The position numbers and the translations under genes are program-made. Positions 1 through 37,240 of a DNA stretch of 37,240 nucleotides are shown here, one piece after another (position 1 is the stretch's first letter; every line of letters starts with the position of its first letter). The notes below the pieces were generated by a model. The model worked only from the letters and a program-made list of their open reading frames with translations. It was not told where the DNA came from and ran no database searches. The stretch comes from a virus, in IMG/VR virus record IMGVR_UViG_3300042382_000112, positions 1 through 37,240 of that record, one strand, 5' to 3'.

Positions 1-237
1 TGTGTTCTCAATCTTCACCGCCGTGGCGGCCGACACGCTGCCGGTCTGGTCAGTGTTGCTGTACGCCGAGATGTACGCGCGGCCGGCGAGCGACAGGAAC
101 GGCACCGCAGTGGCGCTGTTGCCAATGGCGCTCGCCGCCACCTTCTTCGACGATCCGCCCTGCACCGTCTCGAACAGCTCCGTGCCCGCAAGGGGCGTCG
201 TAGCCGCTGTGAGATCGGTGATCTTGACGTTAGCCAT
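1..237 (-). CDS. Phage structural (tail or surface) protein, N-terminal part only
   Basis: The gene reads leftward and runs off the window, so only the first 79 residues are present. It starts MANVKITDLTAATTPLAGTE, a start common to virion-surface proteins of podo-like phages. The rest (SLAGRAYISAYSNTDQTGSV) looks like the opening of a beta-rich C1q/jelly-roll-like surface domain, which normally continues much further. An AGAGG ribosome binding site lies 8 bases before the ATG. It follows two other structural genes on the same strand with a short spacer, so it probably belongs to the late operon. The exact role (fibre, appendage or decoration) cannot be told from the fragment. Confidence 0.7.
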   Translation of the reverse strand, partial: MANVKITDLTAATTPLAGTELFETVQGGSSKKVAASAIGNSATAVPFLSLAGRAYISAYSNTDQTGSVSAATAVKIENT

Positions 238-249
238 ATGACAAGCCTC

Positions 250-912
250 TTATGCGGTGGATTGCTGAACAACCGTAATGCGAAGCTGGCCCGAGCCGCT
301 CGCCACGTTGACACGCACGGCGCGCATCAGGGTCGTAGTGAAGTGCGTCTGGTCGGTCGATGCGCTGGTGAACGCGCCACCGGAAGCCGGGTGCGCTACT
401 GCAAGGCAGTCGGCCGCCGGCAGGTTGAAGATGTCCTCGTTGGTGTACTGCACGCTGTAGGTGGCGCTGCCGCTGGCGAGGATGTTTGCCGAGATGGTCG
501 TCACCTGATTGGGCGTGTAGATGTCGAGCGGCCACCAGTCGCCGTTGCCGATACCCACATCCGCGCCACCCGCATCAACCGTCTGGGTCGTGAACGTCGT
601 GGCGGTCGCAACGGTGATGCTGGTCACGGTCTTGAAGGTCTTGGTGCCGGTGACGGTGTTGTTGTTCGGCCCGACGATGGCTTCCGTCTGATACACGCCG
701 CCAGTGTCTGTACCGATCACTGTGAACGTCACGGTCGAAAGGTTGCTGGTACTGGTGAACGTGACTTCGGTCGGGAACGGGAACGTAGCCACACCACCCG
801 AGGTGTAGGCACCGTCGAGAGTGAGAGCGACGTTGTTTACCGGGGTTTCGGCCGTCACCACGCCATTCGGGTCAGCCGTCTCAATGTTATAGGTCTGCTG
901 GATGGGGCGCAT
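250..912 (-). CDS. Beta-rich phage structural protein of unknown role
   Basis: This 220-residue protein begins MRPIQQTYNIETADPNG and is rich in Thr, Val, Ser and Gly, with few charged residues and no signal peptide or membrane segment. That composition is typical of beta-sandwich virion proteins. It lies between a GNVTG-repeat protein and another structural protein, all on the minus strand, downstream of the capsid gene. Its start has an AGGAGG ribosome binding site partly folded into a small hairpin (922-936). No enzymatic motif is visible. A tail or head-surface role is inferred from composition and position only. Confidence 0.65.
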   Translation of the reverse strand: MRPIQQTYNIETADPNGVVTAETPVNNVALTLDGAYTSGGVATFPFPTEVTFTSTSNLSTVTFTVIGTDTGGVYQTEAIVGPNNNTVTGTKTFKTVTSITVATATTFTTQTVDAGGADVGIGNGDWWPLDIYTPNQVTTISANILASGSATYSVQYTNEDIFNLPAADCLAVAHPASGGAFTSASTDQTHFTTTLMRAVRVNVASGSGQLRITVVQQSTA

Positions 913-921
913 GGGCGTGTC

Positions 922-969
922 CTCCTATGACAGGAGACAGGCCGGGCGCACTTCCATTCGCCCAGCCTG
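922..969 (-). promoter_or_regulatory. Intergenic tandem hairpins before the 220-aa structural gene
   Basis: On the minus strand an 11-bp stem (arms 959-969 and 938-948, one G-U pair, 10-base loop) is followed at once by a 5-bp stem (arms 932-936 and 922-926, 5-base loop). The second stem holds most of the AGGAGG ribosome binding site of the next gene. There is no U-tract after the first stem, so it is not a standard terminator. It could slow transcription, protect mRNA ends or damp translation of the downstream gene. Confidence 0.4.
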
Positions 970-981
970 CCCCCATACCGA

Positions 982-1401
982 TTACGCGAGGGTGCAACCG
1001 TAGTTGCTGATGATCATCCAGCCGATGGTGGTCAGGTACTGAAGGACAATCGTGTCGCCCACGTCGTTGAACGCGATGGTGTTGTAGCCGGTCTTGGTGG
1101 TCGGGGTCAGGGTGCCTTCGCCGCCGTCAACAACCATGATGATGGTCAGGATCTGGCCGTTCGTGCCGTTGGCCAGCGTCAAGGCGTCAGCGCCAGTCGT
1201 GGTCAGGCGGACGGTGCCCGACGTGATCGGCACAGCGCCAGCGCCTGAGCGCGTGGTGACAGTACCAAATACGCGGCCGGTCAGGTCGCCCGTGACGTTG
1301 CCCGTCACGTTGCCCGTGACGTTGCCGGTGATGTTGCCAGTGACGGCGCCAATGAAGCCGTTGGTCGAGGTTACCGGCCCGGAAAATGTGGTCGAAGCCA
1401 T
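982..1401 (-). CDS. Structural protein with tandem V-T-G-N repeats
   Basis: The 139-residue protein has an N-terminal run of four-residue repeats (VTGN/ITGN/VTGD, about residues 20-39), encoded by five near-identical 12-base units at 1285-1344. Such G-N-V-T-G ladders occur in phage fibre and spike shafts, where they fold as trimeric or beta-helical stalks. The rest (GQILTIIMVVDGGEGTLTP and after) looks like a small beta-rich cap. AAGGA precedes the ATG. It sits between the HNH endonuclease gene and the 220-aa structural gene. A short fibre or head-decoration role is likely but not proven. Confidence 0.65.
   Translation of the reverse strand: MASTTFSGPVTSTNGFIGAVTGNITGNVTGNVTGNVTGDLTGRVFGTVTTRSGAGAVPITSGTVRLTTTGADALTLANGTNGQILTIIMVVDGGEGTLTPTTKTGYNTIAFNDVGDTIVLQYLTTIGWMIISNYGCTLA
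1285..1344. repeat. Five tandem 12-base coding repeats (GTTGCCCGTGAC-like)
   Basis: Five consecutive 12-base units differ at one to three positions each, and each encodes V/I-T-G-N/D on the minus strand. They form the stalk repeats of the 139-aa structural protein. The unit keeps the reading frame, so slippage or recombination could change stalk length without breaking the gene. Confidence 0.85.
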
Positions 1402-1403
1402 AA

Positions 1404-2069
1404 TCAGTCCTTATGCACAAGTAGCCTGTCAGTCTGTGCATCGTCCGCTGGGCCGGTCTGACAAGCTGGGGTTTGCCCAGTTCGAGAGTACTGTAGCACA
1501 TACGCCTGCGCCTTGGCTAGTAGCGCATCGTCGTCGTTGAAGAGGCCCAGACCGCGATTGCAGTTGCTGCACAACAGGGCGCGGATCGCGCCTGTGACGT
1601 GATCATGGTCAATGGCGAGGTCCTTCGTCTTGCCCGACGCCTTGTCTGGTGCGCGCTCTGGCTGGGCGCAGATGGCGCACACGCCGCCCTGTTCGCGCAG
1701 CATCTCTTGGTAACGGGGAGCGTCCACGCCCGCAGCACGCCACTTGCGCTGCTTGGTGTAGTGCGGATGGCAAAGGTCTTTGGCGTACAAGATGTTGTCG
1801 CAACCATCGATCAGGCACCGCTTCGCCGGCTTCTTGCGATCGCGATACCGAGTGTGGCCGTGGCGCAACAGTCGCTGGTAGTGCATCTTGCACAGCCCTT
1901 TGGACTTCACAGGCTCAGCGCAGCCATCCTCAATGCACTCGGGCGGCTTTTCGCGGACGCGGCTGCGAATAGGTGAAAAGTCCGAGCCCCGCAGGCGCTG
2001 GGCATAGTGCGTCTGGCAAAGACCGCGCGCCTTGTGCGGGCGGGTGCAGCCATCAATCTGGCAAGGCAT
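1404..2069 (-). CDS. HNH endonuclease of the endonuclease VII type with three zinc repeats
   Basis: The 221-residue protein has three N-terminal copies of a Cys/His unit of the form C-x3-GC...GLC-x2-HY (about residues 3-30, 45-72, 85-110). They are followed by a recombination endonuclease VII-like core: GGVCAIC, then LAIDHDHVTGAIRALLCSNC and GLFNDD (about 128-175), with the two Cys pairs and the Asp-His-Asp-His active-site segment. The family cuts branched DNA or acts as a free-standing homing endonuclease. Here it is a lone gene placed between the major capsid gene and a structural gene, which fits a mobile intruder. Its ribosome binding site lies inside a strong hairpin with a U-tract, so expression is probably restricted. 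Confidence 0.85.
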   Translation of the reverse strand: MPCQIDGCTRPHKARGLCQTHYAQRLRGSDFSPIRSRVREKPPECIEDGCAEPVKSKGLCKMHYQRLLRHGHTRYRDRKKPAKRCLIDGCDNILYAKDLCHPHYTKQRKWRAAGVDAPRYQEMLREQGGVCAICAQPERAPDKASGKTKDLAIDHDHVTGAIRALLCSNCNRGLGLFNDDDALLAKAQAYVLQYSRTGQTPACQTGPADDAQTDRLLVHKD

Positions 2070-2118
2070 AAAAAAATCTCCTCCGGTAGTTAGGTTTGTA
2101 GCCTAATACCGGAGGAGA
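2070..2118 (-). terminator. Terminator-like hairpin that also holds the HNH gene's ribosome binding site
   Basis: A 12-bp stem (arms 2077-2088 and 2107-2118) is topped by a further 5-bp stem (2090-2094 with 2102-2106) and a 7-base loop. On the minus strand it is followed by seven T residues (2076-2070), so it looks like a standard intrinsic terminator for the capsid gene. The 3' arm contains GGAGGAGA, and the ATG of the HNH gene follows directly after the T-run. The same hairpin therefore can end capsid transcripts and hide the downstream ribosome binding site in any read-through mRNA. Confidence 0.85.
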
Positions 2119-2133
2119 CGTTTTGCAAGTTCC

Positions 2134-2152
2134 TAAAAAGCGTTGCTTTTTA
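2134..2152. other. Short A/T-rich hairpin after the capsid gene
   Basis: Arms TAAAAAGC (2134-2141) and GCTTTTTA (2145-2152) flank a 3-base loop just after the capsid stop codon. No T-run follows on the minus strand beyond the arm itself. With the larger hairpin at 2077-2118 it could help 3'-end formation or mRNA stability. Confidence 0.4.
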
Positions 2153-2160
2153 AGTACTTA

Positions 2161-3075
2161 TCAGATGCCCGGTGTACCGAACACGCCACGGGGGTCAGTC
2201 CACCCGAACGCATAACGCTCTGTCGCCTTATAGCGCATGGAGTCGGTTTCGAAGTCACCTTCCATGCTCTTTTCGAGGCCACGGCGCATCGCGAGCTTCA
2301 GGCCTTCCGGCGCATCAGTCTGCACCCACCATGCGGTGGTTGAGGTGATACGCGAGAGGTTGGCCTGACCTTCGGTCAGCAAACCCATTGATTTCACTGG
2401 GTTAATATCATTATCCGCAGTGCCGGCACGCAGTACGCTCTTCAGCAGCACTTCGGCTTGGAACACGTTAGACGGCCCAGTGACGATCTGCTTCGGCGTC
2501 AGGCGGATACGCTTGCCGTTGTTGTCAACAGCGTTGCGGATTTGGATCAGCAGCTGCTCGAGCGAGGTCTGCGACAGAGCCGCAGCCACGTTCAGCTTGT
2601 TGCTGAAGGTGCCGTTGACGATCGGGTGATCGGTGGCAACCAGTTCCTTGCCGTCGCCGCCCGGATAGGCAGCGTTGAAGGCGCGGTTCAGGATGTTGGC
2701 ACCCAGCGTTTCCTTCGTCTCGATCAGCGACTGCGCGAGGTGACGCGCATAGGTCTGACCGATACGAATGTGATCGCCGTCTTCCACCAGCACCTTGGTC
2801 AGGGCGAAAGCCAGACCGTAGACGCGATAGACGTAGCGCTGGATGAACAGCACGCCGCCCGACTGGTAGGTGACCGGCATGCCATCCGGCAGTTCCGGCG
2901 CGGCGCCGAAGCCATAGAGCACCGGCTCTTCATGGTAGTTCCGGGGGATGCCCTTGAACTCCTTGAAGACCTGCGACCACTCATCAGCGCGCTGATCATA
3001 GATACCATTAAACTCTTCGTTCAGAATCGGTTCGACGATTGAACGAAAGTCGGTTGAACGCATCGGCATAGCCAT
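2161..3075 (-). CDS. Major capsid protein
   Basis: The 304-residue protein begins MAMPMRSTDFRS and matches the pattern of short HK97-fold capsid proteins in podo-like phages. It has an N-terminal arm, a central ETLGANILNRAF segment, TPKQIVTGPSNVFQAEVLLKS in the middle, and a C-terminal run AWWVQTDAPEGLKLAMRRG. The end, RYAFGWTDPRGVFG, is typical of a capsid beta strand that closes the subunit. AGGAGG lies 8 bases before the ATG. It follows scaffold, a 180-aa gene and a 191-aa head gene in the usual head-module order and is followed by a strong terminator-like hairpin. The fold is inferred from family resemblance and position. Confidence 0.85.
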   Translation of the reverse strand: MAMPMRSTDFRSIVEPILNEEFNGIYDQRADEWSQVFKEFKGIPRNYHEEPVLYGFGAAPELPDGMPVTYQSGGVLFIQRYVYRVYGLAFALTKVLVEDGDHIRIGQTYARHLAQSLIETKETLGANILNRAFNAAYPGGDGKELVATDHPIVNGTFSNKLNVAAALSQTSLEQLLIQIRNAVDNNGKRIRLTPKQIVTGPSNVFQAEVLLKSVLRAGTADNDINPVKSMGLLTEGQANLSRITSTTAWWVQTDAPEGLKLAMRRGLEKSMEGDFETDSMRYKATERYAFGWTDPRGVFGTPGI

Positions 3076-3092
3076 AGTTCAAGCCCTCCTAA

Positions 3093-3668
3093 TTAGATGG
3101 CGGCTTTGTCAGCAACGAACTGATGTTCGCTGATCTGAACCTGCACGATGACATAAGTGTCGCCAAAGGCGTTGTCTGGGCCCGGCGTAACGCCGATCAG
3201 ACGAACCATAGCATTGGCGGCGGCGGAAGCCACGTCCAGCGACTGAGTGCTCAGGCCGGTGGTGGTGTTACCCGAGATGGCGCTCAGGTTGTACTGCTTG
3301 CCGATGTCGGCGACGGTCAGAGCGGCATTGCTCTGCACTTCGTAGACAATGGTCGGGTCGAGGGTGGCGTAAGCCACGATCTCGGTAGCAGCCTGCGACG
3401 CAGTCCACTTGTTCGACACGCGGCGGCGACCGTCGCTGTCGGTGAACTCGACGCCCTGAAAGGTACCGATGAAGGCGTCGCCAACAGCGGAAGCCACAAG
3501 GGTGCCCTCGGTTTCGCCGCCGCTGGTGGCGGGAGCGATACGAACAGGCTGGTTTTGGAAGATGTTCTGGGCATAGCCAGACGCACACGTGAAGGCGGTG
3601 GGACGAATCACACCGCTGGGCGAGTACGCCGGGCGCAGACCGAACGGTGCATTGACCGTGGCAGACAT
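3093..3668 (-). CDS. Head protein, probable capsid decoration or stabilisation protein
   Basis: This 191-residue protein (MSATVNAPFGLRPAYSPSG) is rich in Ala, Thr, Val and Gly and lacks membrane or enzymatic motifs. Proteins with this N-terminus are regularly found directly before the major capsid gene in podo-like environmental phages. It lies 17 bases before the capsid gene in the same operon. The likely role is a head-surface or head-assembly component. The segment before its ATG (3672-3690) can form a 7-bp A/T-rich hairpin around an AAGGA ribosome binding site. Confidence 0.65.
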   Translation of the reverse strand: MSATVNAPFGLRPAYSPSGVIRPTAFTCASGYAQNIFQNQPVRIAPATSGGETEGTLVASAVGDAFIGTFQGVEFTDSDGRRRVSNKWTASQAATEIVAYATLDPTIVYEVQSNAALTVADIGKQYNLSAISGNTTTGLSTQSLDVASAAANAMVRLIGVTPGPDNAFGDTYVIVQVQISEHQFVADKAAI

Positions 3669-3706
3669 GAGCCTTTTTCCTTAAAAAAGGGTTGCGTGTA
3701 CCCGGC

Positions 3707-4249
3707 TCAGGCGAAAACGCCCTTGCGCGGGATGTGGTCACGCATCTCTGACATGCCGTCGCCTTCGAGAAGGCGGCCCCCGGAACGCTCAGCCTGCTCG
3801 CGCATGAGTTGCGCAGTCTCGGCCAGCTTGTCCTCCTCGCGGAGGGGTGCGTCGTGGTGAGCTTCCTGCATGTACCTGTAGTACAGGCTCATGGGCAGCT
3901 TAGCCGCGATCATTTCATTGACGGCCACGCAACCGGCGTATTCGCCAGTCTTCTGAGTGACAAGCTCCATGCCCGGTACGTCTTCGGCGCGGATCAATTC
4001 GTAGCCAAGACGCAGGCGGTGTTGGATCGTGTCGCCCTTGTTCGTCGTCGTCAACCAGCACACGTGATACCCCGGGATATCGGGAATGTCAGGCAATGCG
4101 TCGTTGTAAAGGTGGAGACGGAACATCTCGAGCCGCTCATCATCCGAGATTGCGCGGTTCTCCGTTGTGTGACGGTCCTGCGCAGCGCGGGGTTGCCGGC
4201 TAACTCCAAGTTCCTTTTTTAGGCGATCATCCATACGTTCTTCAGACAT
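3707..4249 (-). CDS. Conserved-looking head-module protein, unknown function
   Basis: The frame stays open further upstream, but ATG at 4247-4249 has GGAGAG about 7 bases ahead and does not overlap the scaffold gene, so this start gives 180 residues (MSEERMDDRLKKELGVS). The middle (PGYHVCWLTTTNKGDTIQHRLRLGYELIRAEDVPG) forms a compact alpha/beta segment, and the C-terminal third is helical and charged (EEDKLAETAQLMREQAERSGG). It sits between scaffold and the 191-aa head protein. No enzyme motif is seen. Similar small proteins next to phage scaffolds are virion or assembly factors; the role here is inferred from place only. Confidence 0.65.
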   Translation of the reverse strand: MSEERMDDRLKKELGVSRQPRAAQDRHTTENRAISDDERLEMFRLHLYNDALPDIPDIPGYHVCWLTTTNKGDTIQHRLRLGYELIRAEDVPGMELVTQKTGEYAGCVAVNEMIAAKLPMSLYYRYMQEAHHDAPLREEDKLAETAQLMREQAERSGGRLLEGDGMSEMRDHIPRKGVFA

Positions 4250-4263
4250 TAGCTCTCTCCTTT

Positions 4264-5199
4264 TCAGCGAGCTGAGTTGCGGTCGTAGTCCTGATACGCC
4301 TTCAGTAGGCGCTTGCGAGCAACAGGGTCGTCCCAAGCACCTGCGTCTATCATAGCCTGCTTACGCTCGGGTGTCACTACTACTTCGTTTTTGGTGCTTG
4401 GCGGCGCATATTCGCGGCCGCTGCCGGTCGGCGGAGCCTTGCGCTTGGCGGTGCGAGCAGGCGCGTCGTCCCCATCACCAATGCGGTTGGCCACGCGGCG
4501 CGTCAGCTCGTGCCAATACTCAGCGGACGCCGGGTCCCAGCCCTCGCGGGCCAGAGCGTTGTCGATCGCCTTGGTGATGGCGCTGTCCTCGTCGCGGCCC
4601 GCTGGGTCGTACCACTCGTTGGCTGACAGCCACTGTTGCGCGTAGTTCGTCACGCGCGGGTCAGCGCGCGGTGCGGTCGCCTCCTTGGCGGCAGCCTCGA
4701 AACGATTTTTGTACGCGGAAAGCTGCGAGGCGCGCTCCTTGGCCTCGTCGCGGATGCGGAGCGCCGTTGCGGCGTCCTCACCGTTGCCGGCCTCGATCGC
4801 GCGGGCCATGATCTGCTCAGCCTGCCGGGCCTCGGCCAGTGCCTGCTGCAAATGCTGCTGCACGCCGGCGGCGTTCTGGGTCAGCGTGTTGCCCTCGACG
4901 GCCGACATGCGCCGCATGAGTTCGGCGTTCTGCTGACGCAGATAGGCCAACTCGCGATCGGCGCGCTCCTTGGCGGCCTTCTGCAGCTGGCGGCGCTTGA
5001 TGCGGGTGTCGCGGTTCTTCTTCGTGCGGTCGACGATCTCGTCCTCTGAGTCGTCTTCGGACATGCCCATGCGGGACTCGTCCTCGCCGTCATCATCGTC
5101 CTCGTCGGCCCGCCCCTCGGCTTGCTCAGCCTGATCGACGCCGTCGGTCTCTATCACGACGATTTCGTCGTCGTCCTTCTCGCTTAGTACATCAGCCAT
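4264..5199 (-). CDS. Probable scaffolding protein
   Basis: The 311-residue protein starts with a strongly acidic segment (EKDDDEIVV, EDDDDGEDE, about residues 7-60). A long charged coiled-coil follows, about 60-180 (KRRQLQKAAKERADRELAYL; QQHLQQALAEARQAEQIMAR). The C-terminal region is basic and ends with a helix, RKRLLKAYQDYDRNSAR. An acidic start, coiled-coil centre and basic C-terminal tail are the hallmarks of podovirus scaffolds, which guide capsid assembly and leave. Position between portal/co-chaperonin and capsid fits. AAGGAG precedes the ATG. No protease is visible in the window, so removal without cleavage, as in P22, is more likely than proteolysis. Confidence 0.8.
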   Translation of the reverse strand: MADVLSEKDDDEIVVIETDGVDQAEQAEGRADEDDDDGEDESRMGMSEDDSEDEIVDRTKKNRDTRIKRRQLQKAAKERADRELAYLRQQNAELMRRMSAVEGNTLTQNAAGVQQHLQQALAEARQAEQIMARAIEAGNGEDAATALRIRDEAKERASQLSAYKNRFEAAAKEATAPRADPRVTNYAQQWLSANEWYDPAGRDEDSAITKAIDNALAREGWDPASAEYWHELTRRVANRIGDGDDAPARTAKRKAPPTGSGREYAPPSTKNEVVVTPERKQAMIDAGAWDDPVARKRLLKAYQDYDRNSAR

Positions 5200-5224
5200 G
5201 ATCGGCTCCTTTCAGCCTTATGGA

Positions 5225-5653
5225 TCAGACGAACGCCTTCATGGCGAGCGGGTCGCCAGTGACTACGCCGATCAGATCCAGATCGTTGAGAATGACGAAG
5301 ATCACTTCCTGATCGTCGTCAATTTTGACCGTCCACTTGTCACCGCCGTATTTGGGGACGCGGACGAAGTCCCCCGGCGTAGCCCACGAGCCCTCTGGCC
5401 ACGGCTCTTGCGTGTTGCGGTTCTTGAAGGCCAGATCCCCAACGGACACAACGCGGGCCACCTGCGTGTTCCACGTTTCGGTGTCCTTGGTGTCGCCGGT
5501 GAGGATGATGCCGCCCTTCGTCTTCTTCTTGGCCAGACGGATCTGGCACAGCACGCGGCTGCCGAAGGGCTTCACGCCCGGATCGATAGGCGGGAACGCC
5601 TCGTCGATGCCAGAATATTCAAACTGCACTTTGTTTAGCACGTAGTCTTGCAC
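5225..5653 (-). CDS. GroES-like co-chaperonin (Cpn10)
   Basis: The GTG at 5651-5653 is preceded by GGAGGAG 6 bases away, so this start is chosen over an upstream TTG at 5671, giving 142 residues. The core matches the Cpn10 fold: PFGSRVLCQIRLAKKKTKGGIILTG resembles the GroES strand and mobile loop (x-DRVLVK...TKGGIILP), followed by VARVVSVG and GDFVRVPKYGG. An N-terminal extension of about 30 residues and an insertion around KNRNTQEPWPEG are unlike host GroES. Phage co-chaperonins such as T4 gp31 replace GroES to fold the capsid protein. Its place between portal and scaffold/capsid genes supports that job here. Confidence 0.8.
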   Translation of the reverse strand: MQDYVLNKVQFEYSGIDEAFPPIDPGVKPFGSRVLCQIRLAKKKTKGGIILTGDTKDTETWNTQVARVVSVGDLAFKNRNTQEPWPEGSWATPGDFVRVPKYGGDKWTVKIDDDQEVIFVILNDLDLIGVVTGDPLAMKAFV

Positions 5654-5675
5654 GGGTGCTCCTCCGCTCAAGGGG

Positions 5676-5870
5676 TTAGAGATTAAAGTCTTTTCGCTCT
5701 TTCTCCGCGACCATGTCTAGCAACACGGTCTTGGCAAGCTCGAGACCAGCGTAAATGCCGACGACACGCCCGTACTCGAACGTATCGCGGCCTTGAGGCT
5801 GCTCCAGCGCATCGCGTGCCAAATCGGCCTGCGATTGCTCCAGACGCTGCAGCAGAACCTCAATTCTCAT
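5676..5870 (-). CDS. Small helical protein of the head operon, unknown
   Basis: The 64-residue protein (MRIEVLLQRLEQSQADLARD) is mainly helical, with a Gly-centred middle (YGRVVGIYAGLELAKTVLLDMV). Its ATG overlaps the TGA of the 45-aa upstream gene (ATGA), so translation is probably coupled. It has no strong ribosome binding site of its own. No domain is recognised. Position in the head operon suggests an assembly helper or minor virion protein, but this is a guess. Confidence 0.6.
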   Translation of the reverse strand: MRIEVLLQRLEQSQADLARDALEQPQGRDTFEYGRVVGIYAGLELAKTVLLDMVAEKERKDFNL

Positions 5871-6004
5871 GCAGGCGTCTTGGGCGAGTTCTTGCCGCCC
5901 AGTGCGCCCTTGCCGGCACCGGTCTCGACGGCTTCACCCATCGCCAGACGCTTGTGCATCTTGATGCCGTCGTTGCCGACCGGCTTACCCTTAGTGTCCT
6001 TCAT
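5867..6004 (-). CDS. 45-aa basic, Gly-rich protein of the head operon
   Basis: An ATG at 6002-6004 with AAGGAGAA ahead opens a 45-codon frame, MKDTKGKPVGNDGIKMHKRL and on, ending at a TGA that overlaps the next ATG. The product is rich in Lys and Gly and probably unstructured. It fits tightly between portal and the 64-aa gene with a good ribosome binding site, which supports a real gene despite its size. The function is unknown; the basic charge would allow nucleic acid or portal/scaffold contact. Confidence 0.65.
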   Translation of the reverse strand: MKDTKGKPVGNDGIKMHKRLAMGEAVETGAGKGALGGKNSPKTPA

Positions 6005-6017
6005 GTCGGTCTTCTCC

Positions 6018-8600
6018 TTACGGGTTAATGCCGGTGCCGGTGCTGACGCTGAAGCGCTCGCCCGTCTCGACTTCGAGTTGCGCCAGTTCCATGGCCGTCA
6101 GGTTGTCCTGCGTGTTCATCGCCTGACGCACCTGCATCTCAGCCAGCTTGCGCTCTGTCTCCTGCTGCTCGACCTGCTGCGCCAGCGCGACCCGCGCCTG
6201 CTCCTGCTGCGCGTCCTGCTGCATGCGGGCCGCATCGATCTGAGCGCGCTGCTGGTCGGCGGCGGCGTCCTGCTGCAGCTTGGCCGCATCGATCTGCGCC
6301 TTCTGCTGGGTCTGCGCGGCCGTGAGCTGCAGGCGCTGGGCGTCAATCTGCGCACGCTGCGCGTCACGCTGGGCCTGCGCCTGCAGCTGCGCCTGCGCCA
6401 GCTGCACGCTCGGATCGACGGGCGGCTGCGGCGCGAACGACTGCATGACCTGCTGCGCCTGCTGGATGACGGGCGGCAGCGACGCGAACACGCTGCCCGC
6501 CGTCTGTGCCACAGTCTGCGAGGCCTCGGCCAGCATGCCGTCGAAGGCGCGCTTGTCGTCGGGGGTCTTCAGCTGCTTGAGCAGGTCGCCCAGATCCACG
6601 CCGCCCGTTGCCTCGGTGCCGAGGTCGAACACGCTCGCGGCGTACCACATCGCGATGTGCTCCTTCATGTGGTTCAGGATGGCCGGGATGAAGGCCGGCG
6701 CGATGAGCGGGCTCATGCCCAGCGCCGGCGACATCAGGTAGGCGAGGTGCGTCTTGAGGTGGGCAATGTGGTCCTGCTCCGGGAAGGCCACGATCGCGCG
6801 GCCCATGGTCGCCGCCACGTTCTCGTTGACGGCGTTCTGCTCCCTCGGCTCCATCGCCGGGTTGAGCAGTTCCTTGGCGTTGGGGATCTTGAGCGTCTCG
6901 AGGATGCGCTCCTCGACCTTGCGCTGGTTGTACAGCTGCGGCATCGCGGCCGCGCGCTGCGCCACCGCCTGCACCTGCGCAAAGCGCTGCGCCTCGCTGA
7001 AGATGTTCGGGTCGGACACCGGCACCACGTCGAGCGGGCCTTCGAAGTCGGCGCGCGTGGCCAGTTCCTCGCCGATCTCGGCGTCTGTGTCCTCGTCGTC
7101 GAGGTACATGGCGTTGAGGCGGTGCAGGATGCCCAGCAGCTTGGCCATGGCGTTGTGCAGGCGCGCGTGGATGGCGCTGAACACGACCATGCCCTGCTCG
7201 ATCTTGGCGAGCGTCGTGCCGACCGGCGCGTTCGGGTTGCCGTCGGCCACGTCGTCGATGGTCGTGCGGATAACGCCCTTGCCCGCGTCAACGAGGAAGC
7301 CAAGCAACTGGAACAGAACCGCGGACGGTGGGTTGTACGGCAGCGGCATGATCAGCTTGCGGATGTCGTCCGCAGCCATGCCGCCCTCGATCTCCATCAC
7401 CTGCGTCGGCTGGATCTCGAGGCTCTGGCCGCCCTTGCTGCCGCCCTTCAACTTGAGCATCGTCTGGCTGTTGCTGATGTGCGCGCTGTCGAGCAGGGCG
7501 CGCAGGGCGCCCGTCGACGCGGCCGCCAGACCGCCGACCATGTGCGGCAGGCCGATGGGGTACGCGCCGCGCCACGGCACGAACGGGAACTCGACGAACC
7601 ACTGCAGCTCTTCCTGCGCTTTGTCGATCTCGTCCCAGTTGCGGTAGATGCTCAGCACCTTGCCTGACGGCTTGTCGATGCTGATGATGTACGGCAGCGC
7701 CTCATCGCCCTCAATGGCGGCGATGGTGTAGACCTCGAAGATCGTGCGCAGGCCGTCCTCGTTGTAGGAAGTCTCTTCGCGGCCCTCGATTTTGTTGTTC
7801 GCCTTCTCGGCGACGCTGTAGTCGGGCTCCATGCTGACCGGCCCGAGGTCAACGTCGCGGTACATGCCGCTCTTGACGCGGCGCTGGTAGTCCACGGCCG
7901 TCAGGTACTGCACGTGCGTCTTGCGCTGCGCCGTGTAGAAGTTCGTCGCGGCGAACGGTAGGTGAAGGTCGTCGATCGCGACGAACAGGAAGTCGGGGCG
8001 GTTGCGCGCCTCGTTCCACGTGACCTTCATGTATTGAGCCCCACCCAGCGGCACCTGAGTGAGCAGCTGCTCAAGCTCGGCGCGGAACTCGCTGGACTGC
8101 ACGGTCAACTGCCAGTTCATGAACTGGGTCTTGCGCTTGGCCTTCTTGACCTTGTCGCCCGTGGGTTCGCCGGGGATGAAGTCTTTGACGGGACCCTGCG
8201 GCGGGAAAAGCTCTTTGATGGCGCGCGAGGCGAAGTCGACGCAGGCCTCGGTCAGCATCGGGTGCACCACCTTGGTGGCGCCATTGAACAGCGCGCCGCC
8301 GGGCGCGTCGTCGCCCAGACCGGTGCGGCGCAGGCCCTCCTCGTACTGCTCGTCGCGCTTCTTGCGCGCTTCCTTGTCTTTGCTGATCAGGTCGAGGTAC
8401 GTCTGCGCCAGCGACTGAAGCTCGCTCTCGGGCATCTCCTCGGCCAAGTTGGCGAGGAAGTCGTCGCTGCGCGGCGCGAGATCGTCATCGTCGTCCAGTC
8501 GGACGATGGCACCGCCGTCGGGCGTGTCGATCACGTCCTCGTCGTCGGCCTCGCCCAGATCAACCACTTCGGTTTCGGGCAGATCATCATCGTCTTCCAT
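6018..8600 (-). CDS. Portal (head-tail connector) protein
   Basis: The 860-residue protein opens with an acidic tail (MEDDDDLPETEVVDLGEADD). Portal-like sequence follows: CVDFASRAIKELFPPQGPVK, GGAQYMKVTWNEARNRPDFL, PFVPWRGAYPIGLPHMVGGL and GLLAAS-type helices, then IRKLIMPLPYNPPSAVLFQL. The last 170 residues are a long Gln/Ala coiled-coil, matching the barrel helix that extends into the capsid in P22-like portals. It lies directly after terL (8 bases) with AGGAG ahead of the ATG, the standard packaging order. The portal forms the dodecameric channel for DNA and docks terminase. Length fits the large portals of podo-like phages. Confidence 0.85.
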   Translation of the reverse strand: MEDDDDLPETEVVDLGEADDEDVIDTPDGGAIVRLDDDDDLAPRSDDFLANLAEEMPESELQSLAQTYLDLISKDKEARKKRDEQYEEGLRRTGLGDDAPGGALFNGATKVVHPMLTEACVDFASRAIKELFPPQGPVKDFIPGEPTGDKVKKAKRKTQFMNWQLTVQSSEFRAELEQLLTQVPLGGAQYMKVTWNEARNRPDFLFVAIDDLHLPFAATNFYTAQRKTHVQYLTAVDYQRRVKSGMYRDVDLGPVSMEPDYSVAEKANNKIEGREETSYNEDGLRTIFEVYTIAAIEGDEALPYIISIDKPSGKVLSIYRNWDEIDKAQEELQWFVEFPFVPWRGAYPIGLPHMVGGLAAASTGALRALLDSAHISNSQTMLKLKGGSKGGQSLEIQPTQVMEIEGGMAADDIRKLIMPLPYNPPSAVLFQLLGFLVDAGKGVIRTTIDDVADGNPNAPVGTTLAKIEQGMVVFSAIHARLHNAMAKLLGILHRLNAMYLDDEDTDAEIGEELATRADFEGPLDVVPVSDPNIFSEAQRFAQVQAVAQRAAAMPQLYNQRKVEERILETLKIPNAKELLNPAMEPREQNAVNENVAATMGRAIVAFPEQDHIAHLKTHLAYLMSPALGMSPLIAPAFIPAILNHMKEHIAMWYAASVFDLGTEATGGVDLGDLLKQLKTPDDKRAFDGMLAEASQTVAQTAGSVFASLPPVIQQAQQVMQSFAPQPPVDPSVQLAQAQLQAQAQRDAQRAQIDAQRLQLTAAQTQQKAQIDAAKLQQDAAADQQRAQIDAARMQQDAQQEQARVALAQQVEQQETERKLAEMQVRQAMNTQDNLTAMELAQLEVETGERFSVSTGTGINP

Positions 8601-8608
8601 GCCCGCTC

Positions 8609-10123
8609 CTATGCAGCGTACGGATTGGCAACCGGCTTGGGCGGAGGCCCAGACGGTTCATCTTTTTTGGCTTGTACCGCATCCAGTAGGCGCTTGTCCA
8701 TCATCAGCCTGAGAGCCTGACTGGTGCTGTCCACGAAGTCGTCGTGCTTGATGCTACCGGGCCCGGTGTAGCTGCACAGCTGGTGCAGTAGCGGGTCGAC
8801 CCAGTTGCGTGGCTGGCCCGGATGTTTGGCGCTCTCGGGCAGCCACACCATCTTGCGTGCGAAGATGGGCGAGACGATGTGCAGGCGGGTCAGCTTGTCG
8901 GCGCGGCCCGGGTTGTAGGCGTAGGCCTCAATGCCCTCGCGCTCGAGCATCTGGCGCAGGCTGATGCCGCTGCCCTTGTCCTCGATCAGCAAGATGTCGG
9001 GCTTGCGGCCGGACGTGGTGGGCTTTCCGCTGCCGAACAGCGGCTTGATCAGCGCCGTGTCATCGTCGTCCCCGTATGCCGTATTGAGCTCACGACGCAC
9101 ACGGCGCAACAGATCCGGGAGCCCCAAGCGCTCCTCCCAGCAGTCCAGCAGGAGTACATTATTTCGCTTCTCGTGGTGGAACACGCCCCACACCGTGCAG
9201 GCTGTCGGGTCAGCATCTCCCGATCGCTTGTCGGTGGTGGCCTCGGTGAACGCCGTGTCGAGCGACATGACCACGAGGTCGAAGCGCGGCAGCGGCTTGT
9301 CGTGCGGCCACAGCCTGAATTGGCTGCGCTTGACAATTCCAGATTCCTCTGGATCCAAGAGCTCGCCGTGTAGCTCTTGACGGCCGAGCGTGGTTCCCTC
9401 GTAGACCGCCAGCTGGTCGAAGAACACGTCAGGCAAGTTGGCGCGGTTGTCGTAGGTTGAGCCGGTGACAATCACGCGGCCCGGCTTCTTGGCGACCAAC
9501 CGGCGCACCAGTTCCTTGGGCTTGGGCGTGGTCGTCCACAGCACCTGCGGCTTCTGGCCCAGCCGCAATCCGAGCATCGCCATATCCCACACGTCGTCGT
9601 ACTGCCAGGCGGCCAATTCATCACACCACAGCCGTGCGTTTTGTGGGCCCCGCAAACGCTCGGGCTTCTCGGCCGTGAAGCCTCGGATCGAGCTGACGCC
9701 GCCGGTGACGTTGTACATCTCGATGACGAGGTCTGTCTTGTTGTGCGCCTTGATCAGCTCAGGCGGGATGACGGACAGCAGGCCGCTCTCACCCTCAAAG
9801 CAGACGAACTTCACGTCCTGATAGGTGGGCGCGATCACCGCGCTGTCGTAACCTTCAGGGTCGAGATAGACCTGACGCGCCAGCCATTCTGCACCCACGC
9901 GCGTCTTGCCGAAGCCTCGACCGGCGAGGTAGCCCATCTCGACGAAGCCGGTCGGCGCCACAAACTCAGGGATCTGGTTGGCGCGCGCCGTATCAGTCCA
10001 GCGGTTTTGCCAGAACAGGAAGGCAGCCTGCTGCGGGTTGAGCTGGCTCAGTATGGCGGTGTCGACGCTCACCCACCCACAATGGGGGTCATTGGACCGT
10101 GATGCAAGGACCCAACGCGCCAT
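8609..10123 (-). CDS. terL: Terminase large subunit (packaging ATPase-nuclease)
   Basis: With the ATG at 10123 the protein has 504 residues. The Walker A site is AGRGFGKT (about 67-74), Walker B is LWCDEL (about 165-170), and the coupling motif is LWTTTPKP (about 195-202). The C-terminal RNase H-fold nuclease shows Asp in VMSLDTAF (289), Glu/Asp in LLIEDKGSG (381-382) and HDDFVDS (460-466). It pumps DNA through the portal and cuts concatemers. The start is uncertain: the ATG lacks a clear ribosome binding site and overlaps the upstream gene by 35 bases, whereas a GTG at 10072 would leave a 16-base gap and remove 17 weakly conserved-looking residues. Confidence 0.93.
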   Translation of the reverse strand: MARWVLASRSNDPHCGWVSVDTAILSQLNPQQAAFLFWQNRWTDTARANQIPEFVAPTGFVEMGYLAGRGFGKTRVGAEWLARQVYLDPEGYDSAVIAPTYQDVKFVCFEGESGLLSVIPPELIKAHNKTDLVIEMYNVTGGVSSIRGFTAEKPERLRGPQNARLWCDELAAWQYDDVWDMAMLGLRLGQKPQVLWTTTPKPKELVRRLVAKKPGRVIVTGSTYDNRANLPDVFFDQLAVYEGTTLGRQELHGELLDPEESGIVKRSQFRLWPHDKPLPRFDLVVMSLDTAFTEATTDKRSGDADPTACTVWGVFHHEKRNNVLLLDCWEERLGLPDLLRRVRRELNTAYGDDDDTALIKPLFGSGKPTTSGRKPDILLIEDKGSGISLRQMLEREGIEAYAYNPGRADKLTRLHIVSPIFARKMVWLPESAKHPGQPRNWVDPLLHQLCSYTGPGSIKHDDFVDSTSQALRLMMDKRLLDAVQAKKDEPSGPPPKPVANPYAA

Positions 10124-10295
10124 CGAGACAGACGATCAGGTAGGTGCCGTCACGCTCGCAGTAGAAGAACCCGGGCCCCTCGGTGCTTAGGATCTCCATC
10201 GCCCACTTCACCAACCCGACGAACTCCCAGCTGCCATCAACGGGATCAAGATCATCGTCGAGGTCCGTTTCAAGGATGTGCAGCATCGATATCAT
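10089..10295 (-). CDS. Small acidic protein between terS and terL, unknown
   Basis: The 68-residue frame starts at an ATG that overlaps the terS stop (ATGA) and ends inside or just before terL. It is acidic at the N-terminus (ETDLDDDLDPVDGSW) and has two Cys in the C-terminal half (YCERDG, CLDGALGPC). No domain is recognised. The tight coupling to terS supports a real gene. A role as a packaging accessory is conceivable but rests on position alone. Confidence 0.55.
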   Translation of the reverse strand: MISMLHILETDLDDDLDPVDGSWEFVGLVKWAMEILSTEGPGFFYCERDGTYLIVCLDGALGPCITVQ

Positions 10296-10738
10296 GTGGC
10301 GTCGCTCTTGATCGTCGGCCGCTGCAGCAGCGCCTCGGTCAGTTTACGCATGTCGTCCGCAGACACGCCCACCGCCTCAGTTTTGATCGCGCCGCCGTCC
10401 GGGCCAGTCAGCGCCAGCTTCGACTGTTCGCCGTACCGAGTAGGATGCCACTTCGCCAGCAGCTTCAGCCGCGTCTCAACGCGCACCCGGCGCGAGGCGG
10501 GGTCCTCCTCTTGATCGTCGGCGATCTCGATGCACTGGTCGGCGATCTCGTGACCGCCGCGTTCGCGCGCACGCGTGAAGCGTCCGAGGAACTCCGCGTC
10601 ATCATCCAGCCAATCGTACACCGCGCTTTTGCCAACGCTCTGCTCACGACAGATCTGCCGCAGCGGCTTGCCTGACGTGAGTTCCTCAATGATGAGGTCA
10701 GCCAGCTGTGCGCTGCGAATGTTCACACCCTGCGCCAT
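10292..10738 (-). CDS. terS: Terminase small subunit
   Basis: ATG at 10736-10738 is chosen because the codon two positions upstream is TTG; this gives 148 residues. The N-terminal half holds a helix-turn-helix of the terS type: LADLIIEELTSGKPLRQICR then VGKSAVYDWLDDDAEFLGRF. A central helical oligomerisation segment follows (RRVRVETRLKLLAKWHPTRY), then YGEQSKLALTGPDG and a short tail. This matches the family that recognises the packaging site and loads terL. It is first in the packaging order, followed by a 68-aa gene and terL. The repeat-rich spacer upstream (10949-11064) is the most obvious candidate for its recognition site. Confidence 0.85.
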   Translation of the reverse strand: MAQGVNIRSAQLADLIIEELTSGKPLRQICREQSVGKSAVYDWLDDDAEFLGRFTRARERGGHEIADQCIEIADDQEEDPASRRVRVETRLKLLAKWHPTRYGEQSKLALTGPDGGAIKTEAVGVSADDMRKLTEALLQRPTIKSDAT

Positions 10739-10740
10739 GA

Positions 10741-10851
10741 TCAATCCTCCACCATGCTTTGGCTGCTCTCCAGCCGATCTGCGACCAGTCTAGCATATCC
10801 CTCGATATCGCGCCACGAACCGACGCCATCACCCAAAACCTGATCAATCAT
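10741..10851 (-). CDS. 36-aa ORF just upstream of terS
   Basis: An ATG at 10849-10851 opens 36 codons (MIDQVLGDGVGSWRDIEGYA and on) and stops 2 bases before the terS start. A GAGG lies about 8 bases ahead. The product is a soluble, likely helical peptide (RLVADRLESSQSMVED). Its placement and coupling resemble other small genes of this phage, but length alone gives limited support. Function unknown. Confidence 0.45.
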   Translation of the reverse strand: MIDQVLGDGVGSWRDIEGYARLVADRLESSQSMVED

Positions 10852-10915
10852 CACCAGCCTCACAAAGCAGATTGGCGGCATCTAGCACCACGACATTCAT
10901 TCCAATCTCAAACAT
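10844..10915 (-). CDS. 23-aa ORF, possible leader peptide
   Basis: An AAGGTGG ribosome binding site precedes an ATG at 10913-10915 that opens 23 codons (MFEIGMNVVVLDAANLL and on). Its TGA overlaps the ATG of the next small ORF. It could be a leader peptide for the terS operon or chance. It is listed because the ribosome binding site is good and the chain of overlaps continues into terS. Confidence 0.3.
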   Translation of the reverse strand: MFEIGMNVVVLDAANLLCEAGDD

Positions 10916-10948
10916 AAAACTTCCACCTTAAAATGTTCCGCACCGCTT

Positions 10949-11064
10949 GGCCCCTTTGCCCCTATTCCTTAAGGAATATAGGGGCAGGGAGGGGCCGGAA
11001 AAGCGGCTTTTTGCCCCCTTGGCCCCTATTTCCCCAGGGGCCGGTTTAGGGGCCATTAGGGGCC
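10949..11064. repeat. Cluster of GGCCCCT/AGGGGCC elements upstream of terS
   Basis: Within 116 bases the 7-base word occurs in both orientations: exact copies at 10949-10955, 11021-11027, 11036-11042, 11048-11054 and 11058-11064, and 6-base versions at 10958, 10980 and 10991. Inverted pairs form a hairpin at 10957-10986 (12 bp, 2-base bulge, centred on CCTTAAGG) and another at 11021-11042 (7 bp). The two rightmost copies are inside the 3' end of the primase gene. Together with 10745-10948 this is the largest spacer in the window. It could be a terS binding (pac/cos) site, a replication origin, or a terminator complex. Confidence 0.7.
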
Positions 11065-13088
11065 ATGTCTGACTTCTTGGCCAAGTTCAGTTGGCCGGCA
11101 TGATCGCCAGAAATAACCCGATAGCCTTCGCGGTGCCGCTCCATAATTCCGGCGTGAATTAATATCGCTGTGATGCTGTCAGACCGGCTTGGATCAATGC
11201 GATTCCGCAATGTGCGCTCTGCCTTGCCGGGCGAGTTTTGTTCAAGATATGCCAGCCATGCGCTGCGGCTGATGTAGGGGCAGCCGTCTGGATTTTCCGC
11301 GCCGCTATCCCACCACGCATCGCAAAAATTGCTGAATGCCTTATCCTCCGGCCCCGCTTTCTTCCGCTCTGGCGGTGCCTTTGCGGTTACAAGCACAGCG
11401 CTGGTAACCGGCTCGCCGTCCTCATCCAGCCAGCCGTTGATGGCGACGGACTGGAGGTTTGCGTAGACCGGCTCGGCCTCTTCGGCATCCTTGGACTTGC
11501 GCTGCACGATCTGGATTGGCGTATCGCCCTTGGCGGGGACGACGCTGATCTCGATCTCGAGCGCGCCCTTCCATGCGGACGATCCGCGCGCCCGGTGCTG
11601 GGCCTCGTCGGCAACGCCGGTGTGGTGGACGAGGAGTACGGAGCAGCTGAACTCCCGCATGAGAGCCGCGCAGGCGTCGATCATCGTCTTGGCATCGACT
11701 GAGCTATTCTCATCGCCGAACAGGAAGCGATGCAGGGTGTCGACATTTATGAGGCTGGGTGGGTGCGGCAGCGCGCGAATGGCATCGACCACCCTCTGAT
11801 ACCCCTCTGGCGTGTTCAGGTCCGTGCCGGTTTTGGAAATCCACATGTCCAGCGTGCCGGCTTTGTGGTGCTGCTTCCACGCGGCAACGCGGCTGCGCAA
11901 GCCGTGATGGCCCTCGCCGGCCAGATAGACCACTGGGCCGGGCTTGACGCGATGGCCATGCCAGTCGGTGCGACCCGACGCGATGTGCAGGCTCCAGTCC
12001 AGCACGGCGAAGGTCTTGCCGCCACCTGACGGGCCGTGCACCATGATCAGCGCGGCTTCCTGTAGCCAGTGTTTAACTAGCCAGCGGATTGGCGCGGGCT
12101 CGAGGCAGAAGTCATCGGCCGGAGTGAGCCAATCTGTGACTGCAGGCGGCGGGTTCAGCAGCGCCTTCAGATCATGCCCCGCCTGCACGTAGTCGTTCGC
12201 ATCGCCGGGGATGGGGGGCATGACGACCCGCGCGCCGTGCTTGGCACTGGCCTGATCGGCGTATTTCTGGCCGGTGCCGGACGTGTCGTTGTCTGCCACG
12301 ATCGTGATCGGTGCCGCGATCCCAACCAGCTCGCGTATCGAGCCGGTGACGGGTACGAGGTTGGAGGCCGAGTAGGCCACGACGCAGGGGCGCCCGGTGA
12401 CTTCGTGGATGGTCGCAGCCGTGGCGAAGCCCTCGGCGATGTAGACGGGGCCCGGCTCATCCATCGTCCCGACGATCCAATAGCAGCCGCCAGTCTGGCC
12501 GCCGGAATGGTACAGCTTGCCGCCGTCCACGTCGATATACTGGAGCGATGCCAGATGCCCGTCTGGCGTATAGAGCGGCACGACCAGCCGGCCATCGCCC
12601 GTGACGCGGGAGCCATGCACGGCGACGCCCTTGCGCGCCAGATAGGGATGCGCCGGATCGGCGCCCATGCAACCGACCCAGATAGCCTCGACGGTGTTGG
12701 CGGCGGTCTCGCGGGTACGAGCCGTCTCGGCATCGCGTGCGGCTTTAGCCTCGTTCATCCGGCGGGCGTGGGCCATTTCCTCGGCCGGGGTCAAGTTCCG
12801 GCCCACGTCGGCGCGCCACGTCGATTCAATGCCAGCACGCCAGCAGCCGAAACGGCCGGCGGGGATGCCATCCGAGTAGGCCACATACCAGCCGGACTTG
12901 TCGCCGGCGCCCGGCGAGCCTTTGGTGCCGGAGTTGAAGCGGTGCAACTTGCCATCGAGGACAATCTCACGCGGCGGCGTTAGTCCCGATCGCTGCATGG
13001 CATCCAGCAGCTGCACGGCCGGCGGATCAGGCTGCGCCACTTTCGGCGGCGACCACGGGCCGCCCAATATGTTGGTGAGGTCAACCAT
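11046..13088 (-). CDS. Toprim primase-helicase (RepA-like ATPase)
   Basis: ATG at 13086-13088 gives 680 residues. Residues 60-200 resemble the N-terminal part of phage and plasmid Toprim primases. A Toprim domain spans about 214-300, with Glu219 in YIAEGFATAATI, and IVADNDTSGTG (Asp266, Asp268). A RecA/RepA-type ATPase follows: Walker A GPSGGGKT (352-359), Asp450 in LINVDTLHRF and LLVHHTG as the sensor segment. It should prime and unwind DNA at the fork. The N-terminal zinc ribbon of classic phage primases is not visible. The ATG overlaps the end of the HTH gene by 8 bases. It is the only replisome core enzyme in the window and is on the opposite strand from the recombination genes. Confidence 0.85.
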   Translation of the reverse strand: MVDLTNILGGPWSPPKVAQPDPPAVQLLDAMQRSGLTPPREIVLDGKLHRFNSGTKGSPGAGDKSGWYVAYSDGIPAGRFGCWRAGIESTWRADVGRNLTPAEEMAHARRMNEAKAARDAETARTRETAANTVEAIWVGCMGADPAHPYLARKGVAVHGSRVTGDGRLVVPLYTPDGHLASLQYIDVDGGKLYHSGGQTGGCYWIVGTMDEPGPVYIAEGFATAATIHEVTGRPCVVAYSASNLVPVTGSIRELVGIAAPITIVADNDTSGTGQKYADQASAKHGARVVMPPIPGDANDYVQAGHDLKALLNPPPAVTDWLTPADDFCLEPAPIRWLVKHWLQEAALIMVHGPSGGGKTFAVLDWSLHIASGRTDWHGHRVKPGPVVYLAGEGHHGLRSRVAAWKQHHKAGTLDMWISKTGTDLNTPEGYQRVVDAIRALPHPPSLINVDTLHRFLFGDENSSVDAKTMIDACAALMREFSCSVLLVHHTGVADEAQHRARGSSAWKGALEIEISVVPAKGDTPIQIVQRKSKDAEEAEPVYANLQSVAINGWLDEDGEPVTSAVLVTAKAPPERKKAGPEDKAFSNFCDAWWDSGAENPDGCPYISRSAWLAYLEQNSPGKAERTLRNRIDPSRSDSITAILIHAGIMERHREGYRVISGDHAGQLNLAKKSDMAPNGP

Positions 13089-13263
13089 CAACTGTCGCCG
13101 CAGTCAAATAGTCAGACAGCGTTTTCATGGTCACATATGTCGGGTTGGCGTTCGTGCCGTTGCGGATCGCCGCGACCGTGTTGCGATGGATGCCGGTGCG
13201 CTGCGACACCTTTTCGATGTTGCGATCGTCAAGCGCCGTTCGCAGTTGTTCCAGATTGAGCAT
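13081..13263 (-). CDS. Small HTH (Cro/CI-type) regulator
   Basis: ATG at 13261-13263 with AAGGGA ahead gives a 60-residue protein. Nearly all of it is one helix-turn-helix: VSQRTGIHRNTVAAIRNGTN forms helices 2-3 of an XRE fold, followed by TMKTLSDYLTA. There is no dimerisation or cleavage domain, so it resembles Cro more than a full CI repressor. It is the first gene of the left minus-strand operon and faces the plus-strand early operon across a 117-base spacer with an inverted repeat. Control of one or both divergent promoters is a reasonable inference. Confidence 0.8.
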   Translation of the reverse strand: MLNLEQLRTALDDRNIEKVSQRTGIHRNTVAAIRNGTNANPTYVTMKTLSDYLTAATVDG

Positions 13264-13294
13264 CAGCGTTCCCTTTTGATTTTTCCACAATTCA

Positions 13295-13336
13295 GGCTTT
13301 ACAACCACACGACACGCGCTGTAAAGGCTCTTTACG
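13295..13336. promoter_or_regulatory. Inverted repeat, candidate operator in the divergent promoter region
   Basis: CTTTACA (13297-13303) and TGTAAAG (13320-13326) form an inverted repeat with 16 bases between arms. A third related half-site, CTTTACG, is at 13330-13336. Each arm carries a -35-like TTTACA reading outward or inward, so the repeat probably overlaps divergent promoters for the HTH/primase operon (minus) and the Sak4 operon (plus). The adjacent HTH protein is the likely ligand. Confidence 0.55.
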
Positions 13337-13380
13337 CACCGACTGGATGGTCCGACAGGTGCTAAACACGGAGAGCCATT

Positions 13381-14058
13381 ATGGCAATCAATCTGAAACA
13401 GACGGGCGGACTGTCTGCCAACGGCGTCAAGCTGCTCTGCTATGGGCAGGCTGGCGCCGGCAAGACAAGCCTGATCCGCACGCTGCCGAACCCGGTGGTG
13501 CTGTCGGCAGAGGGTGGTCTGCTGTCAATCCAAGACGCCGACCTTCCCTACATTGAGATCACCGGCATGGATGATCTGCGTGAGGCGTACGAGTGGGCCA
13601 AGTCGTCGACCGAGGCGGCATCATATCAGAGCGTGGCGCTGGACAGCATCAGCGAGGTCGCCGAGGTCGTGCTGGCCCACGAACTGCGCAAGAACAAGGA
13701 CGGCCGCGCGGCATATGGTGAACTGAACACCACCATGCAGGAACTCATCCGCGCGTTCCGCGATCTGCCCGGCAAGCACATCTACATGAGTGCCAAGCTG
13801 GAGAAAAGTCAGGATGAGATGGGCAAGCTGCTTTATAATCCGGGCATGCCCGGTAAGAGCCTGACACAGGGGCTGCCGTACTTCTTTGATGAAGTACTGG
13901 CGCTTCGGGTTGAGCGTGACGCCGATGGCGTGACCCAGCGCGCTTTGATGTGCGACGGCGACGGCGCGTGGCTGGCCAAGGATCGTTCCGGCAAGCTGGA
14001 TACGTGGGAGGCGCCGGATCTCGGTGCCATCATTGCCAAGATTGGCGGTGCAGCATGA
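13381..14058 (+). CDS. Sak4-like (AAA_24) single-strand annealing ATPase
   Basis: The 225-residue protein has a RecA-like P-loop, GQAGAGKT (22-29), a Walker B-type SVALDSISE (Asp88) and a C-terminal LRVERDADGVTQRALMCDGD strand pair. This fits the AAA_24 family, whose best-known member is the phage recombinase Sak4. Sak4 proteins anneal single strands with help from a phage SSB. Two genes on lies a DUF669-like protein, the usual Sak4 partner, and a RecB/Cas4-like nuclease follows. It is the first plus-strand gene after the divergent control region, with GGAG before its ATG, so it is probably expressed early. Confidence 0.8.
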   Translation: MAINLKQTGGLSANGVKLLCYGQAGAGKTSLIRTLPNPVVLSAEGGLLSIQDADLPYIEITGMDDLREAYEWAKSSTEAASYQSVALDSISEVAEVVLAHELRKNKDGRAAYGELNTTMQELIRAFRDLPGKHIYMSAKLEKSQDEMGKLLYNPGMPGKSLTQGLPYFFDEVLALRVERDADGVTQRALMCDGDGAWLAKDRSGKLDTWEAPDLGAIIAKIGGAA

Positions 14059-14432
14059 CCGCCTCGATCTACCAGCAGTGGCTGGACGCCAAGGCGGCTG
14101 AGACGGCCGCGATCAAGACCCGCCGCGATCTTGAGGATGCGATGGTCAAGAGTTTTGGCGTGGCCGAAACGCTGGAGGGCACCCTCAACTTTGATGCGGA
14201 CACGTACAAGGTCAAGATCGAGGGCCGCATCAACCGCAAGATCAACGCCGACAAACTGCAAGAGCTGGCGGCGGAGAACGGCCTGAGCGACCATCTTGCA
14301 AGCCTGTTCCGGTGGAAGCCGGAAATCAACGCCTTCGCTTGGAAAGCAGCCAAGCCGGAAATCACAACCCCACTGCTTGACGCAATAACGGCCACACCGG
14401 GCCGTCCCTCGTTCACCATCACCAAGGAGTAA
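14055..14432 (+). CDS. Phage protein between Sak4 and SSB-like gene, unknown
   Basis: The ATG overlaps the Sak4 stop (ATGA), giving 125 residues (MTASIYQQWLDAKAAETAAI). The N-terminal third is helical and Ala-rich, the middle holds FDADTYKVKIEGRINRKINA, and the end is LLDAITATPGRPSFTITKE. Small proteins of this kind regularly sit between Sak4 and DUF669 genes in phages, hinting at a shared role in recombination. No catalytic motif is visible. Confidence 0.7.
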   Translation: MTASIYQQWLDAKAAETAAIKTRRDLEDAMVKSFGVAETLEGTLNFDADTYKVKIEGRINRKINADKLQELAAENGLSDHLASLFRWKPEINAFAWKAAKPEITTPLLDAITATPGRPSFTITKE

Positions 14433-14437
14433 GTGAC

Positions 14438-14926
14438 ATGGCATTCCTCGAAGAAACTTTTGTCGTCGACAACCTGCCGCAGCCTGAGCGCAGCTATGAC
14501 CTGCTGCCCGAGGGCTGGTATGACGCCACGATCACGAAGGCCGATGTCGGTCAGACTAAGGCTGGCACCGGCACCAAGATCGATGTCCGCTACGACATCA
14601 CTGGGCCGACGCAGCAGGGCCGGGTCATTTTCGGCAGCCTGAACATCCGCAACCCCAGCGTCGAGGCCGAACGCATCGGCCGTGAGCAGCTGGGCGAATT
14701 GATGCGCGCCATTGGCCTGCAACGGGTGCAGGATTCCGACGAACTGATCGGCGGCAATGTCTGCATCAAGGTGCGCATTAAGAAGGCGAGCGCCAAGGAC
14801 ATCGCCAACGGTTACACGCAGGACCGGAACGAGATCGCGGGCTGGAAGGCGATCGGCGGCTCAACGCCGGCGATGCCGAAGGCGCCGCCAGCCAGCGCAA
14901 GCGCCAAGCCACCTTGGGCTAAGTAA
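14438..14926 (+). CDS. DUF669-like protein, probable ssDNA-binding partner of Sak4
   Basis: The 162-residue protein shows the DUF669 pattern: LPEGWYDATITKADVGQTKA, GTKIDVRYDITGPTQQGRVI, then FGSLNIRNPS and IGREQLGELMRAIGL. The C-terminal 30 residues are Ala/Pro/Lys-rich and disordered, ending PPWAK. That tail resembles the flexible tail of SSB proteins, although it is basic rather than acidic. DUF669 proteins are usually next to phage recombinases and are thought to bind single-stranded DNA. A strong GC hairpin follows the gene. Confidence 0.75.
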   Translation: MAFLEETFVVDNLPQPERSYDLLPEGWYDATITKADVGQTKAGTGTKIDVRYDITGPTQQGRVIFGSLNIRNPSVEAERIGREQLGELMRAIGLQRVQDSDELIGGNVCIKVRIKKASAKDIANGYTQDRNEIAGWKAIGGSTPAMPKAPPASASAKPPWAK

Positions 14927-14934
14927 GTGAGTTT

Positions 14935-14970
14935 GTCCCCCCGGCCATTTGGGGTTGGAGCCGGGGGGAC
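14935..14970 (+). other. Strong GC hairpin in the only gap of the recombination operon
   Basis: Arms GTCCCCCCGGC (14935-14945) and GCCGGGGGGAC (14960-14970) form a perfect 11-bp stem with a 14-base loop. No T-run follows, so it is not a classic intrinsic terminator. It could act as an mRNA stability element that separates the Sak4/DUF669 message from the nuclease genes, or as a partial block to transcription. Confidence 0.6.
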
Positions 14971-15000
14971 GCCTCAACCGCAGCAGCGAGAGACAGGCCA

Positions 15001-16008
15001 ATGAAATTGCCCGAGCCGATAAATACCATATCACACCTGATCGACCAATATCATAAATCGCAGAGCGAGAAGCCGCGCCCGCATCTGGGGTGCAGCCTGC
15101 TGGGCCACCCCTGCGATCGATGGCTGTGGCTGTCGTTCCGCTGGGCCGTGGTGGAGGCGTTCGAGGGACGCATCCTGCGCCTGTTCCGCCGCGGCCAGAA
15201 CGAGGAGGCAGTCATCATACGTGACCTGCGCAACGTCGGGATAGACGTGCGATCCAGCCAGCAACGGGTCGATTTTGGCAGTCACGTCTCCGGCAGCCTC
15301 GACGGCGTCATTGAGAGCGGCGTGCCAGAGGCGCCGACAAAGCGCCACGTTGCCGAGTTCAAGACGCATTCGAAAAAGAGCTTTGATGACATGGTCAAGC
15401 AAGGCGTTGAGAAATCCAAGCCGATGCACTTCGTCCAGATGCAGGTCTACATGCACGGCACCAACATTGACCGCGCGCTCTATGTGGCGGTCTGCAAGGA
15501 CGATGACCGGCTCCATATCGAGCGTGTTCGCTACAACGCCGACGTTGCCACCAGAGCGGTGGAGCGCGGCCGGCGCATCGCACTGGCGGATCGCATGCCA
15601 CCACCCATCAGCACCGATCCTAGCTGGTACCAGTGCCGCTTCTGCCCGGCGCATGAGGTGTGCCACAAATCACAGCCGACGAAGGAAGTGAATTGCCGCA
15701 CATGTGCGCATTCGACGGCGAAACCCGACAGCACTTGGCGCTGCGAGCGGCACGAAGCCGACAACATCCCGGTCGATTTCCAGCACACCGGCTGCGATGA
15801 TCACATCATCCACCCCGATCTGGTGCCGTGGCCAATGATCCCCAGCGAGGACGGCCACAGCGTCATGTGGCGCATCGGCGATCGCGTGATTGAGAACAGC
15901 GCGACTGCATACAAGAGCCGCGAGATACTGGCGAACCCTGCCGTGTGCGGGACCGAAGAAGTTGAGAATGTGAAGCGGGTGTTCCCTGAAGCGGAGGTAG
16001 TGGCGTGA
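15001..16008 (+). CDS. Cas4/RecB-like PD-(D/E)XK exonuclease with cysteine cluster
   Basis: The 335-residue protein has the PD-(D/E)XK core: a Glu pair in RGQNEEAVII (68-69), Asp101 in SGSLDGVIE, Glu119-x-Lys121 in AEFKTH and QMQVY (146-150). Cys31 or Cys38 (CSLLGHPCDRWLWL) together with C212-x2-C215-x5-C221 matches the iron-sulphur arrangement of Cas4 and AddB nucleases. A second set (C232-x2-C235, then WRCERH) looks like a zinc site in an added C-terminal domain of about 100 residues. Such nucleases resect DNA ends to feed annealing proteins like Sak4. Its stop overlaps the methyltransferase GTG. Confidence 0.85.
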   Translation: MKLPEPINTISHLIDQYHKSQSEKPRPHLGCSLLGHPCDRWLWLSFRWAVVEAFEGRILRLFRRGQNEEAVIIRDLRNVGIDVRSSQQRVDFGSHVSGSLDGVIESGVPEAPTKRHVAEFKTHSKKSFDDMVKQGVEKSKPMHFVQMQVYMHGTNIDRALYVAVCKDDDRLHIERVRYNADVATRAVERGRRIALADRMPPPISTDPSWYQCRFCPAHEVCHKSQPTKEVNCRTCAHSTAKPDSTWRCERHEADNIPVDFQHTGCDDHIIHPDLVPWPMIPSEDGHSVMWRIGDRVIENSATAYKSREILANPAVCGTEEVENVKRVFPEAEVVA

Positions 16009-17651
16009 AATACGGATCAGTTTGCAGCGGCATTGAAGCCGCAACCGCCGCATGGCATTCGCTTGGCTGGCAGCCTGCTTTTTTTAGTGAGATTGAGCCA
16101 TTTCCGCGCGCCGTGTTGGCGCATCACTATCCAACCGTGCCACTGCACGGCGACTTCACCAGCATAGGAGTAGATCAATATGGAGCAATTGACCTTCTTG
16201 TCGGAGGAACCCCCTGCCAGTCGTTCAGCGTCGCTGGCCTCAGAGGCGGACTGGATGACGATCGTGGCAACTTGGCCCTTGAGTTTCTTAGGCTTGCTGA
16301 CCGAAAACGGCCCAGATGGGTGGTTTGGGAGAACGTCCCCGGCGTCTTGTCAAGCAACGGAGGACGGGACTTTGGTTCCATACTCGGGGGCTTGGGCGAA
16401 CTCGGGTATGGGTTCGCCTACCGAGTGCTTGACGCTCAGTTCTTCGGAGTGGCCCAGCGCCGCCGTCGCGTGTTCGTTGTCGGATACCTTGGAGACTGGC
16501 GACCTGCCGCAGCGGTTCTTTTTGAGCGCCACAGCATGTCAGGGCATCCTGCGCCGCGCCGAGAAAAGGGGCAAGACGCTGCCAGCGGCGCTGCAGCGGG
16601 CGCTGGAGAGCGTGGCGATGCCGGAGGGGAGCGACCTGCTGTAGTCGGTACGCTTACTGCTACCGGCCCGACAACCATGGGCGCGCCAGAAGTTGACGGA
16701 GGTCACTATATCCCGGTTCCCGTCAACGTAGGCTGCCCACTGTTCGTGCCTGACGTGGCGTATCCGATCAACACGCAACTTGGACTGCGCGGTGCTGATA
16801 CCTCAAACAGCAGCCGAGAGGGTGTCGGTGTGGGTAATGCGGGCGATCCGGCGTACACGTTACAAGCCGGTCACAGCCATGCGGTGGCCTATGATCACCC
16901 CGGGCGGTACAACAACATCCACGGCGGGACGGGCGAACACCGCCATGTCATGCCTACGCTGGAAAGTACGAACCCTAAGCAGATCATTGCCTTCAGCAGC
17001 AACATGTCGGTTCCTGACCATCAAACGGACGGCACCACGCCAACCCTGAAGTTGGGCGGCCATGGCGGCGGCAACCCACCAGCGGTGGCCTACACGATCC
17101 ACGGAACAGATGGCACGACATCTGTGGCTACTGAAACGGAAACGGCGAGCTGCTTGCGCGCTAGGCCGCCCGGCGCGATTGAAAACAGCACCACTACCGT
17201 TGCGGTAAGTTCTACGACTTGCTCTATCACGCCGTTTGACACCACCCAGATCAGCAGCCCGCACAACTACAGCAACCCGCAATCCGGTGATCCGTGCCAC
17301 CCACTGGCCGCAGGCGCGCATCCGCCTGCGGTGGCGTTTGGCCTTGCCACGCCCGTTACGCCAAAGTGGTGGGAAGAACTATCCCCAACGCTGACGCAGC
17401 CCAGCCCAACGGGGGGCGGCCAGCCCGCAGCCGTGGCCCTTACATCCGCCGTCCGCCGCCTGACCCCCGTGGAGTGCGAACGGCTTCAGGGCTTCCCCGA
17501 CAACTTCACCGCCATCCCGTGGCGCAAGAAAGGCTCAGAGGATTGCCCTGATGGCCCGCGATACAAGGCGCTGGGCAACAGTATGGCGGTGCCGGTGATG
17601 CGCTGGATTGGAGAGCGCATTGCAGCAGTGGAGGCTTTCAATGCTCCGTGA
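16005..17651 (+). CDS. C5-cytosine DNA methyltransferase with a repetitive specificity region
   Basis: GTG overlaps the previous TGA (GTGA) and gives 548 residues. C5 motifs are clear: SVCSGIEAA (I), FSEIEPFP (II), GGTPCQSFS with catalytic Cys71 (IV), WENVPG (VI), QRRRRVFVVG (VIII), and at the C-terminus RRLTPVECERLQGFPDNF (IX) and RYKALGNSMAVPV (X). It moves methyl groups from SAM to cytosine C5. Between VIII and IX lie about 310 Gly/Thr/Pro-rich residues with recurring P-A-V-A-Y/F units instead of a compact target domain, seen in some phage enzymes with several specificities. No restriction enzyme is nearby, so it probably shields phage DNA. A second gene overlaps it in another frame. Confidence 0.9.
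   Translation: MKYGSVCSGIEAATAAWHSLGWQPAFFSEIEPFPRAVLAHHYPTVPLHGDFTSIGVDQYGAIDLLVGGTPCQSFSVAGLRGGLDDDRGNLALEFLRLADRKRPRWVVWENVPGVLSSNGGRDFGSILGGLGELGYGFAYRVLDAQFFGVAQRRRRVFVVGYLGDWRPAAAVLFERHSMSGHPAPRREKGQDAASGAAAGAGERGDAGGERPAVVGTLTATGPTTMGAPEVDGGHYIPVPVNVGCPLFVPDVAYPINTQLGLRGADTSNSSREGVGVGNAGDPAYTLQAGHSHAVAYDHPGRYNNIHGGTGEHRHVMPTLESTNPKQIIAFSSNMSVPDHQTDGTTPTLKLGGHGGGNPPAVAYTIHGTDGTTSVATETETASCLRARPPGAIENSTTTVAVSSTTCSITPFDTTQISSPHNYSNPQSGDPCHPLAAGAHPPAVAFGLATPVTPKWWEELSPTLTQPSPTGGGQPAAVALTSAVRRLTPVECERLQGFPDNFTAIPWRKKGSEDCPDGPRYKALGNSMAVPVMRWIGERIAAVEAFNAP
16180..16644 (+). CDS. Gene embedded out of frame inside the C5 methyltransferase
   Basis: A 154-residue frame (MEQLTFLSEEPPASRSASLA) runs one frame away from the methyltransferase, over its residues about 59-213. 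AGGAG (16166-16170) lies 9 bases before the ATG, a better ribosome binding site than most genes here have. The product has a natural-looking composition, with Trp-rich segments (GPDGWFGRTSPASC, SEWPSAA), CSLSDTLETGDLPQRFFLSA and a basic C-terminal helix CQGILRRAEKRGKTLPAALQ. I recall very similar hypothetical proteins beside or over C5 methyltransferase genes in other phages and prophages; I could not check this. Function unknown, perhaps tied to the methyltransferase. Confidence 0.65.
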   Translation: MEQLTFLSEEPPASRSASLASEADWMTIVATWPLSFLGLLTENGPDGWFGRTSPASCQATEDGTLVPYSGAWANSGMGSPTECLTLSSSEWPSAAVACSLSDTLETGDLPQRFFLSATACQGILRRAEKRGKTLPAALQRALESVAMPEGSDLL

Positions 17652-19224
17652 CTATCAACAGCACACCATCGACCAGCTGTATGGCTGGTTCGCTGCGGGC
17701 AACGCTGGCAACCCGTGTCTGGTGCTGCCAACCGGTTCCGGCAAAAGCCACATCGTGGCGGCGCTGTGCAAAGATGCGCTTCAAAACTGGCCGGAAACGC
17801 GCGTCCTGATGCTGACCCACGTCAAAGAGCTTATCGAGCAGAATGCTGCCAAAATGCGCGAACATTGGCCTAACGCGCCGATGGGCATCTATTCCGCCGG
17901 GCTGCGAAGCAAGCGCCTCGGCGAGCCAATCACGTTCGCCGGCATTCAATCGGTGCGAAGCAGGGCGCAGCAACTGGGCCATGTTGATCTCGTCATTATC
18001 GACGAGTGCCATCTGGTGAGCCACAAGGACGAGGGCAGCTATCGTCACCTGCTGGCCGACCTCACCGCCATCAACCCGGCGCTGCGCGTCGTGGGCCTGA
18101 CAGCCACGCCATACCGGCTGGGCCACGGGCTGATCACTGATGCACCGGCCCTGTTCCACGCCATGATCGAGCCGGTGTCGATCGCGGAACTGATCTACAA
18201 AGGGTTTCTCTCCACCCTGCGTAGCAAGCCCACCAATGCCACGTTCGACGTGAGCGGCGTCCACAAGCGGGGCGGAGAGTATATCGAGAGCGAGCTGCAG
18301 GCGGCGATCGATACCGACGAGAACAACGTCGCCGTGGTTGACGAGGTGATCGATCGGGCGGAGGGGCGCAAGGCGTGGCTGTTTTTTTGCGCCGGCGTCC
18401 ACCATGCCGAGCAAATCGCGGCGCTGCTGAACCAACGCGGGATCCCGGCGGCTTGCGTGGTGGGCACAACACCAAAGGCCGATCGCGAGCAGATACTGGC
18501 GGATTTCAAGGCCGGCCGCCTGCGGGCGCTGACAAACGCAAACGTCCTCACGACCGGGTTCGACTATCCCGACATCGATCTGATTGCCATGCTGCGGCCG
18601 ACGATGAGCGCCAGCCTGTATGTCCAGATGGCTGGCCGCGGGATGCGCGTGAAGAGCCACACCGATCACTGCCTTGTGCTCGACTTTGCGGGGGTGGTGC
18701 AGGCGCATGGGCCGATCACCGCTGTGGAGCCACCCAAAAAGGCAGGCAAGGGCAATGGCGAGGCACCGGTCAAAGTCTGCGATGCCTGCAACGAGCTGGT
18801 GCACATCAGCGCCAAGGTCTGCCCGACCTGTGATACGCCGTTCCCAGAACCCGAGAAGCCTAAGCTGGAGCTGCACCACGACGACATCATGGGCGTCGAT
18901 GTGCAGGAGATGACGGTTACGGAGTGGAGGTGGCGCAAACACACGAGCCGTGCCAGTGGCAAGGAAATGCTGGCCGTGTCGTACTATGGTGGCCTGAGCG
19001 ATCCGCTGGTCGAGGAATATTTTCCGGTTACGCACGGCGGCTACGCCGGTGAAAAAGCGGTGGCGACGCTTGGCATCATTGCCAGCAGTGCCGGCGCGCA
19101 GTTGAGGCAAGGCATCACGCTCGACGGCGCCGCTGCCGTGATGAATGCCTCAAGGCCGCCAGCGGACATCACATACAAACGCGATGGCAAATATCATCGT
19201 ATCATCGGGAGACTGTGGGGATGA
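17641..19224 (+). CDS. SF2 DNA helicase (DEAD/DECH-box) with C-terminal zinc ribbon
   Basis: ATG at 17641 has GGAGG 6 bases ahead and overlaps the end of the methyltransferase, so it is preferred to an upstream in-frame start at 17608; this gives 527 residues. Motifs are LRDYQQ (Q-motif-like), TGSGKS (31-36), DECH (121-124), LTATPYR (153-159), TTGFDYPDIDLI and QMAGRGMR (VI). After the helicase core, CDAC...CPTC (about 379-400) forms a zinc ribbon, and a C-terminal domain of about 120 residues follows. This set-up matches phage helicases involved in recombination or replication restart. Its place after the Cas4-like nuclease and before VRR-NUC fits. Confidence 0.88.
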   Translation: MLRDYQQHTIDQLYGWFAAGNAGNPCLVLPTGSGKSHIVAALCKDALQNWPETRVLMLTHVKELIEQNAAKMREHWPNAPMGIYSAGLRSKRLGEPITFAGIQSVRSRAQQLGHVDLVIIDECHLVSHKDEGSYRHLLADLTAINPALRVVGLTATPYRLGHGLITDAPALFHAMIEPVSIAELIYKGFLSTLRSKPTNATFDVSGVHKRGGEYIESELQAAIDTDENNVAVVDEVIDRAEGRKAWLFFCAGVHHAEQIAALLNQRGIPAACVVGTTPKADREQILADFKAGRLRALTNANVLTTGFDYPDIDLIAMLRPTMSASLYVQMAGRGMRVKSHTDHCLVLDFAGVVQAHGPITAVEPPKKAGKGNGEAPVKVCDACNELVHISAKVCPTCDTPFPEPEKPKLELHHDDIMGVDVQEMTVTEWRWRKHTSRASGKEMLAVSYYGGLSDPLVEEYFPVTHGGYAGEKAVATLGIIASSAGAQLRQGITLDGAAAVMNASRPPADITYKRDGKYHRIIGRLWG

Positions 19225-19433
19225 GCACTGCAACGAAACCCGTCGCGCTGATTGCTTGGGAATGCGGGCGCCCTAAACTATGCTGGGACTGCAACTATTT
19301 TCACCGGGAAACCAACCATTGCCACAAGCACGCCGCAACCCCGCCCGCCGAGTTCCAAGAGGCGCCAAGCGCCTGCCCGGACTGGCGGGAACACGATCCA
19401 TACGATGTGCAGGCGAGGGAAGTGCCATTCTGA
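19221..19433 (+). CDS. Cys/His-rich small protein, probable zinc binder
   Basis: The ATG overlaps the helicase stop (ATGA), giving 70 residues. The centre has C-W-D-C, H-R-E-T-N-H-C-H-K-H and a later A-C-P-D-W, enough Cys and His for one or two zinc sites. Similar short Cys-rich proteins are often coded next to VRR-NUC or helicase genes in phages. Its stop (TGA, 19431-19433) overlaps the likely CTG start of the VRR-NUC gene. Function unknown; a nucleic-acid contact role is plausible. Confidence 0.65.
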   Translation: MSTATKPVALIAWECGRPKLCWDCNYFHRETNHCHKHAATPPAEFQEAPSACPDWREHDPYDVQAREVPF

Positions 19434-19777
19434 AGGAAACTTTCCCAACCGAGCATGAGGAGCAGTGTGATTTCGTGCGCTGGTTCCGGCGCAAGTTTGC
19501 GGACGTTCGCATATTTGCGATCCCCAACGGCGGTTATCGCTCTCAGGCGGCCGGCGCCAAGCTCAAGGCCGAGGGCGCGTCGGCTGGCGTTCCCGATCTT
19601 TTCGTGCCGGCTTGGCGGCTATGGATCGAGATGAAGCGCCAGAAGGGCGGTCGCGTCTCGCCCGAGCAGACCGACTGGATCAAATATCTGGAGAGCCTCG
19701 GCCACACCTGCATCGTGTGCCCCGGCTCAGAGAATGCGCAAGCTCAGGTCGACGCATTTGCTGCCACGATAAAATAA
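19430..19777 (+). CDS. VRR-NUC domain nuclease, probably CTG start
   Basis: The conserved part begins right at 19430: KETFPTEHEEQCDFVRWFRR, NGGYRSQAAGAKLKAEGASA, GVPDLFVP, LWIEMKRQKGGRVSPEQ, CIVCPGSENA. This is the full VRR-NUC fold, with the GVPD Asp, the E-x-K pair and the trailing Gln, a Holliday-junction or flap nuclease family. No in-frame ATG or GTG is near. The only ATG (19280) and a TTG (19319) lie deep inside the previous gene and would add Arg/Pro-rich sequence unlike the family. CTG at 19430 overlaps the previous TGA as CTGA, mirroring the ATGA/GTGA overlaps elsewhere, so it is my preferred start (115 aa). ATT at 19427 is another option. Confidence 0.8.
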   Translation: MKETFPTEHEEQCDFVRWFRRKFADVRIFAIPNGGYRSQAAGAKLKAEGASAGVPDLFVPAWRLWIEMKRQKGGRVSPEQTDWIKYLESLGHTCIVCPGSENAQAQVDAFAATIK

Positions 19778-19799
19778 TTCGCGGCACTGCATTTTCCCT

Positions 19800-19874
19800 G
19801 TTGATCTTTAGGACGAACGGCCCCATAACAATCAGGCCAACGGGGCAGCGCCCCACCAAACGGGAGATACTGAC
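19800..19874 (+). promoter_or_regulatory. Promoter-hairpin-RBS leader, copy A
   Basis: TTGATC (19801-19806), a 17-base spacer and CATAAC (19824-19829) form a sigma70-like promoter. A 21-base stretch (19808-19828) is identical to copy C at 23699-23719. Downstream is a GGGGC-AGC-GCCCC hairpin (19842-19854), ACC, and GGGAGA as ribosome binding site 20 bases on. The same order and spacing recur at 23684-23766 and, without the promoter, at 20041-20082. Confidence 0.7.
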
Positions 19875-20042
19875 ATGTTTACGCACGACAACACTGATTA
19901 CATCTATACCGCCACCGAGCTTGCCACGTTGAACGAGGCACTGGCGATCCGCATTGAGGCGGGTGAACAGATCAAAGGCGCGATAGACGCCATTAACAAC
20001 ATCTGGTTTGACGGCGCGATTGCTGCCGATTTAATCGCCTGA
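19875..20042 (+). CDS. 55-aa orphan protein behind leader copy A
   Basis: The frame (MFTHDNTDYIYTATELATLN and on) has GGGAG 7 bases before the ATG and ends at TGA 20040-20042. The product is acidic and mostly helical, with a Gly/Ala-rich end (FDGAIAADLIA). It has no known domain. It is the first gene behind the duplicated promoter-hairpin leader, so it may be under its own control, like small host-takeover genes of other phages. That comparison is inference. Confidence 0.65.
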   Translation: MFTHDNTDYIYTATELATLNEALAIRIEAGEQIKGAIDAINNIWFDGAIAADLIA

Positions 20043-20082
20043 CACCAACCGGGGCAGCGCCCCACCAACTGGGAGACGACCA
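20041..20082 (+). promoter_or_regulatory. Hairpin-RBS leader, copy B (no promoter)
   Basis: Starting at the stop codon of the previous gene, this stretch repeats GACACCAACCGGGGC from copy C and the GGGGC-AGC-GCCCC hairpin (20051-20063) of copy A, followed by ACCAACTGGGAGAC and the ATG 19 bases after the hairpin. The promoter half is missing, so copy B would act only at mRNA level. Confidence 0.65.
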
Positions 20083-20322
20083 ATGTACGCATGGCTCAAG
20101 GAAGACATCGCCAAGCAAGAGTGGCGCGACAGCAAGCCGGTCGAGATCGCCGGCCCGCCGCAGGCGCTCTGCCCGACGACGCGCTCGATCAGCAGCGCCG
20201 CGTGGGCCCTGCTCCACCCCACGACCGACTGGCTGCAGTGGCTGCCGCGTGAGGCCGCCCGCCGCGAGGCCATCGCCGCCTGCCGCAGCATCAGCCGCAT
20301 CGCTGCGCAGGTGGCGGCATGA
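20083..20322 (+). CDS. 79-aa orphan protein behind leader copy B
   Basis: The 79-residue protein (MYAWLKEDIAKQEWRDSKPV) is Ala/Arg/Trp-rich, with two helical halves and a Pro-rich centre (EIAGPPQALCPTTRS). No domain is recognised. GGGAGAC precedes the ATG. Its end overlaps the ATG of the next gene (ATGA). It belongs to a cassette of small genes (19875-22627) typical of phage early regions. Confidence 0.6.
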   Translation: MYAWLKEDIAKQEWRDSKPVEIAGPPQALCPTTRSISSAAWALLHPTTDWLQWLPREAARREAIAACRSISRIAAQVAA

Positions 20323-20510
20323 GCGCGCAGCACACGCCGGTGGCGCGATATGCTGATCTGCTGGCCGCTCTGCAGGAGTGCGCCGAATACCTTGATCGTT
20401 ACGCAGACGTGATCGACGGTGACGACGGCCAGCCCGAGGCGAACGATGCCTTGCGCCTGCTGGCCTACGTGGACGACATCATCGCCGCTGCAAAGGGAGA
20501 CGATCAATGA
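20319..20510 (+). CDS. 63-aa acidic protein, unknown
   Basis: The ATG overlaps the previous stop (ATGA) and the TGA overlaps the next ATG. The 63-residue protein is acidic and helical (ADLLAALQECAEYLDRYADV; LLAYVDDIIAAAKGDD). Small proteins of this shape (LLxALQxCxxYL) are frequent in phage accessory regions and have no assigned role. Coupling on both sides supports a real gene. Confidence 0.65.
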   Translation: MSAQHTPVARYADLLAALQECAEYLDRYADVIDGDDGQPEANDALRLLAYVDDIIAAAKGDDQ

Positions 20511-20704
20511 CTAACCGCATAGCTATCATTATCATCTGCACCCTCGGCGTCGTCCTCGGCCTGACCCTGTGGGTGTGCGCGTGGGAAAAGAAGGCCCGCC
20601 AGCGCGCCGAGGCTTACTGTCAGGACCACCAGATGATGCTGGTGGACACACCCGCAGGCGAGCGCTGTGCACCCCTCTGGGCACTGGAAAGGACGTCCCG
20701 GTGA
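20507..20704 (+). CDS. Small membrane protein with two extracytoplasmic cysteines
   Basis: The 65-residue protein has one N-terminal membrane helix (IAIIIICTLGVVLGLTLWVC, about residues 5-24), then EKKARQRAE and a soluble tail with two Cys (YCQDHQM and ERCAPL). The pattern of one anchor plus a tail with a Cys pair near C-A-P-L is common among small phage proteins of unknown function. A disulphide in the periplasm is possible. The stop overlaps the next GTG. It could be a membrane-acting accessory or part of a lysis set; no partner proves this. Confidence 0.65.
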   Translation: MTNRIAIIIICTLGVVLGLTLWVCAWEKKARQRAEAYCQDHQMMLVDTPAGERCAPLWALERTSR

Positions 20705-20817
20705 CAAGCAACAACTGGCTGGCCGTGGGCCTCCTCGCTCTCATCGGCGTGACTGCTTACATCATCGTTCGGCGACCGCCGAGCACCCCCGAAGACTTTG
20801 AGGACATCGACTGGTGA
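20701..20817 (+). CDS. 38-aa single-pass membrane peptide
   Basis: GTG at 20701 overlaps the previous TGA (GTGA) and opens 38 codons. The N-terminal half is a membrane helix (WLAVGLLALIGVTAYIIV), followed by RR and an acidic tail (EDFEDIDW). The positive residues after the helix suggest that the tail stays in the cytoplasm. Its TGA overlaps the next GTG. Function unknown; the pair of tiny membrane proteins side by side is noted. Confidence 0.55.
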   Translation: MTSNNWLAVGLLALIGVTAYIIVRRPPSTPEDFEDIDW

Positions 20818-21269
20818 CTACAGACATCCGAATGTACGCGCTGATCCGCGCCCTCGACGAGCGACTGAAGACGGTCAGCATCGATCAGGTTGAGCTAAGC
20901 GTCCGCACATTGAATGCGCTCAGGAACTGCGGCGTGCGTACCCTGCACGAGGCTCAGATGGCGCTGATCAACCGCCAACTGCACAGGCAGCCCGGCATCG
21001 GCCGCAAGGCCGTCCAAGAGATCGAGGAGATCATCTTCAACGTCACCGCCGCCCTGCCGCCACCGGCCGAGGTGGCAAGGCAACAGCGCCGCCTTGAGCT
21101 CAACAGCCTGCTGCTGGCCTACGAGAGCCACGTTCTTGCGCTGTACACCTACCAGAGCGCCGAGGAGCGCGGGGACGACTTTGCCGATCTTGGAGATTCA
21201 ACCGCCAAACGCAAAGTGGCAATTCATAAAGTTCGCGAGCTGATCCTCGCGTTTGCAGACAGGGACTAA
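20814..21269 (+). CDS. RNA polymerase alpha-CTD-like protein
   Basis: GTG at 20814 overlaps the previous TGA and gives 151 residues. Residues about 21-76 match the C-terminal domain of bacterial RpoA: VELSVRTLNALRNCGVRTLH aligns with the LELTVRSANCL helix, and QPGIGRKAVQEIEEII with the NLGKKSLTEIK segment. Arg31, Asn34 and the Gly/Lys of GIGRK correspond to E. coli R265, N268, G296 and K298, the UP-element contacts. The RpoA N-terminal domain is absent. The last 70 residues are helical and unrecognised. It may bind UP-like DNA or compete with host alpha; this is inference. Confidence 0.75.
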   Translation: MTTDIRMYALIRALDERLKTVSIDQVELSVRTLNALRNCGVRTLHEAQMALINRQLHRQPGIGRKAVQEIEEIIFNVTAALPPPAEVARQQRRLELNSLLLAYESHVLALYTYQSAEERGDDFADLGDSTAKRKVAIHKVRELILAFADRD

Positions 21270-21272
21270 GCC

Positions 21273-21677
21273 ATGATCCGCAAGGCAATCATAAAAGATC
21301 GTCGCTTCTGGTGGCTATACCCCGAGACGGGGCGCCTAGAACGTATCTACATCAACGAGCGCATCCGGGCGCACCTGTCCCAGATGAAGGCCGTGGAGGC
21401 GCGCCTTGAGGCGGAGCAGCCCACAAAGCGCACCTATCACCCGCCACGGCCGCCGGGTACTAAACCGATGCTGCCTCCAGTTGGTAGGCAGCACGACGGC
21501 CTGACGCTCAGCGAGCTTGCACATCAATACGGCTGGGGGTCAGTTCCGCGTTTCACGACTGCCTTGAAAGCGCATCGACCCGAAATCTACAATGACGCCA
21601 GAGCCGTGGGTCGCGGTCGTTCCAATTTCAACCTAACGGGCAAACAATCAGCAACAGGAGGGACCAATGAGCATTAG
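21273..21677 (+). CDS. 134-aa basic protein, possible DNA binder
   Basis: The 134-residue protein is basic (MIRKAIIKDRRFWWLYPETG), with a Pro-rich linker (YHPPRPPGTKPMLPP) and a C-terminal HTH-like segment (LTLSELAHQYGWGSVPRFTT). It begins three bases after the alpha-CTD-like gene and overlaps the next gene by 11 bases. The helix pattern S-E-L-A...G...S-V-P-R is compatible with a small DNA-binding fold, but similarity is weak. Function unknown. Confidence 0.6.
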   Translation: MIRKAIIKDRRFWWLYPETGRLERIYINERIRAHLSQMKAVEARLEAEQPTKRTYHPPRPPGTKPMLPPVGRQHDGLTLSELAHQYGWGSVPRFTTALKAHRPEIYNDARAVGRGRSNFNLTGKQSATGGTNEH

Positions 21678-21924
21678 TGACATCATCAACCCGTGGGGCG
21701 CACTGCGCGAGGCCAAGTGGCTCGCCGCCAGCCAGCAGCGTGAGATCGAGGCCCTGTACGTGAAGCTCGGCGAGGCCGAGACCAAAGCGTCCGAGGCCGC
21801 GACCAACGAGCTGGTCATCCGCGTCTTGCGCTCCAAGCTCGAACGGCTGGAAGACACCCTCAAGCAGGCCTTCTTCCGCGACCCCAAGACTGGCCGCTTC
21901 GGCCGCAAGGGCGTGCGCAAATGA
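21667..21924 (+). CDS. 85-aa coiled-coil protein, unknown
   Basis: GGAGGG lies 6 bases before the ATG. The protein has a helical region from about residue 12 to 70 with heptad-like Leu/Ala (REAKWLAASQQREIEALYVK; RVLRSKLERLEDTLKQA). A short basic end (KTGRFGRKGVRK) follows. It could dimerise. The TGA overlaps the next ATG. No domain is recognised. Confidence 0.65.
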   Translation: MSISDIINPWGALREAKWLAASQQREIEALYVKLGEAETKASEAATNELVIRVLRSKLERLEDTLKQAFFRDPKTGRFGRKGVRK

Positions 21925-22094
21925 TCGCCGAGGCACGCGAGGCCTTCGCCCAGCGCGATCGACTGCAGGCTGAACTGGACGCCGTCAACGACCGGCTGGC
22001 CAAACTGAAGTCGCAGTACATGGAACGCACCCACATCTGGGGCATCCGTGACGAGCGGTTTCGGTTCGAGATCAACAAAATGGAAGACGCATGA
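21921..22094 (+). CDS. 57-aa coiled-coil protein, unknown
   Basis: The ATG overlaps the previous TGA (ATGA), and the frame of 57 codons (MIAEAREAFAQRDRLQAELD) ends at a TGA overlapping the next ATG. It is almost fully helical and charged, like its neighbour, and the two may pair. No known domain. Confidence 0.65.
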   Translation: MIAEAREAFAQRDRLQAELDAVNDRLAKLKSQYMERTHIWGIRDERFRFEINKMEDA

Positions 22095-22627
22095 GTAGTT
22101 CCAGCGCGTCCCTGCCGCGCCACTACTACGTCTGGGTTGATCGATCGTTCATCCGCGAGGGTGCCACCGGCTGGGAGCCGGCCGTGTGGTTCGGCCTGCA
22201 TTCGCACCCCGGCCGCGCGTGGGGCTGCCACGTCATGCTGGAGTGCGGTGCATTCTATCGTGGCCTGCCGCCCCACAGCATCAGCTTCAGCGCCGATCCG
22301 GCATGCACCGACTGGACGCTGCCGCAGGCTCAGATCTGGGACTGCTATGGCAGGGACTTCTCGCTTTTGGTGTATGACTATCTGGACGGGTTGCGGGTGC
22401 GGGTGAAGAGCGGGGAGGTCGGTGAGTATCTGTTCACGGCGGTGCCGCAGGGTGATGCGTTCACGCATGAACCGTCGCAGGGCAAGGAGTTCATGTTCAT
22501 CCGCACCAACCGCGATCGGCTGACCATTGTGCCGACAAACAATCTCCTGTTTGAGGAGCGCAGTTTCACCGTCGATCAGGGCTGGCCGCAGCTTAAGCGC
22601 TCCAGCGAAATCTGGTCGTGCGAGTGA
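22091..22627 (+). CDS. 178-aa phage protein, unknown
   Basis: The ATG overlaps the previous TGA. The protein is rich in Trp, Tyr and Gly (PRHYYVWVDRSFIREG; AVWFGLHSHPGRAWGCHVM), with a predicted all-beta pattern and no membrane segment or catalytic motif. Two Cys (WGCHVMLECG) are close together. Well-formed coding sequence and coupling on both sides support a real gene. Its role cannot be told. Confidence 0.65.
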   Translation: MSSSSASLPRHYYVWVDRSFIREGATGWEPAVWFGLHSHPGRAWGCHVMLECGAFYRGLPPHSISFSADPACTDWTLPQAQIWDCYGRDFSLLVYDYLDGLRVRVKSGEVGEYLFTAVPQGDAFTHEPSQGKEFMFIRTNRDRLTIVPTNNLLFEERSFTVDQGWPQLKRSSEIWSCE

Positions 22628-22650
22628 CCATCGACAACAAGGAATACAAC

Positions 22651-22878
22651 ATGACACAAGAGTTGCGGGCGATGAGCCCGAACGAAGTCCGTGACGCCCG
22701 CCGGGCACTGGGGCTGACGCAGCACGAGCTGGCAGTCCTGCTGCGCATGGGCGGCGACGGCAAGCGTTCTGTGCGCCGCTGGGAGGCAGGCGATCGCGAG
22801 ATCAGCGGCCCGGCATCCGTGGCGATCGAGGCGCTGCTGACAGGATGGCGGCCAGGTGATTTGGATGTTGACGGTTGA
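22651..22878 (+). CDS. HTH (XRE-type) protein next to the adenine/cytosine-N4 methyltransferase
   Basis: ATG at 22651 has AAGGA 8 bases ahead; a GTG at 22624 overlapping the previous TGA would add nine residues. The 75-residue protein is one XRE-like HTH: NEVRDARRALGLTQHELAVL, then KRSVRRWEAGDREISGPASV. The W-E-x-G signature is typical. It overlaps the methyltransferase start (TGATG), so the two are coupled. Such HTH proteins often govern methyltransferase or phage early genes, so local autoregulation is plausible. Confidence 0.75.
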   Translation: MTQELRAMSPNEVRDARRALGLTQHELAVLLRMGGDGKRSVRRWEAGDREISGPASVAIEALLTGWRPGDLDVDG

Positions 22879-23702
22879 TGCAGGTTGAGACGATAGGCGC
22901 GGCAACGCTTTATCTTGGCGACTGCCGGGACGTGCTACCGACGCTGGGCAAGGTTGATTGCGTCGTCACATCGCCGCCATACGACAACCTTCGCGAATAC
23001 GGGGATGGCTTTGAGCCTTTGGACTGCAACCCGGTCATTTGTCTGCTTGCTAATATCATCAAGCCCGGTGGCGTTATCATGTGGAACGTGGCTGATGCGA
23101 CGGTCAACGGATCTGAAACGGGAACATCATTCCGGCAGGCATTGCACGCCATGTCGTGTGGTTTGAACCTTCACGACACGATGATTTACACAAAGGAAAA
23201 CGTCAATTTTCCTGAGTCAATTCGCTACTTTTCCGGCTTTGAATACATGTTTGTTTTTTCAAAGGGCCGCCCGGCGACGTTTAACCCAATCAAAGACCGC
23301 CGCAATAAGTGGTCTGGTTCAATCATGCACGGCACCGGCCGGCAACCTGATGGATCTACAAAGCAGAGTAGCGGCGCGGGCAAGGTTATTAATCCTTACG
23401 GGATGCGCTTTAATTACTGGCTGATGACTAACAACGGCGGTGACGTTGGCCACCCCGCGCCGATGCCCCCCGCGATGGCTGAAGGTCACATTGAGAGCTG
23501 GAGCAACCCCGGCGAAACCATCCTCGATCCCTTCATGGGTAGCGGCACTACTGGCGTTGCAGCCGTTCAGATGGGCCGCAAGTTCATCGGTATCGAACGC
23601 GAACCTAAGTATTTCGACATTGCTTGCCGCCGCATTGAGCAGGCACAGAGGCAAGGCGATATGTTTATTGAAAGGCCGGGTAATTTGGATGTTGACGCTT
23701 AG
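22878..23702 (+). CDS. Beta-class DNA methyltransferase (N4-cytosine or N6-adenine)
   Basis: ATG at 22878 overlaps the HTH stop and gives 274 residues. The catalytic TSPPYDN motif (31-37) comes first and the SAM-binding LDPFMGSGTTGVAAVQMG near the C-terminus, the beta-class order. SPPY favours N4-cytosine but N6-adenine enzymes with SPPY exist. The central region (about 90-215) is the target domain. No restriction partner is visible. It should protect phage DNA or control gene expression. Its last codons and TAG lie in the leader copy C, which begins inside the gene's 3' end. Confidence 0.88.
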   Translation: MQVETIGAATLYLGDCRDVLPTLGKVDCVVTSPPYDNLREYGDGFEPLDCNPVICLLANIIKPGGVIMWNVADATVNGSETGTSFRQALHAMSCGLNLHDTMIYTKENVNFPESIRYFSGFEYMFVFSKGRPATFNPIKDRRNKWSGSIMHGTGRQPDGSTKQSSGAGKVINPYGMRFNYWLMTNNGGDVGHPAPMPPAMAEGHIESWSNPGETILDPFMGSGTTGVAAVQMGRKFIGIEREPKYFDIACRRIEQAQRQGDMFIERPGNLDVDA

Positions 23703-23766
23703 GACGAACGGCCCCATAAGGGGACACCAACCGGGGCACTGCCCCACCTCACAGGGAGACAACACC
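23684..23766 (+). promoter_or_regulatory. Promoter-hairpin-RBS leader, copy C
   Basis: TTGACG (23692-23697), 17 bases and CATAAG (23715-23720) form the promoter part; 21 bases (23699-23719) are identical to copy A. GACACCAACC, the GGGGC-ACT-GCCCC hairpin (23733-23745) and GGGAGAC follow, with the ATG 21 bases after the hairpin. The 14 bases before the spacer (23684-23697) also occur at 22860-22873 at the end of the HTH gene. The promoter overlaps the end of the methyltransferase gene. Confidence 0.7.
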
Positions 23767-23937
23767 ATGCAACGCATCGCAGACTACACCGCCCCAACCA
23801 AGCGTTTTGATGGGACGCTGACCATCAGCGTCCTGTCCAACGGGCGCCGCCACTTCATTTGCGAACATAAGGTTGACGGTAAGCGCACAGCGCGCGCCGT
23901 TGCGGCGCAATACGACGCCACGCCGTGGAACTTCTAG
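23767..23937 (+). CDS. 56-aa orphan protein behind leader copy C
   Basis: GGGAGAC lies 6 bases before the ATG. The product (MQRIADYTAPTKRFDGTLTI) is basic and looks like a small beta-rich fold (SVLSNGRRHFICEHKVDGKR). It lacks any known domain. The stop TAG is followed at once by CCGGGGCAGCGC, a 12-base match to the leader hairpin, perhaps a degenerate copy D. Its separate promoter suggests expression at its own level or time. Confidence 0.65.
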   Translation: MQRIADYTAPTKRFDGTLTISVLSNGRRHFICEHKVDGKRTARAVAAQYDATPWNF

Positions 23938-23991
23938 CCGGGGCAGCGCAGCGCGGTCTACGACTTAGCGGATCATTGAGAGGACGAAGCC

Positions 23992-24210
23992 GTGAGCGAA
24001 CTACGTTACATGCCGTTGATCAGCCCAAAGCGGGCGAGTAAAGCCATGTCTGAAGCGCTGTACGACTTTCAGTTGCACTGTTCGGCCAACCGCATCGGGT
24101 GCGCCTCAGAGCAAGAAATCCGCGATTACATCGGGGAGCATTTTGGCCCGGAATTGGCGGCTAAGTTCAAGACGGCTTATCTAGTCCCTTCACCCTCAGA
24201 TCATCGATAA
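23992..24210 (+). CDS. 72-aa protein, last gene of the plus block
   Basis: GTG at 23992 has GAGAGG 8 bases ahead, giving 72 residues (the start codon, then SELRYMPLISPKRASKAMS). It has helical segments (EALYDFQLHC; EQEIRDYIGEHFGPELAAKF) and no domain. The last 44 bases overlap the 3' end of the convergent minus-strand gene, leaving no space for a terminator. The start region contains a 12-base leader remnant (23938-23949). Confidence 0.6.
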   Translation: MSELRYMPLISPKRASKAMSEALYDFQLHCSANRIGCASEQEIRDYIGEHFGPELAAKFKTAYLVPSPSDHR

Positions 24211-25714
24211 GCCGCAAAACGTCTTCGGTGATTATGGTGCTTTGTGGCTTCATCTGAAACGCGCGCAACGGCGACGCCACGCCTTTCTTGACCCCAACCG
24301 GAAAGTCAAAAGGCGTGGCGTAGCCGTATTGCTTCATCAATTCGGGAAAGAGCGACAGCGCGCCCATCCCAGTCTCCTCAAGGACGGCGCGGCCCTCGCC
24401 GGGGACACCGGAACGATACGAGGGGTGGGCACTGTCAGACACGCCGAACCTTGTGTCGATCTCGCCAAGATTGCGCAGCGAAAGCAACGGGGCCCCGATC
24501 TGCTCAAGGTCGGTTGTGCCGTACACGGCTTCGCCTTTACCAAGGCCGCCGAGGTCGCGGTACTTATCCATTATCTTGTTGAGCTGGCCTCGGGCTTTGC
24601 CTTTGGCGCGCATGAATGTCTGGTAGGCGTCGGGGTCTTCGAACCCGCGCCAATCCGGCAAGATAGCCTTGATGTCTTTGGCCAGCGCGGCTTTCTGCGG
24701 CGCGTCGAGAGCCGCATTGGCATAAGCATACTGTAGGCCGCGCGGCTGATGCGAGAACATGGACGACAGCGGGCCCATTGACCAAGGCGCAAAGAGCGCG
24801 GGCTTTCCGGTCTTTTGCTCAATTTGACGCGCCAAAGCTAAATGGGCTTCTGCGTTTGCCTTGTCCGCCGCCCATACCTCGCCGGGGTTTTCAAACATGA
24901 AGCCTTGACCGCCTTGCCGAGAGAACGGGCGATCAAAGCGCACATCGTTTACGGCGAGCACATCGTCGCCCGCAGCCGACAGATCGGACATGGATGTGAT
25001 TAGGCCGCGCCCTTCGAGGTCGTAGATGCTTTCGACTGGCGGCTTCTCGCTGCTGCGCCGCTGCACCTCAAGCTCAAGGCGATCAATCTTTGCCTGCTCT
25101 TTCTTGCGCGGCTCGATGCGGGGATCTCGCGCCACCTGTGCCGGTTTAACCGTGTACGATGACGGGCGCGATCGGGCCGCATTGGGCTTGCCCGCATCCA
25201 TAAAAGTCTCAGCCAACTGCTGCCACTCAGAAAGCGGCGCGTCGCGCTCAACGTATCCGGCAATGCGCTGGGCCATCTCATTGCCATATTGCCGTGCGAT
25301 CTGGGTTGCAGGGTTCACAGGCGCAGCGGTCTTCGCCGCCTTCATCGCTGCCTTAGCGCCCTTCTTAGCTGCACCCGGAATTGGCAACACCGCCAGCGCA
25401 GCGGTAGCCGCCGCCTCGCCCGGCCGACCTTCGCGGTACGCAAGACGAGCCTCGTCGAGCATGAGCGGCGCGTCTGCGCCAAGGAGTTCTCCAACACCCA
25501 TCAACTTGTCAGCGTTGCGCCGGCCGACTATGACCGCCAGATTATCCTTGATCTGATCGCGCACCGACGTATCCCGAGCGCTGATCCCGCCAAACTGCTG
25601 ACCATCGTTGGCCCTGACAGCCGCAAGCGCTGCGCTAGGCGCGCTGTAGTCTGGGCGACCCCCGCGCTGCAGTTGCTGCGGCGTCACGGCGAAGGGGAAG
25701 TCGGTGGAGCGCAT
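24167..25714 (-). CDS. Large virion-internal protein candidate (515 aa)
   Basis: The 515-residue protein starts MRSTDFPFAVTPQQLQRGGR. An Ala/Gly/Lys-rich segment (about 100-130, EAAATAALAVLPIPGAAKKG) could touch membranes. A charged coil follows near 200-220 and a long alpha/beta C-terminal region with QRGLQYAY-type and FPVGVKKG segments. Its ATG overlaps the TAA of the 943-aa gene. It is the last gene of a row of four or five large proteins between gp10-like and the end of the block, the place where P22-like phages code ejection proteins. A role in DNA ejection is inferred from place and composition. Confidence 0.6.
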   Translation of the reverse strand: MRSTDFPFAVTPQQLQRGGRPDYSAPSAALAAVRANDGQQFGGISARDTSVRDQIKDNLAVIVGRRNADKLMGVGELLGADAPLMLDEARLAYREGRPGEAAATAALAVLPIPGAAKKGAKAAMKAAKTAAPVNPATQIARQYGNEMAQRIAGYVERDAPLSEWQQLAETFMDAGKPNAARSRPSSYTVKPAQVARDPRIEPRKKEQAKIDRLELEVQRRSSEKPPVESIYDLEGRGLITSMSDLSAAGDDVLAVNDVRFDRPFSRQGGQGFMFENPGEVWAADKANAEAHLALARQIEQKTGKPALFAPWSMGPLSSMFSHQPRGLQYAYANAALDAPQKAALAKDIKAILPDWRGFEDPDAYQTFMRAKGKARGQLNKIMDKYRDLGGLGKGEAVYGTTDLEQIGAPLLSLRNLGEIDTRFGVSDSAHPSYRSGVPGEGRAVLEETGMGALSLFPELMKQYGYATPFDFPVGVKKGVASPLRAFQMKPQSTIITEDVLRLIDDLRVKGLDKPS

Positions 25715-28545
25715 TAGCGGGTGGCTCCCGTCTCGTACTCAATCATGGCTTGGCTCACCAGCGGGATCATGTCCGCCGTTATAGCATCAGAGGGCGACAA
25801 ACCCAACTTCCCGGCGACGTACTTCTTGTAGTTGCGGATCTCGGCCGGCTTGTTGGCAGGGTCGCCGCCGAGGTACGAGTCGATCAGGCTGGCTACAGTG
25901 CGCGCACCGGCGCCGAACTTGTTCTCGACGAGCTTGCGCTGCGCCGCATCACCGGCCTCGACGCTCTCAAACTGGGCGAAGCCGCCTTCGCCGGGGCCGA
26001 CATAGCCGGGCTGTTTGCGCACCCACGGGAAGTCGCGCAGGTTGCCGCGGTTCATGTTCCGGTCGCCCAGCGATTTACCGAAAGGGACTTCGCCTTCTTC
26101 GGCTACCCCCGCCGGAACGGCCGAAAGCCCGGGGCTTTCTTCAGGTACTTCCATGCCCAACGCTTCATCCGCCTTGCGCACGGTCTCCTCAATACTCTCC
26201 CCTTTGGGCGCGCCAATAGTCGGCTGCGGCGGTGGGTTGGTGCCCCGATCTTCGACCAGAGACGGCGCGACGTTGCCCGTCACCGCCGCGACCTGACCGG
26301 TGGCCGCCTTGCTGACCGCCAGAGCGTTCTGCGCATAGCTCTTGGAGTTGCGGAGCATGCTCAGCACATCGCGCAGCTTGTCGGGCGTGTCGGCGCTCAG
26401 CGCCCGGCTTAGCTCCGTGTAGACCTTCTCGCCGAACTCACGCTGCGGGTTAAACTTGTTCACGAACTTGGCCAGCGCGATCATCTTGCCCTGCGGCCCC
26501 GCAGACAGGAAGTTGACGGCCTCGTCTATGTTGCCGCCTGCCATGATCTCGTCGAACTGGCGCACGGACTCGGCCAGCGGCACCGTCTGCGATCCGCCAC
26601 GCGCGGTGGCGATGCGCTCGAACAGCTGGCGCTCCTTCTCCAGAGCCTTGGACAGGAACTTGAACTCGGCCGGCGGCAGCACGGCTTGGAGCTTATCCAT
26701 CTTCCGCTCGTTGCGGACGATCTCGCGCGCAAAGTTCCGGCTTGTCGTGGTCGTCTGAAGCGGGGCAATCAGGCCCTCGAACACACCGTTCCTGAGCGCG
26801 TCGCGTTCGGCGTCAGAGCTAAGTTCCGACACAAACTTCCTAACTTGCTCGGGCCGCTCGTTCTTTCCGATAAGATCGCGACCGTATTCAAGCGCGTCCA
26901 GCACTTCTTTGTCGCCGGCGTATTGTGCGCGGGCCACTTTGTATTCTTTTGGCCCAACCTCGTCGAGGAGATTTACCCATGATTTTCGCAATTCACCAAG
27001 GTATGTAGCCCCGGGATCACCAGACATGTATGCCGCGCGCGCGCGTGCATCAAGCGTCCGTTTCATTTGGTCTAGCGTCTTCAAGTCCGGGATTGCTTTG
27101 CCGGTGCCGCGCACACCAACAACGTCTCCAGAATCATCGATCACTGCCTCAAACAATTCTTTTAATTTGTATTTTTCAGGGTCTTCACCTCGTGCGATTG
27201 CTGCCGCCTGCTGACGCCGAGAGCTTTTTAGCGCGTCCACATAAGCGGCTCGAATGTCTGGATCGTCCAACAGTTTAATAACACGCGGGTCTCGAATTTC
27301 CGGCGCGGCATCATAGGCTGCGTCGTAGCGAGTGTCGGCGTTTGCGCGTAGTATATTCGTGAGATCATCTTCTGCCTTGGTGTAGTCTTTGGCGTCTGGG
27401 AATGCTCTCTCAATCTGGCCTTGGACGCGACCGACAACGGCCTCTGGCTCTTGCGTCTTGACGAGTTTCGTGGCGAGCGTGCGCTCCCGCAGTGGCGCGC
27501 GCGTCATGACGACCTTCGACAAAGCCGCCAGTTCCGGCGTGGCCATGCCTAGTGGCGTCGGCACGTCGTAACGCCGCGCAAGGCGGGTCAAGTTTATGCC
27601 ACGCTCCGGCGATGCGCCGCCCTCGGTGGCACGGTAGAGCATCTCAGCCGCACGGCGCTGCTCAGCCGACGGCAGATCTTGCCCACGCAGCCTCGCGACG
27701 AGGGGGATAGCGGCACGGCCGCCCAGTTCGGCTGTCTTGCCAAGGATGCCCCCGGCGACGGCGCCTTCCGCGCCCTGCTCAAGCATTGACGGGATGATGT
27801 CGGACGGCGTGTCAGCCTCGCCTGCACCAGAGATCATGCCGCTGGCACCACCCGAGAGAACGGCGCGACCCAAGCCACTCACCCCTTGGAAGGCTTTGCC
27901 CGCAACGCCGATGCCCGGAATGAACATCTGCGCCACGCCGCCGCTCAGCTCTGCGCCGATCGCGGCTTCGGGGTTGGCCTTGGCCCACGCATTGTAGTCG
28001 GCGTTGACCTGATCCTTGATGCGGTAATACTCGTCGCTGCTGATCTCGCCGGAAAGCAGCATGCGGGTGGCCGCCTCCGCCTCGTCTGCGAAGTTGGACA
28101 GGATCCCCTTGCCGAACGCGCGGGCCATCTGCATGCCTTCACCGGCGCGCGGCACCGTTGTAATGATGTCCTCCGGCTTGGCAGCCGGCGTGGGAGGAGC
28201 TTCGGGCGACACGTCGCGCAGGCGCGGGTTGAGCGTGCCGTACTTTTTGTAGAACTCTTCGATCTCGGGAATGTTGCTGGGAGCGCCACCGAGGTACTTC
28301 TCGCCAAGTTGCGTCAGCCTGCCGGGATCGAGCGGCGCGCCCTTCAGCCCTGAGTAGTACGCCCCAAGCTCGGTCTCAAACGTCTTGCGTCCGTCAACCG
28401 CAGGCGCGGTTGCGACAGGCTCTGCGGCTGTTGTTTGCTTACCGGGCGCACCGAAGCGCTGGGCCATAGCGGCGGCCATAACCTCGCGGCTAGTACCCTC
28501 CGGGAACTCAACGATGCTGCCGTCTGGAGCCTCAACCTCAATCAT
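25714..28545 (-). CDS. Large virion/ejection protein with C-terminal lysozyme-like domain
   Basis: The 943-residue protein opens with the short phage motif PDGSIVEFPEGTS (about 6-20) seen at the start of many podovirus internal proteins. The bulk is charged and helical. Residues about 825-935 hold a lysozyme-superfamily-like segment: MNRGNLRDFPWVRKQPGYVG, then GGFAQFESVEAGDAAQRKLV, then TVASLIDSYLGGDP and YKKYVAGKLGLSP, resembling NRGNL..F..G..A virion muralytic domains. It would nick peptidoglycan during infection while the rest forms the ejection channel. ATG overlaps the previous gene's stop (ATGA). Confidence 0.7.
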   Translation of the reverse strand: MIEVEAPDGSIVEFPEGTSREVMAAAMAQRFGAPGKQTTAAEPVATAPAVDGRKTFETELGAYYSGLKGAPLDPGRLTQLGEKYLGGAPSNIPEIEEFYKKYGTLNPRLRDVSPEAPPTPAAKPEDIITTVPRAGEGMQMARAFGKGILSNFADEAEAATRMLLSGEISSDEYYRIKDQVNADYNAWAKANPEAAIGAELSGGVAQMFIPGIGVAGKAFQGVSGLGRAVLSGGASGMISGAGEADTPSDIIPSMLEQGAEGAVAGGILGKTAELGGRAAIPLVARLRGQDLPSAEQRRAAEMLYRATEGGASPERGINLTRLARRYDVPTPLGMATPELAALSKVVMTRAPLRERTLATKLVKTQEPEAVVGRVQGQIERAFPDAKDYTKAEDDLTNILRANADTRYDAAYDAAPEIRDPRVIKLLDDPDIRAAYVDALKSSRRQQAAAIARGEDPEKYKLKELFEAVIDDSGDVVGVRGTGKAIPDLKTLDQMKRTLDARARAAYMSGDPGATYLGELRKSWVNLLDEVGPKEYKVARAQYAGDKEVLDALEYGRDLIGKNERPEQVRKFVSELSSDAERDALRNGVFEGLIAPLQTTTTSRNFAREIVRNERKMDKLQAVLPPAEFKFLSKALEKERQLFERIATARGGSQTVPLAESVRQFDEIMAGGNIDEAVNFLSAGPQGKMIALAKFVNKFNPQREFGEKVYTELSRALSADTPDKLRDVLSMLRNSKSYAQNALAVSKAATGQVAAVTGNVAPSLVEDRGTNPPPQPTIGAPKGESIEETVRKADEALGMEVPEESPGLSAVPAGVAEEGEVPFGKSLGDRNMNRGNLRDFPWVRKQPGYVGPGEGGFAQFESVEAGDAAQRKLVENKFGAGARTVASLIDSYLGGDPANKPAEIRNYKKYVAGKLGLSPSDAITADMIPLVSQAMIEYETGATR

Positions 28546-29732
28546 TCGATCTTGCCCGTCTTGGGATTGAACTTGAGGCGCTTGGCACCGGCGGGCGCGG
28601 CGATTGAACCTGAGCCTTGCACCACGCCGTACTCGCCGCTTTTAAGACCGAGCAGCCTTTTGCTTTCCAAATCCATCCGCTTTTGGGCCATTTCTATAGC
28701 GCGGCGGTAGACTTGTTCTCGGACGGCTTTTGGTTTGCTGCTTGACGCCTGCAGTTCAAGGAGGATCTTGCGCTCGCCTTCAGTCGGGTTGCCCCCGAAA
28801 GTGGCGCGCAGACTTTCAAGTGCGCCCTTCGTGATCAGATTGTCCAAGCTCTCTGTCGCCACGTATGTCGGATCGTCGCTGGCGAAAGCCTGCCCCAGCA
28901 TTTTACGGGCACCGGACAGCGACCCTTCGTATGCCTGATCGTTAAGCTGCAAGGCTTGCTGCATTGCGGAAATTGAGCCCTTGCCGCTGGTGATCACTTC
29001 TTCAACGTCAAAGATCTGTTTTTGCTCCGTAGCGCTCAGCTTGCGCGGCGGTTTGTCAAACTGGGTTACAGGCGTGCCATCTGCCCGCACGGTCTTGGTA
29101 CCCATACGGAAAACAGGCTGACCGTTACTGGTCACGCCCGTAACGGGTATCAGATCTTGCTTAGCGGGGCCAACTGGCGTTGGCGTCACTTTGCCCGTGC
29201 GCGGATCTTCATAGAGCATGACAACCTTTCCACCCATTTCTGCCGTGCCCCGGAAGATCGGTTGCGATGCCTTCGCCGCAGCCGCCTCGGCAGTTGCCGC
29301 AGCGCGCATTATCTGACCTGCGCCGGCGGCGTTGGACGCCAGCAGACGCAACTGCTCGGTGCCGGTCTGCATGCCTAACTTTTCTAGCAGCGACTCGCGC
29401 TCGCTTTCGGCCTCGCGCTTCGCGCCTGAGTATTTGCTCAGCAGCGTCCCGAGATTGCCCACGGTCTCGCCGAACGATCCGGTGCGTGTCGGCTGGCCCA
29501 GAGCGGCCGCGATGGCAAACCACTTCTCGGCGTCAGACGGCCCCACGCGCTGCGTGCGAATGCGCTGTTGAGCCGCATTCAGCAACCCCAAGTTCGCGCC
29601 AATCTGCTTCTCAACGGCACTCTGCGCCTTGCTGTACGCACTCCGCGCGTCGGCTGATGTCAGGCCGGGCGCCATCAGCGCAGCAATGCTCTCGCCTGTC
29701 GGGAGGGCGCCGATATCTTCGTCTTCGTCCAT
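28542..29732 (-). CDS. Virion-internal protein candidate (396 aa)
   Basis: The protein has an acidic start (MDEDEDIGALPTG) and long helical Ala-rich coils (EAESERESLLEKLGMQTG; GQIMRAAATAEAAAAKAS). A conserved-looking segment near 270-330 (SLDNLITKGALESLRATFGG; GERKILLELQASSSKPKA) recurs in podovirus internal proteins as I recall them. The C-terminus (KRLKFNPKTGKIE) is a short basic tag also common there. ATGA/TAATG overlaps join it to both neighbours. Probably an ejection or internal virion protein; no enzymatic motif. Confidence 0.65.
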   Translation of the reverse strand: MDEDEDIGALPTGESIAALMAPGLTSADARSAYSKAQSAVEKQIGANLGLLNAAQQRIRTQRVGPSDAEKWFAIAAALGQPTRTGSFGETVGNLGTLLSKYSGAKREAESERESLLEKLGMQTGTEQLRLLASNAAGAGQIMRAAATAEAAAAKASQPIFRGTAEMGGKVVMLYEDPRTGKVTPTPVGPAKQDLIPVTGVTSNGQPVFRMGTKTVRADGTPVTQFDKPPRKLSATEQKQIFDVEEVITSGKGSISAMQQALQLNDQAYEGSLSGARKMLGQAFASDDPTYVATESLDNLITKGALESLRATFGGNPTEGERKILLELQASSSKPKAVREQVYRRAIEMAQKRMDLESKRLLGLKSGEYGVVQGSGSIAAPAGAKRLKFNPKTGKIE

Positions 29733-30589
29733 CAGCCGCCCCCGAACAGTTTTTCAAAGCCCTTGACCGTCGCGAACGTCGATCCGAGCGAAGCCAGCAG
29801 CGACGGGCTCATCACGCCCGGCACTTCCATGCCGGCCTTGGTCGCGCCCTTCGGCACCGCAGGCGCAACGCCCTGCAGCGCGCCGATCATGCCCTTGACC
29901 TGCTCCTGCGGGTAGGCGAACTGCCGCTCGAAGTCGGCGGCGGCGAGGTCGAGGTTGCGCTGCGTCTGGCCCTGCTGCATGCCGCCGGCTTGCTGCAGTG
30001 CACCAACGCCGGTGAGGCCGAGTTGCTGCGCCGTCTGCGCCAAGCCGCCCTGCCGCGTCAGTTCGCCCTGCGCCGCCTGCTGCGCCTGACCGAAGCCGCG
30101 CTCCAGTGCCTGCGACTGCTGGGCCGAGATGCCCTCCATGGCGTCGCGGATGGCGCGGCCGGTCAACTCAGCCTGCCGCGTGCCGCCGAACTGGCCGGCA
30201 CGGATCATCTCGCCCTCGATGCCCGGCAGCACCTGCTCCTTGAGCGTGCGCGTGCCAAGTTGGCCGATGCGGTTGACGACGTTCTCCGTGTACGGGTTCA
30301 TGAACTGCTGCGTGACATCGGCCGTGCTCTGCGAGGCCTGCTGCAGATACGGCTGGTACGCCTGCGCCGCCTGCGGCGTCTGCTCGAAGGCCTGCTGCTG
30401 CAGGGCCGTGAAGTCGGCGATGCGCGGGCCTTGGTACAGCGGGAAGGCGCGATTGGCGAGCGCCTGCTGATTGGACAGGATGTCCATCGCGTAGTTCGTG
30501 TACCAATCGGGCAGCACGGACTGTTCCATCGAGGAGACGGGCACAGCCTGCGGCGCTTTGCCTTCAGTCAGGAAGTCCAGAAACGACAT
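29732..30589 (-). CDS. Gln-rich virion protein (285 aa)
   Basis: The 285-residue protein is dominated by Gln/Ala helices (ALQQQAFEQTPQAAQAYQPY, QSQALERGFGQAQQAAQGEL). The phage-like block MNPYTENVVNRIGQLGTRTL...IRAGQFGGTRQAEL (about 97-145) is a familiar feature of internal virion proteins in marine and freshwater podo-like phages. It begins at an ATG that overlaps the previous stop (TAATG). The C-terminal end is Gly/Phe-rich (FEKLFGGG). It probably forms part of the ejectosome together with its neighbours. Confidence 0.7.
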   Translation of the reverse strand: MSFLDFLTEGKAPQAVPVSSMEQSVLPDWYTNYAMDILSNQQALANRAFPLYQGPRIADFTALQQQAFEQTPQAAQAYQPYLQQASQSTADVTQQFMNPYTENVVNRIGQLGTRTLKEQVLPGIEGEMIRAGQFGGTRQAELTGRAIRDAMEGISAQQSQALERGFGQAQQAAQGELTRQGGLAQTAQQLGLTGVGALQQAGGMQQGQTQRNLDLAAADFERQFAYPQEQVKGMIGALQGVAPAVPKGATKAGMEVPGVMSPSLLASLGSTFATVKGFEKLFGGG

Positions 30590-33075
30590 TAAACGAGTCC
30601 CCCAGAGAGGTAGCGCTCGGGCCGCTTAGCATTAGCACTAAACTTGCCCTTGGCCAAGTTGCGGCCTTTGTGTTTGCGGACTTTGACGCGGAAGTCGTCG
30701 AGGCGTTTGGCGCCCGCCCTACTCGACCCGTCGCCCAGCATGGCCACGGTCTCGGCGTCGATGACGTACTCGCCGTCGCTGAGCAGCGCCGGGATCTCGT
30801 CACTGCGTCCGGTGCCGACGCCGTCAACGGCGAAGCTCTCGCGGCCCCGGCCGTCGCCGCCCATCTTGCCGCCCTTGGCGCGGGGCTGCGCACCCATGTC
30901 TTCGAAGATCATGGTGAGTGCCTGCCGCCCCTCGGGCGTGTTCAAGAAGGCCTCAATCTCGGCGTCCGATGCGCCCGGCATGGCTGCGCGCAGCATGTCG
31001 AGGCTACTGCTGAGCACCGAGGTCGTCGCGCCAACCGGCGCAGCGCCCGTGCTGAACACAGAGCCAACGCCCACGCGCGGTGCCGGTGCAGCCGCGGTGG
31101 CGAAGGCCGCGCGCTCAGCCGCTGTCTCGGGCACGTAGTTGAAGAACGAGCGCGCCGGGCCGTAGCCGTAGCGCGCATAGTCGATGTCGCTGCGGTCGCG
31201 CTGGGTGAGGGCTGACGGCGCGAACTGGCCGCGCGGCGTGGGCAACTGCGCACGGAAGGTCGGGGCCAGCGACTCGAGGCCGGTGCCAGCGCCACCGGTG
31301 CCGCCGCGCTTGCCGCCGAGCAGCTTGCTCAGGGCGTCGAGGATGGCGAGGCCGCCGGTGACCTTGGCGATGGTGCCGGGGCCCTTCTTTTCGGGGGTCG
31401 TTGCAGCCGTGGTGCTAATCGCCTGCGCGGCAGTCATGGCTGGAAGCGTCATGGCGAGGCCGGGCAACGCAGCGCCCAGCGAGCCTGTTGCCTTGATAGG
31501 CTCAGCAGTCACCGTGATCGGGTCGGCGTCATCGATCTTCTTGGCCTGCTTCTCAATCAGGCTTTCAGCAGGCTTGGATGGCGCATACTTGGTGACAACG
31601 TCGCTCACGGCAGTTATCGGCGGAGGCGGCGCAGCGTCCTGCGGACGCTGCTGAGTAACCGTTATGTCTTTTGTGGGCGGAGCCAATTGCGCCGCTGCAA
31701 CCGCGTCGGCGATAGCGGCCAATGGGCCAGTCGGTGCCTGATCGTAGATGCGTTTGCCGGTGACCGTTGTCTCTTCTTTGGGCGTCACGGGCTGGTTGCC
31801 CAACACCTCTTGCGCGCCGACGATGTTGGCGACTGCCGGAACAGCGGACGCGATGGTGTTGCCCAGCCCAGACACGCCGGTGCGGAGGCCGGTCACAACT
31901 ACGTCGCCGGGCACCGAGGAAGCGGCAGAAGCCAGAGGGGCCGCAGCGCCGAAGTTCGGCATCGACGCAAGGACATCGTCAATGTACGGCAGGTCGAGCG
32001 AAAAGCCGAGGCTGCCGGTAGGCGTACCCGTTGTGCTGTCAACAAGCGCGCCGAACTCATTGACCTTCGTGCCTGCCGGAAGCGCCTGCGTGACAAGCCC
32101 AGCGCCGACACCCGTAAACGGAGAGGAGAACGCGGGCAGCGCCAGCGTCGTGCCGCCCAGACCCGGAACCGCTGGAGCGACGGCGATATCGTAACCGGGG
32201 GCAAATGCCGCGGCTTTGCCGGCGGCAGCATCGCCTGCGCCAGCCCCACCCGGCAGTACGCCTTTGAGCACCCCTGCGGTGACGCCCGAGATAGCTGCAG
32301 CCTTCAGCGCGTCGTCAAGCGGCTTACCAGCGGCTATGTTGCCGGTGAACGATCCGGCTGCGGAACCAAGGCCTGTGCCGGCTGCGGCTGCGAGTTTACC
32401 CGCGCCGAGCAGCGTGCCTTGCGTGCCGCCGATCAGGGGGCCGAGTGCCGCGCCACCGGCAACAGCCAACATTGCGGGCAGCATATAGTCGCGAACGAGG
32501 TTGCCGATTGGCTCGTTCTTGTGGGTAGTGACCCACTGATCACCGACCTTTGCCTGCACAGACCAGATGTTTTTATTGCCTTCGGCTGTAGCCTGATCAA
32601 GGGCGCTTACCAGCCCTTGCGGATCTCCTGCGCCTTCGTAAGTAACCTTTCCCTGTGAGGCGTTGATGATACGGACAGGGTTTTCTGACGCCGGATTTAG
32701 CTTTAGGTAGTTGTCAACGGGGCGGCCAAACTCAGTGCTGATGTTGTACGTAGGCAACCCTGTTTCGAGTACGCCCGCGTACCCGGCCATGTTGCTGGTG
32801 TCGCCTCCCTGAAAATACGATGCGTCTTGCGCTTCACTGCCGCCCACAAAGAAAGGAAGCACGCCGAGCTGCCCTGTGACGGGGTCGTAGTTGCCGCCCC
32901 AATCCACCCGGTTCAGCGACGGATCGCGGTTCTTCAACCACTCAGGCGTGGCAGCTAAAGACGGATCGGACAGTTGATACGAACCGAGGCCGCCAGTGCC
33001 CCAAGACGCGGCGGGCTGTGCTGCGGTCGTTGCAGTGGTGAGGCCACCCACCGGATCGTTTACGCCGTTAGCCAT
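30589..33075 (-). CDS. Very large virion protein with C-terminal DGEYVI motif (828 aa)
   Basis: The 828-residue protein is low-complexity for much of its length, with Ala/Gly/Pro/Thr-rich segments (about 200-330 Gly/Ala-rich, possibly membrane-active). It ends in a conserved-looking block near 755-828: RSDEIPALLSDGEYVIDAET, GDGSSRAGAKRLDDFR, VRKHKGRNLAKGKF. The DGEYVI block recurs at the C-terminus of phage tail and internal proteins. It lies between the gp10-like/77-aa genes and the Gln-rich protein, so a tail-interior or ejection role is likely. Overlaps join it to both neighbours. Confidence 0.7.
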   Translation of the reverse strand: MANGVNDPVGGLTTATTAAQPAASWGTGGLGSYQLSDPSLAATPEWLKNRDPSLNRVDWGGNYDPVTGQLGVLPFFVGGSEAQDASYFQGGDTSNMAGYAGVLETGLPTYNISTEFGRPVDNYLKLNPASENPVRIINASQGKVTYEGAGDPQGLVSALDQATAEGNKNIWSVQAKVGDQWVTTHKNEPIGNLVRDYMLPAMLAVAGGAALGPLIGGTQGTLLGAGKLAAAAGTGLGSAAGSFTGNIAAGKPLDDALKAAAISGVTAGVLKGVLPGGAGAGDAAAGKAAAFAPGYDIAVAPAVPGLGGTTLALPAFSSPFTGVGAGLVTQALPAGTKVNEFGALVDSTTGTPTGSLGFSLDLPYIDDVLASMPNFGAAAPLASAASSVPGDVVVTGLRTGVSGLGNTIASAVPAVANIVGAQEVLGNQPVTPKEETTVTGKRIYDQAPTGPLAAIADAVAAAQLAPPTKDITVTQQRPQDAAPPPPITAVSDVVTKYAPSKPAESLIEKQAKKIDDADPITVTAEPIKATGSLGAALPGLAMTLPAMTAAQAISTTAATTPEKKGPGTIAKVTGGLAILDALSKLLGGKRGGTGGAGTGLESLAPTFRAQLPTPRGQFAPSALTQRDRSDIDYARYGYGPARSFFNYVPETAAERAAFATAAAPAPRVGVGSVFSTGAAPVGATTSVLSSSLDMLRAAMPGASDAEIEAFLNTPEGRQALTMIFEDMGAQPRAKGGKMGGDGRGRESFAVDGVGTGRSDEIPALLSDGEYVIDAETVAMLGDGSSRAGAKRLDDFRVKVRKHKGRNLAKGKFSANAKRPERYLSGGLV

Positions 33076-33308
33076 CAGCCTTGTCCTTCAAGCATCGGAT
33101 AGACCCGCATTGCCCACTCGCGCCAGTCATCAAATTGATATGGGTCTGGTACAGCGCGTGTTGAAAAGGGTGACGCCTTCAAAAAGCCTGTAGCCCAACC
33201 CTGCCAGTCGTTCTCGTCGTTTAGCCGACCAAACGCCCACGCATCGCCAACCGACAGTATAACGCTATCGGCCCAATCAATCAAACCCATGCCACGCGGG
33301 TCGATCAT
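33075..33308 (-). CDS. 77-aa neck/tail-region protein, unknown
   Basis: The 77-residue protein (MIDPRGMGLIDWADSVILSV) is Trp/Asp-rich, with YQFDDWREWAMRVYPMLEG at the end. The ATG overlaps the gp10-like stop (ATGA). Short Trp-rich proteins at this place in podo-like genomes are conserved but have no known role. It is probably a small virion or assembly protein. Confidence 0.65.
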   Translation of the reverse strand: MIDPRGMGLIDWADSVILSVGDAWAFGRLNDENDWQGWATGFLKASPFSTRAVPDPYQFDDWREWAMRVYPMLEGQG

Positions 33309-34927
33309 CCAATCACGGTTCCATCGCCGGGCTGTATGTGCGCCAGCACCAATCCCATTTGGTAATCGCCCCCGAGCGTGTTGCTCTCGAAGCGGAAACG
33401 CAACTCACGGCGCTGTGTCTTAAAGTACACAACCTGATCCTGCGGCGTCGGCGGCGTCTCGTAGATGGTGTGCGGCTCCGTTGACACCTCGGGCGCCTTG
33501 GCGTTGGCGCGGCCCGTCACCTGCATGGTCATGTCGCCGCTCTGCACGAAGTCAGGCTCGATCATCAGCACCTGCAGCGCCTTGTTCTCTTGGCTTGAGA
33601 CCGGCAGCGACAGGTCAGCCGTCTCGAAGTAGCTCAGCACGGGCTGCAGGTTGAGCCCGTCAATGTCGTCCACGCCCACCTCGTGTACCCACAGGCGGTA
33701 CTGATCGACGCCGCTGTCTTCCGTGACGCGCACGTTGTCGTCCGTCTCCGTGATGCGCGTGTCGTCGGCCTCAGTGACGCGCACCTGATCTGGGGCGATG
33801 CTCGGCACGACGCCCGTCATGATCGGCTTGGGGAACACAGTCGGCGACACGGCCGCGCTGCGCCCGCCGTTGGGCAGTTCGCAGTCGTACCACGTATTCT
33901 CGCGGATGTTGTAGATGACGGCGTGCGACGGCTCGATCGCCTCACCGCGCGGGTAGCACCACCAGATCTCGCCGTAGCGCGGCACCTTCATCGCAAACAC
34001 CTTCTGGCGCTGCGACTGGTTGAGGCCGTCGAAGAAATAGTTCAGGTTGAGGTTGTTCGGCACCTCGCGCACGACGCCGTTGAACATCAGGAAGCGATCG
34101 GTGCCCACCCAGTAGAAGATGCCGTCATACTCAATGACCGTGTTCGCGCCGAGGATCGAGCTTTGCGTGCTGATCGTGTCGAACTGGAACACGGGCGCGC
34201 CGCCGATGAAAGACGCGCGCACCAGCGCATCGGCTGACCAGAACAGACCCGACGGGGAGTTGCCGGGACCACCGCGCAGGGCGATGGCCTTGACGATCTT
34301 TTGCGAGGCAATGTTCGCGGCGCCGGATCCGAGGCTGGTGTAGTCCGTCGGATCGCCCGCCACCGAGAACGCCACATAGCCGTCGTTGCCGAAGATGAAC
34401 GTGTACGGGTGCAGCACCACCACGCCCCCGGTGGCGCTGTAGCCGGCCGGCAGGTTGGTGATCGGCTGCAGCGGCGCAGTGCCGAACAGGTCGCCGAAGA
34501 AAAGCTGGCCGCCGAGGCTGTTGCAGATGCACTCGAGGTTCGGCGCGACCTGCGCCACGAGCTGCATGCCGCCAAGGCCCGGCGCCGCGATGGCGTCGAA
34601 CTGCCACATGTTGTTCGGGTCAGTCGCCAGCGTTGACGGCGTGCGGTTGGTGATGACCGACGTGTTGAAGCCATTGTCAATATAGAAGCGCTCAACGAGG
34701 TTGGCTGAGCCGCTGTGGACGTAAGTCAGGCTGTCCTGCGTAAACTCGCTCATCGCGCGGCTGATCTCGCGCAGGTACTTGCTGATCGCGCGGTAGCCGC
34801 CGATCTTGCGCGGCAGGCCACGCTGGAAGCGCACCCACTGCCCGTCGACGTAGTTGTCGCCCTCGAACTTGGTGCCGTCGCGCTTGATGCCCGGCTGCGA
34901 GCGTATCTGGACGATGCGCTCGGCCAT
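33305..34927 (-). CDS. P22 gp10-like packaged-DNA stabilisation (tail hub) protein
   Basis: The 540-residue protein starts MAERIVQIRSQPGIKRDGTK and continues GDNYVDGQWVRFQRGLPRKIGGYR, the hallmark start of gp10-like proteins in podo-like phages. Beta-propeller-like repeats follow (GQLFFGDLFG, YTFIFGNDGYVAFS, GLFWSADALV, GIFYWVGTDRFLMFNG). These proteins close the portal channel and join adaptor and tail needle. Around residues 380-402 the short unit R-V/I-T-E-x-D-D is repeated three times (RVTEADD, RITETDD, RVTEDSG), an insertion not expected in the family. Length exceeds the roughly 470 residues of P22 gp10. Confidence 0.75.
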   Translation of the reverse strand: MAERIVQIRSQPGIKRDGTKFEGDNYVDGQWVRFQRGLPRKIGGYRAISKYLREISRAMSEFTQDSLTYVHSGSANLVERFYIDNGFNTSVITNRTPSTLATDPNNMWQFDAIAAPGLGGMQLVAQVAPNLECICNSLGGQLFFGDLFGTAPLQPITNLPAGYSATGGVVVLHPYTFIFGNDGYVAFSVAGDPTDYTSLGSGAANIASQKIVKAIALRGGPGNSPSGLFWSADALVRASFIGGAPVFQFDTISTQSSILGANTVIEYDGIFYWVGTDRFLMFNGVVREVPNNLNLNYFFDGLNQSQRQKVFAMKVPRYGEIWWCYPRGEAIEPSHAVIYNIRENTWYDCELPNGGRSAAVSPTVFPKPIMTGVVPSIAPDQVRVTEADDTRITETDDNVRVTEDSGVDQYRLWVHEVGVDDIDGLNLQPVLSYFETADLSLPVSSQENKALQVLMIEPDFVQSGDMTMQVTGRANAKAPEVSTEPHTIYETPPTPQDQVVYFKTQRRELRFRFESNTLGGDYQMGLVLAHIQPGDGTVIG

Positions 34928-36153
34928 TACCCCAGCGCCACCGCAAAGACGATGGCCGCAGTGTCACCGCCACCGCTGGTGACGCCGATGGCCGCCTGCG
35001 CCGCCGCCTGATCAACAGCGGTGAAGACGCCGATGCCGACAGACGTGCCGCCCAGATTGATCAGCGCCGCGCCTGCGGTCGTTGCGCCCGTGCCGCCATC
35101 CGCGATCGCAACCGGCACGGAGATGCCGCCCGTCTCGGCGTCCACCACCTCATTGCCGTCGCAATACAGGATGGCGCGGCTGCCGCGCGCAACCAGCACA
35201 CCCGGCGTCTGCGTGTTCGTCCTGACGCGCAGGGTGAACGAGCCACCCGTTGTGTCGTTCGAAACCCAGTACTGCTGGGTCGTCTTCGGCACGACGATCT
35301 CGACGTTGCCCGTGATCGCGCCGGTGAACTCGTAGGCGATGCGGTTCAGTTCGGCGCCCGAGAGCGTGTAGTTGCCGCTCACGCCGGCGAGGTTGATCGA
35401 CGTAAAGTCGAAGGCGAACACAGCGCTCTGGCCGAGGCCCAGCGTGTACCAGTTCGTGCCGTCAGTGACGGCCGTGGCGCTGTCGCCGGGTGTCAGCGTC
35501 AAGTTCGCTGCGCCGTTGATCGTCTCAAGGCCCTGCGGGTCGATGACGAGGTTGCCGCTGCCACCGTTGCGCACGGCCACGAACCAATCGCTGCCGACAT
35601 CCACCGCCGAGGGCAGTGTCAGCGTGCCGAGACCGCCCGTCCACACGAACATCTTGGCGCGGTCGGAGCCGCCGGCCGTGTAGTTCGTGTTGAAGAGCGT
35701 GACGGGCGTGGACTGCGACAGCGTCGAGCCGGTCGCCGTCAGGCCGAAGCCGGCCAGCGCGGAGGCCTGCGCCTGCGCCGTGGCCGCGCCGTAGCGGAAC
35801 ACGCGCCACGTACCGGCGGCCGTGGTGTTGCTCGTCAGGTAGATTTGCCACTGCTCGCCCTGCGCGATGGACAGGAGCGTGCCGCCCGCGCTGTTCTTGA
35901 CGGTGACGGACTGCGGCCCGAGGTTGTTGAACAGGATGGTCTGGCCGGTGCCCGTCTGATCGGCGGGCGGCAGGAAGATGGAGAACGTGCCGCTCGGCGT
36001 GATGTCGATGATGCGGGCGGCGGGCGCGTTCGTGACGTTGCTCTCGAGTGGCCACTCCAGCACGATGTCGCCGGTCAGGGCGAGCGCCAGATACGTCACA
36101 TCGGACGGGTAGATCGTCGTGCCACCAAATATTTGTGTATAGGTGTTCGTCAT
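34927..36153 (-). CDS. Tail fibre or appendage protein
   Basis: The 408-residue protein is Thr/Gly/Ala/Val-rich and beta-structured. Near the C-terminus ADGGTGATTAGAALINLGG is the classic fibre repeat (DGGTGATTAxxAxxNLG) that links a shaft to the receptor-binding end. The N-terminal part (MTNTYTQIFGGTTIYPSDVT, LEWPLESNVTNAPAARIIDI) resembles fibre attachment domains of podo-like phages. Overlap with the gp10-like start (TAATG) puts fibre and hub in one transcription unit. The end shortly after the motif is short for a full receptor-binding tip, so another protein may carry it. Confidence 0.75.
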   Translation of the reverse strand: MTNTYTQIFGGTTIYPSDVTYLALALTGDIVLEWPLESNVTNAPAARIIDITPSGTFSIFLPPADQTGTGQTILFNNLGPQSVTVKNSAGGTLLSIAQGEQWQIYLTSNTTAAGTWRVFRYGAATAQAQASALAGFGLTATGSTLSQSTPVTLFNTNYTAGGSDRAKMFVWTGGLGTLTLPSAVDVGSDWFVAVRNGGSGNLVIDPQGLETINGAANLTLTPGDSATAVTDGTNWYTLGLGQSAVFAFDFTSINLAGVSGNYTLSGAELNRIAYEFTGAITGNVEIVVPKTTQQYWVSNDTTGGSFTLRVRTNTQTPGVLVARGSRAILYCDGNEVVDAETGGISVPVAIADGGTGATTAGAALINLGGTSVGIGVFTAVDQAAAQAAIGVTSGGGDTAAIVFAVALG

Positions 36154-36806
36154 TACGTTTCTTTCCGCACCGAGGAGCGGTCAAGGATCTTCGCCAGATC
36201 CTCGCCATTGAGCATAGCCGCCGCCCGATCGTACATGGTCTGCCACACCGGGATGCGCTCGTCGTTCTTCAGGAAGGGCGTTGCCTCAAGCAGCGTCCCG
36301 TAGAGCAGGAGCTGCGGCGCGTAGTCAGTGAGCCAGTTGGTCTGCACCACGTCGTCGAGCAGCGGTGGCAGCTCGTAGTACAGCACCTCAAAGGGGTAGT
36401 CCGCATCGGGCGTCGGCGCGAGCAGCCAGTGCGTGTAGTCGTACTCGCTGTAGTACTCGGGCTGCGCCGTGGCGGTGCGATCGGGCCAGTAGCTCAGCAG
36501 ATACTCGTAGGCGCGGGCGAAGAGCACCTTGCGCGTGTTGTTCTGGGCGCCGGTGCCGATGTTGATGCTGACAGTGTCACGCCACCGATCGGGCTTGGCG
36601 TACACAGACACGCCGCTCTGCAGCGTGCCGCTCACGACGTTGATGAAGCCCTGCACCTTGAGCTCGCGCGCGATGCGGCGCTCGGCGAGGTTGATCAGGC
36701 GCGGGATCTGCTCGAATACAACCGGGTCAGACGCATAGGTTGTGCCGCGCTCAAGGTAGCGCCGCACGTCCTGCTGGAGCGTCGTGAAGGTCATCGTCGT
36801 GGCCAT
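36153..36806 (-). CDS. Phage adaptor (neck) protein, P22 gp4-type
   Basis: The 217-residue protein (MTFTTLQQDVRRYLERG; FEQIPRLINLAERRIARELK; YAKPDRWRDTVSINIG) matches phage adaptor proteins that bind under the portal. Helices in the N-terminal 65 residues, a beta-hairpin, then the YYELPPLLDDV and LLLYGTLLEATPFLKND segments are all in the expected order. It lies upstream of the fibre and gp10-like genes, as in other podo-like phages. The muralytic activity known for P22 gp4 cannot be judged from sequence. Confidence 0.75.
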   Translation of the reverse strand: MATTMTFTTLQQDVRRYLERGTTYASDPVVFEQIPRLINLAERRIARELKVQGFINVVSGTLQSGVSVYAKPDRWRDTVSINIGTGAQNNTRKVLFARAYEYLLSYWPDRTATAQPEYYSEYDYTHWLLAPTPDADYPFEVLYYELPPLLDDVVQTNWLTDYAPQLLLYGTLLEATPFLKNDERIPVWQTMYDRAAAMLNGEDLAKILDRSSVRKET

Positions 36807-36844
36807 CGGCGCACCCTACATCAGTTTTGGGCAGAATGCCACGG

Positions 36845-37024
36845 TCAGGATAGGTACTCAAACACAAGGCCGGCGATGGCCAGCACGAGGGCACCGAGCG
36901 TCATCTTGCCCTTGGAGAGGGTCGGTTTCTTGTCGGTCGGCAGCACGGTTCCGACGACGCCCTTGAAGGCGGCCTTCTCGGCCTCCTTCTTGACGGCGTT
37001 GAGCGCCAGTTTCTTCAGGTTCAT
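36845..37024 (-). CDS. 59-aa single-pass membrane protein, holin candidate at best
   Basis: GAGGAGG lies 6 bases before the ATG at 37022-37024. The product has a basic amphipathic start (MNLKKLALNAVKKEAEKAAF) and a C-terminal membrane helix (MTLGALVLAIAGLVFEYLS). One helix and a basic tail could suit a small holin or an antiholin, but no endolysin lies next to it in this window. It belongs to the late minus-strand operon upstream of the adaptor gene. Confidence 0.6.
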   Translation of the reverse strand: MNLKKLALNAVKKEAEKAAFKGVVGTVLPTDKKPTLSKGKMTLGALVLAIAGLVFEYLS

Positions 37025-37034
37025 GGTAGCCTCC

Positions 37035-37240
37035 TCACTTAGATTTGCTCTCGATGACCCCGACGCGAACTTTCAGGTCATTTATTTCGCCCGTCAGATG
37101 CTCACGCAATTCAGATCGAGCCTTTGCCGAAAGAGGGCTGTCCGTGGGCACACCATCCGGCGTGACGAGAACAGGCATCGACGCTTCGATCTTGGTCAGC
37201 CGCGTCTCGAACGTGTTCACCTGCCCCAGCAGCCACGCAA
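37035..37240 (-). CDS. Coiled-coil protein, N-terminal part outside the window
   Basis: The frame is open to the right edge: AWLLGQV is followed by NTFETRLTKIEASMPVLVTP and, at the end, LREHLTGEINDLKVRVGVIE. The heptad pattern suggests a coiled coil after a hydrophobic start. A GTG at 37218-37220 would give 61 residues, but AWLLGQV ahead of it looks like real coding sequence, so the true start is probably beyond 37240. Such short Trp/Leu-then-coil proteins are common near holin and lysis genes; nothing more can be said. Confidence 0.55.
   Translation of the reverse strand, partial: AWLLGQVNTFETRLTKIEASMPVLVTPDGVPTDSPLSAKARSELREHLTGEINDLKVRVGVIESKSK

Follow-up and report, generated by a model that had tools for sequence, protein, structure and literature searches.

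The 60 bp between the major capsid gene and a nuclease gene of a tailed phage appear to work as a one-way expression valve. A self-bypassing hairpin in this stretch would be at once the terminator of the capsid transcript, a lock on the ribosome binding site of the nuclease gene and the site of an embedded promoter for that gene, a reading to which we assign a probability of roughly 0.68. RNA coming from the capsid gene would contain both arms of the hairpin and be mostly terminated at the U-tract, and in RNA that reads through, the ribosome binding site would be locked in the stem. A weak promoter of the housekeeping type would lie in the same DNA, with its −35 before the stem, its −10 at the top and the 5′ arm in the 17-nt spacer. 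Its RNA would start in the loop or the upper 3′ arm and would not include the 5′ arm; therefore neither terminator nor lock would form and the nuclease would be translated. The nuclease would thereby be shielded from capsid transcription, which presumably yields abundant RNA, and would be produced separately in small amounts.

The window analysed here is the whole 37,240-base virus record IMGVR_UViG_3300042382_000112, whose closest named capsid relatives are the Caulobacter phages GB2A, RW, RLK and KcrB (85.5% amino-acid identity). The capsid gene, the hairpin, the nuclease gene and a further gene from position 1401 follow each other in this order on the minus strand (Table 1), with the capsid stop codon about 40 nt upstream of the hairpin. 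The initial annotation called the second gene product an HNH endonuclease. It is an HNH nuclease by its match to PF02945 (70.8 bits against a cutoff of 23.6), a profile match that places it in the Endonuclease VII family, and the motifs CxxC, DHxH and CxxCN are conserved; three zinc-knuckle-like repeats precede the nuclease domain. Endonuclease VII-type HNH nuclease is the better name, and homing is a candidate role.

A scan of a viral collection with the capsid yielded 80 loci of 86–100% identity (about 86% or more), and a scan with the nuclease yielded 61 loci. Three classes of post-capsid loci were found, with this nuclease gene, with a GIY-YIG gene, or with neither, and presence of the nuclease is polymorphic among relatives at one post-capsid site. 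Phage RW has other genes after its capsid gene, and no nuclease match was found nearby. At locus L073 a different GIY-YIG-like protein is encoded after the capsid gene.

Table 1. Features in and around the capsid–nuclease junction (positions in the window).
Feature	Positions	Strand	Evidence or remark
Major capsid protein gene	2161–3075	−	PF25209, 6.9e-11; Mu gpT-like, 3.8e-07
Second, weaker hairpin before the main one, AAAAAGC/GCTTTTT	2127–2141 and 2145–2159 (arms)	−
−35-like hexamer TTGCAA	2123–2128	−	Shortly before the 5′ arm; TTG invariant in 16 leader clusters
Hairpin 5′ arm	2102–2119	−	Mostly inside the 17-nt promoter-like spacer (2122–2106); arms covary
−10-like hexamer TAGGCT	2100–2105	−	Stem top and loop; T, A and second G invariant in 16 clusters
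Predicted transcription start	2090–2094	−	From promoter geometry, about 7 nt past the −10; leaves out the 5′ arm
Hairpin 3′ arm	2076–2094	−	Contains Shine-Dalgarno GGAGGAG (2084–2078); unpaired-probability folding
U-tract of intrinsic terminator	2070–2076	−	Seven T, abutting the start codon ATG (2069–2067)
Endonuclease VII-type HNH nuclease gene, 221 aa	1404–2069	−	PF02945 Endonuclease_7, 9.1e-20; phrog_2914 endonuclease VII, 5.8e-32
Kissing-loop RNA element ahead of the next gene	1410–1467	−	92.0% of cells paired; covariation 0.616 vs 0.05–0.15 in slid controls

The hairpin (2119–2076) pairs 2119–2102 with 2094–2076 across a 7-nt loop. It had been described as a stem of 12 + 5 bp; we count 13 + 5 pairs, closing G-U included, and one bulged base, and the hairpin itself stands firmly, with a folding energy of −28.7 kcal/mol against a mean of −9.1 for shuffled sequences (z = −7.84; none of 200 shuffles was as good). 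The run of seven T does lead at once into the ATG, and the GGAGGAG that lies entirely within the 3′ arm is indeed the sole Shine-Dalgarno sequence of the nuclease gene, as first noted. The window thus has what defines an intrinsic terminator, a GC-rich stem with a U-tract immediately after it, and from its sequence a terminator function of the hairpin is well supported. A simple consensus scan of the window for promoters and terminators listed neither the hairpin, probably because of its bulge, nor the promoter, and an Rfam search with the window and eight relatives gave no match.

The two arms evolve together. RNAalifold reported 13 pairs, nine of them with changes on both sides; by counting on its alignment, 10 of the 13 were changed on both sides, and 82.7% of cells were paired compared with 69.9% after shuffling. 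The arm covariation score was 0.427, against 0.222 for shuffled arms (0 of 500) and 0.11–0.35 for slid ones. The high score (0.347) of the control with a slide of −1 probably reflects a one-column shift of some 3′ arms in the MAFFT alignment. In an alignment-free arm-swap test own arms paired at a mean of −30.9 kcal/mol and crossed arms at −17.9, and the own 5′ arm was the best partner of the 3′ arm in 13 of 16 clusters and the second best in three. With registers fitted for each sequence, a mean of 11.9 of 13 positions pair, and foreign arms fitted likewise reach 9.0.

Folding calculations give the Shine-Dalgarno sequence of the window an unpaired probability of 0.000 in the long RNA and 0.358 in the predicted short RNA, which leaves it just partly open (0.36). 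Among the leaders, the ribosome binding site is closed or mostly closed in the long RNA of all 16 clusters and more open in the short RNA in every one of them, the gain being small in L103 and L110 (about 0.24 in the short RNA, 0.15 in the long). In all leaders the predicted short RNA forms only weak structure (−1.8 to −9.2 kcal/mol; −2.4 kcal/mol in the window), compared with −27 to −40 for long RNAs. A translation lock over the nuclease ribosome binding site is well supported by these predictions. Ribosomes finishing the capsid gene are unlikely to open it because the capsid stop lies about 40 nt from the stem. The initial annotation saw in the hairpin a stop for capsid mRNA joined to a lock on translation, which fits the sequence and the comparisons but is incomplete, since the embedded promoter-like pair was overlooked. 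A lock alone would leave the nuclease gene silent; the key part is therefore the promoter-like hexamers inside the hairpin.

One hexamer stands before the stem and the other at its top, and the 5′ arm therefore falls in the promoter spacer. Of 31 distinct leaders with the nuclease gene, 30 have the pattern TTGNNN-17 nt-TA(G/A)Gxx at one and the same position with respect to the stem; the −10-like hexamer reads TAGGAT in most relatives where the window has TAGGCT, and the −35-like hexamer of the three most divergent of the 16 clusters is TTGACA, TTGACA and TTGACG. Across the 16 clusters the spacer positions that form the 5′ arm are mostly variable (down to 0.15 bits), and TTG, TA and the second −10 G are invariant: the arms covary whereas the hexamers stay fixed. 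Eight more leaders came from a profile search, and TTGNNN-17-TA is present in seven of them. Exceptions are L134 and L276, which have no proper −35, and L096 and L292, with AAGGAT 18 nt away. The pattern is a regular expression chosen after inspection and not a blind test, with 59 leaders without the nuclease gene as a safeguard; TTG-17-TA(A/G)GNT occurs in none of these 59, and the looser TTG-17-TANNNT in three, where shuffling predicts 1.15. When the whole collection was searched with the pattern, 13 loci were found, and those inspected have the same leader before the same nuclease gene. The match in the window itself is weak (TTGCAA/TAGGCT, 7 of 12 positions of the E. coli consensus, below the scan threshold). 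The promoter case therefore rests on conservation, from which we infer an active promoter; the start site is predicted from promoter geometry.

Some of the conservation at the −10 may be due to G-C pairing in the upper stem, where TAGG faces CCTA. That this upper stem is nearly invariant would also suit a reading in which terminator and lock are real, TTG-17-TAGGAT is an operator, a nuclease cleavage site or a protein-bound apical RNA loop, and the nuclease is expressed by leaky read-through; for example, the late promoter of I-TevI overlaps an operator to which I-TevI itself binds (PMC2988022). However, the 17-nt spacing and the TTGACA of divergent members are hallmarks of a promoter, the −10 side persists in L128 and L121/L122 although its pairing partner has changed, and a promoter is compatible with an overlapping operator. 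We regard the recognition-site reading as unlikely. It is very improbable that processing of read-through RNA, such as RNase III cleavage of the stem, opens the lock in place of a promoter bypass: a long duplex stem is of the kind that RNase III-like enzymes can cut, but processing offers no reason for a conserved TTG and TAGGAT at fixed spacing.

Loci L142–L146 have an internally deleted nuclease gene and an intact hairpin, and TTGCAA has become CTGCAA; being a single lineage, they make this coincidence of a −35 change with a broken gene only suggestive. The deletion in these loci, and in L042, leaves about the last 47 residues of the nuclease. Two distant nuclease relatives (45–48%) have longer leaders, with TTGACG-16-TATAAT in L288 and GGAG in a stem in L289, which suggests that the design is old.

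Relatives without the nuclease gene had been proposed as a check on whether the terminator came first, and the outcome is split. In most of their loci a terminator-like hairpin unrelated in sequence lies just past the capsid stop. Post-capsid terminators are therefore general in the group, but the hairpin of the window is confined to loci with the nuclease gene. In the nuclease-free loci inspected, the ribosome binding site of the next gene lies outside the terminator-like hairpin. General post-capsid terminators are also what one would see if the hairpin were a capsid terminator and nothing else, the nuclease gene having inserted so near to it that the purine-rich ribosome binding site was bound to fall in the 3′ arm, with no regulation involved, and a GC-rich 3′ arm readily looks like a Shine-Dalgarno sequence. 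We nevertheless consider a simple terminator quite unlikely, given that five divergent relatives, L127, L128, L129, L242 and L244 (capsids 75–81% identical to that of the window), retain a hairpin over the ribosome binding site and have no U-tract, as does L276, and that conservation of the promoter-like hexamers is limited to leaders of the nuclease gene. By the definition used above, these six hairpins are not intrinsic terminators. The five divergent relatives keep TTGAC(N)-17-TA(G/A)GAT together with the lock, so within the self-bypassing hairpin lock and promoter are shared more widely than the U-tract, which either was added or has been lost. By this distribution the lock appears more fundamental than the terminator. 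We found no support for movement of the leader together with the nuclease gene to other genome sites: in every relative with the leader whose contig extends far enough, the capsid gene lies upstream, and bacterial genomes searched for the leader gave one weak, partial match.

The transposase genes of IS10 and IS50 are a selfish-gene parallel, protected from transcription that enters from outside: read-through RNA hides the ribosome binding site and RNA from the gene's own promoter does not. These genes lie at transposon ends and not at phage capsid loci, and their hiding structures are not known to double as intrinsic terminators. The parallel with T4 homing endonucleases drawn in the initial annotation is apt, and the T4 cases likewise depend on a promoter so placed. 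Promoter-in-hairpin logic was described for I-TevI, I-TevII, I-TevIII and segB of T4 and for mobE of Aeromonas phage Aeh1 (PMC2988022). Common to these and to the window are an HNH or GIY-YIG gene, a ribosome binding site closed by a hairpin in upstream RNA, and, by prediction for the window, an own-promoter RNA that does not include part of the hairpin. However, the T4 and Aeh1 leaders have T4-type middle or late promoters and their hairpin is not described as a terminator (PMC2988022), whereas the leader in the window has a putative sigma-70-like promoter with the 5′ arm in its spacer, and its hairpin would also end the capsid transcript. The T4-type late promoter TATAAATA was not found in the nuclease leaders, where the conserved hexamers are TTGNNN and TAGGAT. 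An inhibitory helix also covers the initiation region in longer RNAs of T4 genes 49, e and soc, gene 49 being Endonuclease VII, the name-giving member of the nuclease family (PMC3014915). These genes differ in having T4 late promoters and in not being post-capsid, and no terminator is combined with the lock in that account (PMC3014915). Timing likely differs as well: T4 has a late embedded promoter and makes the long RNA early, whereas in the window the capsid gene is on the long RNA and the embedded promoter resembles a housekeeping promoter of the host. Timing, termination efficiency and translational repression are, like promoter activity, what we infer from sequence. A literature search of limited coverage found no hairpin that combines terminator, lock and promoter.

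The last nuclease codons (window 1404–1480, minus strand) traverse a kissing-loop RNA element, which is carried by over 30 capsid relatives, has changes on both sides in 17 of 22 pairs and covaries at 0.616, where no slid control exceeds 0.147. Stem P1 encloses P2, and a 6-nt stretch (ATGCAC in the window, [A/T]CATGC in others) pairs with the loop of a small hairpin beside the Shine-Dalgarno sequence. No Rfam match was obtained for the window and eight relatives, and the element has the look of a regulatory RNA not described before. Since the reading frame of other phages ends ahead of it or passes through it in a different frame, the tail of the protein is probably conserved on account of the RNA and not of the protein itself. 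The I-TevI lock was proposed to protect the folding of the intron entered by its reading frame (PMC2988022). The nuclease reading frame of several phages similarly runs, in differing frames, through the structured RNA element of the next gene, and by analogy one may speculate that the lock in the window protects this element.

The GIY-YIG family behind the capsid gene (L161–L240, L029, L034, L038, L044, L049 and L068) has a conserved hairpin over its start region. Mostly these genes lie behind a separate terminator, and a second hairpin, ATGGCA...TGCCAT, has the ribosome binding site in its loop and the start codon in its 3′ arm. Its 11 pairs form in 70–100% of cases (54 distinct leaders) and show few changes on both sides, as expected because the 3′ side is coding; the sequence may be a DNA-binding palindrome. 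In 7 of the 54 leaders TTGACA-17-(T/C)ANNNT lies over the hairpin, and in one subgroup TTGACA-17-TAWGGT overlaps it. Whether post-capsid endonuclease genes repeatedly evolve self-bypassing insulators made of terminator, lock and promoter spacer, with the GIY-YIG genes as a second, independent instance, is a tentative idea that we do not at present favor.

In summary, the logic of a lock with a promoter in the hairpin was already known from T4, and what would be new here is a sigma-70-like promoter, outside T4-like phages, fused to a capsid terminator. If this is correct, capsid transcription does not lead to expression of the parasite gene, whose own RNA is subject to neither block, and the T4-style hidden ribosome binding site with an in-hairpin promoter arises also in phages that are not T4-like and can share its hairpin with a terminator. 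Such a hairpin would be a compact device of natural origin: the block on transcription and the block on translation depend on one 5′ arm, and both are lifted by the position at which the RNA starts. In the many relatives the nuclease gene is present, absent or broken, which makes it testable which part is selected.
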